Part shown: in pieces, positions 1 through 64,000 of the stretch | Layout: each line of letters begins with the position of its first letter | How positions within the stretch are numbered: position 1 is the first letter of the stretch | Program-made: the position numbers and the translations under genes | Assembly: GCA_021156365.1 (NCBI GenBank) | Contig: JAJNDK010000015.1 | Location: 1 to 64,000 of the forward strand | From: Bacteroidota bacterium | GTDB lineage: Bacteria > Bacteroidota > Bacteroidia > B-17B0 > Aurantibacillaceae | DNA: 64,000 nucleotides | Reading direction: 5' to 3' | The notes under the pieces: model-generated | What the model was told of the DNA's origin: nothing | The model's input: only the letters and a program-made list of their open reading frames with translations | Databases searched by the model: none

Positions 1-89
1 ACCAGCTCTCCATACTCTATCCAGACAGGTTTAAACCAAATAACAATGTTTTGTATTAATTTTGAGTTCTTTCATTTACACAAAATTAT

Positions 90-880
90 TTATAGTCTCG
101 GCTGCGGAAGATTTTTTTCTGAGCGCAGCTGCATTTTTTGCAGACGAATGGATATTTCTTTCCGGGCGCAGAAGATCTCTCCTAAGCTAATGCAAATTTA
201 TTCCAGGTGCGGGCGCATTCTTTACCGGTGGCAGGATATTTTTTTCCCTGCATAGAATATTTTTTACAGGATCCGGCAAATTTATTCCGGGTGCGGGCGC
301 ATTCTTTACCGGTGATTGGATATTTCTTTCCGGGCGCAGAAGATATTTTACAGGATACTGCAAATTTATTCCGGGCGCGAACACATTTTTTATGACTGAC
401 AGGATATTTCTTTCCGGGCGCAGAAGATATTTTACAGGATACTGCAAATTAATTCCGGCCACGAACACATTCTTTACCGGTGACAGGATATTTCTTTCCG
501 GGCACAGAAGATATTTTACAGGATGCTGCAAATTAATTCCGGCCACGAACACATTCTTTACGAATGATTGGAAATTTCCTTCCGTGTACCGCCCATTTTT
601 CGGAAGCATACGCGCATTCCTTCCCGGGAAAGAAGAATTTATTCGCGGATCGCCACCATTCCTGCTCCCGGACAGTGCATAAAAAAGGTAGCTGCGTTCC
701 TTTTTCTTCAGCAATACTCTTTTTTTTTGCGCTAAGCCCGCATTGTCCTCACGCAAAGCTCCTGTTTCTTCCGCAACAAGTACTTTATTTGCCCGAAATA
801 CTCCCGTGAACGTTGAGATAAGCGCTGACAAATTCATCCGGGCCACTTATCAGGCCAACATAAACACTTTTTCCGGTATG
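90..880. repeat. tandem array of degenerate 21-bp units (84-bp super-repeat in the core)
   Basis: The stretch holds no convincing gene. From about 132 to 656 it is built of 21-bp units, with units of similar register but growing divergence on both sides (about 90 to 880). Four unit types (cores TATTTCTTTCCGGGCGCAGA, GATATTTTACAGGATACTGC, AATTTATTCCGGGCGCGAAC and CATTCTTTACCGGTGACAGG) cycle, giving an 84-bp period: the first type starts at 153, 237, 321, 405, 489 and 573. Because 21 is a multiple of 3, several frames stay open, including a 219-codon frame on the minus strand at 187-846, but there is no sign that any is translated. The array lies just beyond the 3' end of the LRR/T9SS gene. T-runs recurring every 21 bp fall on the same helical face, so intrinsic curvature is plausible (inference). 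Confidence 0.9.
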
Positions 881-911
881 TATTTACCCGCACGAACAGG
901 AAAAATAAAAT

Positions 912-3323
912 TTACCGTTTAATGATCTTCTCCACATAAGTACCCGAAGCCATTATTATACGTACGAAGTAGATTCCGTTCTCCAGGCCCGAAAGATTAA
1001 ACGCGTCTTTGGAAGTATCGGCCTTTGCTTCCAGTGTTTTTTCTCCCGCCAGGTTCATGATCTCGATCTTAACCACTTGTTGCTGGCCCTGCCCTTTTAT
1101 GAAAATGGAATGGGTGAAAGGATTAGGATATACCGAATAAGGTTTTGCTCCCTTGCCGCTTACTTCGTCCAGTGCCGTAACATTCGTGATCACCGTAATG
1201 GCCTCGTTTGTTAATACCGGCAGGTTATAATCGAAATAGATAGACGCTGTTTCCTTTATCTGGTTCCCTAATTGCAGGGAAGTGGACGGTTTGATGGAAA
1301 AAGCAACCAGGCCGTGGCTCATGCTTTCGTTGGATGTGCTGTCGGGGAGCATGATATTGGGGAAGTTGAAAACGATGTACCCGTTTTGCAGCAGCTGAAA
1401 CTCGCTGTAATGGCTCGATCCGGTCACCTGGATGGTTTCGGGCAATAGGCCCGGATCTGCTTTTACAACTACTTTGATGTTCTGAGCAAGGAATGTTCCT
1501 GTGTTCTGGAAATGGACCGTATAAAACAAACGCGCAGCGCTGATGTCGGCTACTGCAAGTTGTGCCAGGTTCACTTCTATTGCATTCGGATCGAAGGATC
1601 CTACTATCGTCAGTGGATTGCATGCGTTGTTATTAAGCGGTGTTTCATCAGGGCCTGCTTCGGCGATCGCACATACGTTCACCGGCGTGCCTAATGGAAC
1701 GGTGGAATCAACATGGCATTGAAAGGCAACAGATACATTCGTCAGCGGCATTACATTGTTGAAGGTGTAGATCATCGTATCGCCGGAGATGCTCTGGTAT
1801 GCGGGCAGGGAAGTGAGCAGCTGCAGGGTATTGTCCCATTTTACTTTTAAGGTAATGTTTTGCATGGTGGTGCCCGCATTTTTTACATTCACATATACAT
1901 GGCCGTCAAAGCCCGGTCTTAACCAGCCTGCGAACATATACGTTTCGAGATCGTTTTTGTTGGGTGCGGGATAGATCGAAAAATCATTCAGCGAATCGAT
2001 CTCCCCGTATGCGTGAAACAGCACATTATATCCGGCTGCTGGCGAAGGTGTATAGTATGGCGACGGGGGATAAGGCATGATCAGGTTGGTAGTAATACCC
2101 GTGTCTGTCTGCATTGCATAAAGCCCGCTGCTGTCGGAAGAAGAATACCAGTTGTTGACCGTTGATTTGATGATTTGTTGGGCTACCGTATAATCATTGT
2201 TGTCGTTGATGCCATTTCCGTTATGGTCGATAAACACATGGCCGGTAGTGAGCGGGAAGGGCTGGCAGGCTCCTGCGCTGCTGCCGCACACCGGCAGGGT
2301 GGTGGTTAAATACGGTGGCATGTTCGGCACACAGGTTATATTGGTACTGTCTGTCAGCAAAGATTGCAGATCGTTGTGTAAAGGCGGCAGGCAATTGATA
2401 GGATTAACCTTGCAGTTTAAACGATAAGTTACCTGGGAATGCAGCGAAGAAATAGTGCAATAGGAGCAGTTCAGGTCAGAGAGTGTTGGAACAGGGACGC
2501 TTGTAATAGTGGTGTGGGAGCAATTCAGTACATTTAAATACTCAATGTCCTGCAGCTTATTAAGGTTGGAAACAGAGGTATAAGAACAGTTGACAGTTTC
2601 GAGGGTTGCGCTATACAGATCAGAAAAGTCAGGCAGGTCGGTCAGCGGATTGTTATTGCAGTACAGACGCTGGCCATAAAAGGTAGGCAGGGATGTAATA
2701 GCGTTATAGGAGCAATCGAAAATATCAAGATGCGTTGCATTCGTACTGTCGGCAAAATAAGCAGCAGGTATCGATGTGAGGTTATTATGCGCGCAATAGA
2801 AATAGGTCCATGCACCGCTGTACCAAAGCCGGGGATTCGGCGGCAGGCTGCTGAGCTGGTTATAGGAGCAATTAGTACGCGATGGCCCGACATTGATCAT
2901 GAAATTATCAAGGTTCACAAAATTGTTGTGAGAAAGATCCGAAGTATAAACGTACGTGTTCGTGATCCAGTCCGGAAGAACGGATAATTGATTGTACGAC
3001 AGATCCATGGTGAGATAACTAATGACCACCTCTACGCCGGCATTTGCAGGCAAAGAGCTGATAGCGTTGTGTGACAGATCCAGGTGATCGATCACGGCTA
3101 TGTATTGCAATCCTTCCACATTGGTAATGCCCATGTTGGAAGCATTTAATGAGTCTACACCCATTACAGACATACAGGTAGTATCCATCTGCTGGCTGGC
3201 ATTGAAGCAGGAGGGAAATTCCTGGATCAGCAGCGCCCGGAAGACAGGATCCGGAATATTTATATACTGGCCGAAAGCCGAAGTGGAAAATGCTATTAAA
3301 AGAGCAAGTAAGGTGGTTTTCAT
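912..3323 (-). CDS. leucine-rich-repeat surface protein with T9SS sorting domain
   Basis: An 803-aa secreted protein. Residues 1-18 are a Sec signal peptide (MKTTLLALLIAFSTSAFG). Residues about 60-345 hold irregular leucine-rich repeats of the Bacteroidota type, with recurring L-x-C-S-x-N-x-[LI]-x-S-L-P cores and many cysteines. About 360-410 is a small domain starting GHVFIDHNGNGIND, which resembles Ca-binding/SdrD-B-like modules. About 500-715 resembles the conserved domain often found before T9SS tails (GSFDPNAIEV motif). The last 70 residues are a type A T9SS sorting domain (YSVYPNPF, then LENGIYFVRI and a KIIKR end). By family it should be exported through the outer membrane by T9SS and cleaved or anchored. 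Ligand unknown. The 21-bp array begins directly downstream. Confidence 0.9.
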   Translation of the reverse strand: MKTTLLALLIAFSTSAFGQYINIPDPVFRALLIQEFPSCFNASQQMDTTCMSVMGVDSLNASNMGITNVEGLQYIAVIDHLDLSHNAISSLPANAGVEVVISYLTMDLSYNQLSVLPDWITNTYVYTSDLSHNNFVNLDNFMINVGPSRTNCSYNQLSSLPPNPRLWYSGAWTYFYCAHNNLTSIPAAYFADSTNATHLDIFDCSYNAITSLPTFYGQRLYCNNNPLTDLPDFSDLYSATLETVNCSYTSVSNLNKLQDIEYLNVLNCSHTTITSVPVPTLSDLNCSYCTISSLHSQVTYRLNCKVNPINCLPPLHNDLQSLLTDSTNITCVPNMPPYLTTTLPVCGSSAGACQPFPLTTGHVFIDHNGNGINDNNDYTVAQQIIKSTVNNWYSSSDSSGLYAMQTDTGITTNLIMPYPPSPYYTPSPAAGYNVLFHAYGEIDSLNDFSIYPAPNKNDLETYMFAGWLRPGFDGHVYVNVKNAGTTMQNITLKVKWDNTLQLLTSLPAYQSISGDTMIYTFNNVMPLTNVSVAFQCHVDSTVPLGTPVNVCAIAEAGPDETPLNNNACNPLTIVGSFDPNAIEVNLAQLAVADISAARLFYTVHFQNTGTFLAQNIKVVVKADPGLLPETIQVTGSSHYSEFQLLQNGYIVFNFPNIMLPDSTSNESMSHGLVAFSIKPSTSLQLGNQIKETASIYFDYNLPVLTNEAITVITNVTALDEVSGKGAKPYSVYPNPFTHSIFIKGQGQQQVVKIEIMNLAGEKTLEAKADTSKDAFNLSGLENGIYFVRIIMASGTYVEKIIKR

Positions 3324-3595
3324 AGGCTTTATTTTTTAATGAATGTGAATCTTTATACTAACAAACATAAGGAAGCAGATCGATACTATCATTACCACTT
3401 ACAAGATCAGATCCACCACTTACAAATTCATACGGTATTATATCTGCCGGTTTTGCCAGGATCCGTTTATTTATCCGATCCAGGCTCTTCAAAATATATA
3501 TTGCCCATTGTTTGAACGGACTCGCTGCTTTTTTCCTTCCAGTTCTCTAAGGCAAGTAAGTCCGCCATGTTTTTTGTCTCGCTGTCGCCGTCACA

Positions 3596-3632
3596 GCAGT
3601 TGCACAAAACCGCTGTTAGCCGTTCGTACTTA
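3596..3632. other. cassette-like boundary site, left edge of AT-rich island
   Basis: TTGCACAAAACCGCTGTTAGCC lies at the 3' end of the frameshifted acetyltransferase gene. Its GTTAGCC is the inverse of the GGCTAAC at 4125-4131 on the other side of that gene. The pairing of GTTAGC and GCTAAC around one small gene resembles integron-cassette recombination sites. No integrase gene is in the window, and the attC identity is inference. Confidence 0.4.
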
Positions 3633-4099
3633 ATAATTCTTTTTGCATTTTATAATTCAAGATTTCGACATTTTTCCTGACTTGCACTTGTTCAACTACG
3701 ACTGAAAAACCATTACTTTCAAAAAAAGCTTTTGCAGTTCTACTCACGTCTGAAGTTAATGTAAAATTTTTTAAGCGTTTTGCTTCGGTTTCTAATTCGA
3801 TAAACAATTTCTGTGCAATTCCCATTCTTTGAAAATCTTTATGAACGAAAAGAACGTCAATATAATTTCCTTTATCCAAAGACGCAAAACCAACAATTTC
3901 ATTATCTGATTCCGCAACAATAAAATATTGGTTTTGAATTAAGTTTTGCCAACGTTCGGAATTTTCTATAGAAGATTTCCAGGCCTCTAGTTGCTTTTCA
4001 TCATAATCATTTTGACAAACAAAAGTTATGGTTTCAGAAAAAGAGATGTTGTATTTCAGGAAGTTCTGATAAAACTCCCTTCCGTATTTTTAGTTTCAT
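3616..4099 (-). pseudogene. GNAT-family N-acetyltransferase, frameshifted
   Basis: Read on the minus strand from ATG at 4099, the frame gives MKLKIRKGVLSELPEIQHLF and then hits TGA. Shifting by one base at a run of five T (plus-strand A5, about 4038-4042) restores a continuous protein: SETITFVCQNDYDEKQLEAW, on through the GNAT core with FVHKDFQRMGIAQKLF (acetyl-CoA loop Q/R-x-x-G-x-A) and a typical C-terminal segment AKAFFESNGF. The repaired product would be about 160 aa, a normal length for a small GNAT. The intact open part from 3616 to a TTG at 3879 covers only the C-terminal half. Either the gene is broken or the homopolymer is a sequencing error. Base composition is AT-rich compared with flanking genes, in line with acquisition on a cassette. 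Confidence 0.8.
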
Positions 4100-4119
4100 T
4101 CTAATTCGGTTTTCATAGC

Positions 4120-4160
4120 ATGAGGGCTAACGTTTTGCAAGCAGGCGTGGGCGCCTTCTC
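4120..4160. other. cassette-like boundary repeat between the two island genes
   Basis: GGCTAACGTTTTGCAAGCAG followed by GCGTGGGCGCCTT. The block TTTGCaa-GCAGGCG-TGGGCgCCTT recurs almost unchanged at 4692-4718 upstream of the next small gene, so each small gene is preceded by the same motif. The arrangement is cassette-like; the mechanism is not shown. Confidence 0.5.
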
Positions 4161-4223
4161 AAAACAAATATAGTTAAAAGGTGCAAAAGGTGCTTATGAT
4201 TGCTTGGTATTTTAGGCTGGGAA

Positions 4224-4664
4224 CTACTTAACATTGTAAGTTGTGTTTATCAATTTTTGTAAATACCAAAGTCCGAATAACCAATAAAAAACAATAAAGA
4301 ACCTTGGAACATAGTCACGAAAGGATGGCATGTAGTCTTTGTCCATGTTTTCATAGTCGACGGTCACTTTAGCAACAAAGATTGAACTATAAAGCCAACA
4401 TATACATATTGTCGGAATAAGAATTTGAAAAAGTAAAATTTTAATATGGTTATGTCTTAATGAGTCTATACTTGAAATGACAAACACTACTATTAAAGCA
4501 AATGTCAAGGTCAGACTTGATATTTTGTTTAGCAAGTCATTTCGGTTTAGCTGTCGGGCAGAAAAATTACCAACACTGTAAAGCCAAAGTGAATATATGG
4601 GATGAATAAATAACAGCAAAACAAATATACTGTTGTGCCTTACTTTAAGAATTTTTTCTGTCAT
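4224..4664 (-). CDS. small hypothetical membrane protein (about four TM segments)
   Basis: About 146 aa if started at the ATG at 4664 (MTEKILKVRHNS). The longer frame from 4715 would run its N-terminus into the boundary repeat at 4676-4725, so I prefer the internal ATG. Four hydrophobic stretches are visible: SIFVLLLFIHPIYSLWLYSV, ISSLTLTFALIVVFVISSI, ILLFQILIPTICICWLYSSI and FFIVFYWLFGLWYLQKLI. I do not recognise the family. The gene is AT-rich and lies with the broken acetyltransferase in a two-gene block flanked by similar repeats, in the same orientation. It looks like a mobile-cassette passenger of unknown function. Confidence 0.65.
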   Translation of the reverse strand: MTEKILKVRHNSIFVLLLFIHPIYSLWLYSVGNFSARQLNRNDLLNKISSLTLTFALIVVFVISSIDSLRHNHIKILLFQILIPTICICWLYSSIFVAKVTVDYENMDKDYMPSFRDYVPRFFIVFYWLFGLWYLQKLINTTYNVK

Positions 4665-4675
4665 ATTTGTCGTCA

Positions 4676-4725
4676 ATACGTTGCCTATAAAGGTTTGCGC
4701 GCAGGCGCTGGGCACCTTTAACGCA
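4676..4725. other. cassette-like boundary repeat, right edge of island
   Basis: GTTTGCGCGCAGGCGCTGGG followed by CACCTTTA. It matches the 4120-4160 site over about 25 positions with a few changes. It precedes the small membrane protein on the minus strand and lies some ten bases before the open frame of the truncated gene on the plus strand. Confidence 0.5.
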
Positions 4726-4737
4726 GTCTAAAGATAA

Positions 4738-5187
4738 CAAATTAACGATATCACCCTCCGCAATTACTTTCCCCTCCAGCGGGTTTTGCAAACGGGTGAT
4801 GCCATACCGGCTGCTGTAATCGATCCGGAGAAAGGGATCATTGCCACCTTCACCGGCTTAGGAATGCATGCGGAGATAAATGCGCCGGTCATCCAGCTTA
4901 CACAAACAGACATGGCTAAGCTAAAAGGACTGACCTTAAAAGTCGGGACTAAGATGGTAGCCGTAGCTACCTACCTGCCTGATGAGGGAAACCCTGCCGC
5001 CACCGAGTGGAAAACCTACAAAAGCATCCTGCCTTATGCCTATGCCGCGGATATGAACGAGATCACAAAAGCCTTCAACGGCATCCCGGAATCGAAATGG
5101 AAGGAGTTTTCCTATGGACTCAGCTGCATCGGCGATAAAACAAAGTTGGGAATGTACAAGATCAATCTTCCGGGGATGCAGGCTTAA
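4738..5187 (+). pseudogene. 5'-truncated remnant of an unknown protein
   Basis: The frame opens directly after an in-frame TAA at 4735-4737 and reads protein-like from the first codon (QINDITLRNYFPLQRVLQTG), but has no ATG near its beginning. The only early start is a TTG at 4786, giving 133 aa. GC content and codon use match the neighbouring chromosome, not the island. I read it as the C-terminal part of a gene whose 5' half was lost when the cassette-like island arrived. I do not recognise the product; it contains no signal peptide in the surviving part. Its stop overlaps by four bases the stop of the convergent gene at 5184. An intact TTG-initiated gene is the alternative. Confidence 0.5.
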
Positions 5188-5810
5188 TCCCAGGGGATCT
5201 CTTCCTCTTTTTTCTTCTTTGGTTTCGGCGTTTTATTATTTCGCCAGACAGTAACAGAAATACCGATCTTAACAGAGGCCATCGGTTTCAGATACGTTTC
5301 TTTTTGTTGCCTGGTATCTGCGTATATCGGATAGTATTCTGCAGTTACCTCATCCGTATAGTAATTGTAACCCAGTCCGGCAATCGCATACATACTTAGC
5401 GGGCCAGCTATCTTTGCCCTGTAGCCTGCACCGAATACATGCAGAAAGCACTTGTATCGCTCGATGTTGGAAGGCACGTAATAATTGGTCTCCGATTGTT
5501 TTCCTATTCCGAATTGTCCGTATTGCGCCTGCGTGTGCAGGAACACATGAGTGTTGAGATAATAATTATAGCTTGCCTGGAAACCGAATAAAGTCCAGCG
5601 GTACATGTCGAGTCCTGTTGTGATCTCATGCGGACCCCACCTATAGAACAAAGCCGGACCCTTAGGTATGCCTGCAAGAACATCTACCAAAGGAACAGAA
5701 GCGGATGCCCCGATCCCGAAGGATTTTACCTTAGGCGTCTTTTGTGCTGTCATGATCCCGCACAGCAGGAAGAGGAAGACTATACTTATTTTACGAATGC
5801 TGTTTCTCAT
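5184..5810 (-). CDS. outer-membrane beta-barrel-like hypothetical protein
   Basis: About 208 aa from MRNSIRKISIVFLFLLCGIM, a clear signal peptide ending TAQ. The rest alternates aromatic and small residues (for example FGFQASYNYYLNTHVFLHTQ and MYAIAGLGYNYYTDE), typical of an 8-10-strand outer-membrane barrel. The tail is basic, then acidic (KTPKPKKKKEEEIPWD), and would face the periplasm. I chose the start at 5810 because it overlaps the stop of the upstream gene by four bases (ATGA), which implies translational coupling. The longer frame to 5861 adds a non-signal-like extension. Function unknown; it pairs with the similar barrel at 5807-6418. Confidence 0.75.
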   Translation of the reverse strand: MRNSIRKISIVFLFLLCGIMTAQKTPKVKSFGIGASASVPLVDVLAGIPKGPALFYRWGPHEITTGLDMYRWTLFGFQASYNYYLNTHVFLHTQAQYGQFGIGKQSETNYYVPSNIERYKCFLHVFGAGYRAKIAGPLSMYAIAGLGYNYYTDEVTAEYYPIYADTRQQKETYLKPMASVKIGISVTVWRNNKTPKPKKKKEEEIPWD

Positions 5811-6418
5811 GATCTCTGGTATATAGAAAAACTCCAGCCCACCTGCACATAAGCCATCCATTTTATATTTTTTCCTTCATCGGGATGCGGGCCCTGGTTG
5901 TTGAACTTCGAATAATATTCGTTGGCATGAAGTGTGAAATAATTGATCCCGCCTCCGGCAGCTACCGATAGCTCCGAACGTTTGAAGAGTCTGTAACGGA
6001 AACCCGCGTCGATACCAAGGCGCAGCGATTTGATCTTGTTGGTAAGTGCGTCGGGCATTTTACCGGCATAGGAGTAGCTTCTCGCTTTGGTGAATCCGTC
6101 CGCATATTTCAGGTAATGCAGGTAATAGCCCATAGAAAAATACTTTACCATATAATGCCGTACACCCAGGTTCCAGCCGAAGATCCGCTCTTGTTTATAG
6201 ATCGAAGGCGCATAGCAGTCGATACCGGCGCTGATCTCATTGCCCCTGTTACGCAAAAAAGCACCGAGGCTAACCGGCATGCAGGGATACCCTATGAAGC
6301 CATGGAAGGAGGTATGTGTCATCAGCCCGGCTTCTACGGTCGGAAGGGAAGGAGCCTGTGCCCGGAGCTGGTATTCGGTAAATACTAACATACAAAAGAG
6401 CATCAGGTAGTGTCTCAT
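5807..6418 (-). CDS. outer-membrane beta-barrel-like hypothetical protein
   Basis: About 203 aa from MRHYLMLFCMLVFTEYQLRA, a Sec signal peptide ending RAQ. The mature part shows barrel-like strands (LGVRHYMVKYFSMGYYLHYL, LRLGIDAGFRYRLFKRSELS, WMAYVQVGWSFSIYQRS) and ends in an aromatic-rich strand. It is first in a two-gene operon: its TGA overlaps the next ATG by four bases. The two products are about the same size and general design, so they may be diverged paralogues forming one envelope function. I do not recognise a named family. Confidence 0.72.
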   Translation of the reverse strand: MRHYLMLFCMLVFTEYQLRAQAPSLPTVEAGLMTHTSFHGFIGYPCMPVSLGAFLRNRGNEISAGIDCYAPSIYKQERIFGWNLGVRHYMVKYFSMGYYLHYLKYADGFTKARSYSYAGKMPDALTNKIKSLRLGIDAGFRYRLFKRSELSVAAGGGINYFTLHANEYYSKFNNQGPHPDEGKNIKWMAYVQVGWSFSIYQRS

Positions 6419-6510
6419 ACTCTCTAAGTTACAGAATAAAATGTACATTTCATAACATTAGCTTCATTGGATCAGGGCCACAAAAAACAGGTGCGTATAC
6501 CGATATATTC

Positions 6511-6692
6511 AGCTGGCCGGACACAGATTTCACAGATTACGCTGATGAGCTGCCGGATTAAAATAAACGCAGATGGGAGTTGTAGTAATGTAATATAAGT
6601 TCTATTCCTATGACAGGCTTTAATCCTTCAAATTATATCTGCGCCATCGGTGAAATCTGTGTCTGTTTTCGAAGCTCCGTAGGAGCCGTGGT
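6511..6692. repeat. inverted-repeat intergenic element, copy A
   Basis: Left end GACACAGATTTCACAGATTA pairs with the right end GGTGAAATCTGTGTCTG. The interior carries the conserved string AATCCTTCAAATTATATCTG. A short hairpin (CTCCGTAGGAG) follows, as in copy E. It fills most of the 342-bp gap between divergently oriented genes; I see nothing else there. Confidence 0.8.
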
Positions 6693-6760
6693 TTGTCAGG
6701 CAGCGATAATACATTAATTTTAATCATCTTTTCCTGCAAAATAAAATATATATTTAATTC

Positions 6761-8461
6761 ATGAATAAATTACTTGCTTTCCTCATTTTGCAATATCTCT
6801 GTTTTGCAGTTCATGCCCAGCACACCGTGTTTTCCAGCGGCAGTAAATATGGCGTGAAAAAAGGCGGTGAGATCATCATCAAAGCAAAGTACAGCAGCAT
6901 CCTTCCCGGAGACACGGACATCTTTGCCGTGGAGAAAAAAGGCAAATGGCAATACATAAAGCCGGATGGCCGGGTGATCTATGAAGAAAAGGACGCGAAG
7001 TTCTTTCCTTTTGAGAAAGGCTACGGATTGGTATCCAATACGGAAGGCAGTGTATGGAGAACGATCGATACTGCAGGAACACTGGCCGGAACATTTTTCG
7101 ACCTGCAGGCTCCTGAGATCTGTGCCGATAAGCTACTCTTCAGCCGTTCGAAAAAAGTATACAGCAGGGACGGCACTTTTCTTTTTTCCTTTGATACGCT
7201 TAGTGCTTTGTCCGCTGATCTGTTCCTTCTTGAAAGCACTGTGCTGAAAGGAGGTTCCAAAAAGATATTGGGATTTTCGATAGGCAAAACAAAAGCAGAA
7301 ACGGAGAAACGCGTTCTGATAAAAAGCAGTGGCAAGCTCATAGAGGACTTACACAGCCTGACGATGATTGGCAACGATACGTATTACATCATGAAAGGCT
7401 GGCCCATACAGGAATCCATCATAGATGCAAAAGGACAGGAATTGTTTTCCGGGCTCACGGGTTACAGTATGCTCAAAAGCGGTCTTTGGCTGGTGAAAGC
7501 AGGAAATGCGTTCGGTATCATAGATCCGGCAGCAAAAAAGTGGCTGGTGGATACAACGGGCATTGCTTCTTTGGATAGTATAAATGGTGTGTACTGGTTA
7601 GGTGCAAAAGACAGATCTTTCAGTTATGTGGTATCCGGCACTCAGGTGACAAAAGTAAATGCCTGCTTTAAACAAAAGCTCGGCGAAGATAAACTGATGG
7701 CAGAAAGCCCCGGACAGATCCATTTGTACACCGCTTCGGGCAGGCTTATTTCGGGAGGCTACAGCGGATTTTACAACAATGCAAAAGACGGCCTGATCGT
7801 GGCGCTCAAAGGCCGGAAATATGTTTTCCTGGACATGGAGACCGGTAAAGAGGTCGGACCCTACAGAGACCTGTATTATGCCACCGGCAGCCGATCTACA
7901 GCCACCAAAGGCCAGCAGCTGATGAAAGCAGCCTTGTTCGTTATTACACTGCCTGTGTTCCCGCTCGTGCAAAACAGCATGAAGGGCAACGACAGGTACG
8001 AGTCCTATATTTATACAGCCAACTATCCATCCATGTACAACGGCGATCTTGCGATCATCGGCCTGGCAGATAAAGAAGACATTAGCTACCGGAAGGATTC
8101 TTTATTCCTCACAACGGAGTCTGCCCTGAAGTATTATTACATCAATAAAAAGGGAGAGATCGTTTCACCCGGATACGAAGAAGCAATGGACTTTGCCAAC
8201 GGCTGGGCATGGGTGAAAGACAGCAAAGGATATTTCAGGGTGGATAAAACATTCCGGCCACTGGACAAGGAGCATTACCTGGAAGTGGACAAGCTTTGGG
8301 AAGGAGAATACTACACCGTCTCCAAAGGACCTTTCAATAAGGGACTGATAGATAAGAACGGCAAACTCGTAGCTCCGACAAAATACGACTGGATCGAAAC
8401 AGAAAACGATAAGATCATTGGGAGAAAAGGCGGGGATGGAACTGTTTTAGTGACAAAGTAG
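6761..8461 (+). CDS. secreted WG-repeat protein
   Basis: 566 aa with signal peptide MNKLLAFLILQYLCFAVHAQ. The body consists of WG-type repeats, each a beta-rich unit around K-x-G-[LV]-[IV]-D-x-x-G-K-x-[IV]-x-P-x-Y-D. The clearest are KYGVKKGGEIIIKAKYSSI near the N-terminus and NKGLIDKNGKLVAPTKYDWI at the C-terminus, with decayed copies between (FGIIDPAAKKWLVDT, YYYINKKGEIVSPGYEEAMD). Such proteins are common in Bacteroidota, are exported, and are thought to act in binding. The specific partner is not known. There is no T9SS tail. It is monocistronic and flanked on both sides by copies of the inverted-repeat element. Confidence 0.85.
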   Translation: MNKLLAFLILQYLCFAVHAQHTVFSSGSKYGVKKGGEIIIKAKYSSILPGDTDIFAVEKKGKWQYIKPDGRVIYEEKDAKFFPFEKGYGLVSNTEGSVWRTIDTAGTLAGTFFDLQAPEICADKLLFSRSKKVYSRDGTFLFSFDTLSALSADLFLLESTVLKGGSKKILGFSIGKTKAETEKRVLIKSSGKLIEDLHSLTMIGNDTYYIMKGWPIQESIIDAKGQELFSGLTGYSMLKSGLWLVKAGNAFGIIDPAAKKWLVDTTGIASLDSINGVYWLGAKDRSFSYVVSGTQVTKVNACFKQKLGEDKLMAESPGQIHLYTASGRLISGGYSGFYNNAKDGLIVALKGRKYVFLDMETGKEVGPYRDLYYATGSRSTATKGQQLMKAALFVITLPVFPLVQNSMKGNDRYESYIYTANYPSMYNGDLAIIGLADKEDISYRKDSLFLTTESALKYYYINKKGEIVSPGYEEAMDFANGWAWVKDSKGYFRVDKTFRPLDKEHYLEVDKLWEGEYYTVSKGPFNKGLIDKNGKLVAPTKYDWIETENDKIIGRKGGDGTVLVTK

Positions 8462-8467
8462 CCAGCA

Positions 8468-8642
8468 GGCCGGCCGCAGATTTTCGCGGATTTCGCAGAT
8501 TTTTGTATGCGTTATTAAGGGATTTGCTATAATTTCAGAGATTAGTCCACCATACGCTTGCGCCAATCGCATGTTGCCTTAACTTTAGCCACAATCCTTC
8601 AAATTATATCTGCGGAATCCGCGGAAATCTGCGGCTGTTTTC
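8468..8642. repeat. inverted-repeat intergenic element, copy B
   Basis: Left end GGCCGCAGATTTTCGCGGAT and right end GCGGAAATCTGCGGCTGTTTTC are inverted repeats. The interior has the family string CAATCCTTCAAATTATATCT. It occupies the whole gap between two convergent genes and could act as a bidirectional transcription stop because of its long stem (inference). Confidence 0.85.
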
Positions 8643-8674
8643 AAACCAGTATTGGGCGTAATGATTCCCTATGA

Positions 8675-10378
8675 TCAACGAAATTCATAGCTGATCCCTC
8701 TCAGCTGCGTTAAAAGCGTGTGCGCTTCATCAGTAGCAGTGGCGCGGGATTCCAGCACCGGAGCAACAGGTGAATGCAGCTTCAGGTATTCTTCGATGAT
8801 ATCGTGAATAAAAACCGGCAGTTTTTTCGCTTCTTGTACACCCTCGATCCTGCACAGGGTATCGTCCGGATCGCCTTCCCGCTCGCAGGTAACGATCGTA
8901 TACATCGTTTCCGGATTGAGCGGTTTTCCATTTATCTTCACATGATTCACCCGTTTTCCGTTTTCGTTCCCGATCGTAAAATTAACTTCCATACCGCTGA
9001 AACGCACAAACCATCCCCCAAACCGTTTGGAAGGATCTTTGGCAAATGCATTCACCAGCTCTTTTTCGAGCCAGTCCCAAAGCTGTTTACCACTCACCCG
9101 GCCGGTTTTTACTTCGCTGTTCACAGGCAGCATATTCCAGAGAAATTCTTTTGTGATGGCAGCCTGCTTCGTCACCGGATCGATCGCTAAAGGCTGGCAA
9201 AAACGAAAACCACTGGAAATAGCAATATCCGTTTTGATCTTCCATTTGATCGCATCCGTGATCAGGTTATCCATCGGAGTTTCCATTACAAAATAACGGA
9301 CCAGTGGTGTGTTCGAATAACCCAACACTTTTTTCAATTCTGTAGCATAGGGCTTATACGCCGTATCTATAAGCGATTGTACTTCTTTATCAGCCGGATA
9401 TTTCTCCGGATCTGTTTCCAATAATTTATACGCAGAGCCTGCAAGCTTACCATCTTTGATAACCAGGTCCAGACGTCCCATGAAGGAACCGAAAGCGCCG
9501 CATTCGATCACCTTCGCATATTTCCCCTGGATAGGCTCACGCACTCTTTCGTGTGTATCGGCACCGATGATGTATTCCACCCCTTCAGCAGCCGGGTTGT
9601 TTGCCAAGCCTATCTGCTGGGCCAGTCCCATATGTGTTGCGATCAGCACGACCGCGCAGTTCTCCGTTTCGCGCAGGTGTTTTATATGTCTCGCCATGCT
9701 TAGTTCGGCGTGCTCGAATTTTAAGCCCTCACTGTAAGCCGGCGATTGCCGTTTCGGGATCAGGTGATCGGTGTATCCGATGATCCCGATCTTAAGGCCG
9801 GCTATGTATTTGATCCAGTAAGGCGCATACACAAGGCTGTTGTTGTAAGCATCTTCCGTTTTGTGAAACATGTTTGCGCATATTTTTGCGGCATTGGTAT
9901 GCCCGAGATCGAACAACATTTTTTTCTTTTTGTACACGACTTCCCAATTGCCAGGCAACATCAGGTCGTATCCCATTTTATTGAAAACAGGGATCAGCGC
10001 TTCACCTTCCGTCCAGGAAGCGATGGCATGTCCGTGGAAAAAATCTCCGCCGTCGTAAAGGATAGTATTGGAAGGATTTTCTTTCCGGATGGAATCGATC
10101 ATGGTTTTCAAAACAGCGAGTCCGCCTCTTTTCCGGTAAACAGCTGTGTTATTCTCCCAGAAAAATTCATCATGTGTATTCAGCTGCGAATGAATATCCG
10201 AAGTGATCAGGAGCGTGATCGTTTGTGATGCAGGGGAATCGTTCAGGGCATCTTCAGCGCTCAAAAGAGGTAAAGATGCATCTTCGGCACTATAAAGGCC
10301 TGTAGTCGGTAATACGGTTGATAAGCCGATAAGCGATGCCTGCTTTATGAATTTTCTCCTGTCCGCTTTGTTTTCCAT
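8675..10378 (-). CDS. Tat-exported SoxB-like metallophosphatase / 5'-nucleotidase family protein
   Basis: 567 aa. A twin-arginine signal (RRKFIK, residues 8-13, then a hydrophobic segment) predicts folded export. The N-terminal metallophosphoesterase domain has SDIHSQ (about 60-65, ligands D61 and H63), DGGDFFHG (109-116), GNWEV (143-147), a T-H-M-G segment and GADTHE. The C-terminal half is a 5'-nucleotidase C domain (ITDAIKWKIKTDIAISSGFR, ITKEFLWNMLPVNSEV). The usual GNHE motif reads GNWE here, so the catalytic histidine of classic 5'-nucleotidases is replaced. Tryptophan near this place and the DGGDxxHG context recall SoxB. No other sox gene is nearby, so the substrate cannot be named. Confidence 0.85.
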   Translation of the reverse strand: MENKADRRKFIKQASLIGLSTVLPTTGLYSAEDASLPLLSAEDALNDSPASQTITLLITSDIHSQLNTHDEFFWENNTAVYRKRGGLAVLKTMIDSIRKENPSNTILYDGGDFFHGHAIASWTEGEALIPVFNKMGYDLMLPGNWEVVYKKKKMLFDLGHTNAAKICANMFHKTEDAYNNSLVYAPYWIKYIAGLKIGIIGYTDHLIPKRQSPAYSEGLKFEHAELSMARHIKHLRETENCAVVLIATHMGLAQQIGLANNPAAEGVEYIIGADTHERVREPIQGKYAKVIECGAFGSFMGRLDLVIKDGKLAGSAYKLLETDPEKYPADKEVQSLIDTAYKPYATELKKVLGYSNTPLVRYFVMETPMDNLITDAIKWKIKTDIAISSGFRFCQPLAIDPVTKQAAITKEFLWNMLPVNSEVKTGRVSGKQLWDWLEKELVNAFAKDPSKRFGGWFVRFSGMEVNFTIGNENGKRVNHVKINGKPLNPETMYTIVTCEREGDPDDTLCRIEGVQEAKKLPVFIHDIIEEYLKLHSPVAPVLESRATATDEAHTLLTQLRGISYEFR

Positions 10379-10423
10379 AGCGTAAAAATAAGAAATGCTT
10401 TACAAGTAAGGGCGATATTTTAG

Positions 10424-10666
10424 CAGACCGGCCGCAGATTTTCGCGGATTGCGCGGATTTTTTTTATGAGGCTTATTATGGGGTTGCGATAAGAGCAGAA
10501 AAAAGAATGTGATTTACTTTTATGTAGTAGCGATTTTAGCTGGCCGCCGCAGATTGGCGCGGATTTTTATATGATTTATCAGGGACTTGCAATACCATTG
10601 AACATAGCGACTACACTTCCTTCAAAATCATATCTGCGGAATCCGCGAAAATTCGCGGCTGTTTTC
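10424..10666. repeat. inverted-repeat intergenic element, composite copy C
   Basis: Two left ends (CGGCCGCAGATTTTCGCGGA near 10430 and GGCCGCCGCAGATTGGCGCG near 10541) precede a single right end, CGCGAAAATTCGCGGCTGTT, ending at 10666. That suggests a solo left half or an insertion beside or into an older copy. It fills the 318-bp gap between two minus-strand genes. Confidence 0.75.
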
Positions 10667-10698
10667 AAAAAAACGCCACTCATGTGGCGTAATTTTTT
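10667..10698 (-). terminator. intrinsic terminator of the YceI-DUF5777 operon
   Basis: ACGCCAC-TCAT-GTGGCGT makes a 7-bp stem. On the minus strand it is followed by a run of T (plus-strand A run 10666-10672). It overlaps the stop of the gene ending at 10697. Confidence 0.75.
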
Positions 10699-11626
10699 AG
10701 AAGTTGAATACCCTCGAGATATTGAACCCGAACTTAAATTGTCCGTCCAGCCAGTTGGACTGGGTGTAGGGAATAAAATTATTCTCGGAAATAGCGCCGT
10801 TATTGGTGAAATTCAAATGGAACACGTGGCCACCGGTCTCTATTTCCAAACCTACAGCCAATGGATTGTAGTAGGGATTCAGTGTGTTCCCTTCGCGGTA
10901 TTTGGAGATATTATAGAAATAATCAACAATGAAAGCCATGCGCTTTGTAAAACGAAGTCTTCCGCCAATACCTAAACTTACGATCCCGTTTGTTTCCTCC
11001 GCGCCATTGTCTGCGTTTACATCTGCACGCACAAAATTACGGTGATGATACGAAGGCATGAGCTGTAAGGAAAACCAGCTGTTGAACTTACGTGCAAGGA
11101 TCAGCTGCGAAAAATAAGAAAAGCGGTGTACGTCTTTTTTCTCCACGCTTTTGTCCGTTCCGGCATACAGATCGCCCTGCAGGATAGGCGTAAAGCCCAT
11201 ACTGGTGTAGGCAGCGATCGTTAAAGGGATCTTGTTATTGGTGGTCTGCTCCAGGAAACGCCATTTGGCATATCCTTCCAGCAATTCCCTGTACTTGCTC
11301 CGTGCAAAACCAACCATGAGCTGATCGGTGATACCATAATCGAAGGAATACCGGATGTCTGTAGAATTATCGAAACCCCAGAGAGTATGACCGCTTCCGC
11401 CCACTGCAATATCACTGAAACGATGGGTGATCCTGAAATCGAGGGTGTTTTTTTTCACCGTTTCGATGGATTGCGCATTTACAATTTTTGTTGTTTTAAA
11501 CGTTGCAAATACTTTCTCGTTCTTAGGTTTCTCGGGCTCATTCACCAGCGAAAGAAGATCTTCCTGGGCAAATATTCCTGTGGATACCGTAACTAATAAA
11601 GCGGAGAGCGTAAGTTTTTTGATCAT
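10697..11626 (-). CDS. DUF5777-like outer-membrane beta-barrel protein
   Basis: About 309 aa from MIKKLTLSALLVTVSTGIFA, a signal peptide ending FAQ. A conserved early segment (VFATFKTTKIVNAQSIETVK, then LDFRITHRFSDIAVGGSGHT) and the WGFDNSTDIRYSFDYGITDQ region match what I know of the DUF5777 beta-barrel family. Later strands end with FKFGFNISRVFNF, a terminal aromatic residue as in outer-membrane barrels. The start at 11626 lies four bases after the stop of the YceI gene, so the two are co-transcribed. The family often accompanies YceI-like lipid-binding or cytochrome-associated proteins, but its role is not established. Confidence 0.8.
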   Translation of the reverse strand: MIKKLTLSALLVTVSTGIFAQEDLLSLVNEPEKPKNEKVFATFKTTKIVNAQSIETVKKNTLDFRITHRFSDIAVGGSGHTLWGFDNSTDIRYSFDYGITDQLMVGFARSKYRELLEGYAKWRFLEQTTNNKIPLTIAAYTSMGFTPILQGDLYAGTDKSVEKKDVHRFSYFSQLILARKFNSWFSLQLMPSYHHRNFVRADVNADNGAEETNGIVSLGIGGRLRFTKRMAFIVDYFYNISKYREGNTLNPYYNPLAVGLEIETGGHVFHLNFTNNGAISENNFIPYTQSNWLDGQFKFGFNISRVFNF

Positions 11627-11630
11627 ACAG

Positions 11631-12191
11631 TTACTTTTTTTCAAAAGGTTCAAGAATGGCTTTCACCGTAACATCCACCACTTCGGCAATGTTGGAGAGT
11701 TTATTTTTCGGCACATCTACTTTATAGTCGGCCAGTTTAAGTTTGAATTTGGAATCGATCAGGATCTTATTCCCGCTAACGGTAAGTTTCCCTGTTGCAG
11801 TTACGTTCTTTGTTTCACCGTGCATGGTCATCGGACCTTCCACAATCACATCGTAAGAACCGTCTTTGGTGTAATCGATCTTGTCGTTGTCTTTTATTTT
11901 CCCTAAGAATTTTGCCTGCGGATATTTATCGCTTTCCACATAGGTTTCGTTAAAATGCTCTTCCATCAGGGGGCTTTTGAACTTAAAGCCTTTCATGGTT
12001 ACCTGCACCTGCAGATCGCCGGTTTTGGTGTTCAATACGGGCTTACCGGTGTTGTTTTTTGCGTCGATGTTTTCCAGGGTGGCTTCCGAAAAGAAAGTGA
12101 TCTCAGAAGACTTTGCCATGTAGATGCTGGTCTGGGCTTTTACTGCAATGGATAAAGAAACTGCAAGAATTAATACTACTGCTTTTTTCAT
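11631..12191 (-). CDS. YceI-family periplasmic protein
   Basis: About 186 aa from MKKAVVLILAVSLSIAVKAQ, a clear signal peptide. The mature part is a YceI-like lipocalin-type barrel: ITFFSEATLENIDAKNNTGK early, the central VTMKGFKFKSPLMEEHFNET with ESDKYPQAKFLGKI, then VEGPMTMHGETKNVTATGKL and a C-terminal strand. YceI proteins bind isoprenoid or other lipid-like ligands in the periplasm. I prefer 12191 over the longer frame because a -7 box at 12278-12285 leaves a normal leader and because the signal peptide begins there. First gene of an operon with the DUF5777 barrel. Confidence 0.88.
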   Translation of the reverse strand: MKKAVVLILAVSLSIAVKAQTSIYMAKSSEITFFSEATLENIDAKNNTGKPVLNTKTGDLQVQVTMKGFKFKSPLMEEHFNETYVESDKYPQAKFLGKIKDNDKIDYTKDGSYDVIVEGPMTMHGETKNVTATGKLTVSGNKILIDSKFKLKLADYKVDVPKNKLSNIAEVVDVTVKAILEPFEKK

Positions 12192-12277
12192 AGTTGTTTT
12201 TTTGGTTAATTGATCTATCATCATTGACAACAATTGTACCGTTTGCAACATCCCGATCTTACCGGGACGCTACAGAA

Positions 12278-12285
12278 CAAATATA
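12278..12285 (-). promoter_or_regulatory. Bacteroidota -7 box for the YceI operon
   Basis: On the minus strand TATATTTG matches TAnnTTTG exactly. Predicted start of transcription is near 12271, with an 80-nt leader. Confidence 0.6.
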
Positions 12286-12355
12286 ATGGTAAAATCGGTT
12301 GGTCAGGCTACGTTAAATCAATAAAAAATAGTTGAAAAATGCAGGTGTTAGAAGA

Positions 12356-12508
12356 CAGAGCCGCAGATTTACGCGGATTCCGCGGATTTTTATGATGTCT
12401 TTTGAAATTTTTAAAATTAGTTCATCTTACGGCAGAGCTACGATGCAAAAAAACAGTCGTAATTCTTAAATTATATCTGCGTAATCCGCGTAAATCTGCG
12501 GCTGTTTT
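12356..12508. repeat. inverted-repeat intergenic element, copy D
   Basis: Left GCCGCAGATTTACGCGGATT and right GTAATCCGCGTAAATCTGCG are near-perfect inverse copies. The interior string TTCTTAAATTATATCTGCG is a variant of the family string. The right edge (GCGGCTGTTTTA) runs into the stop codon of the histidine kinase: the TAA is read from bases 12507-12509. Confidence 0.85.
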
Positions 12509-13997
12509 AAAACTCCAAAATGAACACAGAGCCTTTATCGTTCTCAAAGCGGTATTTCCCTTCTATCTGCTCCACAAGACCATCAATAATATCCATACCA
12601 AGGGAAATAGCATCGGATGAAGTCCGGGTGAAGCCCGGGCCATCGTCCCGGATGGTCAGCTTCCTCTTTTTGGGAGGGCCGGCTATCAGCTCGATGTGAA
12701 TAGCGCCTTTTTTCCGGTTGTTGAATGCGTGCTTGAACGAATTGGTGATCACCTCATTCACGATAAGCGAAAGAGGCACTGCCTGTGAAAGATCCAGCGA
12801 AATATCCTGCAGCTCGCGGGTGATGATCACTTCTTTTTCTCCCGAGCCATACGAATCGTAGAGGTTGTTTACGATCTCACCGAGGTAGTCTTTGAAATTT
12901 ATTTTGGAAAAGGATTTGCTCCTGTAGAGCATCTGATGTATAGTGGCGATCGAGTTGAGCCGGTTCCTGCATTCTTCGAAGAGGGCACGGTGGTATTCGT
13001 CCTTTGCTTTATCCGATTGCAGGTTGATGAGGCTGGAAACAATGGCTAAATTATTTTTTACCCGGTGATGGACCTCCTGCAGCAGAACGCGTTGTTCATT
13101 TACGGCATGTTCCAGGTCTTTTTGTGTAGTGAGCTTGGTATGTGTTTCAATAGCCAGCGAGATCATCTGTGCGATCACCAGGCCGAATTTTTGTTCCAGC
13201 AGGTTCCATTCATGCGTGCTCCCCGTATGCTCAAAACAAACCACACCGACCATGTCTCCTTCGATCCGGATAGGGATATCCATCATGGACTGGATGCCCT
13301 GTGGCTTCAGGTAAAACTCGACCAGCTCCTTCGTTCTGTCATCCGAGTAGGTATCGCTGGTGGCAATGATCTTTTCGGTTTCGAACAGCCGGAAATAATT
13401 GGGCATTGTTATGCGCGGGAGATTGGTGAGCTCCACAAATTTATTTACACGCAGGTCAAAATTGCCAATGCACCGGATCTCCGAATGATCCTGGCTGATC
13501 ACCCATGCATTTACCCTTTCTATACCGGTTGCTTTAGCCGACAGCTCCAGGATCTCATAGATCGCTTCATCCAGCCTGCCATCACGTATCTTCCTCGATT
13601 TCGAAAATTTCTCAATGGTCAGGAATTTTTTCATGATATCCTTCCTGTACATTTTGGATTTGGTATTGTTCCGGATGTAAAAAAGATACCGCGTGTCTCC
13701 GTTTGAGACAATACTTATAACCCGCACTTTGGTATGGATAACGGTTTTATCCGTCAGTACAAAATCATGCAGGAATTTGATCTGCTGTTTGTCTTTGAAT
13801 TTGATCTTCCCTTTCAGGAATACAGCGCCTCCTTTAAAAATTTCCTCAATGGAAACGGAGGATAATTTGCTGCTTTTGAAAAGGCTTCCATGAGCTTCGA
13901 GGATACGGAACTGATCATCGGTAACCAAAACATTTTCCGTGAGGTTATCAAGAATGCTTTGGGTAATGGAATCAGAGGTATTTGCTACTGCGCTCAT
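12507..13997 (-). CDS. sensor histidine kinase, HisKA_2/HWE type with PAS-like and GAF domains
   Basis: 496 aa with no membrane segment, so a cytoplasmic sensor. Residues about 10-120 look PAS-like (ITQSILDNLTENVLVTDDQF, RYLFYIRNNT). About 145-290 is a GAF domain (ILELSAKATGIERVNAWVIS, MMDIPIRIEGDMVGVVCFEH). The phospho-acceptor region is LLQEVHHRVKNNLAIVSSLI near residue 310, the signature of HisKA_2 kinases. HATPase follows (SLIVNEVITNSFKHAFNN, IRDDGPGFT, SLGMDIIDGLVEQIEG). No response regulator is adjacent, so the partner is encoded elsewhere. The final residues are LEF, and the stop codon overlaps the edge of repeat copy D. Confidence 0.9.
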   Translation of the reverse strand: MSAVANTSDSITQSILDNLTENVLVTDDQFRILEAHGSLFKSSKLSSVSIEEIFKGGAVFLKGKIKFKDKQQIKFLHDFVLTDKTVIHTKVRVISIVSNGDTRYLFYIRNNTKSKMYRKDIMKKFLTIEKFSKSRKIRDGRLDEAIYEILELSAKATGIERVNAWVISQDHSEIRCIGNFDLRVNKFVELTNLPRITMPNYFRLFETEKIIATSDTYSDDRTKELVEFYLKPQGIQSMMDIPIRIEGDMVGVVCFEHTGSTHEWNLLEQKFGLVIAQMISLAIETHTKLTTQKDLEHAVNEQRVLLQEVHHRVKNNLAIVSSLINLQSDKAKDEYHRALFEECRNRLNSIATIHQMLYRSKSFSKINFKDYLGEIVNNLYDSYGSGEKEVIITRELQDISLDLSQAVPLSLIVNEVITNSFKHAFNNRKKGAIHIELIAGPPKKRKLTIRDDGPGFTRTSSDAISLGMDIIDGLVEQIEGKYRFENDKGSVFILEF

Positions 13998-14084
13998 GGG
14001 TACGAAAAGAGAATTAAAGGTAGTAAAATACCAGCATCCACAAAATCTCCTGAGATTTTAACAATTTAGCCCTTAACCTATTGT

Positions 14085-15137
14085 TTACTCATGTTTCAGC
14101 TTGCCGAAAGCCAGCGGGTTTCCGGATATTTCCTGGTTCAGCCTGCGGTTCCGGAAAATGTCTATTGCCATGTAAATGGCTTTTTTCAGAGAGGTATCGT
14201 CTGCTATTCCCTTGCCGGCAATATCAAATGCAGTTCCATGATCGGGCGATGTCCGTACGATAGGCAGGTCGGCTGTATAATTCACCCCATCCGAAAATGC
14301 AATGGATTTGAAGGGGATGAGTCCCTGATCATGATACATCGCAAGTACGGCATCAAATTTTTTATAGGTCATATTGCCAAAGAATCCATCGGAAGGGTAG
14401 GGGCCATACACCTGGTATTTGTCTTTCAGCTGATCGATAGCCGGTTTCACAATGGTATCATCCTCATTGCCGATAGCGCCGTTATCACCGGCATGCGGAT
14501 TCAGTGCAAGTACGGCGATCTTTGGTTTACGAATTGTAAAATCTTTCCGGAGCGTGGTATCCAGCTGCTTTATTTTCTCTACGATCTTCTCCGTTGTGAT
14601 GGCGCCTGCCACCTGACTGATGGGAATATGCCCGGTAACAAGCCCTACCCGCAGATCGTCGCTGCACAACAGCATGAGTGAGTTTTGTTTTCCGGTGAAT
14701 TTCTGTGCCAGGTATTCAGTGTGCCCTGCAAAATTAAAGTTCGGGCCTTGTATCGTATGTTTATTGATAGGAGCGGTCACCAGCACATCGATCTGTTTGT
14801 TCTGAAGGGCCTCGCATGCTTTTTCGAGGCTCAGCAATGCATATTTCCCTCCTGTTTCGGTGCTTTTGCCCGGCTCTATATTCACTTCTTCTTCGTAGCA
14901 GGTAAAAACGTTTGGCTTTTTTGTATGGAGCTGACCCATATCACGGATCATATTGAAATTCAGCTCTTCGAGGTTAAGCGCCTTTTTGTAAAAGCTGATC
15001 GTTTTCTGTGAGCTGAACAATACGGGTGTGCAGATCTCGCACAGGCCAGGTTCTAAAAAGGTTTTTAAAATGATCTCGAGTCCTATTCCGTTTATATCTC
15101 CCTGTGTGATGCCTACTCTTATTTTTTCTTCGCTCAT
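14085..15137 (-). CDS. pdxA: 4-hydroxythreonine-4-phosphate dehydrogenase
   Basis: 350 aa, normal length. PdxA oxidises 4-phosphohydroxy-L-threonine with NAD in the DXP-dependent route to pyridoxal 5'-phosphate. Family landmarks are the N-terminal VGITQGDINGIGLEIILKTF, PINKHTIQ with GHTEYLAQKF (substrate and metal histidine), LNPHAGDNGAIGNEDD, and the metal-binding MYHDQGLIPFKS followed by IVRTSPDHGTAFDIAGKG. All key histidines appear present. The gene stands alone between the sensor kinase and repeat copy E; no pdxJ is in the window. Confidence 0.95.
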   Translation of the reverse strand: MSEEKIRVGITQGDINGIGLEIILKTFLEPGLCEICTPVLFSSQKTISFYKKALNLEELNFNMIRDMGQLHTKKPNVFTCYEEEVNIEPGKSTETGGKYALLSLEKACEALQNKQIDVLVTAPINKHTIQGPNFNFAGHTEYLAQKFTGKQNSLMLLCSDDLRVGLVTGHIPISQVAGAITTEKIVEKIKQLDTTLRKDFTIRKPKIAVLALNPHAGDNGAIGNEDDTIVKPAIDQLKDKYQVYGPYPSDGFFGNMTYKKFDAVLAMYHDQGLIPFKSIAFSDGVNYTADLPIVRTSPDHGTAFDIAGKGIADDTSLKKAIYMAIDIFRNRRLNQEISGNPLAFGKLKHE

Positions 15138-15292
15138 ATCCTGTTTCTGGTTTGTTATTTTGGGTTTCGGGTTTGTTACTACTTAACAGATGTCTGTAAC
15201 AAAATTAATGTGGTCAAATTACTACCTCAAAGATGAGAAATTTATGGCTATGTTGTAGGAAAAAAATGAAAATCACTTCCGCACCGGATTTA

Positions 15293-15472
15293 GATGGCCA
15301 GACACAGATTTCACGGATGACGCGGATGTGATGCCGGATTAAAAATTAACGCAGATGGTAGCTGTACTGATTTAAATATAAGCGCTGTTATTTAACAGGT
15401 TTAATCCTTCAAATAATATCTGCGGAATCGGTGAAATCTGTGTCTGTTTTCAAAACCTCCGCAGGAGCGGCA
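15293..15472. repeat. inverted-repeat intergenic element, copy E
   Basis: Same subtype as copy A: left GACACAGATTTCACGGATGA, right GGTGAAATCTGTGTCTG, interior AATCCTTCAAATAATATCTG, then hairpin CTCCGCAGGAG. It occupies half of the 352-bp gap; the rest shows no gene. Confidence 0.85.
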
Positions 15473-15489
15473 ACCCGAAATAAATAATA

Positions 15490-16617
15490 CTAATTCTCCA
15501 CTACCCAGCCAAGCACTGCGGCCACTTCTTCCGCCTCTATGCTTTTCCATTTTTTTGATTCACTGTTCCAGATAGCGATCCCCTGCGGATATACTTCATC
15601 GCCGATCTTCATTTTGTTGTCGAGGGCGATAGCATATGCACAGGTACGCACGTTTTTCATGTCGCACTGGTATTTACCGATGTCCTGCTTGTTGAATTTG
15701 ATCAGGTGACCATATGCCTGTGTTTTGCATTCCACATCGAAACCGTTGCCCTCGTGCTCAAAAGCTACTTCTGAAATTTTGTTGGCGGCTACGTCAATAT
15801 AGAACTTGCCTTTTCCGCATATGTATTCGATATTATCATCTCCGTCCTTTGCAAAATAGGAATTCTGATGTCCTTTCGGAATGTCTTTGATCACGCCGAT
15901 CTTGGTGATCGTTTTATTTACATTCACTTTAAAAATGGTCGCTTCGTTTTTCGAAATGTTGTAATACGGATAAATGAAATCATCTGCATCCACCCACATC
16001 ACAGGGATCGTACTCGTGCTTTTTGAATTGATGACCTCTTCCCCGAAGCCGGCATCGGCTACCAGCAATACTTTTTCCTTACCCATCGGGTACAGCCAGA
16101 TCCTCCTGTTGGGGGTATCATAGTCCAGGCCGATATCCTGCCCGATGATCGCTTTGAACTTAACGGATTTTACCTGTTCGTATTTCCCGGTTTTTGCATC
16201 GAATACGGAATAGAATTTTCCTTTGAAAGCATCGTTGGTGTAAAAGATAATGCTGTCGCCGCTTGTGCGGATAAAAGTGGCTCTTTCGGAGGTGATCACT
16301 TTTTTTGTCTGCAGATCAACGATGTTGCCAATACCCGAAACAAGCCATCTGTTCTTAAAGATAAAACCGCCTTCGGAATCAAAACGGTTCAGGTCCTTAT
16401 TGTTCTCGCGCCCTGTAACGGACAGGATCTTTTCTTTTCCTTTGAACTCGCCATTCTCGAAGGTGTATTTGTAAATATCCTGCATCACGGCTTTCGGGTT
16501 CTCGGTCTGGTACTGCACTACGATAACCGAATATTTATGCAGCAGGTCCCTGCTTTTAAATGCATAGATCACAGCTAAGGCAACGATCAGAACGGAAACG
16601 GGTAGAATCTTCTTCAT
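15490..16617 (-). CDS. hypothetical exported beta-rich protein
   Basis: About 375 aa from MKKILPVSVLIVALAVIYAF, which is a signal anchor or uncleaved signal peptide. The remainder is beta-rich with repeated patterns of the kind found in propellers (RFDSEGGFIFKNRWLVSGIG, SIIFYTNDAFKGKFYSVFDA, NRRIWLYPMGKEKVLLVADA, WVDADDFIYPYYNISKNEAT). There is no T9SS tail or lipobox. I do not recognise the family. It starts 33 bp after the stop of pepA on the same strand and is probably its operon partner. The start was placed at the ATG with the signal-like sequence and not at 16644. Confidence 0.65.
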   Translation of the reverse strand: MKKILPVSVLIVALAVIYAFKSRDLLHKYSVIVVQYQTENPKAVMQDIYKYTFENGEFKGKEKILSVTGRENNKDLNRFDSEGGFIFKNRWLVSGIGNIVDLQTKKVITSERATFIRTSGDSIIFYTNDAFKGKFYSVFDAKTGKYEQVKSVKFKAIIGQDIGLDYDTPNRRIWLYPMGKEKVLLVADAGFGEEVINSKSTSTIPVMWVDADDFIYPYYNISKNEATIFKVNVNKTITKIGVIKDIPKGHQNSYFAKDGDDNIEYICGKGKFYIDVAANKISEVAFEHEGNGFDVECKTQAYGHLIKFNKQDIGKYQCDMKNVRTCAYAIALDNKMKIGDEVYPQGIAIWNSESKKWKSIEAEEVAAVLGWVVEN

Positions 16618-16650
16618 GGCTACACAAATTAATATTTTAATCAAGGCTAT

Positions 16651-18078
16651 TTACATGTTCTTCAGGAAATCGAACAGGAGACGCACTCCAACTCCCGTGC
16701 CACCTTTTGTCTGGTAGTTGTAGCGGGCGGTAAGGAATGCAGGACCTGCAATGTCGAGATGAATATATGGATAGTCAGTGAATCGCAATAAGAAACGGCC
16801 AGCCGTGATAGCACCTGCCTGCGGACCGCCGATGTTCTTCACATCCGCAACATCCGATTTGATCAGGTCATCATACTCTTCCCAGAAAGGGAACTCTGCA
16901 AGCCGCTCGTATACCTGTTCTCCACTGACCTTTAATTTCCCTGTGGTTTTGTCATCGGCAGTTCCCATGCTCACAATTCCCTGCGGACCGATGGCATTGG
17001 CTGCTGCACCTGTTAAGGTAGCCAGGTCGATCACCAGTTCCGGTTTGTATTTTTTTGCATAGGTAAGCGCATCGGCCAGGATCATACGTCCCTCTGCATC
17101 CGAATTGAGCATTTCCACCGTTGTTCCATCGTACATGGTGATCACATCACCGGGTGCAAAGGCATTGAATCCGGGACGGTTGTCTGTTGCAGGCACAAGC
17201 CCGATCACATGCACATTCAGCTTTGCTTTTGCAATTGCATACATCGTTGCTCCTACAGCTGCGGCGCCGGCCATATCGCATTTCATCATATCCATGCTGT
17301 TGGGCGTTGGCTTCAGGCTGAGACCTCCGGTGTCGTAAGTAACGCCTTTTCCGACAAGGACGATCGGTTTTTTGTTTTTAGCCGATTTAGGCTTGTATTC
17401 CATGATAGTGAAAGTAGGAGGATCCACGCTTCCGCGGTTTACGGAGAGCAGGCCGCCCATTTTCAGGGAAACGATCTTTGCTTTATTGAATACTTCTACG
17501 GAGAAACCGGCCTCTTTGCCCATTTTTTTGAAGCGCGCGGAAAGCTCTTCTGCATTCAGCACATTGGGTGGCTCATTTACGAGGTCGCGGGCTGTGGCAA
17601 CTGCCGTCACCAGGTGGTTCAGGTCAGAGATGTCTTTGTCGTTTACCTTGCCGGTGATACCGATCGTTGTAAGACTGTGTTTTTCTTTGGCCGCTTTGGT
17701 TTTGTAGAGGATGAACTGGTAATTGCCCAAAGCCATTCCTTCGGCCACAGCAAGCGGATCAGATGCTTTATTGGTTTCAGCTGTAATTGTTACACCTGTC
17801 TTTTTTGCCTCGTTCAGCATACCGCCGATCTGGTTGCCGGCCTTGCGCAGCTTTTCATTCCGTTTGTATGCCTCCGCTTTTTCGTCGGCAATTACAACAA
17901 AAATGTGCCGGTTGAACTGGTTAACGGCAACAAGCTTTTTGTCTGCCTTTAATTGGGTGGATATATAATTCGATTCTTCTTTGGAAAGTCCGTATTTTTT
18001 ATCGTCAGAGAATTTAGATGCAATAATTACGAGGTTGTCTTTTAAAAGAGAGGAATTGTCTTTTTTTATAGCTGCCAT
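16651..18078 (-). CDS. pepA: M17 leucyl aminopeptidase
   Basis: About 475 aa. This is a two-zinc cytosolic exopeptidase that removes N-terminal residues from peptides. The C-terminal catalytic domain shows PIVLVGKGVTYDTGGLSLKP (catalytic lysine and metal aspartate), SMDMMKCDMAGAAAVGATMY, and the signature NSDAEGRMILADALTYA, where S replaces the usual T of NTDAEGR. The M17 N-terminal domain occupies about residues 1-170. The start at 18078 (MAAIKKDNSS) is favoured over the TTG at 18108 because a -7 box lies at 18106-18113, so transcription would start inside the longer version. Confidence 0.93.
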   Translation of the reverse strand: MAAIKKDNSSLLKDNLVIIASKFSDDKKYGLSKEESNYISTQLKADKKLVAVNQFNRHIFVVIADEKAEAYKRNEKLRKAGNQIGGMLNEAKKTGVTITAETNKASDPLAVAEGMALGNYQFILYKTKAAKEKHSLTTIGITGKVNDKDISDLNHLVTAVATARDLVNEPPNVLNAEELSARFKKMGKEAGFSVEVFNKAKIVSLKMGGLLSVNRGSVDPPTFTIMEYKPKSAKNKKPIVLVGKGVTYDTGGLSLKPTPNSMDMMKCDMAGAAAVGATMYAIAKAKLNVHVIGLVPATDNRPGFNAFAPGDVITMYDGTTVEMLNSDAEGRMILADALTYAKKYKPELVIDLATLTGAAANAIGPQGIVSMGTADDKTTGKLKVSGEQVYERLAEFPFWEEYDDLIKSDVADVKNIGGPQAGAITAGRFLLRFTDYPYIHLDIAGPAFLTARYNYQTKGGTGVGVRLLFDFLKNM

Positions 18079-18105
18079 GTATAGTTTTCGTACTTTTGTG
18101 TTTGT

Positions 18106-18113
18106 CAAATGTA
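18106..18113 (-). promoter_or_regulatory. -7 box for pepA
   Basis: Minus-strand TACATTTG fits TAnnTTTG exactly. Transcription would begin near 18100, which sets the pepA start at 18078. Confidence 0.55.
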
Positions 18114-18166
18114 AAAAAATTACGATCCAAAAGAAAGGATTGTGTAAATAATTAGACCAGATACCT

Positions 18167-19294
18167 ATGGATATTTCCTCTCTACTTCAAAAAGCCCAGA
18201 ACTTCGAATTTCTTACTGCGGAGGAAGGCGTATTCCTCTTTGAAAACGCTCCTACCAGCGAACTTATGTTCGTTGCCAATGAGCTGAAGAACATAAAGAA
18301 AAAACAGTCGAAAAAAGTTACCTGGCAGATCGATCGTAATTTAAACACGACGAATGTATGTATTGCCAATTGTAAGTTTTGTAATTTCTACCGTATCCCG
18401 GGACATGCCGAATCCTATGTGACCAATGCGGAATCCTACAGGACCAAGATCGAAGAGACCATCCGGTATGGCGGCGATCAGCTGTTGCTGCAGGGCGGGC
18501 ATCACCCGGACCTGGGACTCAGCTATTATACCACCCTGTTCAGCGATCTTAAAAAAATGTTCCCGACAATAAAGCTGCATGCGCTGGGGCCCCCGGAAAT
18601 TGCACATATCACCAAGCTCGAAAAATCCACTCACACGGAAGTGCTGAAAGCATTGAAGGAATCCGGATTGGACAGTCTTCCGGGAGCAGGTGCAGAGATC
18701 CTGAATGACCGTGTACGCCGCCTCATCTCCAAAGGGAAATGTACGGGACGCGAGTGGCTGGATGTAATGCGGGCTGCACATCAATTGTATTTAACAACCT
18801 CTGCCACGATGATGTTCGGGCACGTGGAAACCATTTATGAGCGTTTCGAGCATCTTACCTGGATCCGCCAGGTGCAGAGTGAAAAACCTGCCGATGCGAA
18901 AGGCTTTCTTGCTTTTATCCCATGGCCTTTCCAGGACGACGGGACTTTATTGAAGCGTTTGAAAGGGATCAAAAACACCGTAACAAAAGACGAATACATC
19001 CGCATGATCGCGATGAGCCGGATCATGTTGCCGAACATAGATAATATCCAGGCTTCGTGGTTGACGGTAGGGAAAGAAACGGCGCAGATCTGCCTGCATG
19101 CCGGGGCGAACGATTTCGGAAGTATCATGATCGAAGAGAATGTAGTGAGTGCTGCCGGAGCTCCGCATCGCTTTACCTACAAGACCATTCAAAGTGCCAT
19201 TGCAGAAGCAGGCTTCGAGCCGCAGCTAAGAAATCAGCAATACGAGTTCAGGGAATTGCCGGAAGATATCGAAGAGCAGGTGATCAATTATTAA
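18167..19294 (+). CDS. mqnC: cyclic dehypoxanthinyl futalosine synthase (radical SAM)
   Basis: 375 aa. MqnC cyclises dehypoxanthinyl futalosine in the futalosine route to menaquinone, the main respiratory quinone of Bacteroidota. The radical SAM cluster motif is C65-IAN-C69-KF-C72 in RNLNTTNVCIANCKFCNFYR. Further landmarks are GGDQLLLQGGHHPDLGLSYY, LPGAGAEILNDRVRRLI and the C-terminal VGKETAQICLHAGANDFGSI with EENVVSAAG. These separate it from MqnE. It is divergent from pepA; no other mqn gene is in the window, so the pathway is dispersed. Confidence 0.95.
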   Translation: MDISSLLQKAQNFEFLTAEEGVFLFENAPTSELMFVANELKNIKKKQSKKVTWQIDRNLNTTNVCIANCKFCNFYRIPGHAESYVTNAESYRTKIEETIRYGGDQLLLQGGHHPDLGLSYYTTLFSDLKKMFPTIKLHALGPPEIAHITKLEKSTHTEVLKALKESGLDSLPGAGAEILNDRVRRLISKGKCTGREWLDVMRAAHQLYLTTSATMMFGHVETIYERFEHLTWIRQVQSEKPADAKGFLAFIPWPFQDDGTLLKRLKGIKNTVTKDEYIRMIAMSRIMLPNIDNIQASWLTVGKETAQICLHAGANDFGSIMIEENVVSAAGAPHRFTYKTIQSAIAEAGFEPQLRNQQYEFRELPEDIEEQVINY

Positions 19295-19417
19295 GTTACC
19301 CGAATGTGGAAAAAAATGATCTTTGGCCCGAAGCACACATGTATCTGCCGCCTTTCCGGCAAAGTGGGCCGATCCTGAATGTTAGCTTTAGGATAAGTTT
19401 CTCCTGAACTACTGGCG

Positions 19418-19444
19418 CTGCGGAAAATTAGTGAGCTTGCTGCT
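19418..19444. repeat. direct repeat, left copy
   Basis: CTGCGGAAAATTAGTGAGCT and following TGCTGCT nearly repeat the sequence at 20199-20225. The right copy is the 3' end of the YfiR-like gene. The pair brackets the 19477-20184 gene. Confidence 0.6.
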
Positions 19445-19476
19445 TATCCGAATAATTTTCATTAACTTCATAAAGC

Positions 19477-20184
19477 ATGAAATACCTTATTGCTTTATTG
19501 TTGGCTGGTTGCTCGCTTTTTGGTTTTGCTCAGGCGGTGGAAGACTATCTTAAGGGAACGGATGACCCGATCCTGCCACCCGGAAAGGCTGCGACAAGAA
19601 ACACGTTTTTTACCAACGCGGAATTTACATACGGGAATAAATTTTATTACCACGATTTTTACGACCAGCTTCCTGCTACCAAAACGATCTCACCGGGGAA
19701 TGCTCCACATTGGTTGGGTATCAATGCACTTGGAACGTTAGCTCTCGGTACGTCTTTCCAGCTCCCGGTGCTTGTAAGCTGGTCTTATATGCTGCCTTAC
19801 AGGATTAAGATCAATGATTCGATAGAACCGAAACTAAGCGGTTATACCGTTGGTATTCCGCTAATGGGGAAAGACCTGTTGAAGAGTAATAACGCGGACC
19901 TGTTAGTGATCGGCGGCTTGAACGCAGGTCGCCTGAAGATGTCCGGAGATGAGCGCGTGCAGTCAAGAAATCCCTTTGTTTCGACGAAGCTGCTGGTAAT
20001 GCCCCGGATCCGCCTCGCAAGGTTTATACTCAGCTGCATGGCAGAATACAGTATTGATATCTCTTCACGAAAATGGAGGCAGTTATATTCCTCGCCCATT
20101 TATTCCGTAACTCCCCGTGCTTTTAGCCAGACCGGCCTTACACTTTCTGCGGGTGTTGGTTTTTGGTTTAATAAGAAAAAATAA
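19477..20184 (+). CDS. hypothetical outer-membrane beta-barrel protein
   Basis: 235 aa with signal peptide MKYLIALLLAGCSLFGFAQA. The mature protein has barrel-like strands (FTNAEFTYGNKFYYHDFYDQ, WLGINALGTLALGTSFQLPV, YRIKINDSIEPKLSGYTVGI) and ends TGLTLSAGVGFWFNKKK, an outer-membrane-type last strand. I do not recognise a family. It converges on the YfiR-like gene with six bases between the stops. It is flanked by an imperfect 27-bp direct repeat, one copy of which is the neighbour's C-terminal coding sequence, so the gene may have been inserted. Confidence 0.7.
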   Translation: MKYLIALLLAGCSLFGFAQAVEDYLKGTDDPILPPGKAATRNTFFTNAEFTYGNKFYYHDFYDQLPATKTISPGNAPHWLGINALGTLALGTSFQLPVLVSWSYMLPYRIKINDSIEPKLSGYTVGIPLMGKDLLKSNNADLLVIGGLNAGRLKMSGDERVQSRNPFVSTKLLVMPRIRLARFILSCMAEYSIDISSRKWRQLYSSPIYSVTPRAFSQTGLTLSAGVGFWFNKKK

Positions 20185-20190
20185 TAACTC

Positions 20191-20922
20191 TTATTGACTC
20201 TGCGAAAAATTAATGAGCTTGCTACTCACATTCAATCCTGCTTTTTCGATGGCAGGTTTGTTCACGGTGAAGTTTACTTTGTCTCCGTCAATATAGAAGC
20301 TGATGTGAGCACCGGTCTTATCGAACAGAGGATTTTCAGTTACAAATAAAGTAGATTTCCCATTGAATTCCTTTTTTATTTTCCCGAAATTCTTAGCTCC
20401 CGAATTAGCGATAAAAATGATCTGGTAATTGCGGGAAGGAACATATTTTTCTACTACGATGGGCGCTTTGGAAGATGACTTTCCATTGGTGTAGGATGCA
20501 ATAAAAGAATTGATCGGGGAATCACCAACCACGCCGATCAGGAATTCATTGCCCTTGAATTTGGGCCAGGAAACATAGGAAGTGAAATTGTAAATGAACA
20601 AAGCTTTCTTGTCGTATTCCTGTTCTTTGGTGAGCGTGCTTTTTTTGTATTTCGGTGTGGTTTTTACAACAGGATCTTTGGTGTCTTTTTTACCTGCCAA
20701 TGCTTCGTTCCTTGCCTTTTCGATGCGTATGAGGCTGTCGAGGGATGTGTTCTCGCGTTTAATACTGTCGTTCTCTACCGCCAGTTTATTCAGTACCTCT
20801 TCCACAGCCGTTTTTTCGTCTGCCAGCAGCTTGTTCTGATTCTGGAGTGCCGTATATTTTTTCTGACTTACGCAGGCAGAAAAGAGGAAAACAGAAATTG
20901 TGAATAATAAAGCGTTTCTCAT
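20191..20922 (-). CDS. YfiR-like (DUF4154) lipoprotein with coiled coil
   Basis: 243 aa. Signal peptide II with lipobox LFSAC (Cys16). Residues about 18-75 form a coiled coil (YTALQNQNKLLADEKTAVEE, LAVENDSIKRENTSLDSLIR), then a charged linker. Residues about 98-240 match the YfiR/DUF4154 fold: KALFIYNFTSYVSWP, FLIGVVGDSPINSFIASYT, NYQIIFIANSGAKNFGKIKK, STLFVTENPLFDKTGAHISF. YfiR in Pseudomonas is a periplasmic repressor of a diguanylate cyclase. No such cyclase is adjacent here, so only the fold is claimed. The lipid anchor plus coiled coil in front of the domain is the Bacteroidota arrangement. Its promoter is divergent from the thioesterase. Confidence 0.82.
   Translation of the reverse strand: MRNALLFTISVFLFSACVSQKKYTALQNQNKLLADEKTAVEEVLNKLAVENDSIKRENTSLDSLIRIEKARNEALAGKKDTKDPVVKTTPKYKKSTLTKEQEYDKKALFIYNFTSYVSWPKFKGNEFLIGVVGDSPINSFIASYTNGKSSSKAPIVVEKYVPSRNYQIIFIANSGAKNFGKIKKEFNGKSTLFVTENPLFDKTGAHISFYIDGDKVNFTVNKPAIEKAGLNVSSKLINFSQSQ
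20199..20226. repeat. direct repeat, right copy (3' end of YfiR-like gene)
   Basis: CTGCGAAAAATTAATGAGCT and following TGCTACTC; about 23 of 27 positions match the copy at 19418-19444. Confidence 0.6.
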
Positions 20923-20930
20923 TGGGACTG

Positions 20931-20938
20931 CAAAAATA
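20931..20938 (-). promoter_or_regulatory. -7 box for the YfiR-like gene
   Basis: Minus-strand TATTTTTG is an exact TAnnTTTG match just upstream of the ATG at 20922, so the leader would be only a few bases. Confidence 0.5.
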
Positions 20939-20981
20939 GTATTTGTTTTTTAAAATCCGCCGAACAATTGCGGGTGGGTTA

Positions 20982-21015
20982 TTAAACGTTTCTCAGAAAC
21001 GACAGAAACGTTTAA
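20982..21015. promoter_or_regulatory. candidate operator palindrome in divergent promoter region
   Basis: TTAAACGTTTCT and AGAAACGTTTAA are perfect 12-bp inverse arms separated by ten bases. Between them sits a further AGAAACG, so CGTTTCT-C-AGAAACG is a second, overlapping palindrome. It ends four bases before the -7 box at 21020 and covers the -33 region of the thioesterase promoter. A dimeric regulator bound here would block that promoter (inference). Confidence 0.6.
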
Positions 21016-21019
21016 TGGC

Positions 21020-21027
21020 TATATTTG
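21020..21027 (+). promoter_or_regulatory. -7 box for the thioesterase gene
   Basis: TATATTTG is an exact TAnnTTTG match. A transcript starting near 21034 supports translation from ATG 21049, not from the earlier frame start at 21025. Confidence 0.6.
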
Positions 21028-21048
21028 TGTTTTATCCAATTCTACGGT

Positions 21049-21465
21049 ATGTTAACAAAAGAAACCAGGTTGAGAGTGCGTTACGGAGAAACCGATCGCA
21101 TGGGGTATGTGTATTATGGTAATTATGCCGAATATTATGAAGTGGGCAGGGTGGAGGCATTGCGGGAGCTGGGTTTCAGCTACAAGGAAATGGAAGACAA
21201 AGGAATTATGCTTCCGGTGCTCGAATTCACGATCAGCTACAAAAAACCGGCATTTTATGACGATGAGATCCGGATCGTAACTTCTATCCGCGAGCTGCCT
21301 GGAGTTCGGATCACTTTCCATTATGAGTGCTACAACCAGGCGAACGAATTATTGAACAGTGGCCGGGTAACGCTTGTTTTTATTGATAAAAGCAATAACA
21401 GGCCCTGCCAGCCTCCTGATTGGTTCAAAGAAGCCATTAGCCCGTTTTTTACGGAAGTAGAATGA
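21049..21465 (+). CDS. acyl-CoA thioesterase, YbgC/4HBT hot-dog family
   Basis: 138 aa, the usual size. It has the 4-hydroxybenzoyl-CoA thioesterase signature: VRYGETDRMGYVYYGNYAEY, with the aspartate in ETDRMG at the catalytic position and Y-x-N-Y following. FSYKEMEDKGIMLPVLEFTI and YKKPAFYDDEIRIVTSI are the expected hot-dog strands. It would hydrolyse short acyl-CoA thioesters in the cytoplasm; members linked to tol-pal act in envelope maintenance, but no tol gene is near. It lies 107 bp before rpmI and has its own promoter with a palindromic operator candidate. Confidence 0.88.
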   Translation: MLTKETRLRVRYGETDRMGYVYYGNYAEYYEVGRVEALRELGFSYKEMEDKGIMLPVLEFTISYKKPAFYDDEIRIVTSIRELPGVRITFHYECYNQANELLNSGRVTLVFIDKSNNRPCQPPDWFKEAISPFFTEVE

Positions 21466-21537
21466 TCCTTTTGTAAGTAACTGGCTTGTAGTCACTTAAA
21501 TAATACAAAAAAACACTTTCGGATCGGGAAAATTATC

Positions 21538-21545
21538 TATCTTCG
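21538..21545 (+). promoter_or_regulatory. -7 box for rpmI-rplT
   Basis: TATCTTCG differs from TAnnTTTG at one place. The same TATCTTYGC string precedes genes at 48219 and 52832. Start of transcription expected near 21550. Confidence 0.5.
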
Positions 21546-21572
21546 CAGTCCAAATTTTTATAAAGAGAAAAG

Positions 21573-21773
21573 ATGCCAAAAATGAAAACAAATTCCAGCG
21601 CGAAAAAACGTTTCGCATTAACTGGAACCGGTAAGATCAAAAGAAAGCATGCTTTTAAGAATCACATCCTGACCAAGAAAAAGAAAGACCGTAAACGCGG
21701 CCTGGAAAAGACCGGTTATGTTCACGAAAGAGACATGGGGAATGTGAAATTCTTACTTGCCATTGGAAAGTAA
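21573..21773 (+). CDS. rpmI: ribosomal protein bL35
   Basis: 66 aa, full length. [20 protein letters not shown] and [20 protein letters not shown] are diagnostic of L35, a small basic protein of the 50S subunit. It is followed by rplT after 101 bp, the standard L35-L20 pair. The infC gene that usually precedes this pair is missing; a thioesterase gene lies there instead. Confidence 0.97.
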
Positions 21774-21874
21774 TTTGAATCGAAACCGGAAGAAAAAAGT
21801 GTAAACCTTGAGACTCAGTAAAAAGATCCAGACTGTAAACGTCAGGACACTGGGAATCAGTAAAAAACAAAAAA

Positions 21875-22219
21875 ATGCCTAGATCAGTCAATCATGTGGC
21901 CAGCAGGGCCCGCAGAAAAAAGATCCTCAACTTAACCAAAGGTTATTGGGGAGCCCGTAAAAACGTTTGGACAATTGCCAAAAACGTTTGGGAAAAAGGT
22001 TTAACCTACGCATACCGCGACAGGAAAAACAAAAAACGTAGCTTCCGCGCATTATGGATCCAGCGTATCAACGCAGGTGTTCGTCAACACGGAATGAGCT
22101 ATTCGGAATTTATCGGTAAGATGAATGCAAAGAACATCGATCTGAATCGTAAAGTTCTTGCAGATCTTGCAATGAATCACCCGGAAGCATTCAAAGCAGT
22201 AATAGATGCTGTAAAGTAG
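21875..22219 (+). CDS. rplT: ribosomal protein bL20
   Basis: 114 aa, full length. [40 protein letters not shown] and [20 protein letters not shown] are family hallmarks. L20 binds 23S rRNA early in 50S assembly and in other bacteria represses its own operon through mRNA structure; I see no clear mimic in the short leader here. A strong terminator follows at 22243. Confidence 0.97.
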
Positions 22220-22242
22220 AATATAGATCTTTAAAAAACAGG

Positions 22243-22274
22243 AAATCCTCTCAGTTAGCTGAGGGGATTTTTTG
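22243..22274 (+). terminator. intrinsic terminator of rpmI-rplT
   Basis: AATCCTCTCAG-TTAG-CTGAGGGGATT forms a long stem followed by a T run. Confidence 0.85.
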
Positions 22275-22318
22275 TTTAGTGATGGTGGCTTCGACTATGC
22301 TCGGCCACCGTCACTAAA
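22275..22318. repeat. dispersed hairpin repeat, copy 1
   Basis: TTTAGTGATGGTGGC and GCCACCGTCACTAAA are 15-bp arms with one mismatch. The centre, read on the minus strand, is GGTGGCCGAGCATAGTCGAAGCC, the same core as copy 2 in inverse orientation. Confidence 0.7.
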
Positions 22319-22385
22319 CCTGCCAAAGTTTTAAACTTTGATAGATTAGATGCTGGTATTGAGGCTTTCTACTGGTGACTGGGTC

Positions 22386-22427
22386 CTTCTACTGGTGGCT
22401 GAGCGTAGCCGAAGCCATCAGTAGAAG
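22386..22427. repeat. dispersed hairpin repeat, copy 2
   Basis: CTTCTACTGGTGGCT and AGCCATCAGTAGAAG pair with one mismatch around GAGCGTAGCCGA. A partial third arm (TTTCTACTGGTGACT) lies just upstream at about 22358. Confidence 0.7.
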
Positions 22428-22432
22428 CATAA

Positions 22433-22466
22433 AAAAATCCCGTCCTTTTTGAGAACGGGATTTTTG
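22433..22466. terminator. bidirectional terminator, mainly for the beta-barrel gene at 22483
   Basis: AAAAATCCCGT and AACGGGATTTTT make a GC-centred stem with T runs on both strands. Confidence 0.8.
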
Positions 22467-22482
22467 TTTGAGTAGAATTTGC

Positions 22483-23331
22483 TTAGAACAATATACCAAC
22501 TGCTAATACGATCTGGCGTAGCTTGGCAGCATTCTGGAATTCGGAAAGTTTTGTTGATCCTGCTTCTGATTTGGCACGGATCAGGTAACCTGAATCGGCT
22601 TTTGAAGCATTCATGAAATGATGCTGGTAATGAATACTTGCAAACATGGAAGTGCTTCCGGAGATATTGAATTCAGCTCCACCGCCGATACTTGCACAGG
22701 CAGTCAGCAGGTTCATTGTTTTACCAATGTCTATTTTTTTTATCTCCTCTGTGCTTTTTACCATCGTCATAGTAGTCGTGTTATATGTGTATTTTTCCAC
22801 ATTGTCATTTCCACGTGTGCTTACTTTGATCATCAGGTTACCGCCGATCTGCCCGAAATAAGTAAATCCACCGATATCTTTGGTTTTCATTTTAAAGGTA
22901 AGAGGGATGTTCAGATAACCGATATTGTATTTCCTGTCGAGCAGACGGTAGCTGGTATAACCATTTGTAGTGTTGGCAGGATACGGATCGTTCAGGGAAT
23001 CACCTTTTATTGTAGCCTCTACGATCGCATCATCTTTATACAGGTAATACGCAGAATCCGAACCGGTATATTTTGCTTTGAAACCGGCTGTTGTATAATC
23101 TACGCCTGTCTGGAAAGAAACTACATCCGTTAGTCTGAATTCAAGGGCAAGACCCAAGCCTGCTTTCATAACTGCGCCGTTCTTGATCACTTTTTTGTCG
23201 TTTTCAGGCGTCATAAAATTGATGGCAGGTGTAGCACGGATACCAAAGCGAACGCTTTTCTGGTCCTGGGCAAAAGAAGATTTAGCAACGAATAGGGAAG
23301 CGGCTGCAATTACTAATAGTGATTTTTTCAT
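22483..23331 (-). CDS. PorT-like outer-membrane beta-barrel protein
   Basis: 282 aa. Signal peptide MKKSLLVIAAASLFVAKSSF ending FAQ. The mature part has the general PorT/OMP_b-brl_2 layout: FGIRATPAINFMTPENDKKV, AGLGLALEFRLTDVVSFQTG with VDYTTAGFKAKY, YNIGYLNIPLTFKMKTKD with IGGFTYFGQIGGNL, and a C-terminal LRQIVLAVGILF strand ending in F. Many such barrels occur per Bacteroidota genome and only one is the T9SS component PorT, so the symbol is not given. It is monocistronic, with a terminator directly downstream. Confidence 0.82.
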   Translation of the reverse strand: MKKSLLVIAAASLFVAKSSFAQDQKSVRFGIRATPAINFMTPENDKKVIKNGAVMKAGLGLALEFRLTDVVSFQTGVDYTTAGFKAKYTGSDSAYYLYKDDAIVEATIKGDSLNDPYPANTTNGYTSYRLLDRKYNIGYLNIPLTFKMKTKDIGGFTYFGQIGGNLMIKVSTRGNDNVEKYTYNTTTMTMVKSTEEIKKIDIGKTMNLLTACASIGGGAEFNISGSTSMFASIHYQHHFMNASKADSGYLIRAKSEAGSTKLSEFQNAAKLRQIVLAVGILF

Positions 23332-23430
23332 ATCTTTTATTAATTGAAATGGTTTATACTTTCTCTTTGATTAAATTTGTTATAGCGAAGCCTCGCTACA
23401 ATACGAAACAAAAATAATACTTTTCCTGAT

Positions 23431-24450
23431 ATGCGAAAGTCAAAAGTGATAATATTCATCCTGCCGCTGCTGATCCTATGTTCCTGCGGCGGAAACAGGC
23501 TGGAAGTGGAAACGGATGATATAAAAGTGGAGAAAGTAGAGATACTGCGGCTTGACAAGGATCTGTTTGCAATGGATACCTCTAAAATCGCGTCCTATAC
23601 AAAATCCATGCAAGAGAAATACGGGGACTTTTATTCCACCTTTATTTTCGGGATCCTGAACCCCGGCGAGGTGCGGGATTCAGCATACAAAGCCGTGGCA
23701 GCCTTCATAAATAATAAAGACATGAAGCAAATGCATGCCGATGTGAACAGGATCTACACAACGGAAGAGATAAACAGGGTATCCTCCGAAATGGAAAGTG
23801 CATTTAAACGATTCCGGTATCATTTTCCCGGCAAACCCCTGCCGAAAAAGGTGGTTGCCTTTGAATCGGGCTTTAATTACAACATCACAACCGCCGACAG
23901 TACCCTGGGAATGGGCCTGGAAATGTACCTGGGTGCGGACAATGCCTTTTACCGGATGTTGCAGTGGCCTCAGTACAAAACCATCCAGCTGAGAAAAGAA
24001 TACCTGGTTTCGGATGCCATGAAGGGCTGGATCATCAATACATTTGACAGCAATGAACCGATCAACAACCTGCTGAACCATATGATATTTTACGGGAAGA
24101 TGTATTATTGCATGGATGCAGTGCTTCCGGATACACCGGATTCGATCAAAATAGGCTACACCAGCGAACAGGTGAAATACTGCGAAGCCTACGAGAAAAA
24201 GCTCTGGGGGCATTTTACCGAAAAAGAAAGGTTGTACAAAAATGACCTGAAAGAAATAGCCGAATACACATCCGAAGGGCCCTTCACATCCGCTATCAGC
24301 AAAGACTGTCCGCCACGTATTGCCATGTACATCGGCTGGCAGATCGTTCGCAGCTACATGAATAAAAACGAAAAAGTAAGCCTCGAAGACCTGATGAAAA
24401 CCACGGATGCCCAGCTGATCCTCACCAAATCCAAATACAAACCAGGTTAA
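23431..24450 (+). CDS. gldB: gliding motility lipoprotein GldB
   Basis: 339 aa. Lipobox LILCSC with acylated Cys19. The protein matches the GldB family along its length: KVEILRLDKDLFAMDTSKI, MQEKYGDFYSTFIFGILNPG, KVVAFESGFNYNITTADSTL with GMGLEMYLGADNAFYRML, the PPRIAMYIGWQIVRSYMNK segment, and the C-terminal LEDLMKTTDAQLILTKSKYK. GldB is needed for gliding and is linked to T9SS-dependent surface motility in Flavobacterium. It fits with the T9SS cargo genes at 912, 27298 and 34563. The next gene starts two bases after its stop, so they form an operon. Confidence 0.92.
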   Translation: MRKSKVIIFILPLLILCSCGGNRLEVETDDIKVEKVEILRLDKDLFAMDTSKIASYTKSMQEKYGDFYSTFIFGILNPGEVRDSAYKAVAAFINNKDMKQMHADVNRIYTTEEINRVSSEMESAFKRFRYHFPGKPLPKKVVAFESGFNYNITTADSTLGMGLEMYLGADNAFYRMLQWPQYKTIQLRKEYLVSDAMKGWIINTFDSNEPINNLLNHMIFYGKMYYCMDAVLPDTPDSIKIGYTSEQVKYCEAYEKKLWGHFTEKERLYKNDLKEIAEYTSEGPFTSAISKDCPPRIAMYIGWQIVRSYMNKNEKVSLEDLMKTTDAQLILTKSKYKPG

Positions 24451-24451
24451 T

Positions 24452-25705
24452 ATGCCGGTAGTACGCAAAATAGCTGTTTTATTCTTTTTACTGTTTGCAG
24501 TAAACAGCAGTTTTGCGCAATACAAAAACTCAGCGCTCATTGATTCCCTGCTCAAAAGCAAGCCGGAGTTCTTTTCCGCTATCCTGGCCGCTCCTGCCAA
24601 ATATAAGATACAGATCATTTATACGCAGATCAACAGGGACAAGGAGAATGTACCGCACTTTACCAATCACTATTATCTGTACGACAGCAGTAATTATTTC
24701 TACTGCGCGAGCCTGGTGAAGCTTCCCTGCTCGGTGCTGGCCCTGGAAAAAATAAATTCGCTGAAAGAAAAAGGAATAACAAAGGAAACACCGATGCTTA
24801 CGGATAGTATCAGCGCCTGCGAAAAAAACGTAAGCACCGATACCACGGCTGCCAATGGATTGCCTTCGGTAGCACACTATATCCGGCGTATGCTGTTGGT
24901 GAGCGATAACCTCGCTTTCGGAAGGATCTATGAGTTCCTTACTCCCGATTTTATTCACGAGCGTTTGAAACACTATGGATTGCCCAATATGCGTATTGTC
25001 CACCGCTTCGACGGAGGCTGTAAAGGACTGCAGAACCTTACTTCCAATCCCATCCGTTTTGCGGATAGGAATGAAAATATACTCTACAAACAGGAACAGA
25101 CCGTTTCTAAAAAAACATACCTCAACCCGCTCGGAAAAGCGCTGGTAGGCAAAGGATATGTGGATGCCGGTGGAAAAAAAATAAACCAGCCAAAAGATTT
25201 TACCACTTATAATTACATGAGCTTGTGGGATATTCACCGGGTGCTTTTTAAAACGGTGTTCCACTCTTCCTTACCGCAAAAAGAGCGCTTTAACATCACT
25301 GCAGAAGATCAGCGCTTTCTGATGAAATACCTCAGCATGTATCCGGGCGAATCGGATTATCCAAAATACGACCCGAAAAAATTCCATGATTCCTATAAAA
25401 AGTATTTTCTCTATGGCGATTCGAAGAAACCGATCGTCAATAAGGACATAAAGATCTATAATATCGTGGGCCAGTCCTATGGTTTTATGGTCGATTGCGC
25501 CTATATCGTGGATACTAAACATAAGACGGAATTTATGCTGTCGGCCGTGATCTATGCAAATGAAAAAGATATTATCAATACCGGCAGGTATGAGTACAAC
25601 AGTGTGGCGCTTCCGTATTTGTCAAAGCTGGGCAGGGTGTTTTACGAATATGAACTAAAACGAAAAAGGAAGGTCGTTCCTGATCTCAGCTACCTTGAAA
25701 AATAG
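24452..25705 (+). CDS. exported class A beta-lactamase-like serine hydrolase
   Basis: 417 aa with signal peptide ending SFAQ. Class A-type motifs are S87-L-V-K90 (SxxK, in FYCASLVKLPCS) and S151-D-N (SDN, in LLVSDNLAFGR). The third motif, normally K-T/S-G, is not obvious; the nearest candidate is NIVGQSYGFMVD. The fold therefore fits a penicilloyl-serine-transferase-like hydrolase, but beta-lactam hydrolysis cannot be claimed. At 417 aa it is much longer than class A beta-lactamases (about 290). It is coupled to gldB, with its start one base beyond the gldB stop; a cell-wall or lipoprotein-related role is possible. Confidence 0.8.
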   Translation: MPVVRKIAVLFFLLFAVNSSFAQYKNSALIDSLLKSKPEFFSAILAAPAKYKIQIIYTQINRDKENVPHFTNHYYLYDSSNYFYCASLVKLPCSVLALEKINSLKEKGITKETPMLTDSISACEKNVSTDTTAANGLPSVAHYIRRMLLVSDNLAFGRIYEFLTPDFIHERLKHYGLPNMRIVHRFDGGCKGLQNLTSNPIRFADRNENILYKQEQTVSKKTYLNPLGKALVGKGYVDAGGKKINQPKDFTTYNYMSLWDIHRVLFKTVFHSSLPQKERFNITAEDQRFLMKYLSMYPGESDYPKYDPKKFHDSYKKYFLYGDSKKPIVNKDIKIYNIVGQSYGFMVDCAYIVDTKHKTEFMLSAVIYANEKDIINTGRYEYNSVALPYLSKLGRVFYEYELKRKRKVVPDLSYLEK

Positions 25706-25805
25706 GGGATGGACGTGCAAACGTAAGATTTGATGAAAAATAATGAACGTATTAATTGGCACGAAATCTGATATTTGTTAATTTCACCACATCAAATCCA
25801 TTAAA

Positions 25806-26687
25806 ATGAAAAAATTACTACTTACATCTGTTCTATGCTTTTTCGCAGTGTTTGGCTTTGCACAAACCGCACAGGAAGCCTATCTTGAAGGCAATCAATT
25901 GTACAAAGAATTGAAATATCAGGATGCACTTGTCAAATTCACCCAGGCTATCCGTATGAATGGCAGCAACGGGGATTATTATTTCGACAGGGGACTTACT
26001 TATTATGCCATGTTGAACGATTCGATGGCCCTGATCGATTTTAAAAAATCGCTGAGCATCAAGCCTGTTTATGACGCATATTATAATATAGGACTGTGCC
26101 TGTACAACCAGAAAAAGTACACCGAAGCAATAGCACAATTCACCAAGTCTACCGAGCTCAAAGGGGATTATGCCAACAACTATGTGTATCGCGGTGCCTG
26201 CAAGTACTTCCTGGCCAAGGACGACGAAGCGATGGCGGATCTGAACCTGGCGATCGCTCTCAATGCTGAAAGTGCAAATGCATACTATTACAGGGGGCTG
26301 GTTAAATATCAAAAGGCTGATGATGCAGGAGCTATTGCGGATTATAACAAATCCATTGCACTGAAACCGATGTATGATGCTTATTATGCGCGCGGGAATT
26401 CAAAATACATGACAAAAGATTATGAAGGAGCAAAATCGGATTACAGTCTGAGCATTGCATTAAAGCCTACATATGCAAACAACTACCTCTACAGGGGAAT
26501 GTGTAATTATTTTTTGGCGAAAGATGCCGAAGCGATCGATGATTTTACGAAAACGATCGAGTTAAACCCTTCTTCCGGACAGGCATATTATTATCGCGGT
26601 ATGTGCAGAAGCTATGCAGGTGATAAACCAGGTTCGGAAGTGGATATAAAAAAATCGGAGAGCCTGGGTTATAAAGCGACGAAGTGA
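25806..26687 (+). CDS. exported TPR-repeat protein
   Basis: 293 aa. Signal peptide MKKLLLTSVLCFFAVFGFAQ. About seven tetratricopeptide repeats cover residues 23-285, for example AYLEGNQLYKELKYQDALVK, YNIGLCLYNQKKYTEAIAQF, YYRGLVKYQKADDAGAIADY and YLYRGMCNYFLAKDAEAIDD. TPR proteins act as scaffolds; here it would be periplasmic. Two pairs of repeats are almost identical in sequence (SIALKPMYDAYYARGNS and SIALKPTYANNYLYRGM), a sign of recent internal duplication. It is followed by a clean terminator and then a 600-bp gene-free gap. Confidence 0.88.
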   Translation: MKKLLLTSVLCFFAVFGFAQTAQEAYLEGNQLYKELKYQDALVKFTQAIRMNGSNGDYYFDRGLTYYAMLNDSMALIDFKKSLSIKPVYDAYYNIGLCLYNQKKYTEAIAQFTKSTELKGDYANNYVYRGACKYFLAKDDEAMADLNLAIALNAESANAYYYRGLVKYQKADDAGAIADYNKSIALKPMYDAYYARGNSKYMTKDYEGAKSDYSLSIALKPTYANNYLYRGMCNYFLAKDAEAIDDFTKTIELNPSSGQAYYYRGMCRSYAGDKPGSEVDIKKSESLGYKATK

Positions 26688-26711
26688 TTATTGTAATTTC
26701 ATTGAGTTTTG

Positions 26712-26741
26712 AAAAGCGGATTTTAATCGATCCGCTTTTTT
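26712..26741 (+). terminator. intrinsic terminator of the TPR gene
   Basis: AAAAGCGGAT and ATCCGCTTTT arms around TTTAATCG, followed by T7. Confidence 0.85.
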
Positions 26742-27207
26742 TATTCAGCTCGTACTAAAAGATGAAAAGAATTAGGCTGTCACGTCGAGTGGCCCGACAA
26801 TGCCCTGCAAGAGTAGTAAGTCTGTTACTTTTAAAAATATTCATCGGGCACGACATCGGAATGTTCGCGAAGCCTCGCGAGAGACGCTTACGTATGTGAT
26901 CATATTGCTCCGGACTGTTCTCGATACACCCCGATGCCTTTAATTTAAGGCATGTTGGAAAATTTGATAAGACACCTTCTTTCCATCAGTATCGTGGCAC
27001 TCGAACGGACATGTTCGCATCCCGACAGCTATCAGGTCCAACCTTTGTCTACAACAGGAGATTAAAATATAATCCGCAACTTTTTCAAAACGGAATATAT
27101 TTTCGCATAACACCAGGATCAATACAATCGTATTTTAATTCGTCGGACATTTGATAACATCAATCATGATTTTTTGGAAGTAGGAAGAGTTTAACACCGA
27201 AAATCGA
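26742..27207. other. gene-free stretch with short palindromes
   Basis: No convincing coding frame; a 60-codon minus frame at 26940-27122 has no protein-like features. It contains the palindrome TCGCGAAGCCTCGCGA (26865-26880) and a decayed CCCGACAGCTATCAGG-type palindrome near 27024. Similar short palindromes occur at 23383, 43126 and 53980. Confidence 0.6.
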
Positions 27208-27275
27208 ACAATTCATATTATAATAAAGGAAACTTAACGTATTTTTGTTATTCTGTTTTTTTTAAAACAGGAGGA
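27208..27275 (+). promoter_or_regulatory. promoter and 5' stem-loop leader of giant gene 1
   Basis: Exact -7 box TATTTTTG at 27240-27247, then the hairpin CTGTTTT-TTTT-AAAACAG at 27253-27270 directly followed by GAGGA. The upstream block TTCATATT...AACTTAACGTATTTTTGTTA matches that at 34449-34490. The GAGGA ends 22 bases before the ATG, too far for a normal Shine-Dalgarno role. Confidence 0.7.
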
Positions 27276-27297
27276 ATTAATTGAACACAAACAAAAA

Positions 27298-30200
27298 ATG
27301 ATGAACTACAAAAAACTACAAAGAAGCGCGCGGATAAGCTCGCCGGTATTAAGCTGTTTATTGCTCTGCCTTTTGTTCTTAGGAACGAAGATCCTGGCGC
27401 AACAATCTTCTCATTACACTTTTTCAACGGGGAACAACGCATCCCTGGCATTGGATTTAAACGGGAACACGATCGACATGTCGACAGGGACCACACAGCT
27501 GGTTGCTGCAAATGTTGATGATGCGTCCTCTGCAGCACAAGGCCTGGATCTTGTAGCTGGTACTTCCTTCACATTCCGTTTCATGGGAACCAATTACACC
27601 ACGTTCTCCGCAAACGATAATGGCGTGATGGCGTTGGGAGCAACTGTGGCAACCAATGCTTATACAATTGGAGCCAATACCGTTGCCACCATTGCGCCTT
27701 TCGGTAACGACATGAAAACCGGAACGAATGGAAAAGTGCATGCGAAAATATTCGGATCTGCACCTAACCGTACACTGGTTATCGAGTGGCAAAACGTTAT
27801 GGTAAGATACCTCGCAGCCAACGGTAACGGTACCGGTACCTTCCAGATTCGTCTGTACGAAACAAGCAATAATTTTGAGTATGTATATGGTGACATGGCT
27901 ACCAACACCTCTACTCCTACAGATTACTATATTGGCTTTTCCAATAACACTACTGTTGATAACGTGATGAGTGTAAATACGACGACCCAGGCCGAGTCTG
28001 TGTATTACATTACTAACAATTCTTATACAGCGAGCTCAACGGTAGCTCCATTGCATTCTACAGCCAACGGCAGTCGCAGGTATTACCTGTTTACTGCTCC
28101 GGACGCTTTGACGCCACTCAACGGTCCATATACTGTTGATAATACGATGGCAACCGGCGGACTGAACTTCAGAACTATCAAAGATGCGGTTCGTGCACTG
28201 AACGTTCGCGGGATCAGCGGGCCGGTAACCTTCAACGTTACAGCCGGACAGACATTCTCCGAAGAAATTATGCCGGTAAGGATGACCGGAACAGCGGCCA
28301 ACACCATTACCTTCCAGAAAAGCGGTTCGGGGGCCAATCCTGAGATCCGGAAAGCCGGCGGTACATTTGGCGCTGACGCAGGGATCTATTTCAGAGGTGG
28401 CGACTATTATACTTTCGACGGTATCAACGTTACCGCAACCAATACCACTGTTGAATATGGTTATTATGTATTCAATACCTCTGCTACCGATGGTGCTCAG
28501 AACAATACTATCAAAAACTGTACGATCACCCTCAACAGAACAAACACTTCTTCGAGAGCTATTTATCAGAATGTTGCCACAACTCCTACTTCTGCAGCAG
28601 GCGCCAACAGTAACAATAAATATTACAACCTGAACATCCGGAACACAAACGGTGGTATCCTCCTAACGGGTAACGCCACGTTTCCTGACCTGAGCTGCGA
28701 GATCGGTACTACAGCGTGTAATATCTTTAACTCCATCGGTGATCCGGCTGTAGCTAATGATATTGGTAACACCGGTACGGCTGCATTTGGTATCAGAGCA
28801 ACTAACCAAAGCGGTGTAAGTATTTTCAACAACAACATCCGCAACGTTACGGCCAGTTCGGCTACAATCGACGGTATTTTTATCGAAACGTTCCAGGGGA
28901 CATCTTCTGTTTATAACAACAAGATCCAGACGATCCGTAACAGCAGTACCACTAATACATCAAATTCTGCTTCCGGTATCAGGGCTTCACATACAACAAC
29001 CGGTACTCATGCCTTAAGGATCTACAATAACGCTATATCTGAAATGACTTCGGCATATACAGGAGCTGCCAGCGCTACCAGAACCCTGAAAGGGATCTAC
29101 ATCAGCGGCACCGGCGGAGCAGCCACACAATCATACCAGATCTACAACAACACGGTAGCTATGAACGGAAGCGGCTCTCTTACCCTGAGCAGTGTTTGCT
29201 TTGAGATTTCTACGGCTTCAGGTCCGGTGTATAACCTGGCCAATAATATTTTTGCCAACCTGACTCCTACACAAGCAGGTACGGCGAGACACCTTGGTAT
29301 ATTCTCAACGTCTGCTACCGCTTTCGGATCTGCAGGAACTACCTCCAACAACAATAATATCTTCATCCTGAATGATGCGGGTACAACAGGTTTTCCCGTA
29401 TTGGGTAATGCCACCAACTATAACACAGTTGCTGCCTGGACTACCGCTTCTACTTATGAAGCAGCTTCTCTTTCTTTAAATCCTAACTTCACCGTTTATC
29501 CTACTGACCTGCATGCAGGTAATGGGGGCTTAGACGGAACTGCAGCTGTTCTTCAGGCATTTGTTACAAATGACCTTGATTGCGCTGCGCGTACGGATAA
29601 CGATTTCGGAGCTTATAATATTACAACCTGTACCGGAACTCCTACAGCAGGAACTATTTCAGGTGTCAATGCAGTTTGTTCCGGCTTAGGAACTACTCTC
29701 GGTTTCAACGGAACATCAACTGATGCGGGAGTTGTTTACCAGTGGGCTTCTTCTGCAACTCCGGGAGGTCCGTATACAACAATGCTTGGAACCCTGAATA
29801 CACAGGCAACAGGTAATTTAACTGCATCTACTTATTATATTCTCACTGCTACCTGCATTGGTTCGGGTCTTTCCGCAACCACTCCTGAAAAAGCAGTGCT
29901 GGTGAATGCAAATCCGGTAGTGGGGCTTACTTCCTCTTCTCCTGTTTATTGTTTCCCTGCAGCTGGGGTATCTCTGACTGCATCTAATGCGGCAACTTAT
30001 ACCTGGACTCCTGTTACAGGACTGTCTGCAACCACAGGGGCAAACGTAAGCGCCAGCCCTACAGCAAACACTACTTATACAGTTACAGGAACAGATGGTA
30101 ACGGTTGTATCGGAACAGCGAACATAGCTGTTGCTTCGAACACTATGCCGTTTATTGCTTCTGCGACAGCAACTCCTTCAAGCGTTTGCTCAGGAGGTAA

Positions 30201-33200
30201 CTCGCAGCTTCAGGTTATTGCAACCGGGAACACAAGCACTGCCAGCACCTATTCGTTCTCTGCCGGTTCGGGCACTTACACCCCGATCGGAGGAACTGTA
30301 TTGACGGGCGGTACCATGCTCGATGATGACGTTGGAGTTGGAAATCTTCCTATCGGATTTAATTTCAGCTACAATGGCAACTATTTCACCGTGTTTGGTT
30401 TAAGGTCAAATGGGTTGATCGAACTTGGACAAACAACAGCTACCCTTGCCGGTTTCGCTGGAAATGCACTTGCAACAAATGCAAACTGTATTGCTCCACT
30501 CTGGGACGATAACAATACAACCGGTGCAACAGTCAGCTACCAGACTACAGGTACTGCTCCAAACCGGATCTTAACCGTACAATGGACAAATCTACATGTG
30601 GGTGGCTCAGGATCCGGAACAAATCCTACTATCAACATGCAGATTTTACTGTATGAGGCCAGCGGGCGTATCCAGTTTGTCTATGGTTCTACAAGCGCTG
30701 CGCTTGTAAGTACATCCGCTTCTATCGGTATTTCGGGAGCAGTTGGAAATTATAAAAGCGTAACTCCGCTGTTGCCTGTTACAAGCTCTACTGTAAGCAG
30801 CAGCACAGAAAATACAGGTATCAACTCAGCTACTAACATTCCTTCCGGAACTATCTATACATTTGATTACGCCCCCGTTGTATCAACAAATACCTATACC
30901 TGGACTCCTTCGACTTTCCTGAACGATCCTGCCATCGTTAATCCAATAGCGAATGGTGTTACTTCCACTACTGTTTATACAGTATCAGTATCTAATGGCG
31001 TATGTACTGCTACAGGAAGTGTAACAGTAAATGCTGATCCACTGTCAGCGGTAGCCGTAACAGCAACTTCTACAACACTTTGTGCAGGGGCTTCTTCCAC
31101 ACTGACAGCAACACCAACCGGAGGCGGAACCCCATACACGTATGTTTGGATGCCGGGCGGTGTGACTACCAACACTGTTACTGTAAGTCCTGCTTCAAGC
31201 GACGTATATACAGTTACTGTAAATGACGCTTGCGGTGCTACTTCCAGCAATACCGTATCGATCAACGTAAATGCCCTCCCTGTACTAACGGCTACAGCAA
31301 CAGCTAACTTCTACTGTACTCCCGGAAGTCCGGCTATTGCTATCACTGCCAATGGCGCTGATACATACACATGGTTACCTGCAGCAGGGCTGAGTGCGAC
31401 TACAGGCTCTGCAGTGAATGCAAATCCTGCTTCAAGCACAACCTACACCGTAACCGGTACAGATCTGCTGACAGGATGTGTGAATACAGCAACTGTTTCT
31501 ATTGCAGCTGTTCCTGCTATAACAGGAGTAACTGCATCTGTAAGCAATGCTACTATCTGTGCGGGTGACACGATCGACCTTACATCTACAGCAAACTCCG
31601 CTGTTACATTCCTTACGGAGAATTTCAACGGAGCAACCAACAGCTGGACTACAACGAACACATCCACAACTACAGGCGCAGGAAACGTTGCGCTGGCAGC
31701 CTGGACGCTGAGACCGAATGGTCATAATCCCGGTGGTTACTGGACCAGTGTTGCGGGCATTAGTGCTATCAACAGCAACGATGCGAGCCAGTTCTATCTG
31801 ACCAATTCGGATGTGGCAGGAAGCGGAAATGTTACTGATGTTACACTTACCTCTCCGCGGATCGATGTATCAATCGCATCTACTCTCAATCTGTCCTTCT
31901 ATCATTTCTTCCGTTTCAATGCCGCAGGTGATTATGGCAGGGTGCAGGTTTCTACCGACGGTACTACCTGGACAACGGTTCAATCATATACCGCGACTAC
32001 AGGTGCAGCTACCAATTTCGCTCAGGCAAATCTGAATCTGAACACTTATGTTGGTAATGATACTTTGTATATCCGCTACACTTTCCACGCTGCGTGGGGT
32101 TATGGATGGGCAGTTGACAATGTTGTCCTGAACGGAACAGCTACGAATATGAACTATGCCTGGACATCGGCACCTGCAGGCTTTACTTCTGCCATGCAAA
32201 ATCCGGTTGATGTTGTACCAACAGCTTCCACTTCTTATTCAGTTACAGTATCAAACACGTTCGGATGTTCTGCATCTGCTACAACAAGTGTTACTGTGAA
32301 TGCAGTTCCAACAGTTAGCTTAGGAAACGATACGGCACTTTGCGCGGTTGGCCTTCCTGTGACACTGAATGCAGGCAACGCAGGCGCTGGCTTCTTATGG
32401 AGCACAACTGCAACTACACAAACGATCTCTGTAAACGCCGGCGGTTCTTACCATGTGGCAGTAACAGATGCAAACGGATGCGTGGGAAGAGATACACTGG
32501 TTGTTACTGCTAACCCTGCTCCGGTTGTTGCTTTAGGAACTGATACGATCCGTTGCGGTGGTTCAGTAACCCTGGACGCAGCTAACGCAGGTTCGACTTA
32601 CGAATGGAACGATATGACTACTGCTCAGATGCTTACAGTTACTGCTTCCGGAACATATAGCGTAGTGGTAACAGACGCAAATGGCTGCGAAGGCTCTGAC
32701 GTTATTGATGTAACGATCAACGATATTCCTGTTGTTTCTTTAGGCAACGATACAGCGCTTTGTTCAGCTGGTCTTCCTTTGACCCTGGATGCCGGCAATG
32801 CAGGCGCTGATTTCTTATGGAGCACAACTGCAACTACACAAACGATTTCTGCAAATGCAGGTGGTTCTTACGATGTAGTCGTAACAGGTACAAACGGTTG
32901 TGTAGGAAAAGATACCCTGACCGTTACTGTAAATGCTTCTCCGGTGGTTGCTTTAGGAACTGATACGATCCGTTGCGGTGGTTCTGTAACCCTGGATGCA
33001 GGGAATGCAGGTTCGACTTACGAATGGAACGATATGACTACGGCTCAGACACTGGTGGCAACTACTTCCGGAACATACAGCGTAATGGTAACAGATGGAA
33101 ACGGCTGCGAAGGCTCTGACGCGATCGATGTGACTATCAATACTATTCCAACTGTTACTTTAGGTAACGATACCACTGTTTGCGTTGGTGCGCTTACTCT

Positions 33201-34053
33201 GGATGCAGGTAATGCGGGTGCTGATTTCTTATGGAACACCACTGCGGCTACACAAACGATCAACGTGAGCACGAACGGCCAGTATTTTGTAGAAGTTACA
33301 AATGCCCAGAATTGTTCTGCAACAGATACGATCACTGTGACGTTTGCTCCTGCTATTGATGTGAACCTCGGAAACGACTCTGCAATCTGTGCAAGTGTGA
33401 ATATCGTTCTCGATGCTCAGAATTCAGGCTCTGCTTATGTATGGAATGACAACTCGAACGCATCTGTCCTGACAGTTATGGAGCCCGGCATTTACTTTGT
33501 AGAAGTGACTTCTGCAGGCGGTTGCGTGGCACAGGATACCATTGTGTTCACCGACAATTCTCCTTTGGTAACACTTTCTCTCCCATTCACAACAACCTGT
33601 GAGAACATAGCAGTGAACCCGCTTTCCGGTGGAGCTCCTGCTAATGGTATCTACAGCGGAACAGGTGTAACAGGCACAAACTTCAATGCCGGTGCAGCGG
33701 GTAACTACGACATCATCTATACTTATACAGATGGTGTAACAGGCTGTTCGTCAGCTGATACACAAACTGTTGTGGTTGATCCTTGTATCGGTGTGAAAGA
33801 CCTGGGTGCTGCTGCTTCTATCTCGGTAGCTCCGAACCCGACTACCGGTTATTTCTCCATCCTGTCTCCATCCGTTAGCAATGTGGTGAAAGCTGAAATG
33901 TATACAGTAGAAGGTCAGCTGATCTACTCCGAAACATTGAAAGGAAGAGAAGAATACGAGATGAATATCACTAACCTGCCCAACGCGATCTACTACCTGA
34001 GACTGACAGTTGACGGTGGAACCAGCGTGGTGAAAGTAGTGAAACAGCAATAA
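27298..34053 (+). CDS. giant T9SS-secreted multidomain surface protein (2251 aa)
   Basis: Signal peptide about residues 1-35. Residues 36-270 are a beta-sandwich (SFTFRFMGTNYTTFSANDNG); 280-730 look like a right-handed beta-helix with N-rich rungs (NNTIKNCTITLNRTNTSSRA). Ig/PKD-like domains follow (CSGLGTTLGFNGTSTDAGVV), then a second copy of the sandwich (about 960-1180) and more PKD-like domains. A MAM/choice-of-anchor-J-like domain covers about 1440-1615 (ENFNGATNSW to WGYGWAVDNV). Six Ig-like repeats with paired cysteines span about 1664-2090 (SLGNDTALC, TLDAGNAG, GCVGKDT). A type A T9SS tail begins near 2175 (VAPNPTTGYFS). It is probably an adhesin or gliding-related surface filament. 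Repeats 1-2 and 3-4 are near-identical at DNA level with a 420-bp offset. Confidence 0.9.
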   Translation: MMNYKKLQRSARISSPVLSCLLLCLLFLGTKILAQQSSHYTFSTGNNASLALDLNGNTIDMSTGTTQLVAANVDDASSAAQGLDLVAGTSFTFRFMGTNYTTFSANDNGVMALGATVATNAYTIGANTVATIAPFGNDMKTGTNGKVHAKIFGSAPNRTLVIEWQNVMVRYLAANGNGTGTFQIRLYETSNNFEYVYGDMATNTSTPTDYYIGFSNNTTVDNVMSVNTTTQAESVYYITNNSYTASSTVAPLHSTANGSRRYYLFTAPDALTPLNGPYTVDNTMATGGLNFRTIKDAVRALNVRGISGPVTFNVTAGQTFSEEIMPVRMTGTAANTITFQKSGSGANPEIRKAGGTFGADAGIYFRGGDYYTFDGINVTATNTTVEYGYYVFNTSATDGAQNNTIKNCTITLNRTNTSSRAIYQNVATTPTSAAGANSNNKYYNLNIRNTNGGILLTGNATFPDLSCEIGTTACNIFNSIGDPAVANDIGNTGTAAFGIRATNQSGVSIFNNNIRNVTASSATIDGIFIETFQGTSSVYNNKIQTIRNSSTTNTSNSASGIRASHTTTGTHALRIYNNAISEMTSAYTGAASATRTLKGIYISGTGGAATQSYQIYNNTVAMNGSGSLTLSSVCFEISTASGPVYNLANNIFANLTPTQAGTARHLGIFSTSATAFGSAGTTSNNNNIFILNDAGTTGFPVLGNATNYNTVAAWTTASTYEAASLSLNPNFTVYPTDLHAGNGGLDGTAAVLQAFVTNDLDCAARTDNDFGAYNITTCTGTPTAGTISGVNAVCSGLGTTLGFNGTSTDAGVVYQWASSATPGGPYTTMLGTLNTQATGNLTASTYYILTATCIGSGLSATTPEKAVLVNANPVVGLTSSSPVYCFPAAGVSLTASNAATYTWTPVTGLSATTGANVSASPTANTTYTVTGTDGNGCIGTANIAVASNTMPFIASATATPSSVCSGGNSQLQVIATGNTSTASTYSFSAGSGTYTPIGGTVLTGGTMLDDDVGVGNLPIGFNFSYNGNYFTVFGLRSNGLIELGQTTATLAGFAGNALATNANCIAPLWDDNNTTGATVSYQTTGTAPNRILTVQWTNLHVGGSGSGTNPTINMQILLYEASGRIQFVYGSTSAALVSTSASIGISGAVGNYKSVTPLLPVTSSTVSSSTENTGINSATNIPSGTIYTFDYAPVVSTNTYTWTPSTFLNDPAIVNPIANGVTSTTVYTVSVSNGVCTATGSVTVNADPLSAVAVTATSTTLCAGASSTLTATPTGGGTPYTYVWMPGGVTTNTVTVSPASSDVYTVTVNDACGATSSNTVSINVNALPVLTATATANFYCTPGSPAIAITANGADTYTWLPAAGLSATTGSAVNANPASSTTYTVTGTDLLTGCVNTATVSIAAVPAITGVTASVSNATICAGDTIDLTSTANSAVTFLTENFNGATNSWTTTNTSTTTGAGNVALAAWTLRPNGHNPGGYWTSVAGISAINSNDASQFYLTNSDVAGSGNVTDVTLTSPRIDVSIASTLNLSFYHFFRFNAAGDYGRVQVSTDGTTWTTVQSYTATTGAATNFAQANLNLNTYVGNDTLYIRYTFHAAWGYGWAVDNVVLNGTATNMNYAWTSAPAGFTSAMQNPVDVVPTASTSYSVTVSNTFGCSASATTSVTVNAVPTVSLGNDTALCAVGLPVTLNAGNAGAGFLWSTTATTQTISVNAGGSYHVAVTDANGCVGRDTLVVTANPAPVVALGTDTIRCGGSVTLDAANAGSTYEWNDMTTAQMLTVTASGTYSVVVTDANGCEGSDVIDVTINDIPVVSLGNDTALCSAGLPLTLDAGNAGADFLWSTTATTQTISANAGGSYDVVVTGTNGCVGKDTLTVTVNASPVVALGTDTIRCGGSVTLDAGNAGSTYEWNDMTTAQTLVATTSGTYSVMVTDGNGCEGSDAIDVTINTIPTVTLGNDTTVCVGALTLDAGNAGADFLWNTTAATQTINVSTNGQYFVEVTNAQNCSATDTITVTFAPAIDVNLGNDSAICASVNIVLDAQNSGSAYVWNDNSNASVLTVMEPGIYFVEVTSAGGCVAQDTIVFTDNSPLVTLSLPFTTTCENIAVNPLSGGAPANGIYSGTGVTGTNFNAGAAGNYDIIYTYTDGVTGCSSADTQTVVVDPCIGVKDLGAAASISVAPNPTTGYFSILSPSVSNVVKAEMYTVEGQLIYSETLKGREEYEMNITNLPNAIYYLRLTVDGGTSVVKVVKQQ

Positions 34054-34073
34054 ATATCAATAGTATCAAAAAG

Positions 34074-34103
34074 AAAAGGGCGGCGTAACAACCGCCCTTT
34101 TTT
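34074..34103 (+). terminator. intrinsic terminator of giant gene 1
   Basis: AAAAGGGCGG-CGTAACAA-CCGCCCTTTTTT. The rest of the 34104-34448 gap is AT-rich and shows no gene. Confidence 0.88.
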
Positions 34104-34448
34104 ATTGGCCGGAAATTATTGCCTGAAAACCAATATGCTCTCAGGGCCACCAATAAATAAACACTTATTTATATCCATCTGATCTGTGTAATTACTAAAT
34201 AGGAAGATTAAATCCGGCCGGATATTGATCTGAAAAGCCGATAGATTTAAGATAAAGAGCTCCGAATGATCTTTTCGCACACCTGAAAGTGATCTATTTA
34301 GTTAACGTAGGAGATCGGTTTTTAAAATCGGTTATTTTTTATTAATTATTGAAAATCAGCTTGTTGTGTTTATTAAAATCATATTTCATTTGCTATATTT
34401 CATCTGATTTTTGTTAATCTCGGGATGAAAATATCACCAAAAAGCTAA

Positions 34449-34514
34449 CAATTTCATATTGTAAGTAAAACTTAGCGTATTTTTGTTACCCTCTTAATAA
34501 AAAATTAAGGAGGA
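34449..34514 (+). promoter_or_regulatory. promoter and 5' stem-loop leader of giant gene 2
   Basis: -7 box TATTTTTG at 34478-34485 inside AAACTTAGCGTATTTTTGTT, almost the same as upstream of giant gene 1. The hairpin CTTAAT-AAAAA-ATTAAG at 34493-34509 is again followed at once by GAGGA. The stem sequence differs from that of gene 1, but pairing and place are kept. The start codon lies 48 bases further on. Confidence 0.7.
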
Positions 34515-34562
34515 TTTTTTTATTCGGGAAAAATAAGTAACACACACAAACCAATCAAATAA

Positions 34563-37500
34563 ATGAAGAAAAAGTACAATCTACAAGCAAATCCAACAGG
34601 GAGCTGGTCAAAGCTGGCAATGATCTGTCTGGTTCTGATGCTCGGCTTCGGCACCAGTCTGAAAGCACAGCTAACGGGAACAAAGAACATTCCGGGTGAC
34701 TATGCCGATTTGGCTGCGGCTATTACGGATCTGAACACCCAGGGTGTAGGAGCGGGCGGCGTAACGCTGAACCTCCTGGCAGGAAACGCACAAGCAGCAC
34801 CTGCAGGTGGGTATTCGGTTACCGCACAGGGTAACGCCACTGATCAGATCATCATCACCGGTAATGGAAACATTATTACAGCTTCCAGTGCACAGGTTGT
34901 TGGGAATCTGAATGATGCGATCATTAAACTGGTAGGTGCAGATTATGTTACTATCGAAGGTTTTGTCTTACAGGAGAATGCTGGCAATACAGTAACAGCC
35001 GCTGCCACCAACACGATGACAGAGTGGGGTATTGCGCTGGTGTATGCTACGGCTACCAACGGAGCTCAAAATTGTACTATTCAGAATAATACAATTACAC
35101 TGAACCGTACGTATCAAAATACTTTTGCTATTTACAGTAACTCTACACATACTTTAGCAGCTCCCACTACTGCAGCTTCTGCTACAGGAGCAACAGGTGG
35201 TAATTCCGGGCTGAAGATCCTTACCAACACGATTTCCAATACCAATAATGGTATCGTTGTGGCAGGTCCTACTGCAACAGCGGATTACAATACAAGCCTT
35301 AACATCACAGGAAATTCGATTACCGATTACGGTACTACTGGCACTTTTTCCGGTTATTCGAATGTATCGGGAAGTGTATTTGGGGTCTATGTGAAGAACG
35401 TAAACAACTACACCATTACAGGTAACACGCTTACAAGCTCCAATGGAGGCGTAACGGCTGGTACATTGCGCGGAGTACTTATCTTTTCATATTCCAGTAC
35501 TCCAACAGGTACCGCTACAAATACAATTTCCACCAACACAGTTTCCCTGCGCCCGGGAGCTACCGGAATCACAATTGCGGGTATCGAGGTTCAATCAGCT
35601 ACTACAGCTGCTACTTCGACTCTCAATATCGCAAGCAATGACTTTGTAAATACAGGACATACGGTGGCAGGTGCTTCCGGCACGGTTACGTTTATATCTG
35701 CTCAAACAGCTACAGGTACTTTACTGGTGGATAACAATACTTTTTCCAATCTTACCCTTAACACTACCGGGTCGGTAACTTTCGTAAATCATGGGTATAC
35801 CATGCCAGCCTCAGCTTCACAAACCTTTAGCAATAACAGGATAGTGGGAAGCTTTTCCAAAACCGGAGCCGGCGGAACGATTACAGGTTTCACTTCCGGA
35901 TCCAGCTCTCCTAACGGGTCCAATTACACTGTTACCGGTAACACCCTTTCCAATATTACAGTAACGGGTTCTACTGCAATCACCGGTATCGGGAACACTG
36001 ACGGTTCAAGTTCAAGCCCTAACCGTACTGTTACTGGCAATACATTCAATAACTGGACAGGAAGCACCGGTACTTACACAGGTATGAGCTTCACTTATAT
36101 CGGGGCTACTTCCAGCATTAGCAATAATACGTACAGCAATTGGAATACTTCCGGATCCATTACAGCGATCAATGCAGGAAACACTTTCGCAGGTGGTAAC
36201 CCGCTCAACATCTCATCCAACACTCTCAGCAGCCTTGTGTCTACGGGAGGAAATGTTACCGGGATCAATTCTTCGACTGCTTCAACGATAGTAAATATTA
36301 CTTCAAATGTTATTTCCGGCTTGTCTGCTAACAGTACAAGCGCAACAACGGGTATCAATCTTTCAGGTGGAACTACCGTTAACGTGTCTAAAAATAAAAT
36401 TTACGATATTGCCAACAGTAACACGGGCGGTGCAGTAACAGGATTGCTTGTTTCCGGCGGAACTACGATTACTACTTTTAATAATCTTATCGGCGATCTC
36501 AGGACTCCGGCAGTAAGTGCAGCAAATCCTTTGATCGGTATCTCATTGACAGGCGGTACCACAAACAATGTATACTTCAATACAGTTTATCTGAACGGAA
36601 CAAGCACAGGAACTAATTTCGGTTCTTCGGCTTTATCTTCAAACGGTACACCTACTACTATTTTGCTGAAAAACAATATTTTCATCGATAAATCCACGCC
36701 TGCAGGTACAGGCTTTGCAGTAGCTTACAGAAGAAGTGCAGTAGCTCTGACCAATTACAGCGCTACCTCTAATAATAATTTATTTTATGCAGGTACTCCA
36801 GGCACTTCGAGACTGATCTTCTATGATGGAACCAACAGCGACCAGACACTGGCTGCATTTAAGACCCGTGTAAGTACCCGTGAAACATTGTCTGTTACAG
36901 AAGATGTTAACTTCCAAAGTACTACTGGCTCAAATCCAAATTTCCTGAATGTAGATACCGGAACTCCGACGCAAATCGAAAGCGCAGGCGTTCAGATTAC
37001 ATCTCCGGCTATCACCGATGATTATGCAGGAACTGTAAGGAACGTTTCTACTCCGGATATGGGCGCATGGGAAGGGACATTTGTCCCAAATGATCTTACT
37101 ACGCCGGTTATCGGGGCAACGGTCTTCTCTACCAATGCCTGTGGTCTTACGGGCAGAACGCTTACCGCTGTGATTTCTGATCCGTCAGGAGTTGCAACCG
37201 GCGTTAATGCACCACGTATTTATTATCGCATCAATGCAGGCGCCTATACAAGTGTAGCAGGTACCCTGACTTCCGGAACCGTAACAAACGGAACCTGGAC
37301 CTTTAATCCGACCTTCACAGTAGTGGCAGGTGATGTGATCTCCTATTTCATCATTGCACAGGATGCTTCTACAAATAACAATATTGTGTCCAATCCTTCA
37401 GCGGGGCTTGTTGCAACGGATGTAAACACCGTTACAACACCTCCGACCACGCCTTCTACCTGGACAATACAGGTAACGATGGCAGGGACCTATACAGTAG

Positions 37501-40500
37501 GTGCAGGTGGAAACTTTACTACCTTAACTGCAGCAGCGAATGCATATAACACAAGCTGCTTAACAGGGCCGGTTATCTTCTCATTAACCGATGCAACATA
37601 CAGTGGAGCGGAAACATTCCCGATCACTTTCCTGCATAACTTTGACGCAAGCAGCACCAATACGCTTACTATTCTGCCTGCTACAGGTGTAACAGCAAGC
37701 ATTAGCGGAGCTGCCAGCACAAATGCGCTTATCAGGGTATTGGGTAGCTATATTACTATTGACGGATCCAACAATGGTACAACTACAAGAGACCTGTCTA
37801 TTACCAACACCAGTACTACTACTCCAAGTGTATTGTGGATCGGTAATGCAAACGGCGGTGTTATCCCGATCGTTTCTACAGGGATCAAAAACTGTATCCT
37901 TACCAATGGAGTTACTACTTCAACGGCGCTTGTAATATCCGATGGTACTACATTGGGTAATGCAGGGTACTTTAATGGTATCACTGTTCAGAACAACCTC
38001 ATTCAAAAAGCATATATAGGTATTTATGCGAGAGCAGTAGTTGCAGCCGGTAATGGCGGCGGCTTAAATATCAGTATGAATAACCTGGATGCTACTGCTA
38101 CCAATGCAATTACTTTCACAGGTATTTATGTGGAAGGGGTTACCGGTGCAGTCGTTTCCAGAAATACTATTGGTAATTTCGTTAGTACCAATTCGGAAGT
38201 AGATGCGGGTATCTGGTTAGCTACCGGAGTTAGCAATAGCCTTGTTGAGAAAAACATTGTTCATGATCTGAAATATACCGGGACATCCGGTTATGGTTGC
38301 AGAGGTATTGCGCTTTCCACAGGTTTAACCAACTGTAATGTAGAAGTAAGCAACAACATGATCTATGCGATCACAGGTGATGCTGATTCATATAGTACAT
38401 ATGGAGCTACTTATAGCCCTACAGGTATTTACCTGTTTGGTACTACGGCTCAGACCGGTGCTAAAATATATTACAACACCATTTACCTGAGCGGTGCCAC
38501 ACTTAACTACGGGGCACAATCACACTCCATCGGTATTGCATTAGATGATGCATCGACGGGTGAGATCAAAAACAATATTGTTATCAATAAATTAGGTCGT
38601 TTGGGAGCTACAGGAGCAGGAGCAGTAGGTATTGCTGCTGAAACCAATGCAGCTCAGCTGGCTCAGGCCAATTTTAATGATTACTTCTGTGCTGCAGCTT
38701 CCGGTACGAATATTATCGGAAAGATCGGCGGTACGAATTACACTACACTTGCCGCCTATAAAACAGCAAGTTCCAGCGAAGCCAACTCGGTTAATATTGA
38801 TGCTGTTTTCACATCGACAACCGATCTTCACCTGATTCCTAACTCTAACGTTGCACTGAACAACCTTGGAACCCCGATAGCTGTTACAACAGATATTGAC
38901 GGAGATGCACGTAATGCAACAAATCCTGATATGGGAGCTGATGAATTCGCTCCAAATGTTTGTATGTCTGCTGTTGGTGGAACAGTTACTGTAAACACCG
39001 ACACGATCTGCGAAAACCAAACAGTTACTATTGCTAACACAGGTTCAACTTCAGGTGTAGGTATCTCTTACCAGTGGAAAGTTTCTACAGTTGCAGGTGG
39101 TCCTTATACCAACGTAACAGGCGGTTCAGGCGCTACAACTTTAACTTATACAACGGGCGCGCTTACAGCAGGTACTTATTACTATGTACTCGAAGTAACC
39201 TGTTCAACGGGTCCTGCAGTTGCCCTGTCTTCAGAAGATACAGTGGTAGTATTGCCAAATCCTATGATTGCGACCAATCCGACAACAGCTACTATCTGTT
39301 CTCCGGGCGGTGCGCCGGTAAGCATTACAGCTTCAGGCGGAGTTTCTTATACATGGTTGCCAACTGCAGGTTTAACTCCTGCAACAGGTGCAACGGTATC
39401 TGCTAATCCAACCACTACAACAAATTACACGGTTACAGGTACAGGAGCCAATGGATGTACTGCTACAGCTACTGCATCTGTCACGGTAAATGTAAACCCG
39501 GTGATCAACTCGATTACGGCTACTCCGTCTAATCTTTGTGCAGGAGGTAACTCTCAGCTCAATGCAGTGGTTTCTTTAGGTGCATCTCTGTTGATCACGG
39601 AAGTTACCATGTATAGCGGCGGAACCGGCGCAACAGCATCTTATCCTGCATATATCACAGGCGCAGATCTTGTTGAGATCAGCAACATTTCGGCTGGTCC
39701 GGTTGATATCAGTGGATATAAATTAATGGATTACTCAACTAATTCTGCTACTGCTAACCATCCTTTCACATTCCCTGCAGGAACTATCATTCCCGGGAAC
39801 GGTGTTGCGGTGGTGAACCTGGGTTCAGGTACCGATAACATTGCCAACAGGTATTTCAATACTGGTGGTAGTTCTGATACGTATTCTTCCGGCGGACTGG
39901 TAGGTATTGTTCTGTTGAACGGAGCTACTGTTGTTGATGCAGTGGGTGTAAACAGCGGATATGTGTTTAACCCCGCAACCGGCGTAACTGCCGCTGACTG
40001 GTCAGGTTTTGCATCATCTCCAAGCAGTATGGCAGGGACAATTCGTTCAGTTGCTACGGATAACAACGTCGGATCTGACTGGATACAATCCAATTCTCCT
40101 TCTCCTTTACAAACTATTGGGACATATAACGGTGGCTACATGGTTCCGGCTACAGCAACATATGCCTGGACACCGACAACTTTCCTGAGTGATCCTTCAA
40201 TCATAAATCCGATGGCTAATGCGGTAACAAGCACAACCACTTACACGCTGCAGGTTTCTACCCCGGCAGGTTGCTCAACTACCGGAACAGTTACGATCAG
40301 TGTTGATCCGATGACTGCTATTGGTGTTACTGCAACATCTCCGACGGTTTGTGCGGGTGTTTCTACTACTATTACAGCGGCCCCTGTTGGTGGTGGTACT
40401 CCATACACATACAACTGGATGCCGGGTGGTGCAACTACCAATACTGTTTCTGTGAATCCTTCTACTACAACCGATTACACAGTTACAGTAACTGATGCCT

Positions 40501-42887
40501 GTGGTAGTATGCTGACGAACACGATCACAATTACGGTGAACCCACTTCCGGTGGTTACGGCTTCTGCAACAGCTACCAGCTATTGTACTCCGGGAAGTCC
40601 TGCGATCGCGATTACAGCTTCAGGCGCTGATACATACACATGGCTTCCTGTCGCTGGTCTTGATGTGACTACAGGCTCTGCAGTAAATGCAACGCCTTCA
40701 ATGAGCACTACGTATACTGTTACAGGTACAGACGCTCTTACAGGTTGTACCAATACAGCTACTGCAGCCATTTCTGCTGTTCCTGCTGTTACGGGTGTTA
40801 CCGCTTCAGTTTCTGATGCAACGATCTGTGCAGGCGATACAATTGATCTGACCTCATCTGCAGGTTCTTTGGTTACCTTGCTTACTGAAGATTTCAATGC
40901 AGCCACAAACAGCTGGACTATTGTAAACGCAGGTTCTACCGGTACCAACCAGGCAGATGCGATCTGGAATCTTCGCACAAGTCCGTTTACTCCGGCTGGT
41001 GCATGGACAGGTTCTGTAAGCAGCAACGACAACTCACAATTTATGATGACAAACTCTGATGTGAGCGGTACAGGTAGTGTTACTAAAACTACCCTGACTT
41101 CACCAAGGATCGATGCTTCTGCGATGACTACCTTAAGCCTGTCATACTATCATTTCTACAAAATTTTTAATGGTGTGGATGAAGGAAAAGTTCAGATCTC
41201 AACGAATGGTACTACTTTCACGGATCTTCAAACGTACAATGCGAATACAAACCTTCAGAGTGCATGGGCTCAGGCAACATTGAACCTGAATGCATATGCA
41301 GGGAACGACTCATTGTATTTACGCTTCTATTACAATGCTTCATGGGATTTCGGATGGGGACTTGACAATTTAGCCCTGACCGGAGCAAGCAGCGCAATGA
41401 ACTATGCATGGACATCAAGTCCTGCAGGATTGACCTCTTCGGCCCAAAATCCTTTGGATGTTGTTCCAACTGCTTCTACTACCTACTCGGTGGTTGTAAG
41501 CAATGCTTTCGGTTGTTCGTCTTCTGCTACAACAGCTGTTACTGTGAATGCAGTTCCGGTAGTGAGCTTAGGAAATGATACGGCAGTTTGTTCTGTTGGT
41601 CTTCCACTCACACTGGATGCAGGAAATACAGGAAGCACATTCATGTGGAGCACTACAGCTGCAACTCAAACGATCTCTGCAGCAACTGCAGGTTCTTATG
41701 ATGTAGCAGTTACGGATGGTAACGGTTGCGTAGGAAGAGATACAATTGTTATTTCTATCAACCCGACCCCGGTTGTTGCTTTAGGTACTGATTCGGTTCG
41801 TTGCGGTGGTTCAGTTACGCTGGATGCAGGCAATGCAGGTGCAACGTATCTGTGGACAGACGGTTCAATGGCACAAACATTTGTAGCTACAGCTACAGGA
41901 ACATACGATGTGGAAGTCACAAGCCCGCAAGGTTGTATTGGAAACGATACCATTATGGTAACGATCAACACTATTCCTACTGTAGACCTTGGAGCAGATA
42001 CACTTGTTTGCGGTACCGGTGTCACACTGGATGCAGGCAATGCAGGATCTACTTTCTTATGGAGTACTACAGATGCAACACAAACCATCAATGCTACAGT
42101 TACAGGCGCTTATTCTGTAATAGTTACATCTTTACAAAACTGTTCTGCAAACGACACGATCAACGTAACGATTGCACCAGTAGTTGTTGTTAACCTTGGT
42201 AATGACTCTGCGGTTTGTTCGAGTACAAACATCATCCTGAACGCTCAAAATGCAGGTGCAACATACCTGTGGAATGACAGCTCGGTTGGTTCTACACTCA
42301 ACGTAACAGCTCCTGGTATATATGCAGTACTGGTTACAGCTCCATCAGGTTGTGTGGGTCAGGATACAGTTGTATATACTGATAACTCTCCTGCTGTGAC
42401 GCTAAGCTTGCCATTCACTACTACATGTGTGAACACAGCGGTGAATGCATTGTCAGGAGGTTCACCTGCAGGTGGATCTTACAGCGGTACAGGTGTTACA
42501 GGAACCAACTTCGACGCTACAGTAGCGGGAGCAGGTCCGGTATTGATCACATACACTTACACGGATGTAACAACTACTTGTTCTGCTACAGACACACAAA
42601 CAGTTGTAGTGGATCCTTGTATCGGTATTAAACAACTGAGCGCAGCTGCTTCCATAGTGGTTGCTCCGAACCCTACTACCGGTTACTTCTCTATCACAAC
42701 TCCTTCAAGAGACAATGTGGTAAAAGCTGAAATGTTTACAATAGAAGGTCAGCTGATCTCCTCTGAAACATTGAAAGGAAGAGAAACATACGAAATGAAC
42801 ATTACAAACCTTGCAAACGCGATCTACTACCTGAGACTGACAGTTGACGGTGAAATGAACGTGGTTAAGGTTGTAAAACAACAATAA
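34563..42887 (+). CDS. giant T9SS-secreted multidomain surface protein (2774 aa)
   Basis: Paralogue of the preceding giant. Signal peptide about 1-36 (LMLGFGTSLKAQ). A long parallel beta-helix covers about 60-830 (PGDYADLAAAITDLNTQG, then many N-T-I-rich rungs); a second helix domain (GAGGNFTTLTAAANAYNTSC) covers about 980-1455. Then Ig/PKD-like domains and a probable lamin-tail domain at about 1674-1855 (LLITEVTMYSGG, DLVEISNISAGPVDISGYKL, FPAGTIIPGNGVAVVNLG). PKD-like domains are followed by a MAM-like domain (about 2105-2270, EDFNAATNSW) and four cysteine-paired Ig-like repeats. The T9SS tail is about 85% the same as that of giant 1. A large cell-surface adhesin is the likely role. Confidence 0.9.
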   Translation: MKKKYNLQANPTGSWSKLAMICLVLMLGFGTSLKAQLTGTKNIPGDYADLAAAITDLNTQGVGAGGVTLNLLAGNAQAAPAGGYSVTAQGNATDQIIITGNGNIITASSAQVVGNLNDAIIKLVGADYVTIEGFVLQENAGNTVTAAATNTMTEWGIALVYATATNGAQNCTIQNNTITLNRTYQNTFAIYSNSTHTLAAPTTAASATGATGGNSGLKILTNTISNTNNGIVVAGPTATADYNTSLNITGNSITDYGTTGTFSGYSNVSGSVFGVYVKNVNNYTITGNTLTSSNGGVTAGTLRGVLIFSYSSTPTGTATNTISTNTVSLRPGATGITIAGIEVQSATTAATSTLNIASNDFVNTGHTVAGASGTVTFISAQTATGTLLVDNNTFSNLTLNTTGSVTFVNHGYTMPASASQTFSNNRIVGSFSKTGAGGTITGFTSGSSSPNGSNYTVTGNTLSNITVTGSTAITGIGNTDGSSSSPNRTVTGNTFNNWTGSTGTYTGMSFTYIGATSSISNNTYSNWNTSGSITAINAGNTFAGGNPLNISSNTLSSLVSTGGNVTGINSSTASTIVNITSNVISGLSANSTSATTGINLSGGTTVNVSKNKIYDIANSNTGGAVTGLLVSGGTTITTFNNLIGDLRTPAVSAANPLIGISLTGGTTNNVYFNTVYLNGTSTGTNFGSSALSSNGTPTTILLKNNIFIDKSTPAGTGFAVAYRRSAVALTNYSATSNNNLFYAGTPGTSRLIFYDGTNSDQTLAAFKTRVSTRETLSVTEDVNFQSTTGSNPNFLNVDTGTPTQIESAGVQITSPAITDDYAGTVRNVSTPDMGAWEGTFVPNDLTTPVIGATVFSTNACGLTGRTLTAVISDPSGVATGVNAPRIYYRINAGAYTSVAGTLTSGTVTNGTWTFNPTFTVVAGDVISYFIIAQDASTNNNIVSNPSAGLVATDVNTVTTPPTTPSTWTIQVTMAGTYTVGAGGNFTTLTAAANAYNTSCLTGPVIFSLTDATYSGAETFPITFLHNFDASSTNTLTILPATGVTASISGAASTNALIRVLGSYITIDGSNNGTTTRDLSITNTSTTTPSVLWIGNANGGVIPIVSTGIKNCILTNGVTTSTALVISDGTTLGNAGYFNGITVQNNLIQKAYIGIYARAVVAAGNGGGLNISMNNLDATATNAITFTGIYVEGVTGAVVSRNTIGNFVSTNSEVDAGIWLATGVSNSLVEKNIVHDLKYTGTSGYGCRGIALSTGLTNCNVEVSNNMIYAITGDADSYSTYGATYSPTGIYLFGTTAQTGAKIYYNTIYLSGATLNYGAQSHSIGIALDDASTGEIKNNIVINKLGRLGATGAGAVGIAAETNAAQLAQANFNDYFCAAASGTNIIGKIGGTNYTTLAAYKTASSSEANSVNIDAVFTSTTDLHLIPNSNVALNNLGTPIAVTTDIDGDARNATNPDMGADEFAPNVCMSAVGGTVTVNTDTICENQTVTIANTGSTSGVGISYQWKVSTVAGGPYTNVTGGSGATTLTYTTGALTAGTYYYVLEVTCSTGPAVALSSEDTVVVLPNPMIATNPTTATICSPGGAPVSITASGGVSYTWLPTAGLTPATGATVSANPTTTTNYTVTGTGANGCTATATASVTVNVNPVINSITATPSNLCAGGNSQLNAVVSLGASLLITEVTMYSGGTGATASYPAYITGADLVEISNISAGPVDISGYKLMDYSTNSATANHPFTFPAGTIIPGNGVAVVNLGSGTDNIANRYFNTGGSSDTYSSGGLVGIVLLNGATVVDAVGVNSGYVFNPATGVTAADWSGFASSPSSMAGTIRSVATDNNVGSDWIQSNSPSPLQTIGTYNGGYMVPATATYAWTPTTFLSDPSIINPMANAVTSTTTYTLQVSTPAGCSTTGTVTISVDPMTAIGVTATSPTVCAGVSTTITAAPVGGGTPYTYNWMPGGATTNTVSVNPSTTTDYTVTVTDACGSMLTNTITITVNPLPVVTASATATSYCTPGSPAIAITASGADTYTWLPVAGLDVTTGSAVNATPSMSTTYTVTGTDALTGCTNTATAAISAVPAVTGVTASVSDATICAGDTIDLTSSAGSLVTLLTEDFNAATNSWTIVNAGSTGTNQADAIWNLRTSPFTPAGAWTGSVSSNDNSQFMMTNSDVSGTGSVTKTTLTSPRIDASAMTTLSLSYYHFYKIFNGVDEGKVQISTNGTTFTDLQTYNANTNLQSAWAQATLNLNAYAGNDSLYLRFYYNASWDFGWGLDNLALTGASSAMNYAWTSSPAGLTSSAQNPLDVVPTASTTYSVVVSNAFGCSSSATTAVTVNAVPVVSLGNDTAVCSVGLPLTLDAGNTGSTFMWSTTAATQTISAATAGSYDVAVTDGNGCVGRDTIVISINPTPVVALGTDSVRCGGSVTLDAGNAGATYLWTDGSMAQTFVATATGTYDVEVTSPQGCIGNDTIMVTINTIPTVDLGADTLVCGTGVTLDAGNAGSTFLWSTTDATQTINATVTGAYSVIVTSLQNCSANDTINVTIAPVVVVNLGNDSAVCSSTNIILNAQNAGATYLWNDSSVGSTLNVTAPGIYAVLVTAPSGCVGQDTVVYTDNSPAVTLSLPFTTTCVNTAVNALSGGSPAGGSYSGTGVTGTNFDATVAGAGPVLITYTYTDVTTTCSATDTQTVVVDPCIGIKQLSAAASIVVAPNPTTGYFSITTPSRDNVVKAEMFTIEGQLISSETLKGRETYEMNITNLANAIYYLRLTVDGEMNVVKVVKQQ

Positions 42888-42906
42888 TCAAATAACAATG
42901 ATCATA

Positions 42907-42935
42907 AAAAGGGGCGGTTATCCGCCCCTTTTTTG
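42907..42935 (+). terminator. intrinsic terminator of giant gene 2
   Basis: AAAAGGGGCGG-TTAT-CCGCCCCTTTTTT. A second, weaker stem (AAAGGCTG...CAGCCTTT, 42958-42992) follows. The rest of the gap to 43268 holds no gene but carries the palindrome TCCCGATAGCTATCGGGA at 43126-43143. Confidence 0.9.
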
Positions 42936-43268
42936 TTTATTATTCTGAAAAAATTAAAAGGCTGTCTTTCCTGGTGTTAAGGGGGCAGCCTTTGTACATT
43001 TTGTGTTGTCAGATAAAAGGGTTGGATTAATTTATACAGATTATTTTCTTTCTCTTAACGAATCTCATTTCTGCGAAAGCAGAACCCTGAAATCCGTGTC
43101 TTGGTTTCCCTCTCCCGAGGGGAGATCCCGATAGCTATCGGGACGCACAGGGCTATGGTCCGGCGTTCCGTCGGAATGCAATTTCGTTGGTAAATAAAAA
43201 TGACGAAACAATCCAACTTTTTCCTAACAGGAAGTACTATTTATGGACGCAAGGCTTGAAATAATAAT

Positions 43269-43685
43269 TTATATGCCTTTCAGCATCATGTAATCCTGCA
43301 GGATAATAGTGGCGCTGACCATATCCACCGTGGCTTTATTCTGGCGGTCTTTTTTCTTCAATCCACCTGCAAGCATAGTTTGCTGAGCAATTTTAGAAGT
43401 AAAACGCTCGTCCATACGCTCAATTTTCATCTGCGGGTGCTTTTGGCTGAATTTTTTGATGAACTCGTTCACTCTCGGTGCAATGGCCGAATCTTCATTG
43501 GTAACTGTTTTGGGTTCCCCGACTACCACGCATTCCACCTGCTCTTTTAGAAGATATTGGTCAAGAAAGGTAAGCAGCCCCTTTGTTTCCACTGTTTGCA
43601 GGCCGCTGGCAATGATCTTCAGCGGATCGGTAACCGCCAGCCCGGTTCGTTTGGTTCCATAATCGATCGCTAAAATTCTGCCCAT
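43269..43685 (-). CDS. ruvX: putative pre-16S rRNA nuclease / Holliday-junction-resolvase-like YqgF
   Basis: 138 aa, typical length. RNase H-like fold: RILAIDYGTKRTGLAVTD carries the first catalytic aspartate, VECVVVGEPKT the usual second strand (VVGLP in many), RMDERFTSKIA the conserved DERxT[ST]xxA, and KATVDMVSATIILQDYM the final acidic residue. YqgF trims the 5' end of 16S rRNA precursors. It is transcribed divergently from the sigma factor gene. Confidence 0.93.
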   Translation of the reverse strand: MGRILAIDYGTKRTGLAVTDPLKIIASGLQTVETKGLLTFLDQYLLKEQVECVVVGEPKTVTNEDSAIAPRVNEFIKKFSQKHPQMKIERMDERFTSKIAQQTMLAGGLKKKDRQNKATVDMVSATIILQDYMMLKGI

Positions 43686-43816
43686 AAGGACTAAAAGTAC
43701 CTTTTTTCAACTATTATTCACTTTTTTTAACAATTGCGAAACTTTTCGAAATTCCCGACGTTAAATAAGTTAGTTTCGAACTTAATTCAATCATTCTCTA
43801 AAAATCAGGCTACTAC

Positions 43817-44683
43817 ATGAGACAGCTTAAAATTACCAAACAGGTTACAAACAGGGAAACAGCTTCATTGGATAAGTATCTCCAGGAGATCGGAAGAGTG
43901 GACCTGATAACGGCAGAAGAAGAAGTTGAATTGGCAAGAAAAATAAAGCAGGGAGACCAGGCTGCGCTTGAAAAACTGACCAAAGCGAACCTTCGTTTTG
44001 TGGTATCGGTTTCCAAGCAATACCAAAACCAGGGTCTGGGCCTGCCCGATCTGATCAACGAGGGGAATTTAGGCCTTATCAAAGCCGCCCAGCGTTTTGA
44101 TGAAACACGCGGTTTCAAATTCATTTCCTATGCAGTGTGGTGGATCCGTCAGAGTATCCTGCAGGCGCTTGCCGAACAGGCGCGGATCGTGCGTTTGCCA
44201 TTGAACAAGATCGGTTCTATTAATAAGATCAATAAAACATTTTCCAAGCTGGAACAGGAGTTTGAGCGTGAGCCTACTGCCGAAGAAATTGGAATAGCTC
44301 TGGACATGAGCACCAACGAAGTGTTTGAAACCATGAAGAACAACGGGCGCCATGTTTCCATGGATGCTCCGCTCAGCAATACGGACGACGGAGGAAGCAT
44401 GTATGAGGTAATGGAAGAAGTGGACAGCCCGAACCCTTCCAAGATTCTTATCGATGAGTCCCTGCGGATCGAGATCGAAAGAGCCTTGAAAACACTCACA
44501 CACCGCGAGGCAGATGTGGTGCGCATGTTCTTCGGACTGAGTGGGGAAAGCCCGCTTACACTCGAAGAGATCGGGGAGCGGTTTGAACTGACCCGGGAAC
44601 GTGTCCGCCAGATCAAGGAAAAAGCCGTAAGACGATTGAAGCATACTTCCCGCAGCAAATTGCTGATGGCCTATTTAGGCTAA
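43817..44683 (+). CDS. rpoD: primary sigma factor, sigma-70 family (RpoD/SigA)
   Basis: 288 aa, the compact Bacteroidota form without region 1.1. Region 1.2 begins near residue 16 ([20 protein letters not shown]). Region 2 includes [20 protein letters not shown] and the promoter-melting and -7-recognising [20 protein letters not shown]. Region 3 has [20 protein letters not shown]. Region 4 contains the helix-turn-helix [20 protein letters not shown]. It directs housekeeping transcription at the TAnnTTTG promoters seen across this window. The gene is separated by 131 bp from the divergent ruvX. Confidence 0.96.
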
Positions 44684-44779
44684 GATATATGTAATTATAT
44701 CGTCAATTTGTACCTTTTTAACTGTTTTTTTAATTTAACATTCTATATATTCGTGTTCTAAATTTCAAGAACCGACTAT

Positions 44780-47614
44780 ATGAGCAATAATCAACCTAAA
44801 AAGAAAAAGAGCATTTTTCGCCGGATCCTGAAATGGACCGGAATTACCTTTTTACTTCTTCTTTTAGCCATCATTATCCTTCCTTTTATCTTCAAGGATA
44901 AGATCATCCAGTTAGTTAAAGATGAGGCCAACAAAAGCCTCAATGCCAAAGTTGATTTTGGCGAATTTGATATTGCCTTATTTTCCTCTTTCCCTGATTT
45001 CCGCTTTACGATCGACAGCGTGAGCGTGATCGGAGTAGGCGAATTCGAAAAGGATACGCTTGCCTGGATCAAACAAACCAAGCTGGATGTGAATCTTATC
45101 AGCGTAGTAAAAGGCGAAAAATATGAGGTGAAGCAGATCCTGCTCGACCAGCCTTATTTGTATGGAAAAGTATTAAGCTCCGGGAAAGCAAACTGGGATA
45201 TTGTGAAACCGGACACTGCTGCCAAAGCTCCGGAAGCTGTGGATACAGCTGCTACCAAATTTGCACTGACGCTGAATAAATTCGAGATAAAGAACGGAAC
45301 GATGCGCTATGATGATGCCACTATGGGCATGACTTCCCGCCTCGACAGCATGGACTTTACACTGGATGGAGATTTCACCCAGGATATATTCGATATGAAT
45401 ATCAATTCAGAGATCGGGAAACTGAATTTTGGGTATGGTGGAATTCCGTACGCAAAAGATATGCGTGTAAAGATCAAAATGGATGTTGGAATGGACCTTC
45501 TGAATATGAAATTTACATTAAAAGAGAACGAGTTCGATTTAAATGATCTTGCTTTGGCTCTTGACGGTTGGTTGGATATGAAGGAAGATATTAAAACAGA
45601 TATAAAATTCAGTTGTAAACAAACGGAGTTTAAATCCTTGTTATCATTGGTTCCTGCAGTGTACTCAAAAGATTTTGCTTCTGTAAAAACATCGGGCAAG
45701 CTTTCGTTAAATGGTTTTGCAAAAGGAACGTACAATGATAAATCCATGCCTTCATTCGGTCTTCATTTGGAAGTTGCAAATGCAATGTTCAAATATCCTT
45801 CTTTGCCAAAATCAGTAAATAATATTCAGATCAACCTGGATGTAAACAGTCCGGGCAGCACGCTCGACGGTATGATCATCGACCTCAATAAATTCCACAT
45901 GGAAATGGCAGGCAATCCGATCGATGCAAGAATGAACGTGAAGAATGTGATGACAGACCCTGCCATCGATGGAATGGTAAAAGGAAAGATTATCCTGGCA
46001 AGTGTAAAGGAATTTGTTCCAATGGAGAAAGGCGATGAGCTCAATGGTACGATCAATATGGATGTGGACCTGAATGGCCGTATGTCGATGATCGAACAGG
46101 AGAAATACGATGAGTTTAAAGCAGCAGGTTTTGTTGAAATTGATAAAATGAATTACAAAACAACTACGCTGCCATACGATATTATGATCAACGCAATGCG
46201 TTTGAACTTTACACCTAAATATGTAGAGCTTGCAAACTTCGATTCTAAAATGGGAAGATCCGATATTAAAATGAGTGGAAAGATCGAAGACTTTATGCAG
46301 TATATATTTAAAGATTCACTGATCAAAGGAAACTTTGCACTTACTTCAAACCTTTTGGATCTGAACCAGCTAATGGCATCTACGGATACTACAGTAGCAG
46401 CTCCTGCGGCGGCAGACACAGCAGCAATGGCAGTGGTGGAAGTCCCTAAGAACATTGATTTTGTTTTAAACTCAACTATTGGGAAACTTATTTACGATAA
46501 GATCGATATTACAAATGTTTCCGGAGGAGTTATTGTTCGTAACGCCCGTGTAAGCATGGAAAAACTGAAAATGGATCTGTTGGATGGAAATATGGTAATA
46601 GGTGGTTATTATGATACAAAAAACATGAAGAAACCTGCTATTAATTTCGATCTGAATATTTCGAACTTCGATATACAAAAAACATTTACGGCATTCAACA
46701 GTGTTCAGAAACTGGCCCCGATAGGGCAATATGCAAAAGGGAAATTCTCCACTACGCTGACGGACCTGGTTGGCACGCTGAACGAGAAAATGGAACCGGA
46801 TCTTACTTCGTTGACAGGGAAAGGGAATTTCAAAACCAATGCAGTAGTGGTAGAAGGTTTCGAACCATTTGTAAAATTAGGCGATGCATTGAAAATGGAG
46901 AAGCTGAAAAAAATGGAGTTCAAGGACATCAACCTGCTTTACAAATTCAAGGATGGAAGAGTGGAGATCGATCCGTTCAAAACGAAAGTGCAGAATGTAG
47001 CAGCAGAGATCTCAGGAAGTACCGGCTTCGATCAAACCATCGACTACAAATGGGATATGGAGATCCCTACAAAAGACCTCGGAACACAGGCGAACAGTGT
47101 AGTGCAGGGACTGATGGGCAAAGTGAACACAGCCACCGGGCAGAATATGTCGGTGCCTGAGAAGATCAAAGCAACGGCATTGATTGGCGGAACGGTTACC
47201 AAACCGGTAGTCAAAACAGGAATGAAAGATGCGATGAAGGACGTGAAGAATGAAGTGAAAGAGCAGGTGAAAGAACTGATCGAAGAGAAAAAACAGGAAG
47301 TGATCGCCGATGTAAAAGAAAAAGCGAGAGAAGAAGCGGATAAGATCCTGGCCGATGCACAGAAACAAGCCGATAACATAAAAGCGGAGGCGGCGAAAGC
47401 GGCAGAACAGATCCGTGCAGAAGGAAACAAACAGGCCGATGATCTGCAGAACAAAGGCGGAAATCCGATCGAAAAGATCGCGAATAAAAAACTGGCCGAA
47501 AAGCTCCGGAAAGAATCGGAAGCGAAAGCACAGAAAGTAACGGATGAAGCCAACGTAAAAGCAGATAAAGTAATGCAGGAGGCGAGAACAAAAGCCGATG
47601 AAAAATTAAAATAG
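44780..47614 (+). CDS. AsmA-family envelope protein with long C-terminal coiled coil
   Basis: 944 aa. A basic N-terminus (PKKKKSIFRRILKW) precedes one membrane anchor at about 17-37 (TGITFLLLLLAIIILPFIF). The AsmA N-terminal domain follows (LNAKVDFGEFDIALFSSFPD, FTIDSVSVIGVGEFEKDTLA), and the beta-groove body and AsmA-like C domain run to about residue 790 (MEPDLTSLTGKGNFKTNAVV, IDYKWDMEIPTKDLGTQANS). AsmA-like proteins bridge inner and outer membranes and move lipids. Residues about 815-944 are a highly charged A/K/E/D helix (EVKEQVKELIEEKKQEVIAD, ADAQKQADNIKAEAAKAAEQ), an unusual extension. Two small lipoprotein genes follow closely on the same strand. Confidence 0.88.
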   Translation: MSNNQPKKKKSIFRRILKWTGITFLLLLLAIIILPFIFKDKIIQLVKDEANKSLNAKVDFGEFDIALFSSFPDFRFTIDSVSVIGVGEFEKDTLAWIKQTKLDVNLISVVKGEKYEVKQILLDQPYLYGKVLSSGKANWDIVKPDTAAKAPEAVDTAATKFALTLNKFEIKNGTMRYDDATMGMTSRLDSMDFTLDGDFTQDIFDMNINSEIGKLNFGYGGIPYAKDMRVKIKMDVGMDLLNMKFTLKENEFDLNDLALALDGWLDMKEDIKTDIKFSCKQTEFKSLLSLVPAVYSKDFASVKTSGKLSLNGFAKGTYNDKSMPSFGLHLEVANAMFKYPSLPKSVNNIQINLDVNSPGSTLDGMIIDLNKFHMEMAGNPIDARMNVKNVMTDPAIDGMVKGKIILASVKEFVPMEKGDELNGTINMDVDLNGRMSMIEQEKYDEFKAAGFVEIDKMNYKTTTLPYDIMINAMRLNFTPKYVELANFDSKMGRSDIKMSGKIEDFMQYIFKDSLIKGNFALTSNLLDLNQLMASTDTTVAAPAAADTAAMAVVEVPKNIDFVLNSTIGKLIYDKIDITNVSGGVIVRNARVSMEKLKMDLLDGNMVIGGYYDTKNMKKPAINFDLNISNFDIQKTFTAFNSVQKLAPIGQYAKGKFSTTLTDLVGTLNEKMEPDLTSLTGKGNFKTNAVVVEGFEPFVKLGDALKMEKLKKMEFKDINLLYKFKDGRVEIDPFKTKVQNVAAEISGSTGFDQTIDYKWDMEIPTKDLGTQANSVVQGLMGKVNTATGQNMSVPEKIKATALIGGTVTKPVVKTGMKDAMKDVKNEVKEQVKELIEEKKQEVIADVKEKAREEADKILADAQKQADNIKAEAAKAAEQIRAEGNKQADDLQNKGGNPIEKIANKKLAEKLRKESEAKAQKVTDEANVKADKVMQEARTKADEKLK

Positions 47615-47625
47615 AAAGAACTGAG

Positions 47626-47763
47626 ATGAAGAAAAAAACTGCCCTGCTTTTAAGTATTTGTATGCTGCTAGTGCTGGCTGCCTGCTCGGGCTCCGGGAAA
47701 TCGGGAGGCTGGCATTCGAAGCATGCTAAAAAGCGCAAAGGAACCGTACAGAAACAACGCTAA
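47626..47763 (+). CDS. small 45-aa lipoprotein with basic tail
   Basis: ATG at 47626 to TAA at 47763, 11 bases after the AsmA-like gene. The product reads MKKKTALLLSICMLLVLAAC then SGSGKSGGWHSKHAKKRKG and TVQKQR. Lipobox VLAAC puts the acylated cysteine at residue 20, leaving a 26-residue mature peptide rich in Lys, Arg and His. I do not know the family. Position in the run and the clean lipoprotein signal argue that it is real. A membrane-tethered cationic peptide next to an AsmA-like protein may bind anionic envelope polymers (inference). Confidence 0.75.
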   Translation: MKKKTALLLSICMLLVLAACSGSGKSGGWHSKHAKKRKGTVQKQR

Positions 47764-47803
47764 ATACGGTTTGATTTTTGATAAGAGACGACAAAAAAAA
47801 TAT

Positions 47804-48175
47804 ATGAGAATACTTACCCTTTTTGCCTGTGCACTGTTGATCACTGTGGCCTGCAAATCAAAACAGAAAGGCACAGAAACGACTGTGAAAAATGAAACGC
47901 CTGCACCGGCAGTAACCCTTTCGGCAGAGCTATCCGCTGCATCGGATATCCGGTATCCGGGCCTTCCTAAAGAGGATATTGCAGCAGGAGAAAAATTGTA
48001 CAATGGCGAATGTGGAAGATGCCATCGTTTGTTCGAACCGGAGTTTAAGAGTGAACAGGACTGGCCGGCGATCATGGACTGGATGGCCCCGAAAGCACAA
48101 CTGAGCGATGCCCAAAAACAGAAGGTACTGAAGTATGTACTTTGTGCCGCTGATGTAAATAAAAAAGGCAAATAA
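47804..48175 (+). CDS. cytochrome c-like lipoprotein
   Basis: 123 aa from MRILTLFACALLITVACKSK; lipobox ITVAC. The mature part has a proline-rich linker and one c-type haem site C-G-R-C-H in EKLYNGECGRCHRLFEPEF, with methionines (MDWMAPKAQLSD) that can serve as the distal ligand. It would be a membrane-attached electron carrier in the periplasm. The upstream frame extension to 47723 is rejected since the lipoprotein signal begins at 47804. Same strand and close spacing suggest co-transcription with the 45-aa lipoprotein. Confidence 0.85.
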   Translation: MRILTLFACALLITVACKSKQKGTETTVKNETPAPAVTLSAELSAASDIRYPGLPKEDIAAGEKLYNGECGRCHRLFEPEFKSEQDWPAIMDWMAPKAQLSDAQKQKVLKYVLCAADVNKKGK

Positions 48176-48203
48176 CGATTTGTTATTTGCGAACCGATTT
48201 TCA

Positions 48204-48211
48204 TATCTTTG
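48204..48211 (+). promoter_or_regulatory. -7 box before the hypothetical gene at 48219
   Basis: TATCTTTG is an exact TAnnTTTG match, with TTTG at 48179-48182 in the -33 place and a 21-bp spacer. Transcription would begin near 48217. Confidence 0.6.
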
Positions 48212-48218
48212 CTCCTGC

Positions 48219-48518
48219 TTGAAATGGATTAAAAACATATTACTACTTTATCTGTGCCTCAACCTGTTTGGCGGCAATCTGGTTTCGTATGTCTTTAAGT
48301 TCCAGAACTCAGTTACATCCCTTACTATGGCGGAGGAGGAAGATGATGCTTCCCCTGAAGGCAAAGAAGATTTTTCAAAAGAAGAAAAGCTGCACTGCTC
48401 CGTCCTGGAGCTTACCGCAGTTGTTGCGAATATCAAAACAATGAAGCTCATCCACTATTCGGATGATAAGGTCATTAATCATTCCTTCGAGATCGCTTCC
48501 CCGCCACCGAATTGTTAA
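48219..48518 (+). CDS. small hypothetical protein with N-terminal membrane segment
   Basis: The open frame has no early ATG. A TTG at 48219 would give MKWIKNILLLYLCLNLFGGN, a hydrophobic anchor, then SYVFKFQNSVTSL and an acidic soluble part (MAEEEDDASPEGKEDFSKEE) ending ASPPPNC, 99 aa in all. The -7 box at 48204 makes the earlier TTG at 48180 unlikely and would leave a nearly leaderless mRNA. An ATG at 48327 would give only the 63-aa soluble part. Family unknown and start uncertain. Confidence 0.5.
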   Translation: MKWIKNILLLYLCLNLFGGNLVSYVFKFQNSVTSLTMAEEEDDASPEGKEDFSKEEKLHCSVLELTAVVANIKTMKLIHYSDDKVINHSFEIASPPPNC

Positions 48519-48587
48519 TTGATTGGAGTTTGCATGCTGTAGACACGGCGTGTTTAATTATTCATTTAATTCAATTAACAATAATAT

Positions 48588-50234
48588 ATGTTCAAAACAA
48601 TTTCATCTGATCTCAAAGCAGGGCTTGTGGTATTCCTTGTTGCCCTTCCGCTTTGCCTCGGTATTTCTGTTGCCCAGGGTGTTAACCCCCTTGCTGGTTT
48701 GATCGCCGGTGTTATCGGGGGGATCGTGGTAGCCATGATCAGCGGCTCCAATTTAAGTGTAAGTGGCCCGGCTGCAGGTTTAACAGCCACGGTACTGGCG
48801 GCTCTTTTTCCGGAGAAATTCGGCCTTTCCATCCCGGCCCTGTCCTTCGATGCATTCCTGGTATCCGTTATGATCGCAGGCTGTTTCCAGGTAGTGTTGG
48901 GAGTTATCAAAGCAGGTATTATCGGCCATTATATACCGGTTGCTGTTATCAAAGGGATGTTGTCCGGTATCGGTATCATCCTTGTTGAGAAGCAGATCCC
49001 GCATCTTTTTGGTCATGATAAAGATCCCGAGGGAGATTTCCAGTTCCAGCAAAGTGACGGAGAAAATACCTTTACGGAAATGTTCCGGGTGGTAGACGAT
49101 ATAAGCGTTGGCGCTACTATTATAGGGCTTAGCTGTCTCGCATTACTTATTTTCTGGAATACAGGGTTTGTAAAAAAGAACCGCATACTGAGTATGTTCC
49201 CCGGCCCGCTGGTGGTCGTGGTTGTCGGTGTGCTGATCAACCTTGGTTTGAATATGTATGCACCGGATGTAGCCGTTCAGGGCAAACACCTCGTGGATAT
49301 GCCGGATCTGAGCACCTGGGATAAGCTCCGCAGCAATATGGTATTCGCTGATTTCTCAGCCCTTGGCAATGCCCATGTGTGGAGTGTAGGTATTGCACTC
49401 GGACTGATCGCAAGTATCGAATCATTATTGGGAGTGGAAGCAGTAGATAAGCTGGACCCCGAATTCAATACTACTCCTACCAACCGTGAGCTGATCGCAC
49501 AGGGCGCGGGAAATATTCTTTGCGGGTTCATTGGAGGTATCCCGATCACATCTGTTATCGTACGTAGTTCAGCCAATGTAAGCGCCGGAGCCAAGTCGAA
49601 GCTATCTTCGATCACACACGGGCTCCTGCTGCTGACCGCTATTTTCCTGATCCCTTCTGTACTCGAAATGATACCGCTCTCTGCACTGGCTGCGATCCTT
49701 ATCCTCACCGGGTGGAAATTATTCCTGCCTACAAAAGGCACGGTTAAAACATTCCTTGCTTCGGTACGTTTGGGGCTAACGAAGATCGGGTTAAAGATCG
49801 GCGATACAGTGAAAGACAAAGAAGTATTCAGAGAAGGTCTCGCACAACTCTTGCCTTTCCTTGTTACACTGATCGTGATGTATTTTACCGATCTGTTGAA
49901 AGGCGTTGCAGCCGGCCTCTTCGTTGGTATCATCTTTATCCTGCGGCAGAATTTCAAAGATCCGTTCCGTTTATTGGCGGATACGATCGACGGGCAGAAA
50001 TTTTATTTTATCCGCCTGCAGCAAAATGTAACGTTCATCAATAAAGGAAAATTTATCGAGTTCTTTCATTCGGTAGAGCCCGGCTCAAAAGTAGTGATCG
50101 ACGGAGGCAGGTGCTCATTTATCGATCGTGATGTATTGGAAACCATAACGGAATTCAAACAATCTTCACAAATGAAGAATATAGAAGTGACGCTGGAAGG
50201 TATCACAGAAGTAGAGATTTTAAGTAAACACTAA
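48588..50234 (+). CDS. SulP-family anion transporter with STAS domain (probable bicarbonate/sulfate)
   Basis: 548 aa. The N-terminal 420 residues form the SulP membrane domain with 10-14 hydrophobic segments: LKAGLVVFLVALPLCLGISV, PLAGLIAGVIGGIVVAMISG with SNLSVSGPAAGL (substrate site), VEAVDKLDPEFNTTPTNREL, GFIGGIPITSVIVRSSANV. A cytoplasmic STAS domain covers about 455-548 (VEPGSKVVIDGGRCSFIDRD). The beta-carbonic anhydrase gene starts 20 bp downstream. SulP plus carbonic anhydrase pairs are known in bicarbonate uptake, so inorganic carbon is the likelier substrate (inference). Confidence 0.9.
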   Translation: MFKTISSDLKAGLVVFLVALPLCLGISVAQGVNPLAGLIAGVIGGIVVAMISGSNLSVSGPAAGLTATVLAALFPEKFGLSIPALSFDAFLVSVMIAGCFQVVLGVIKAGIIGHYIPVAVIKGMLSGIGIILVEKQIPHLFGHDKDPEGDFQFQQSDGENTFTEMFRVVDDISVGATIIGLSCLALLIFWNTGFVKKNRILSMFPGPLVVVVVGVLINLGLNMYAPDVAVQGKHLVDMPDLSTWDKLRSNMVFADFSALGNAHVWSVGIALGLIASIESLLGVEAVDKLDPEFNTTPTNRELIAQGAGNILCGFIGGIPITSVIVRSSANVSAGAKSKLSSITHGLLLLTAIFLIPSVLEMIPLSALAAILILTGWKLFLPTKGTVKTFLASVRLGLTKIGLKIGDTVKDKEVFREGLAQLLPFLVTLIVMYFTDLLKGVAAGLFVGIIFILRQNFKDPFRLLADTIDGQKFYFIRLQQNVTFINKGKFIEFFHSVEPGSKVVIDGGRCSFIDRDVLETITEFKQSSQMKNIEVTLEGITEVEILSKH

Positions 50235-50254
50235 TCAACTAATAAAGAAACAAA

Positions 50255-50890
50255 ATGATAGACGATTCATATAAAAAATTAATAGAAGGAAACAGAAAGT
50301 ACGCAATGGAAAAAAAATACGACGATCCGGAGTATTTTAAAAAACTTTCCATTGGACAGACTCCCGAGTATTTATGGATAGGATGCAGCGATAGCCGCGT
50401 ACCTGCCAACGAGATCACAGGCACACAAAGCGGGGAGATCTTTGTACACAGGAACATTGCCAACCTGGTGATACATACCGATTTTAATGCACTGAGCGTG
50501 ATTGCATACGCAGTAGATGTTTTAAAAGTAAAACACATAATCGTGTGCGGCCATTATGGCTGTGGCGGTGTTCGCGCAGCCATGACCAATAAGGCGCACG
50601 GATTTGTAGACAGCTGGTTGCGACATATCAAAGAAGTATATACCAAGTATAAACCGGAGCTGGAAGCGATCGAAGATTTCGACAAAAGAGCCGACCGTCT
50701 CACGGAGCTGAATGTTATAGAGCAGGTAAAGAACCTCTGCAAGACCATTGTAGTACAGAATGCATGGAAAGAGCGCACCTTGCTGGTACATGGCTGGGTG
50801 TATGGTTTGAACAGCGGTTTGGTAAAAGATCTCGATGTGATGCACGAAGACCAGATGGATATCGAATCGGTATTCCGCTATGAAGTGTAA
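50255..50890 (+). CDS. can: beta-class carbonic anhydrase
   Basis: 211 aa. Interconverts CO2 and bicarbonate. Zinc ligands are C44 (WIGCSDSRVPANE), H100 and C103 (VCGHYGCGGV); the catalytic D46-x-R48 dyad is present. The order of motifs and the length fit the Can-type plant/bacterial clade. It is co-transcribed with the SulP transporter, and together they would move and equilibrate inorganic carbon, for instance for anaplerotic and fatty-acid carboxylases. A strong terminator follows. Confidence 0.95.
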   Translation: MIDDSYKKLIEGNRKYAMEKKYDDPEYFKKLSIGQTPEYLWIGCSDSRVPANEITGTQSGEIFVHRNIANLVIHTDFNALSVIAYAVDVLKVKHIIVCGHYGCGGVRAAMTNKAHGFVDSWLRHIKEVYTKYKPELEAIEDFDKRADRLTELNVIEQVKNLCKTIVVQNAWKERTLLVHGWVYGLNSGLVKDLDVMHEDQMDIESVFRYEV

Positions 50891-50916
50891 GCAGTATTTT
50901 ATCTGATAAAACAGTG

Positions 50917-50948
50917 AACCTCCGGCCCAAAACCCGGAGGTTTTTTTA
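50917..50948 (+). terminator. intrinsic terminator after carbonic anhydrase
   Basis: AACCTCCGG-CCCAAAAC-CCGGAGGTT followed by T5. Confidence 0.88.
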
Positions 50949-50963
50949 TGCCCGTTCGCTTGC

Positions 50964-51785
50964 TTAGTAAGCCCCCATCCGTTGCGAACCCTGCACGTTA
51001 TCGCGGTAACCGGAGTTCAGCTTGAAAACGATCGAATAGGTCATTTTACATCTCACCAGCCTGTCATCTTTTTTTCCGGGAAACCATTTTGTTTGCCCGA
51101 TCACGCGGACAGCCTCTTCGTTGCAGCCACCTGCGACAGGTTTTTTTACTTCTATATTGGATATAAACCCATTCGGTTCTACAATAAATGTAAGCACTAC
51201 CGTGCCTTCGAGATTCTTGCTTTTGGCTTCCTGCGGGTATTCCAGCTCGGCCGCTATATATTTCAGCAGCGAATCGCTCCCGTGAATATAAACAGGCTGT
51301 TTGTTTACTTTGTCATATATTACGGTGCTTGTGTCCACTGGTAGTTTAGCGGGGTTGGCATTTTCCTTATCTTTCCGTTTGAGTGTTTTCTTATAACGGG
51401 AAACAGAGAAAGGGATGCTGATGAAGTGCTCATATTTTACAGGCTGCCTCTGTTTGATAGCAGGGTTCCACAGCAATAAGCCAAACAGACGAAGAGCTTC
51501 TGCATCTATTTCCGGATCCACGGTGTTCAGCAGTTTGTAGGAAGAGATCTCACCATTGTCATTGCAGGTATATTGAATGTCGACCTTGCCTTCGATCTTC
51601 TTTTTCAATGCATTTTCGGGGTACACAAGGTGAAAATCCAGGAAGCGCTTCAGCTCTTCCTTGCCACCATAATTCTCCGGTAGCTCATCCACCCCTGTCG
51701 AAAGAAAAGCAGGGACCTCAAGCTGGCATTTCAACGAAAGACTACTCAGTAGGAGTGCGGCGTATAATAAACAGCGTTTCATCAT
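50964..51785 (-). CDS. exported protein with two TonB C-terminal-like domains
   Basis: 273 aa. Signal peptide MMKRCLLYAALLLSSLSLKC. Two TonB-C-like units are visible. The first is about 45-130 (GGKEELKRFLDFHLVYPENA, GKVDIQYTCNDNGEISSYKL, EALRLFGLLLWNPAIKQRQP). The second is about 170-260 (YIAAELEYPQEAKSKNLEGT, VVLTFIVEPNGFISNIEVKK, AVRVIGQTKWFPGKKDDRLV). There is no membrane anchor or proline-rich stalk, so it is not a classical TonB energiser; soluble TonB-like proteins of this form are frequent in Bacteroidota. The first cysteine (C20) might be a lipoprotein cysteine, but the context SLKC is a weak lipobox. Ten bases separate it from pfkA upstream. Confidence 0.82.
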   Translation of the reverse strand: MMKRCLLYAALLLSSLSLKCQLEVPAFLSTGVDELPENYGGKEELKRFLDFHLVYPENALKKKIEGKVDIQYTCNDNGEISSYKLLNTVDPEIDAEALRLFGLLLWNPAIKQRQPVKYEHFISIPFSVSRYKKTLKRKDKENANPAKLPVDTSTVIYDKVNKQPVYIHGSDSLLKYIAAELEYPQEAKSKNLEGTVVLTFIVEPNGFISNIEVKKPVAGGCNEEAVRVIGQTKWFPGKKDDRLVRCKMTYSIVFKLNSGYRDNVQGSQRMGAY

Positions 51786-51795
51786 CTTATTTTTT

Positions 51796-52764
51796 TTATA
51801 AAGAAAGGATCTCCATCATTTTTAACAGTTCCGGGTTCAGTTCTTCAATATGCTTGATCGCCTGGCTGAAAGGGGTATGGCAGATCTCCTTATTGACGAT
51901 ACCTACCATGACGTTCTTTTTGCCCTCCAGCAGCGCCTGCACGGCTGCATATCCCATCCGGCTTGCGTTTACCCGTTCCATGCAGGTAGGAGCCCCGCCC
52001 CGCTGGATGTGTCCGAGCACCGATACCCGCACATCGTAGTTCGGGTATTTTTCTTTCACCTTTTCAGCCACTTTGTAGCCCCCCCCGTTCTCATCACCTT
52101 CCGCCACAATAATGATCTTGCTCGACTTGTCTTTCCGGCCTTTTCCGAGGCGGGCCAGTATCCGGCTGATGTCGTTTTTGCTCTCCGGGATCATGATCCC
52201 CTCAGCGCCTACGGCAATACCGCTTCGAAGAGCGATCAGGCCCGCATCCCGTCCCATTACTTCCACAATGAACACCCTGTCATGGCTTTCGGCAGTGTCC
52301 CGGATCTTATCCACGGCGTCCACCACCGTATTGATAGCTGTATCATAGCCAATCGTGAAATCGGTCCCTACCAGGTCGTTGTCGATGGTGCCGGGGCATC
52401 CGATAATATTGATGGGGTAGAGGCTGCTGAACTCTTCCGCCCCTGTAAAAGTACCATTCCCGCCAATGGCTACCATGCCTTCGATCCCCTGTTTTTGTAG
52501 GTTTTCCCAGGCTTTTTCCATGCCTTCTTTGCTCATAAAACGCTGGCTGCGGGCCGTTTTCAGTATCGTGCCCCCCCGCTGGATGATATTGGATACCGAT
52601 TTTTTCGTCAGGCTGATAAATTCGCCATTGATCATTCCCTCGTATCCATGCATAATTCCAATGGTTTCCAGGTTATTATAGGATGCCGTACGCACTACTG
52701 CGCGGATACAGGCATTCATGCCCGGGGAATCGCCTCCTGACGTAAAAACAGCAATTTTCTGCAT
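51796..52764 (-). CDS. pfkA: ATP-dependent 6-phosphofructokinase
   Basis: 322 aa, the normal length. Phosphorylates fructose 6-phosphate in glycolysis. N-terminal FTSGGDSPGMNACIRAVVR binds ATP, and GGNGTF (101-106) replaces the more usual GGDGS. The catalytic loop is PGTIDNDL (124-131), and EVMGRDAGLIAL and LGHIQRGGAP bind the sugar phosphate. Glycine at 104 and 125 indicates ATP over pyrophosphate as donor. The N for D at 103 removes a residue that in E. coli PfkA lies near Mg-ATP. The TonB-like gene follows ten bases downstream. Confidence 0.95.
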   Translation of the reverse strand: MQKIAVFTSGGDSPGMNACIRAVVRTASYNNLETIGIMHGYEGMINGEFISLTKKSVSNIIQRGGTILKTARSQRFMSKEGMEKAWENLQKQGIEGMVAIGGNGTFTGAEEFSSLYPINIIGCPGTIDNDLVGTDFTIGYDTAINTVVDAVDKIRDTAESHDRVFIVEVMGRDAGLIALRSGIAVGAEGIMIPESKNDISRILARLGKGRKDKSSKIIIVAEGDENGGGYKVAEKVKEKYPNYDVRVSVLGHIQRGGAPTCMERVNASRMGYAAVQALLEGKKNVMVGIVNKEICHTPFSQAIKHIEELNPELLKMMEILSL

Positions 52765-52809
52765 AACAATTCTTTAAAGTATAAAAATACGGAATTAGTT
52801 ATTATTTAA

Positions 52810-52817
52810 TATCTTCG
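52810..52817 (+). promoter_or_regulatory. -7 box for the nucleotide-sugar operon
   Basis: TATCTTCG followed by C, the same string as before rpmI. The leader to ATG 52832 would be about 10 bases. Confidence 0.45.
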
Positions 52818-52831
52818 CACATCGTAAAAAC

Positions 52832-53959
52832 ATGGCTACACTTACAAAAAAAATACAGATGGTGGACCTTAAGGGCCAGTATCTGAAAATCAAGGAAGAA
52901 GTTGACAAAGGGATCGCGGAAGTAATAGAAAGCACGGCATTTATCAACGGTCCTGCAGTAAAGGAATTCCAGGCCGATTTTGAGAAATACCTGGACGTAA
53001 AACATGTGATCCCCTGTGCCAACGGTACCGATGCCCTGCAGATCGCAATGATGGCCCTGGGCCTGAAACCCGGTGATGAAGTGATCACAGCGGATTTCAC
53101 CTATGTAGCCACTGCTGAGGTAATTGGCCTGCTTGGTCTTACACCGGTATTGGTGGATGTATATCCCGATACCTTTACCATTGATGTGGCTGCCATCGAA
53201 AAAGCCATCACCCCGAAAACCAAAGCTATTGTACCCGTACATTTATTCGGCCAATGCGCGGAAATGGAAGCGATCATGGAGCTCGCAAACAAACACAAGC
53301 TGTATGTGATCGAAGATGTAGCACAGGCTATAGGCGCTGATTATACTTTTGCCAACGGTACCAGACAAAAAGCAGGCACCATTGGCACTATCGGCTGTAC
53401 ATCTTTCTTCCCAAGCAAGAATTTAGGCTGTTATGGTGACGGCGGTGCCATGTATACCAATGATGAAGAGATCGCGAAGAAATTAAAAATGATCTCCCAC
53501 CACGGGCAGTCGGTGCAGTATGTACACGATGTGTTGGGCGTGAATTCCCGTTTGGATACTATGCAGGCGGCCATTCTGAAAGTGAAGCTGAAGCACCTCG
53601 ATGAATATGCGGCAGCACGAAACAAAGTGGCAGCGCATTACGACAAGGCATTTGCAGGTCATCCGAATATGAAGATCCCTGTGCGTGTAAAAAATTCCGA
53701 TCACGTATTCCACCAGTACACGCTTCAGCTGGTAAATACCGACCGTACGAAGCTGCGCGAATACCTGGCAGAGCGGAACATTCCATCGATGATCTATTAT
53801 CCGATCCCTTTGCATAAGCAGAATGCATTCAAGAGCGAAGGAAGCTTCCCGGTTACGGAGCAGCTGTGTGACACAGTATTCTCATTGCCGATCCATACCG
53901 AAATGGAGGAGGATACACTTCAGTACATTACGGATAACGTTTTGAGTTTTTTCAACTAA
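52832..53959 (+). CDS. DegT/DnrJ/EryC1/StrS-family sugar aminotransferase
   Basis: 375 aa, PLP-dependent. ANGTDALQIAMMALGL holds the phosphate-binding site, EDVAQAIGA (D162) the PLP-ring aspartate, and SFFPSKNLGCYGDGGAMYTN the lysine K196 that forms the Schiff base. HLFGQCAEMEAI and the C-terminal HVFHQYTLQL and MIYYPIPLHKQ match the WbpE/ArnB branch, which transaminates UDP- or dTDP-keto sugars for surface glycans. It precedes UDP-glucose dehydrogenase and UXS, so its amino sugar probably enters the same polysaccharide pathway. The exact substrate is not decided by sequence. Confidence 0.92.
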   Translation: MATLTKKIQMVDLKGQYLKIKEEVDKGIAEVIESTAFINGPAVKEFQADFEKYLDVKHVIPCANGTDALQIAMMALGLKPGDEVITADFTYVATAEVIGLLGLTPVLVDVYPDTFTIDVAAIEKAITPKTKAIVPVHLFGQCAEMEAIMELANKHKLYVIEDVAQAIGADYTFANGTRQKAGTIGTIGCTSFFPSKNLGCYGDGGAMYTNDEEIAKKLKMISHHGQSVQYVHDVLGVNSRLDTMQAAILKVKLKHLDEYAAARNKVAAHYDKAFAGHPNMKIPVRVKNSDHVFHQYTLQLVNTDRTKLREYLAERNIPSMIYYPIPLHKQNAFKSEGSFPVTEQLCDTVFSLPIHTEMEEDTLQYITDNVLSFFN

Positions 53960-54020
53960 AATAAACAATAACAACCCCGTCGCGAAGCTTCGCGAGCTAT
54001 CGGGGCGTAACCAGGAATTT

Positions 54021-55331
54021 ATGAATATAGCAGTAGTAGGAACAGGATATGTAGGATTGGTAACGGGCACCTGCCTTGCCGAAACGGGAAATACCGTGAT
54101 ATGTGTCGACATCAATGAAGAAAAAGTGAATAAGATGCGGAACGGCGAAGTGCCGATCTACGAGCCACACCTCGATGTATTGTTCCACCGCAATATCAAA
54201 GCGGGACGTTTGAAATTCACTACCAACCTTGCTGAAGCGATCGAAAAAGCAGCGATCATATTCCTTGCATTGCCTACACCTCCGGGTGAGGATGGAAGCG
54301 CCGACCTGAGCTACATCTTAGGTGTGGCCGACGACCTCGGAAAGCTGATGAAAGATTACAAAGTATTGGTGGATAAAAGTACAGTACCGGTAGGCACTGC
54401 AGAAAAAGTACGTGAAGCTGTTGCAAAGAACTGTAAAACGGATTTTGACGTGGTTTCCAACCCCGAATTTTTACGTGAAGGATTTGCAGTGGACGATTTC
54501 CTGAAACCGGACAGGGTAGTGGTGGGCACCAGCTCTCCGCGTGCCAAACAGCTGATGGAAGAATTGTACAAGCCCTATGTTCGCTCGGGCAACCCGATCA
54601 TCTTTATGGATGAGAAATCGGCTGAGCTGACGAAATATGCAGCCAATGCATTCCTGGCAACCAAGATCACTTTTATGAATGAGATCGCTAACCTTTGCGA
54701 GAAGTTAGGCGCAGATGTGGACATGGTACGTATTGGCATCGGAAGTGATGACCGGATCGGGAAGCGTTTTTTATTCCCGGGTATAGGTTATGGCGGAAGC
54801 TGTTTCCCGAAGGATGTGCAGGCTTTGCACAGATCGGCGAACGAAGTGGACTATGATTTCAGGATCCTTACTTCGGTAATGGAGATCAACGAAAAACAAA
54901 AGACCATTATCATTCCGAAGATCCAGGATTATTTTAAGGGCAACCTGAAAGGAAAACATTTTGCACTCTGGGGACTGGCTTTCAAGCCGGATACGGACGA
55001 TATCCGCGAAGCGCCTGCATTGTATATCATCGATGAATTGCTGGCAGCAGGCGCTACTGTTTCTGCACACGATCCGGAAGCGATGAGCAATGTAAAAAAA
55101 CTGTTAGGGGATAAAATTAAATTTTCCGACGATCCGTATGAAGCGCTGTCGCATGCAGATGCGCTTATCATCTGCACCGAATGGTCGCTGTTCAGAACAC
55201 CTGATTTTGAAAAGGTGTCGGCATCGCTGAAAAATAAAGTGATCTTCGACGGAAGGAATTTATACAGCAATGATCAGATGAAAAAACTGGGATATTATTA
55301 TTCCAGCATTGGAAGAGAAACAGTAAGATAA
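54021..55331 (+). CDS. ugd: UDP-glucose 6-dehydrogenase
   Basis: 436 aa. Oxidises UDP-glucose twice to UDP-glucuronate with NAD. Rossmann motif [20 protein letters not shown] at the N-terminus. [20 protein letters not shown] is the conserved thioester-stabilising segment, [20 protein letters not shown] the central helix, and [13 protein letters not shown] holds the catalytic cysteine (about C261). C-terminal UDP-binding domain: [20 protein letters not shown]. Its product feeds the UXS enzyme encoded 35 bp downstream. Confidence 0.96.
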
Positions 55332-55365
55332 TTGTAGGATCAAACGAATTTTGAGTTTTCAGCAT

Positions 55366-56352
55366 ATGCAAAAAAGAGTATTAATAACAGGTGCAGCAGG
55401 CTTTTTGGGCTCTCACCTCTGCGATCGTTTTATCAGGGAAGGATATCATGTGATCGGGATGGATAACCTGATAACGGGTGATCTGAAAAACATCGAGCAC
55501 TTGTTCAAACTGCCGGCTTTCGAATTCTATCATCATGATGTGAGTAAATTCATTCATGTGCCGGGCAAGCTGGATTACATCCTGCATTTCGCTTCGCCGG
55601 CGAGTCCTATCGATTACCTGAAAATACCTATTCAAACCCTGAAGGTTTCTTCCCTCGGAACACATAATGTACTCGGGCTTGCACGTGTAAAAAATGCACG
55701 TGTGCTTGTGGCTTCCACCAGCGAAGTATACGGCGATCCGCACGTGCACCCGCAGACAGAAGAATACTGGGGCAATGTGAATCCTGTTGGTCCGCGCGGC
55801 TGCTACGATGAGGCAAAACGTTTCATGGAAGCGCTCACGATGGCCTATCACGATACACATAACCTGGAAACACGGATTATTCGTATTTTTAATACATACG
55901 GTCCACGCATGCGACTGAACGACGGACGGGTATTGCCTGCATTCATCGGTCAGGCTTTACGCGGCGAAGACCTTACCATGTTCGGTGATGGCAGTCAAAC
56001 ACGCAGCTTCTGTTATGTGGATGACCTTGTGGAAGGCATTTACCGCTTGCTGTTGAGTGATTATCATATGCCGGTGAACATTGGCAATCCAAGCGAGATC
56101 ACGATCAAAGAATTCGGGGAAGAAATATTGAAGCTGACAGGAGCCAATCAGAAACTGATCTCCCTGGCGCTTCCGAAAGACGATCCGAAACAACGTCGTC
56201 CGGATATCACCAAAGCACGGGAGATCCTGGGCTGGGAGCCGAAAGTGAGCCGTGCAGAAGGATTGAAGATCACCTACGAATATTTTAAGTCCCTGTCGAA
56301 AGACGAGCTGAACAAAACAGAGCACCGCAATTTAGAAACCCTGAATAAGTGA
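55366..56352 (+). CDS. UDP-glucuronate decarboxylase (UDP-xylose synthase), SDR family
   Basis: 328 aa from ATG 55366 ([20 protein letters not shown]); an upstream TTG at 55351 only adds five residues. Extended SDR with [12 protein letters not shown]-binding loop and catalytic S119 ([10 protein letters not shown]), Y147 and K151 (YDEAKR). [40 protein letters not shown] and [17 protein letters not shown] are typical of UXS and separate it from epimerases. It turns UDP-glucuronate into UDP-xylose, so with ugd it forms a UDP-xylose route for glycan or LPS synthesis. Its stop overlaps the acyP start (GTGA). Confidence 0.92.
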
Positions 56353-56621
56353 TCAGGCACTACAACATTACTGTAAAAGGAAAAGTACAGGGCGTCTCGT
56401 ATCGTTTTGCCGCACATAATATGGCATTGAAATTATCGCTGACCGGCCTGGTGAAAAATCTGGCCAATGGCGATGTATACATTGAAGCGGAAGGCACGGA
56501 AGAAAACATCAATAAGATGATCGAGTGGTGTTACATTGGTCCGCCGCTGGCAAAAGTAAAGGAAGTTGCTGCCGAAGAGCAGGAAGTGAAAGGTTACCGG
56601 AATTTCGAGCTGAAAAGATAA
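56349..56621 (+). CDS. acyP: acylphosphatase
   Basis: 90 aa with GTG start overlapping the UXS stop by four bases (GTGA). Hydrolyses acyl phosphates. The signature [20 protein letters not shown] carries catalytic R19 (the family has GVGFR or GVxYR), and [11 protein letters not shown] carries N37. Length is typical. The overlap shows translational coupling to the sugar-nucleotide genes, though no direct functional link is known. Confidence 0.92.
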
Positions 56622-56631
56622 GCACTTAGGT

Positions 56632-56708
56632 CAGCCGCAGATTCTCGCAGATTTCGCGGATGGTATAAATGAAAAATCTGCGTTGATCCGTGGAATCCGC
56701 GGCAAAAA
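56632..56708. repeat. inverted-repeat intergenic element, short copy F
   Basis: CAGCCGCAGATTCTCGCAGA and GATCCGTGGAATCCGCGGCA are inverted around a short centre. The long interior string of copies A-E is missing, so this is an internally deleted or ancestral form. It separates acyP from hemE. Confidence 0.7.
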
Positions 56709-56753
56709 GTTTAAGAATTAGTTCGCCTTAGACGAACGCTTCAATAAAATAAA

Positions 56754-57770
56754 ATGCTACAAAACGATTTAATACTACGTGCTGCAAGAGGCGAAGAGGT
56801 AGAACGCATACCGGTGTGGCTGATGCGCCAGGCAGGGCGTATACTTCCGGAATACCGCGAGGTGCGTGCAAAGGCAAAGAACTTTATCGAATTCGTGAAA
56901 AATCCGGAAATGGCCGCTGAGGTTACCATTCAGCCGGTAGATATTTTAGGAGTGGATGCGGCCATTATTTTTTCGGATATCCTCGTGATCCCGGAAGCGA
57001 TGGGACTTCCTTACCAGATGATAGAAAGCAAAGGTCCCCATTTCGAAAAGACCATACAAACAGCAAACGATATTGATGAGCTGCATATCTCATCCGGAGA
57101 GGAATTGAAATACGTAACGGATGCGATCACGCTTGCCAAAAAAGGACTGAACGGTCGTGTACCCCTGATCGGCTTTTGCGGAGCGCCCTGGACACTTTTT
57201 GCCTATATGGTGGAAGGCTCCGGCAGCAAGACATTCAGCAAGGCAAAGAAGTTTTTATACACACATCCCGATCTTTCTCACAAACTGTTAGAGAAGATCG
57301 CTTTGTCTTCCATCAACTATTTAAAAGCGCAGATAGCAGCAGGGGCCGATATGTTGCAGATCTTCGATTCATGGGCAGGTGTGCTGGGCAAAGAACAATA
57401 CCTGGAATTTTCCCTGAAATACATTTCCATGATCTGCGATGGTATCGGACAGCAGGTGCCGGTAACGGTATTTGCAAAAGATGCGCATTTTGCCATAGGA
57501 GATATTGCAAAACTAAAATGCAATACGATCGGGCTCGACTGGACGATGGATCCTCAGGTCTGCAGAACACTGGCAGGCAACAAAACCCTGCAGGGCAATG
57601 CAGATCCCTGTATGCTTTATGCAGATGAAAAAACGATCGAAACGGAAGCAAAGAAAATGATCGCAGCATTCGGAAAGCAACGCTACATAGCGAACCTGGG
57701 GCATGGGCTCTATCCGGATACGGACAAGAACAAGGTGAAATACTTTGTGGATTGCATCAGGGGTTTGTAA
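56754..57770 (+). CDS. hemE: uroporphyrinogen decarboxylase
   Basis: 338 aa. Converts uroporphyrinogen III to coproporphyrinogen III in haem synthesis. Signature [19 protein letters not shown] at the N-terminus (substrate-binding arginines), [17 protein letters not shown] with the catalytic aspartate, [25 protein letters not shown] and the C-terminal [20 protein letters not shown] with the conserved histidine. Complete. Usually clustered with other hem genes in Bacteroidota, but it stands alone here. Confidence 0.96.
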
Positions 57771-57798
57771 TTGTGCTGTTCTTTTATTAAGTTTGATT

Positions 57799-57927
57799 AT
57801 GAAGAAGAAGAATGGGAAAACAAAAATGAAAAAGGCGAAAAAATCAAGGTTATATCTATCCCTTTTAAGCAATCTGGAAAAAATCCTAATAGAAGATAAT
57901 GATTTGCTTCAGAAACTTGCCCGATAA
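57799..57927 (+). CDS. possible small basic protein
   Basis: 42 aa from ATG 57799: MKKKNGKTKMKKAKKSRLYL, then SLLSNLEKILIEDNDLLQK. The first half is lysine-rich and the second a likely amphipathic helix. It lies between hemE and the peptide transporter on the same strand, with 23 bp to the next start. No family recognised; it might be untranslated. Confidence 0.4.
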   Translation: MKKKNGKTKMKKAKKSRLYLSLLSNLEKILIEDNDLLQKLAR

Positions 57928-57950
57928 TCCTTTACTTTCATCACTGAACT

Positions 57951-59624
57951 ATGACGCAAAAAACCTCCAAACACCCTGTCGGCTTATATTTTTTGTTCTT
58001 TGCAGAAATGTGGGAACGCTTCGGTTATTACCTCATGATCGCAATTTTTACACTGTATCTCGAAACGGAGACAGATAAGGGTGGCTGGGGAATGAATATG
58101 AAAAGCTCTTCCAGTATCTACGGAACATTTATCGCACTTGTATTTCTCACGCCCTTCATAGGCGGTTTGCTGGCCGACCGGAAATGGGGTTACCGCTGGT
58201 CCATTATCCTGGGCGGGATCCTGATGGGGATCGGCTATTGCCTGATGGCGGTGCACAACCTTACTGTGTTTTATATAGCCTGTGGTCTGGTGATCCTTGG
58301 CAATGGTTTCTTTAAACCGAATATCTCTACACTTCTTGGTAATTTATACGATGACGAAAAATACAGGGCCAACAAAGATTCGGGCTACAACATCTTTTAC
58401 ATGGGCATCAATGTCGGCGCCTTTATCTGTACGTTTATCGCAGCAGCTATGCGCAACCAGTTCGGTTGGGGAGGCGCTTTTTTCGCAGCCGGCATCGGGA
58501 TGTTCATTGGTGTGCTGATCTTCATGGCCGGCAACAAACATTACAAACATGCTGATTTCATAAAACCATTAAAAGAAGGTGATCATTCACTGAATCGTAT
58601 TCTTGGTACTACCTTGTTGCCTGCTATCATAGCGGCGGTTATCGGCTGGATCATCCCCGGAAATATTTTTGGTGACGATGCTACCGATGCCTTCATCTTT
58701 GCCTGCCTGCCGGTGATCTGGTTCTACTATAGTTTGTACAAACGTTCGGATGCCTACGAGCGTAAACCGATCCGTACCATGTATGTGATCTTTTTAGTGG
58801 TAATTATTTTCTGGGCCGTGTTCAAGCAGAACGGAACGGCGCTCAACAAATGGATGAAGCTATACAGCGACAGGGAAATGCCTGCTAAGGTGTTGCCCGC
58901 TGCACAAAAGCTGAGCTTTGTGGAAACAGTGGAAGTAAAAGACAAAATGCGCCCGGTAGTGGATGAGCAGTTCCGCATCGTTACCCGGAAAACACAGGAT
59001 CCGAAAACGGGCAAGGCAAAGATGGATACCCTTATGGGCAAAGACATACAACCTTATTTTAAAAATGTAGCGGAGAACAAAACACCGAAAGACGGCGATA
59101 CGGTTTACCTGATCCCGACGGAATTATCACAGTCTATCAATCCGGGCTGGGTGATCGTTCTTACTCCGATCGTAGTAGGTTTCTTTGCATTCCTTCGGAG
59201 GCGTGGAAAAGAACCGACCACACCTTCCAAAATAGCCTGGGGCTTATTGATCAGCTCCCTGTCGCCACTGGTGATGATCGCTGCTGTGAGTTATTGTCAC
59301 AACGGGCAGGAAAAAGCAAGTATTCTCTGGCTGATCGGAACGTATGGAGTGGTGACGATCGGTGAATTGTTCCTCAGCCCGATGGGATTGTCGCTGGTAT
59401 CCAAGCTTTCGCCTGCGCGATTAACAGCCCTGATGATGGGCGGCTGGTTCCTGTCTACTTCCATTGGTAATAAGCTAAGCGGGATCCTTGCTACTTTCTG
59501 GGACAGCTACGATAACAAAGCATTGTATTTCACCGTGAATGTAGTGCTCCTGTTTGCAGCGGCGGTACTGATGTTCTTCCTGCTGAAGAAACTGAACCAG
59601 GTGTTCAGGGAGTATGTGAAGTAG
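57951..59624 (+). CDS. POT-family proton-dependent di/tripeptide transporter
   Basis: 557 aa. Major-facilitator protein of the PTR2/POT type. The proton-coupling motif ExxERFxYY appears as EMWERFGYYLMI (about residues 19-30). Further POT landmarks are FIALVFLTPFIGGLLADRKW with GYRWSIILGG, LGNGFFKPNISTLLGNLYD and DSGYNIFYMGINVGAFI. A soluble insert of about 100 residues (about 300-395, EVKDKMRPVVDEQFRIVTRK) splits the later membrane helices, a feature seen in Bacteroidota members. It imports peptides in the inner membrane. Confidence 0.93.
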   Translation: MTQKTSKHPVGLYFLFFAEMWERFGYYLMIAIFTLYLETETDKGGWGMNMKSSSSIYGTFIALVFLTPFIGGLLADRKWGYRWSIILGGILMGIGYCLMAVHNLTVFYIACGLVILGNGFFKPNISTLLGNLYDDEKYRANKDSGYNIFYMGINVGAFICTFIAAAMRNQFGWGGAFFAAGIGMFIGVLIFMAGNKHYKHADFIKPLKEGDHSLNRILGTTLLPAIIAAVIGWIIPGNIFGDDATDAFIFACLPVIWFYYSLYKRSDAYERKPIRTMYVIFLVVIIFWAVFKQNGTALNKWMKLYSDREMPAKVLPAAQKLSFVETVEVKDKMRPVVDEQFRIVTRKTQDPKTGKAKMDTLMGKDIQPYFKNVAENKTPKDGDTVYLIPTELSQSINPGWVIVLTPIVVGFFAFLRRRGKEPTTPSKIAWGLLISSLSPLVMIAAVSYCHNGQEKASILWLIGTYGVVTIGELFLSPMGLSLVSKLSPARLTALMMGGWFLSTSIGNKLSGILATFWDSYDNKALYFTVNVVLLFAAAVLMFFLLKKLNQVFREYVK

Positions 59625-59650
59625 GGAGGGATATTTTCCCATACCTGCTT

Positions 59651-60415
59651 CTAAAATCTATAGAATATAGAAAAGTCGTTCAATATCCCGGTTGTCTGAA
59701 AATCGAAGCCGGTGCTATGAGAAGTATCAGGATACTTATTGGCATTATCCGCTATATAGCTTGTTTTATTGAAGCTGAGCTTAAAATTCAGTCCAAGCTG
59801 CGCAGAGAAATAAAGATGTTTTGTGATGTGAAACTGTGCGCCGTAAAACGGGTTCAGGATAAGTATGTTTTGCCGGGTGGAGTGCGCGCTGATCACCGAA
59901 TCCATGATCCGCTCTTTATACGTAAAGTACTCGCTGTTCGGAATTCCATAGGAATAGGTTGGTTTGTTATAAAGCGCAAAGATCTCGCTCTGGCTGCTTG
60001 AGCTTCTCCCATAACCCATGTCCATACCGGTGAATTGTTTTATGCGTTTTTTGCCAAAGCGAAATTCAATTCCCTGCATGATCCTGAATTCGTTCTGAAC
60101 ATAAGAATTGGAATATGTAACTGCGTAGGTAGAATCTGTCTCACCCGCTAAGGTATACGTGGGGGAAACCGATTCTACAGGATTCCTGTTGGTGAGGTAT
60201 CCAAGACCAGCCCGGTACCAGATCTTTTCAGTGAGCTGTCGTTTGAATTGCAGGGAATGATTGGTATTATTACCAAACGACCCGCTTAATAAGGAAATTG
60301 CCGGCACGAGGTTCAGCCCGATCTCATTTTTATATGTGCGTATCGAATCCTCCTGCTGCGCACTGATCCGGGAGCAAAAGAAACAGAAAGAAGCGATGAT
60401 CAGGATCTTATACAT
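59651..60415 (-). CDS. hypothetical outer-membrane beta-barrel protein
   Basis: 254 aa. Signal peptide MYKILIIASFCFFCSRISAQ. The mature protein has alternating strands: SLQFKRQLTEKIWYRAGLGY, NEFRIMQGIEFRFGKKRIKQ, QNILILNPFYGAQFHITKHL with YFSAQLGLNFKLSF, and a final ILNDFSIFYRF strand with terminal F. That layout fits an outer-membrane barrel of about ten strands; no family is recognised. It converges on the peptide transporter gene. Confidence 0.72.
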   Translation of the reverse strand: MYKILIIASFCFFCSRISAQQEDSIRTYKNEIGLNLVPAISLLSGSFGNNTNHSLQFKRQLTEKIWYRAGLGYLTNRNPVESVSPTYTLAGETDSTYAVTYSNSYVQNEFRIMQGIEFRFGKKRIKQFTGMDMGYGRSSSSQSEIFALYNKPTYSYGIPNSEYFTYKERIMDSVISAHSTRQNILILNPFYGAQFHITKHLYFSAQLGLNFKLSFNKTSYIADNANKYPDTSHSTGFDFQTTGILNDFSIFYRF

Positions 60416-60640
60416 AGTGTTTTTTTGTAATACGTAATTTACAGGAAAATATTGTGGAAATGGATTTAAGGTATTGAAATAAGGTAACGATTCTAATTGT
60501 TTGCAGGAACACAGGGACGATGTCTCGGAACAAAAAGATTATTTAATGGAAAACAGGACCGATATACAGGAAAATAATACCAAAATCATGGCAGGAAATT
60601 TGTTCTTAACAGTAAATTCAAAAAATTAAAACAACCTGAC

Positions 60641-60973
60641 ATGAAACATTTACTTATCCTTTGCAGCCTTTTCATCTGCTTTTCCGCAAAAGCCCAAAAG
60701 ATCTATTCCGTAGATTCCGATTACAAGGCCGACATCAAAGTATTCGTAGTAGACGCCGACTACAAGGCAGATCTGCTGGTGTATAAAGTAAATGCCGATT
60801 ACAAAGCAAAGGACAATACCGGCCTTTGGTTTTTTGTTGATTCGGACTATAAAGCCAAAAAGAAAATATTTTTTGTGAATGCCGACTACAAAGCAGATCT
60901 GAAAATATTTTTTGTAGACTCAGATTACAAAGCAAAATGGGTGAAAACCGAAAAGCAGCATTTGTTGTATTGA
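60641..60973 (+). CDS. DUF6150-family exported repeat protein
   Basis: 110 aa. Signal peptide MKHLLILCSLFICFSAKAQK. The mature 90 residues are six short repeats of the form V-[DN]-[AS]-D-Y-K-A-[DK] followed by a beta strand (IKVFVV, LLVYKV, NTGLWFF, KKIFFV, LKIFFV, then WVKTEKQ). This is the architecture I know as DUF6150. Such 11-12-residue periodicity suggests a small beta-solenoid or propeller-like sheet. The role is unknown. It converges on the DUF6157 gene. Confidence 0.82.
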   Translation: MKHLLILCSLFICFSAKAQKIYSVDSDYKADIKVFVVDADYKADLLVYKVNADYKAKDNTGLWFFVDSDYKAKKKIFFVNADYKADLKIFFVDSDYKAKWVKTEKQHLLY

Positions 60974-60996
60974 AGATCCTAAACAACATAACAAAT

Positions 60997-61410
60997 CTAC
61001 CTCGCCGATTTCATCGCTTTCACCGTCTTTAGCGTTTTATCTTTAGAGAGTTTTTTATACTCAGCCGTTTCGCAGCCAACCAATGCGATCTTTCCATCCT
61101 TGTCGCTGTGAACACCCCAGCCGTATCGTTTGGTAAGTGGAGAAGTACGCAGGCAGGGTTGTCCTTTCGAAAAGAACTGTGCCCTCGCTTCCTTGTATTC
61201 TTTTTTTGTAAGATCGTTGCGATCCGCATATACCTGGAAGATCACATCATCCGAAGTGAATTTGTAGGGATGTTTGCTGATGAGGTCGAATTGTATGTTG
61301 GCCACCGACTTCTTATCTCCTTTTACCGGCGGGATCTCACTGCTTTCTACAGGACAGTCATCTGCAATCTGTATAAGCGTGTTTTCGTAATTAGTGGTAT
61401 GGACTTTCAT
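60997..61410 (-). CDS. DUF6157-family protein
   Basis: 137 aa without signal peptide, so cytoplasmic. Conserved blocks are MKVHTTNYENTLIQIADDCP, EIPPVKGDKKSVANIQFDLI, SKHPYKFTSDDVIFQVYADR, KGQPCLRTSPLTKRYGWGVH with SDKDGKIALVG, which together fit DUF6157. Function unknown; the invariant CLRTSPLTKRYGWG could be an active or ligand site (inference). A -7 box lies at 61428 and the second 21-bp array begins some 40 bp upstream of it. Confidence 0.85.
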   Translation of the reverse strand: MKVHTTNYENTLIQIADDCPVESSEIPPVKGDKKSVANIQFDLISKHPYKFTSDDVIFQVYADRNDLTKKEYKEARAQFFSKGQPCLRTSPLTKRYGWGVHSDKDGKIALVGCETAEYKKLSKDKTLKTVKAMKSAR

Positions 61411-61427
61411 GTTACTGATTTAATACA

Positions 61428-61435
61428 AATTTAAG
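61428..61435 (-). promoter_or_regulatory. -7 box for the DUF6157 gene
   Basis: Minus-strand TAAATTTG matches TAnnTTTG exactly; transcription would start near 61421, ten bases before the ATG. Confidence 0.5.
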
Positions 61436-61472
61436 AAGGAGGAGTGACAACCTTATGTCAGTAGTGTTAATT

Positions 61473-61803
61473 TTTTGCGGAAGGAAATAAGCGGATCGCA
61501 GCAAAAGGCAAGCAGATCGCAGCAAATGATAAGCGAATCGCGGAAAGAAATAAACGGATCGCCGTAAAAATTAAGGGAATCGCCGCAAAGGGCAAGCAGA
61601 TCGCCGCAAATGATAAGCGAATCGCGGAAGGAAATAAGCGAATCGCCGCAAAGGGCAAGCGGATCGCCGCAAATGATAAGCGAATTGCAGCAAAAGGCAA
61701 GCAGATCGCGGAAAGAAATAAGCGGATCGCCGCAAATGATAAGCGAATCACCGCAGAAGAGAGAGGATTGCAGCAGGAATTCTATTTATTGCGGAAATAA
61801 ATA
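61473..61803. repeat. tandem array of 21-bp units, second locus
   Basis: Thirteen clear units start at 61489, 61510 and so on to 61741 at exact 21-bp steps, with decayed flanks to 61803. Consensus AAGCRRATCGCCGCAAANGR-like. Three unit endings (AAAGGC, AAATGAT, GAAAGAAAT) alternate in a rough 63-bp cycle. Reverse-complemented units (ATTTCTTTCCGCGATCTGCT) share ATTTCTTTCCG with the main unit of the array at 90-880. All frames stay open; the plus frame reads as a perfect heptad (K-x-I-A-x-x-x) but lacks a start codon, with TAA just before it. It fills the gap between the ABM and DUF6157 genes. Confidence 0.92.
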
Positions 61804-61815
61804 AAGGATTGGCGG

Positions 61816-62112
61816 CTATTTACTCTCAAACTTCACCACCGTGCTCCAGGCTTCGGGTTTGGCGGCAAAGAGCGCTTTGGTTCGTCCCCACACACTGGCG
61901 AACAATTCAGAATCGCGGTACTTGTTCAGGCTTTCTTCCGAATCCCAGATGCTGTAGGTGAAAAAGATATTGGTGTTGTCGGTTCCGTTCAGTAATTTCA
62001 GGTGCGAGCAGCCCGGAAAACCTGCGATCTGTTCCTTGCTCTCGTTGAACAAAGCCAGGAAATCCGCTACTTTTTCGGGAGCAAAGGTCATTTTTACGAT
62101 ACGTGTGATCAT
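61816..62112 (-). CDS. ABM-domain protein (putative quinol/antibiotic-biosynthesis monooxygenase)
   Basis: 98 aa, single ferredoxin-like ABM domain. MITRIVKMTFAPEKVADFLA, FPGCSHLKLLNGTDNTNIFF, YSIWDSEESLNKYRDSELFA and the C-terminal AKPEAWSTVV match small ABM proteins such as YgiN. The activity is unproven; members oxidise quinols or only bind. Its ATG overlaps the stop of the SAM hydrolase gene (ATGA), so the two are translationally coupled. Confidence 0.85.
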   Translation of the reverse strand: MITRIVKMTFAPEKVADFLALFNESKEQIAGFPGCSHLKLLNGTDNTNIFFTYSIWDSEESLNKYRDSELFASVWGRTKALFAAKPEAWSTVVKFESK

Positions 62113-62897
62113 TCGTCAAATTCTATGGTGATATTGAAATCCGTGTGCGTGTGTATATTCCGGGGAAAGAGCAATTGCCTCGCAGCTCCTCTGTTGATAG
62201 CTATTTCGAGATGTCCGGCGCTGTTGAAGAGGGCCAGTGCATCCGTTGCAGCTACATCATCGTAATTCCCGGTGATCTCTTCGATGCGGATATTGGGCAG
62301 GTGGATCGTAAAACGCCTGTTGCGGCGGCTCGCTTCAAAAAAATCTTTTTTGATATTCGTTACCACATTGCCATAGGAATCAATGTATACACATTTGCCC
62401 ACAATGCTATTGCCGCTGAAAGTGGGCTGAAAGCTCAGCGCCTGCACGTACTGCTCGGTTTTATCGGCAATGGCTTCTGCGTTTTTGTCCTTTGCAAAGG
62501 CAAGAGCGGCTTTTGCCAGTGTATCCCTTACATAAAAAGGAGTGGGAGGGAAGAGCTCATTTTTCAACACAAACACACCTGCATTCGTTCCTTCCGAAAA
62601 AAGGCTGAAGATCCCGTTATCCGGGCAAAGCAGGTAGTGTCCGCTCAGTGAAATGAGCAGGCTGTTCCTGTTGTCTGAATTAGCTGATTTTACAGCAAGT
62701 ATATGGATGCTGCCTTCCGGGAACTGATCAAAAGCATTACCGAAAATATATGCCGCCTGCTGGATATTGTATTTGTCGATCTCGTTCGAAATGTCAATGA
62801 TCTGGCTGATCCCCGAGTTTTTGAGAATATACGCTTTCACCAGAGCAAGGTAATTGTCTTTGGTCCCTAAATCGGTGGTAAGCGTAATGATGGACAC
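62109..62897 (-). CDS. SAM hydroxide adenosyltransferase (DUF62 family)
   Basis: 262 aa. Family hallmarks are ITLTTDLGTKDNYLALVKAY at the N-terminus, SNEIDKYNIQQAAYIFGNAF, PEGSIHILAVKS, GHYLLCPDNGIFSLF and YIDSYGNVVTNIKKDFF in the C-terminal barrel. Members cleave S-adenosylmethionine to adenosine and methionine with an activated water, relatives of fluorinase. Start at ATG 62897 is supported by a -7 box at 62934-62941. First gene of a two-gene operon, divergent from phoH. Confidence 0.9.
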   Translation of the reverse strand: MSIITLTTDLGTKDNYLALVKAYILKNSGISQIIDISNEIDKYNIQQAAYIFGNAFDQFPEGSIHILAVKSANSDNRNSLLISLSGHYLLCPDNGIFSLFSEGTNAGVFVLKNELFPPTPFYVRDTLAKAALAFAKDKNAEAIADKTEQYVQALSFQPTFSGNSIVGKCVYIDSYGNVVTNIKKDFFEASRRNRRFTIHLPNIRIEEITGNYDDVAATDALALFNSAGHLEIAINRGAARQLLFPRNIHTHTDFNITIEFDE

Positions 62898-62933
62898 CCG
62901 TAAAACGTGTTAGTAAAAATTGTGAACTACAGT

Positions 62934-62941
62934 CAAAAGTA
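62934..62941 (-). promoter_or_regulatory. -7 box for the SAM hydrolase operon
   Basis: Minus-strand TACTTTTG is an exact TAnnTTTG match; transcription would begin near 62927. Confidence 0.5.
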
Positions 62942-63007
62942 ATTAATAAATTTACCTTCTTTAATGGTCGGCAGACCTATTCATTAACAGAATTATAAAC
63001 ATAGAAA

Positions 63008-64000
63008 TTGAGCGAAAAGATCATAGCAGTGGAGTCGGTGGAGCCGGTGGAATTATACGGAGTTAACGATCACAAACTAAACATATTAAAAAAATATTTT
63101 CCGAAACTACGTATCGTTGCACGTGGGTATTCGATCAAGCTGATCGGGGATGAGCCGGAGATCGAGCGTTTTGAAAAGAAGCTGGAGCTGTTAGTGGATT
63201 TTTATCACAAGAACGGTGTGCTTACGGAATCTGCGATTGAACGCCTGTTGGGACAGAACGGCGATAACATCCTCGAAAAGATGGAAGAAGCCGGCAATGA
63301 TGTCATCGTGTTTGGCAACAGCGGTCTCGTGATCAAAGCCAAAACCCCGAACCAGCGGAAGATGGTGGACAAGCTTGCCAAGAACGATATGCTCTTTGCA
63401 GTGGGCCCCGCAGGTACCGGTAAAACGTACACTGCCGTAGCGCTTGCTGTCCGTGCATTAAAGAACAAGGAAGTGCGCAGGATCATCCTTACGCGCCCCG
63501 CTGTGGAAGCAGGCGAGAACTTAGGTTTCCTGCCCGGTGACCTGAAAGAGAAACTTGATCCGTATCTGCAGCCTTTGTACGATGCACTCTACGACATGAT
63601 CCCGATGGATAAGCTGAACCAGTATATCGAATCGAAGGTGATACAGATCGCACCACTTGCATTTATGCGCGGGCGTACGCTGGACAATGCTTTTGTGATC
63701 CTCGATGAAGCGCAGAATACCACCGAGAGCCAGATGAAAATGTTCCTGACACGTATGGGAGCCAGCGCCAAGTTCATCATTACGGGCGATGCCTCACAGG
63801 TGGATCTGCCACGCAATCAGCCTTCCGGACTGATACAGGCATTGAGGATCGTTAAAAACATCAAAGGAGTGGAAGTTGTGATCCTCGATGGAAGTGATGT
63901 GATCCGTCACCGCCTGGTAAAAGAGATCGTGGCGAAATACGATGAAGCATCTAAGGAGAATCCGAATAAACCGTATGAGCCGAGGCCGAAGAAAACAGAT
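63008..64000 (+). CDS. phoH: PhoH-family ATPase (partial, runs off the window)
   Basis: 331 codons are present without a stop. The only start after the in-frame TAG at 63002 is TTG at 63008, giving MSEKIIAVESVEPVELYGVN. A KH-like N-terminal part (GYSIKLIGDEPEIERFEKKL) precedes the P-loop ATPase: Walker A GPAGTGKTYTA, LTRPAVEAGENLGFLPGDLK, FMRGRTLDNAFVILDEAQNT with Walker B, and KFIITGDASQVDLPRNQPSG. This is the PhoH/YbeZ type, associated with RNA processing and usually next to ybeY. The C-terminal tail is KPYEPRPKKTD at the edge; family length of about 320-330 suggests the stop is very near. Confidence 0.93.
   Translation, partial: MSEKIIAVESVEPVELYGVNDHKLNILKKYFPKLRIVARGYSIKLIGDEPEIERFEKKLELLVDFYHKNGVLTESAIERLLGQNGDNILEKMEEAGNDVIVFGNSGLVIKAKTPNQRKMVDKLAKNDMLFAVGPAGTGKTYTAVALAVRALKNKEVRRIILTRPAVEAGENLGFLPGDLKEKLDPYLQPLYDALYDMIPMDKLNQYIESKVIQIAPLAFMRGRTLDNAFVILDEAQNTTESQMKMFLTRMGASAKFIITGDASQVDLPRNQPSGLIQALRIVKNIKGVEVVILDGSDVIRHRLVKEIVAKYDEASKENPNKPYEPRPKKTD

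Follow-up and report, generated by a model that had tools for sequence, protein, structure and literature searches.

The window analyzed here, positions 1–64000 of contig C2 (93,579 bp) in a Bacteroidota assembly of 5.31 Mb and 23 contigs, opens with the end of an IS256-like insertion sequence and, within 8 bp of it, a tandem array of 21-bp units. This array (array 1) is one of a set of dispersed, non-coding intergenic minisatellites that hold an exact 21-bp period, with higher orders of 42 and 84 bp, and whose unit is mostly not shared between loci. On balance, we favor the explanation that these helix-phased, non-coding intergenic minisatellites are preferred landing sites for IS256-like elements, which insert in or beside them; array 1 would lie against such an end because the elements land there preferentially.

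Array 1 and the insertion sequence end beside it

The features of the window that bear on this proposal are as follows.

1–99, plus strand: 3′ end of IS-Y, a multicopy IS256-like insertion sequence (identity at five contig ends; translation)
76–99, plus strand: terminal inverted repeat of IS-Y, outer end toward array 1 (matches the PF00872-bearing G003 element and other IS ends)
100–107, plus strand: GGCTGCGG, presumed to be the 8-bp target duplication (flanks of other copies match exactly over 8 bp)
108–674, plus strand: 21-bp minisatellite, array 1 (TRF, unit profile, core-motif counts)
187–846, minus strand: 219-aa ORF over array 1, judged spurious (no Pfam family; no codon-position bias)
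675–800, plus strand: possible decayed units, weak (rows 696, 717, 738, and 780)
912–3323, minus strand: neighbor gene with leucine-rich repeats, DUF7619, and a Por secretion tail; array 1 lies beyond its 3′ end
61467–61800, plus strand: array 2, unit type AAGCGGATCGCCGCAAATGAT, no IS adjoining (TRF 61487–61760, 13 copies; lag-21 identity)

By a unit profile, array 1 consists of 27 in-register units of 21 bp at 108–674 with an 84-bp higher order, and TRF run on the window reports period 84 with 4.9 copies at 150–561 (score 523). With the profile trained on 24 units (150–653), and those 24 rows therefore scored against themselves, 26 of the 27 rows fall in the top 1% of the window and the last row (654) in the top 2.1%. 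A GGATATTTC-type unit recurs, with variants, at 150, 234, 318, 402, 486, and 570, and the core ATTYNTTNCCGG has eight matches in the window, all inside array 1, against 0.40 expected. The initial annotation had described a strict 21-bp register over more than 500 bp and a first unit type returning six times at exactly 84 bp, and both descriptions are borne out. Its extent of 90–880 holds for 108–674, but positions 90–99 belong to the IS256-like end and 675–884 carries weak traces: the four rows listed above, of ten, reach the top 0.5–3.6% of profile scores, and the register of array 1 scores not clearly above other phases there. Its count of about 35 units is therefore too high; 27 are clear, with perhaps a few decayed and weak ones at 675–800. 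The initial annotation did not note the IS256-like end, array 2, or the wider set of arrays in the genome. The units are contiguous when read from the sequence, and the lack of spacers rules out a CRISPR-like array. A structured RNA was rejected as well, the window having no Rfam match at the gathering score.

Array 1 looks non-coding on sequence criteria, and the ORF over it looks spurious. The 219-aa ORF matches no Pfam entry with an E value of 1 or less, and a Pfam scan of the minus-strand ORFs over arrays 1 and 2 returned no match. Over five 84-bp rows, the variable columns number 11, 11, and 10 at codon positions 1, 2, and 3. Alignments of homologous array stretches contain frame-breaking gaps: 248 against 250 bases for C21/C4, 235 against 234 for C12 and the end of C2, and 175 against 176 for C16/C3. 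A protein-coding repeat was rejected on this absence of codon-position bias and of a kept frame, and the same evidence supports the earlier suspicion that a false 219-aa protein would be called here. Twenty-one base pairs are also seven codons, and the arrays could in principle be live or decayed genes for heptad-repeat proteins. By eye, one frame of array 2 does read as regular KRIAAND-like heptads, and the array at C7:107393 reads as EIAQAAV-like heptads in one frame. Such genes are nonetheless very improbable in our estimation, given the even spread of variable columns, the frame-breaking gaps, and the missing Pfam matches; moreover, the heptad frame of array 2 has, by eye, no usable start codon.

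The bases that precede array 1 mark it as the neighbor of a multicopy element. Bases 1–98 (or 2–98) occur with 100% identity at five places, all of them contig ends, that of the window included. Positions 3–59 translate to QLSILYPDRFKPNNNVLY followed by a stop, the presumed C terminus of the IS-Y transposase, which by eye resembles the last residues of PF00872 transposases in two other genomes (G003 and G030); the match, short and not significant alone, scores 29 against a mean of 20 and a maximum of 34 for shuffles. A second element, IS-X, has a 3′ end that reads GGWKLISSQLMIIFEDR, by eye a clearer PF00872-like C terminus than that of IS-Y when set against the same two genomes, and its terminal inverted repeats are of the same general type as those of IS-Y and the IS256 family. 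The inverted repeat of IS-Y matches that of the PF00872-bearing element of G003 (GAGACTATAAATAATTTTGTGTAA versus GAGCCTATAAATAATTTTGTGTAA). A PF00872 search of the assembly found no match, only element ends being present, and the interiors of these multicopy elements would therefore seem not to have been assembled. Because the window starts at a contig end (C2:1), the far flank of its insertion is out of view.

Insertion sequences of the IS256 family make an 8-bp target duplication. Fifteen contig ends carry IS-Y or IS-X ends, and the first eight bases outward are identical in five pairs of flanks among them:

C12 start and C8 start: AAGTGTTG
C15 start and C16 start: CAAATGCC
C6 end and C23 end: GGAACCAA
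C8 end and C18 start: CGGGGAGC
C21 end and C4 end: CCACAATG

We read these exact pairs as target duplications, from which five IS copies can putatively be rebuilt from two flanks each and which therefore fix the element boundaries. The other five IS ends are unpaired, and for the GGCTGCGG of the window no partner flank was found in the assembly. The IS-X copy that links C12 to C8 has an array on one side and, by eye, an apparent truncated gene end (...FSEALSLIVV, then a stop) on the other. At the ends of C10 (L215) and C14 (L054), similar array stretches stand beside opposite IS-Y ends with unmatched 8-bp flanks, an arrangement that perhaps arose by recombination between IS copies.

Arrays of the same period in this genome and others

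Across the 1.68 of 5.31 Mb sampled, 23 arrays passed threshold, 21 of them outside long ORFs; the remaining two, both on C22, lie within ORFs of 641 and 275 aa and were excluded from the unit, homology, and curvature counts. About 8 of the 21 were met by way of fetched IS ends, contig ends, and inverted-repeat loci, and the unselected sample is C7:1-400000. This 400 kb holds five arrays at period 21. Those five loci also score at period 42, and no other period between 10 and 60 bp gives more than one array. Extrapolated, the density on C7 gives ∼60–70 arrays per genome. Around the 12 arrays for which both neighboring genes were available, the genes are in tandem in seven cases, convergent in four, and divergent in one.

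Consensus units differ widely between loci, and the 21-bp period stays constant. A reversed-sequence blastn control scored high: among the matches listed, its lowest E values were 3e-20 when an array was compared with itself and 2e-16 when two different arrays were compared, and therefore only long alignments above 75% were relied on. Two pairs of arrays are related, those at the end of C2 and on C12 (75% over 235 bp) and those at C16:663937 and C3:351629 (76% over 176 bp). Weaker array-to-array matches do not exceed the control, and one of the counted arrays (C16:138504) is a weak A-rich match. Array 2 of the window has a 63/84-bp higher order and lies between a DUF6157 gene and a small gene. 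It aligns with the array at C7:674230 at 77% over 82 bp (75% over 91 bp in another comparison), and the two are probably related. At the locus of array 2, the same-genus genome G002 has two neighbor genes of one side and then other genes. Repeats of other kinds in the window are a 110-aa DUF6150 protein (60641–60973; Pfam E 2.3e-31) made of VDSDYKA repeats of ∼39 bp and a 420-bp tandem repeat of 2.3 copies at 32306–33261.

The inverted-repeat pattern was found in 6 of 60 genomes searched, our own included. The other five hold 12 inverted-repeat sites, and six of these directly face a 21- or 42-bp array: two of two in G007, which belongs to the same family as our genome, one of one in G030 and three of seven in G033, both of other families, and none of one in each of G002 and G039. 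In 372 kb of G033, partly selected for holding inverted repeats, there are seven matches at period 21, nine at 42, and at most four at any other period; one G033 locus (L129:2011) resembles a 7-bp repeat. Scans of 200 kb of G002 and 100 kb of G009 gave none at period 21 and one weak match each at 42. A relative, G025, has several intergenic 7-bp tandem repeats (L200–L204, G025:C23) instead of 21-bp arrays, and the visible flanks of two full IS256-like elements, in G003 and G030, hold no array. Judged by one neighbor gene, the nearest relative with a name is a Bacteroidota MAG (70% identity). Some loci in these genomes have an unusual architecture. Paired inverted repeats stand head to head as ∼41-bp palindromes, like an IS without its interior, at L104 (G002:C22:71033) and L109 (G007:C42:15204), and at L116 14100–14750 (G033:C3) similar 21-bp arrays flank a solitary inverted repeat, with ∼100 bp from the left array to the repeat.

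Insertion sequences at the arrays

Within the outward 400 bp, a 21/42-bp signal of at least 0.5 was seen at 8 of 15 IS ends and at none of 30 other contig ends (46 ends in total; the C19 end was left out of the 31 others), against 0.7% of 4,000 random background windows. At the remaining seven IS ends, no strong array signal was seen on that side. Counted by 3′ ends, there are nine IS copies (four IS-X and five IS-Y), and eight of these lie within 100 bp of an array. The expected rate is 4.9% of intergenic bases that near an array, a figure that comes from crude gene calls and includes the IS-adjoining arrays themselves; the binomial probability is 2.8e-10, or 1.9e-5 if the rate is taken as 20%. 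Two of the eight copies sit 46 and 86 bp from the array and not inside it. At C21/C4 the IS is inside the array, which is in register on both flanks across the 8-bp duplication, and there the array is therefore older than the IS. Solitary inverted repeats adjoin arrays at 0 bp at C7:348157, C20:96761, and C4:22697, and a fourth (C7:620876) is 106 bp from a weak array; an inverted-repeat-like site at C3:300529 (score 20.6) has no array.

Whether elements enter the arrays at a fixed phase was also considered. Array phase relative to the inverted repeat was significant at first (p = 0.0002 for 18 sites, and p = 0.001 for 15 when the three sites with an array start more than 25 bp from the repeat are left out). 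Once related arrays were removed, which takes out 4 or 7 more sites, the result was only borderline (p = 0.05 for 11 sites and p = 0.07 for 8), and a fixed insertion phase was rejected.

The main rival to a transposase preference is shared use of safe gene gaps. The arrays would then be inert products of slippage, the IS would survive only in inert gaps, and the 21-bp length would descend from a few ancestral arrays. The two related pairs of arrays and the unremarkable orientation of neighboring genes agree with this account. However, confining the comparison to intergenic DNA, with the crude gene calls noted above, still leaves an expectation of ∼5% against eight of nine copies observed, and the units of most array pairs are no more alike than the reversed-sequence control. 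We regard the absence of targeting as unlikely. Causation could also run the other way, with IS256 activity as the source of the arrays: at an inverted-repeat end, ∼21 bp of flanking DNA would be copied repeatedly by abortive strand transfer or by replication, the letters being local and the length set by the transposase complex. Such an origin would fit the mostly locus-specific unit letters, the solitary inverted repeats that adjoin arrays at 0 bp in three places, and the array starts within 20 bp of the inverted repeat at 15 of 18 sites, all 18 of which were picked for a visible array. It is harder to reconcile with C21/C4, where the register is kept on both sides of the duplication, with the four of five arrays in the unselected 400 kb that have no recognizable inverted repeat nearby, and with unit similarity that shows no consistent gradient away from the inverted repeat; we hold it to be quite improbable.

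Under the landing-site explanation that we favor, arrays would grow and become homogeneous by slippage or unequal crossing-over, and the 21-bp length would be kept as two helical turns, such that each unit presents the same face and bends add up. The transposase may then favor the stacked or bent DNA of the array. A more tentative idea is that a molecular ruler sets the length: a protein with a two-turn footprint, either a nucleoid protein or the IS256 transposase, would make or maintain arrays from any DNA, and IS landing would be a consequence of this protein or of the phased structure. If a ruler protein sets the unit, length would be conserved and the letters would be free.

Helical phasing and related systems

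Because B-DNA makes two turns in 21 bp, the units face one way and any bend adds up. Curvature was expressed as the shortening predicted with a wedge model. For array 1 the predicted value is 1.30, which exceeds the 95th percentile of the genome (1.22) and drops to 1.13–1.14 when the period is set to 20 or 22 bp. For 28 arrays, the median is 1.14 against 1.08 for the genome and falls to ∼1.09–1.10 with 20- or 22-bp units (p about 1e-6 for the loss). The strong curvature proposed at the outset is therefore predicted, and depends on the period, for array 1, but only 11 of the 28 arrays exceed the 95th percentile of the genome. Phasing of A+T at 10.5 bp within units was rejected (p = 0.93); taken separately, T (p = 0.011) and A (p = 0.046) reach nominal significance among 50 uncorrected tests. 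On this model, curvature may contribute to the pattern.

Some insertion sequences land in intergenic repeats such as REP/BIME. The elements described here would likewise be IS that prefer a dispersed intergenic repeat, but the target of REP/BIME-directed elements is a conserved sequence, whereas here the common feature is the period. In a survey of 7,006 prokaryotic genomes, heptamers are reported to be the commonest tandem repeats between genes (PMC6344855). The 21-bp arrays resemble those repeats in being intergenic with one favored period, and 21 is 3 × 7; unlike them, they show no 14-bp periodicity in our C7 sample, where the scan ran from 10 to 60 bp, although G025 does show 7-bp repeats. 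The nearest described case that we found is BrickBuilt of Porphyromonas gingivalis, an intergenic 23-nt minisatellite with 19 copies in one genome and one shared unit; it is carried within a MITE whose terminal repeats resemble those of the IS5 family (PMC4596501). Both are intergenic minisatellites of about two helical turns, found in Bacteroidota and tied to transposon inverted repeats. The arrays described here differ in having a period of 21 and locus-dependent letters, in lying outside the repeat, and in being tied to an IS that is IS256-like. Membership in BrickBuilt was rejected on the period of 21 and the mostly unrelated units, and a MITE enclosing the array was rejected because the outer end of the inverted repeat faces the array, which is the wrong orientation. 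In the accessible portions of the open-licence literature on 21-bp intergenic repeats in Bacteroidetes and on IS256 and bent target DNA, the pattern is not described.

In practical terms, such arrays yield spurious ORFs in annotation, and IS copies inside them break assemblies. Dispersed minisatellites usually share sequence, whereas many of the arrays here share mainly a two-turn length, with a transposon family at them. This opens two questions to experiment. One is how a tandem repeat comes to have a set length with no constraint on its letters; the other is whether target choice by a transposase can be guided by the periodicity of DNA.
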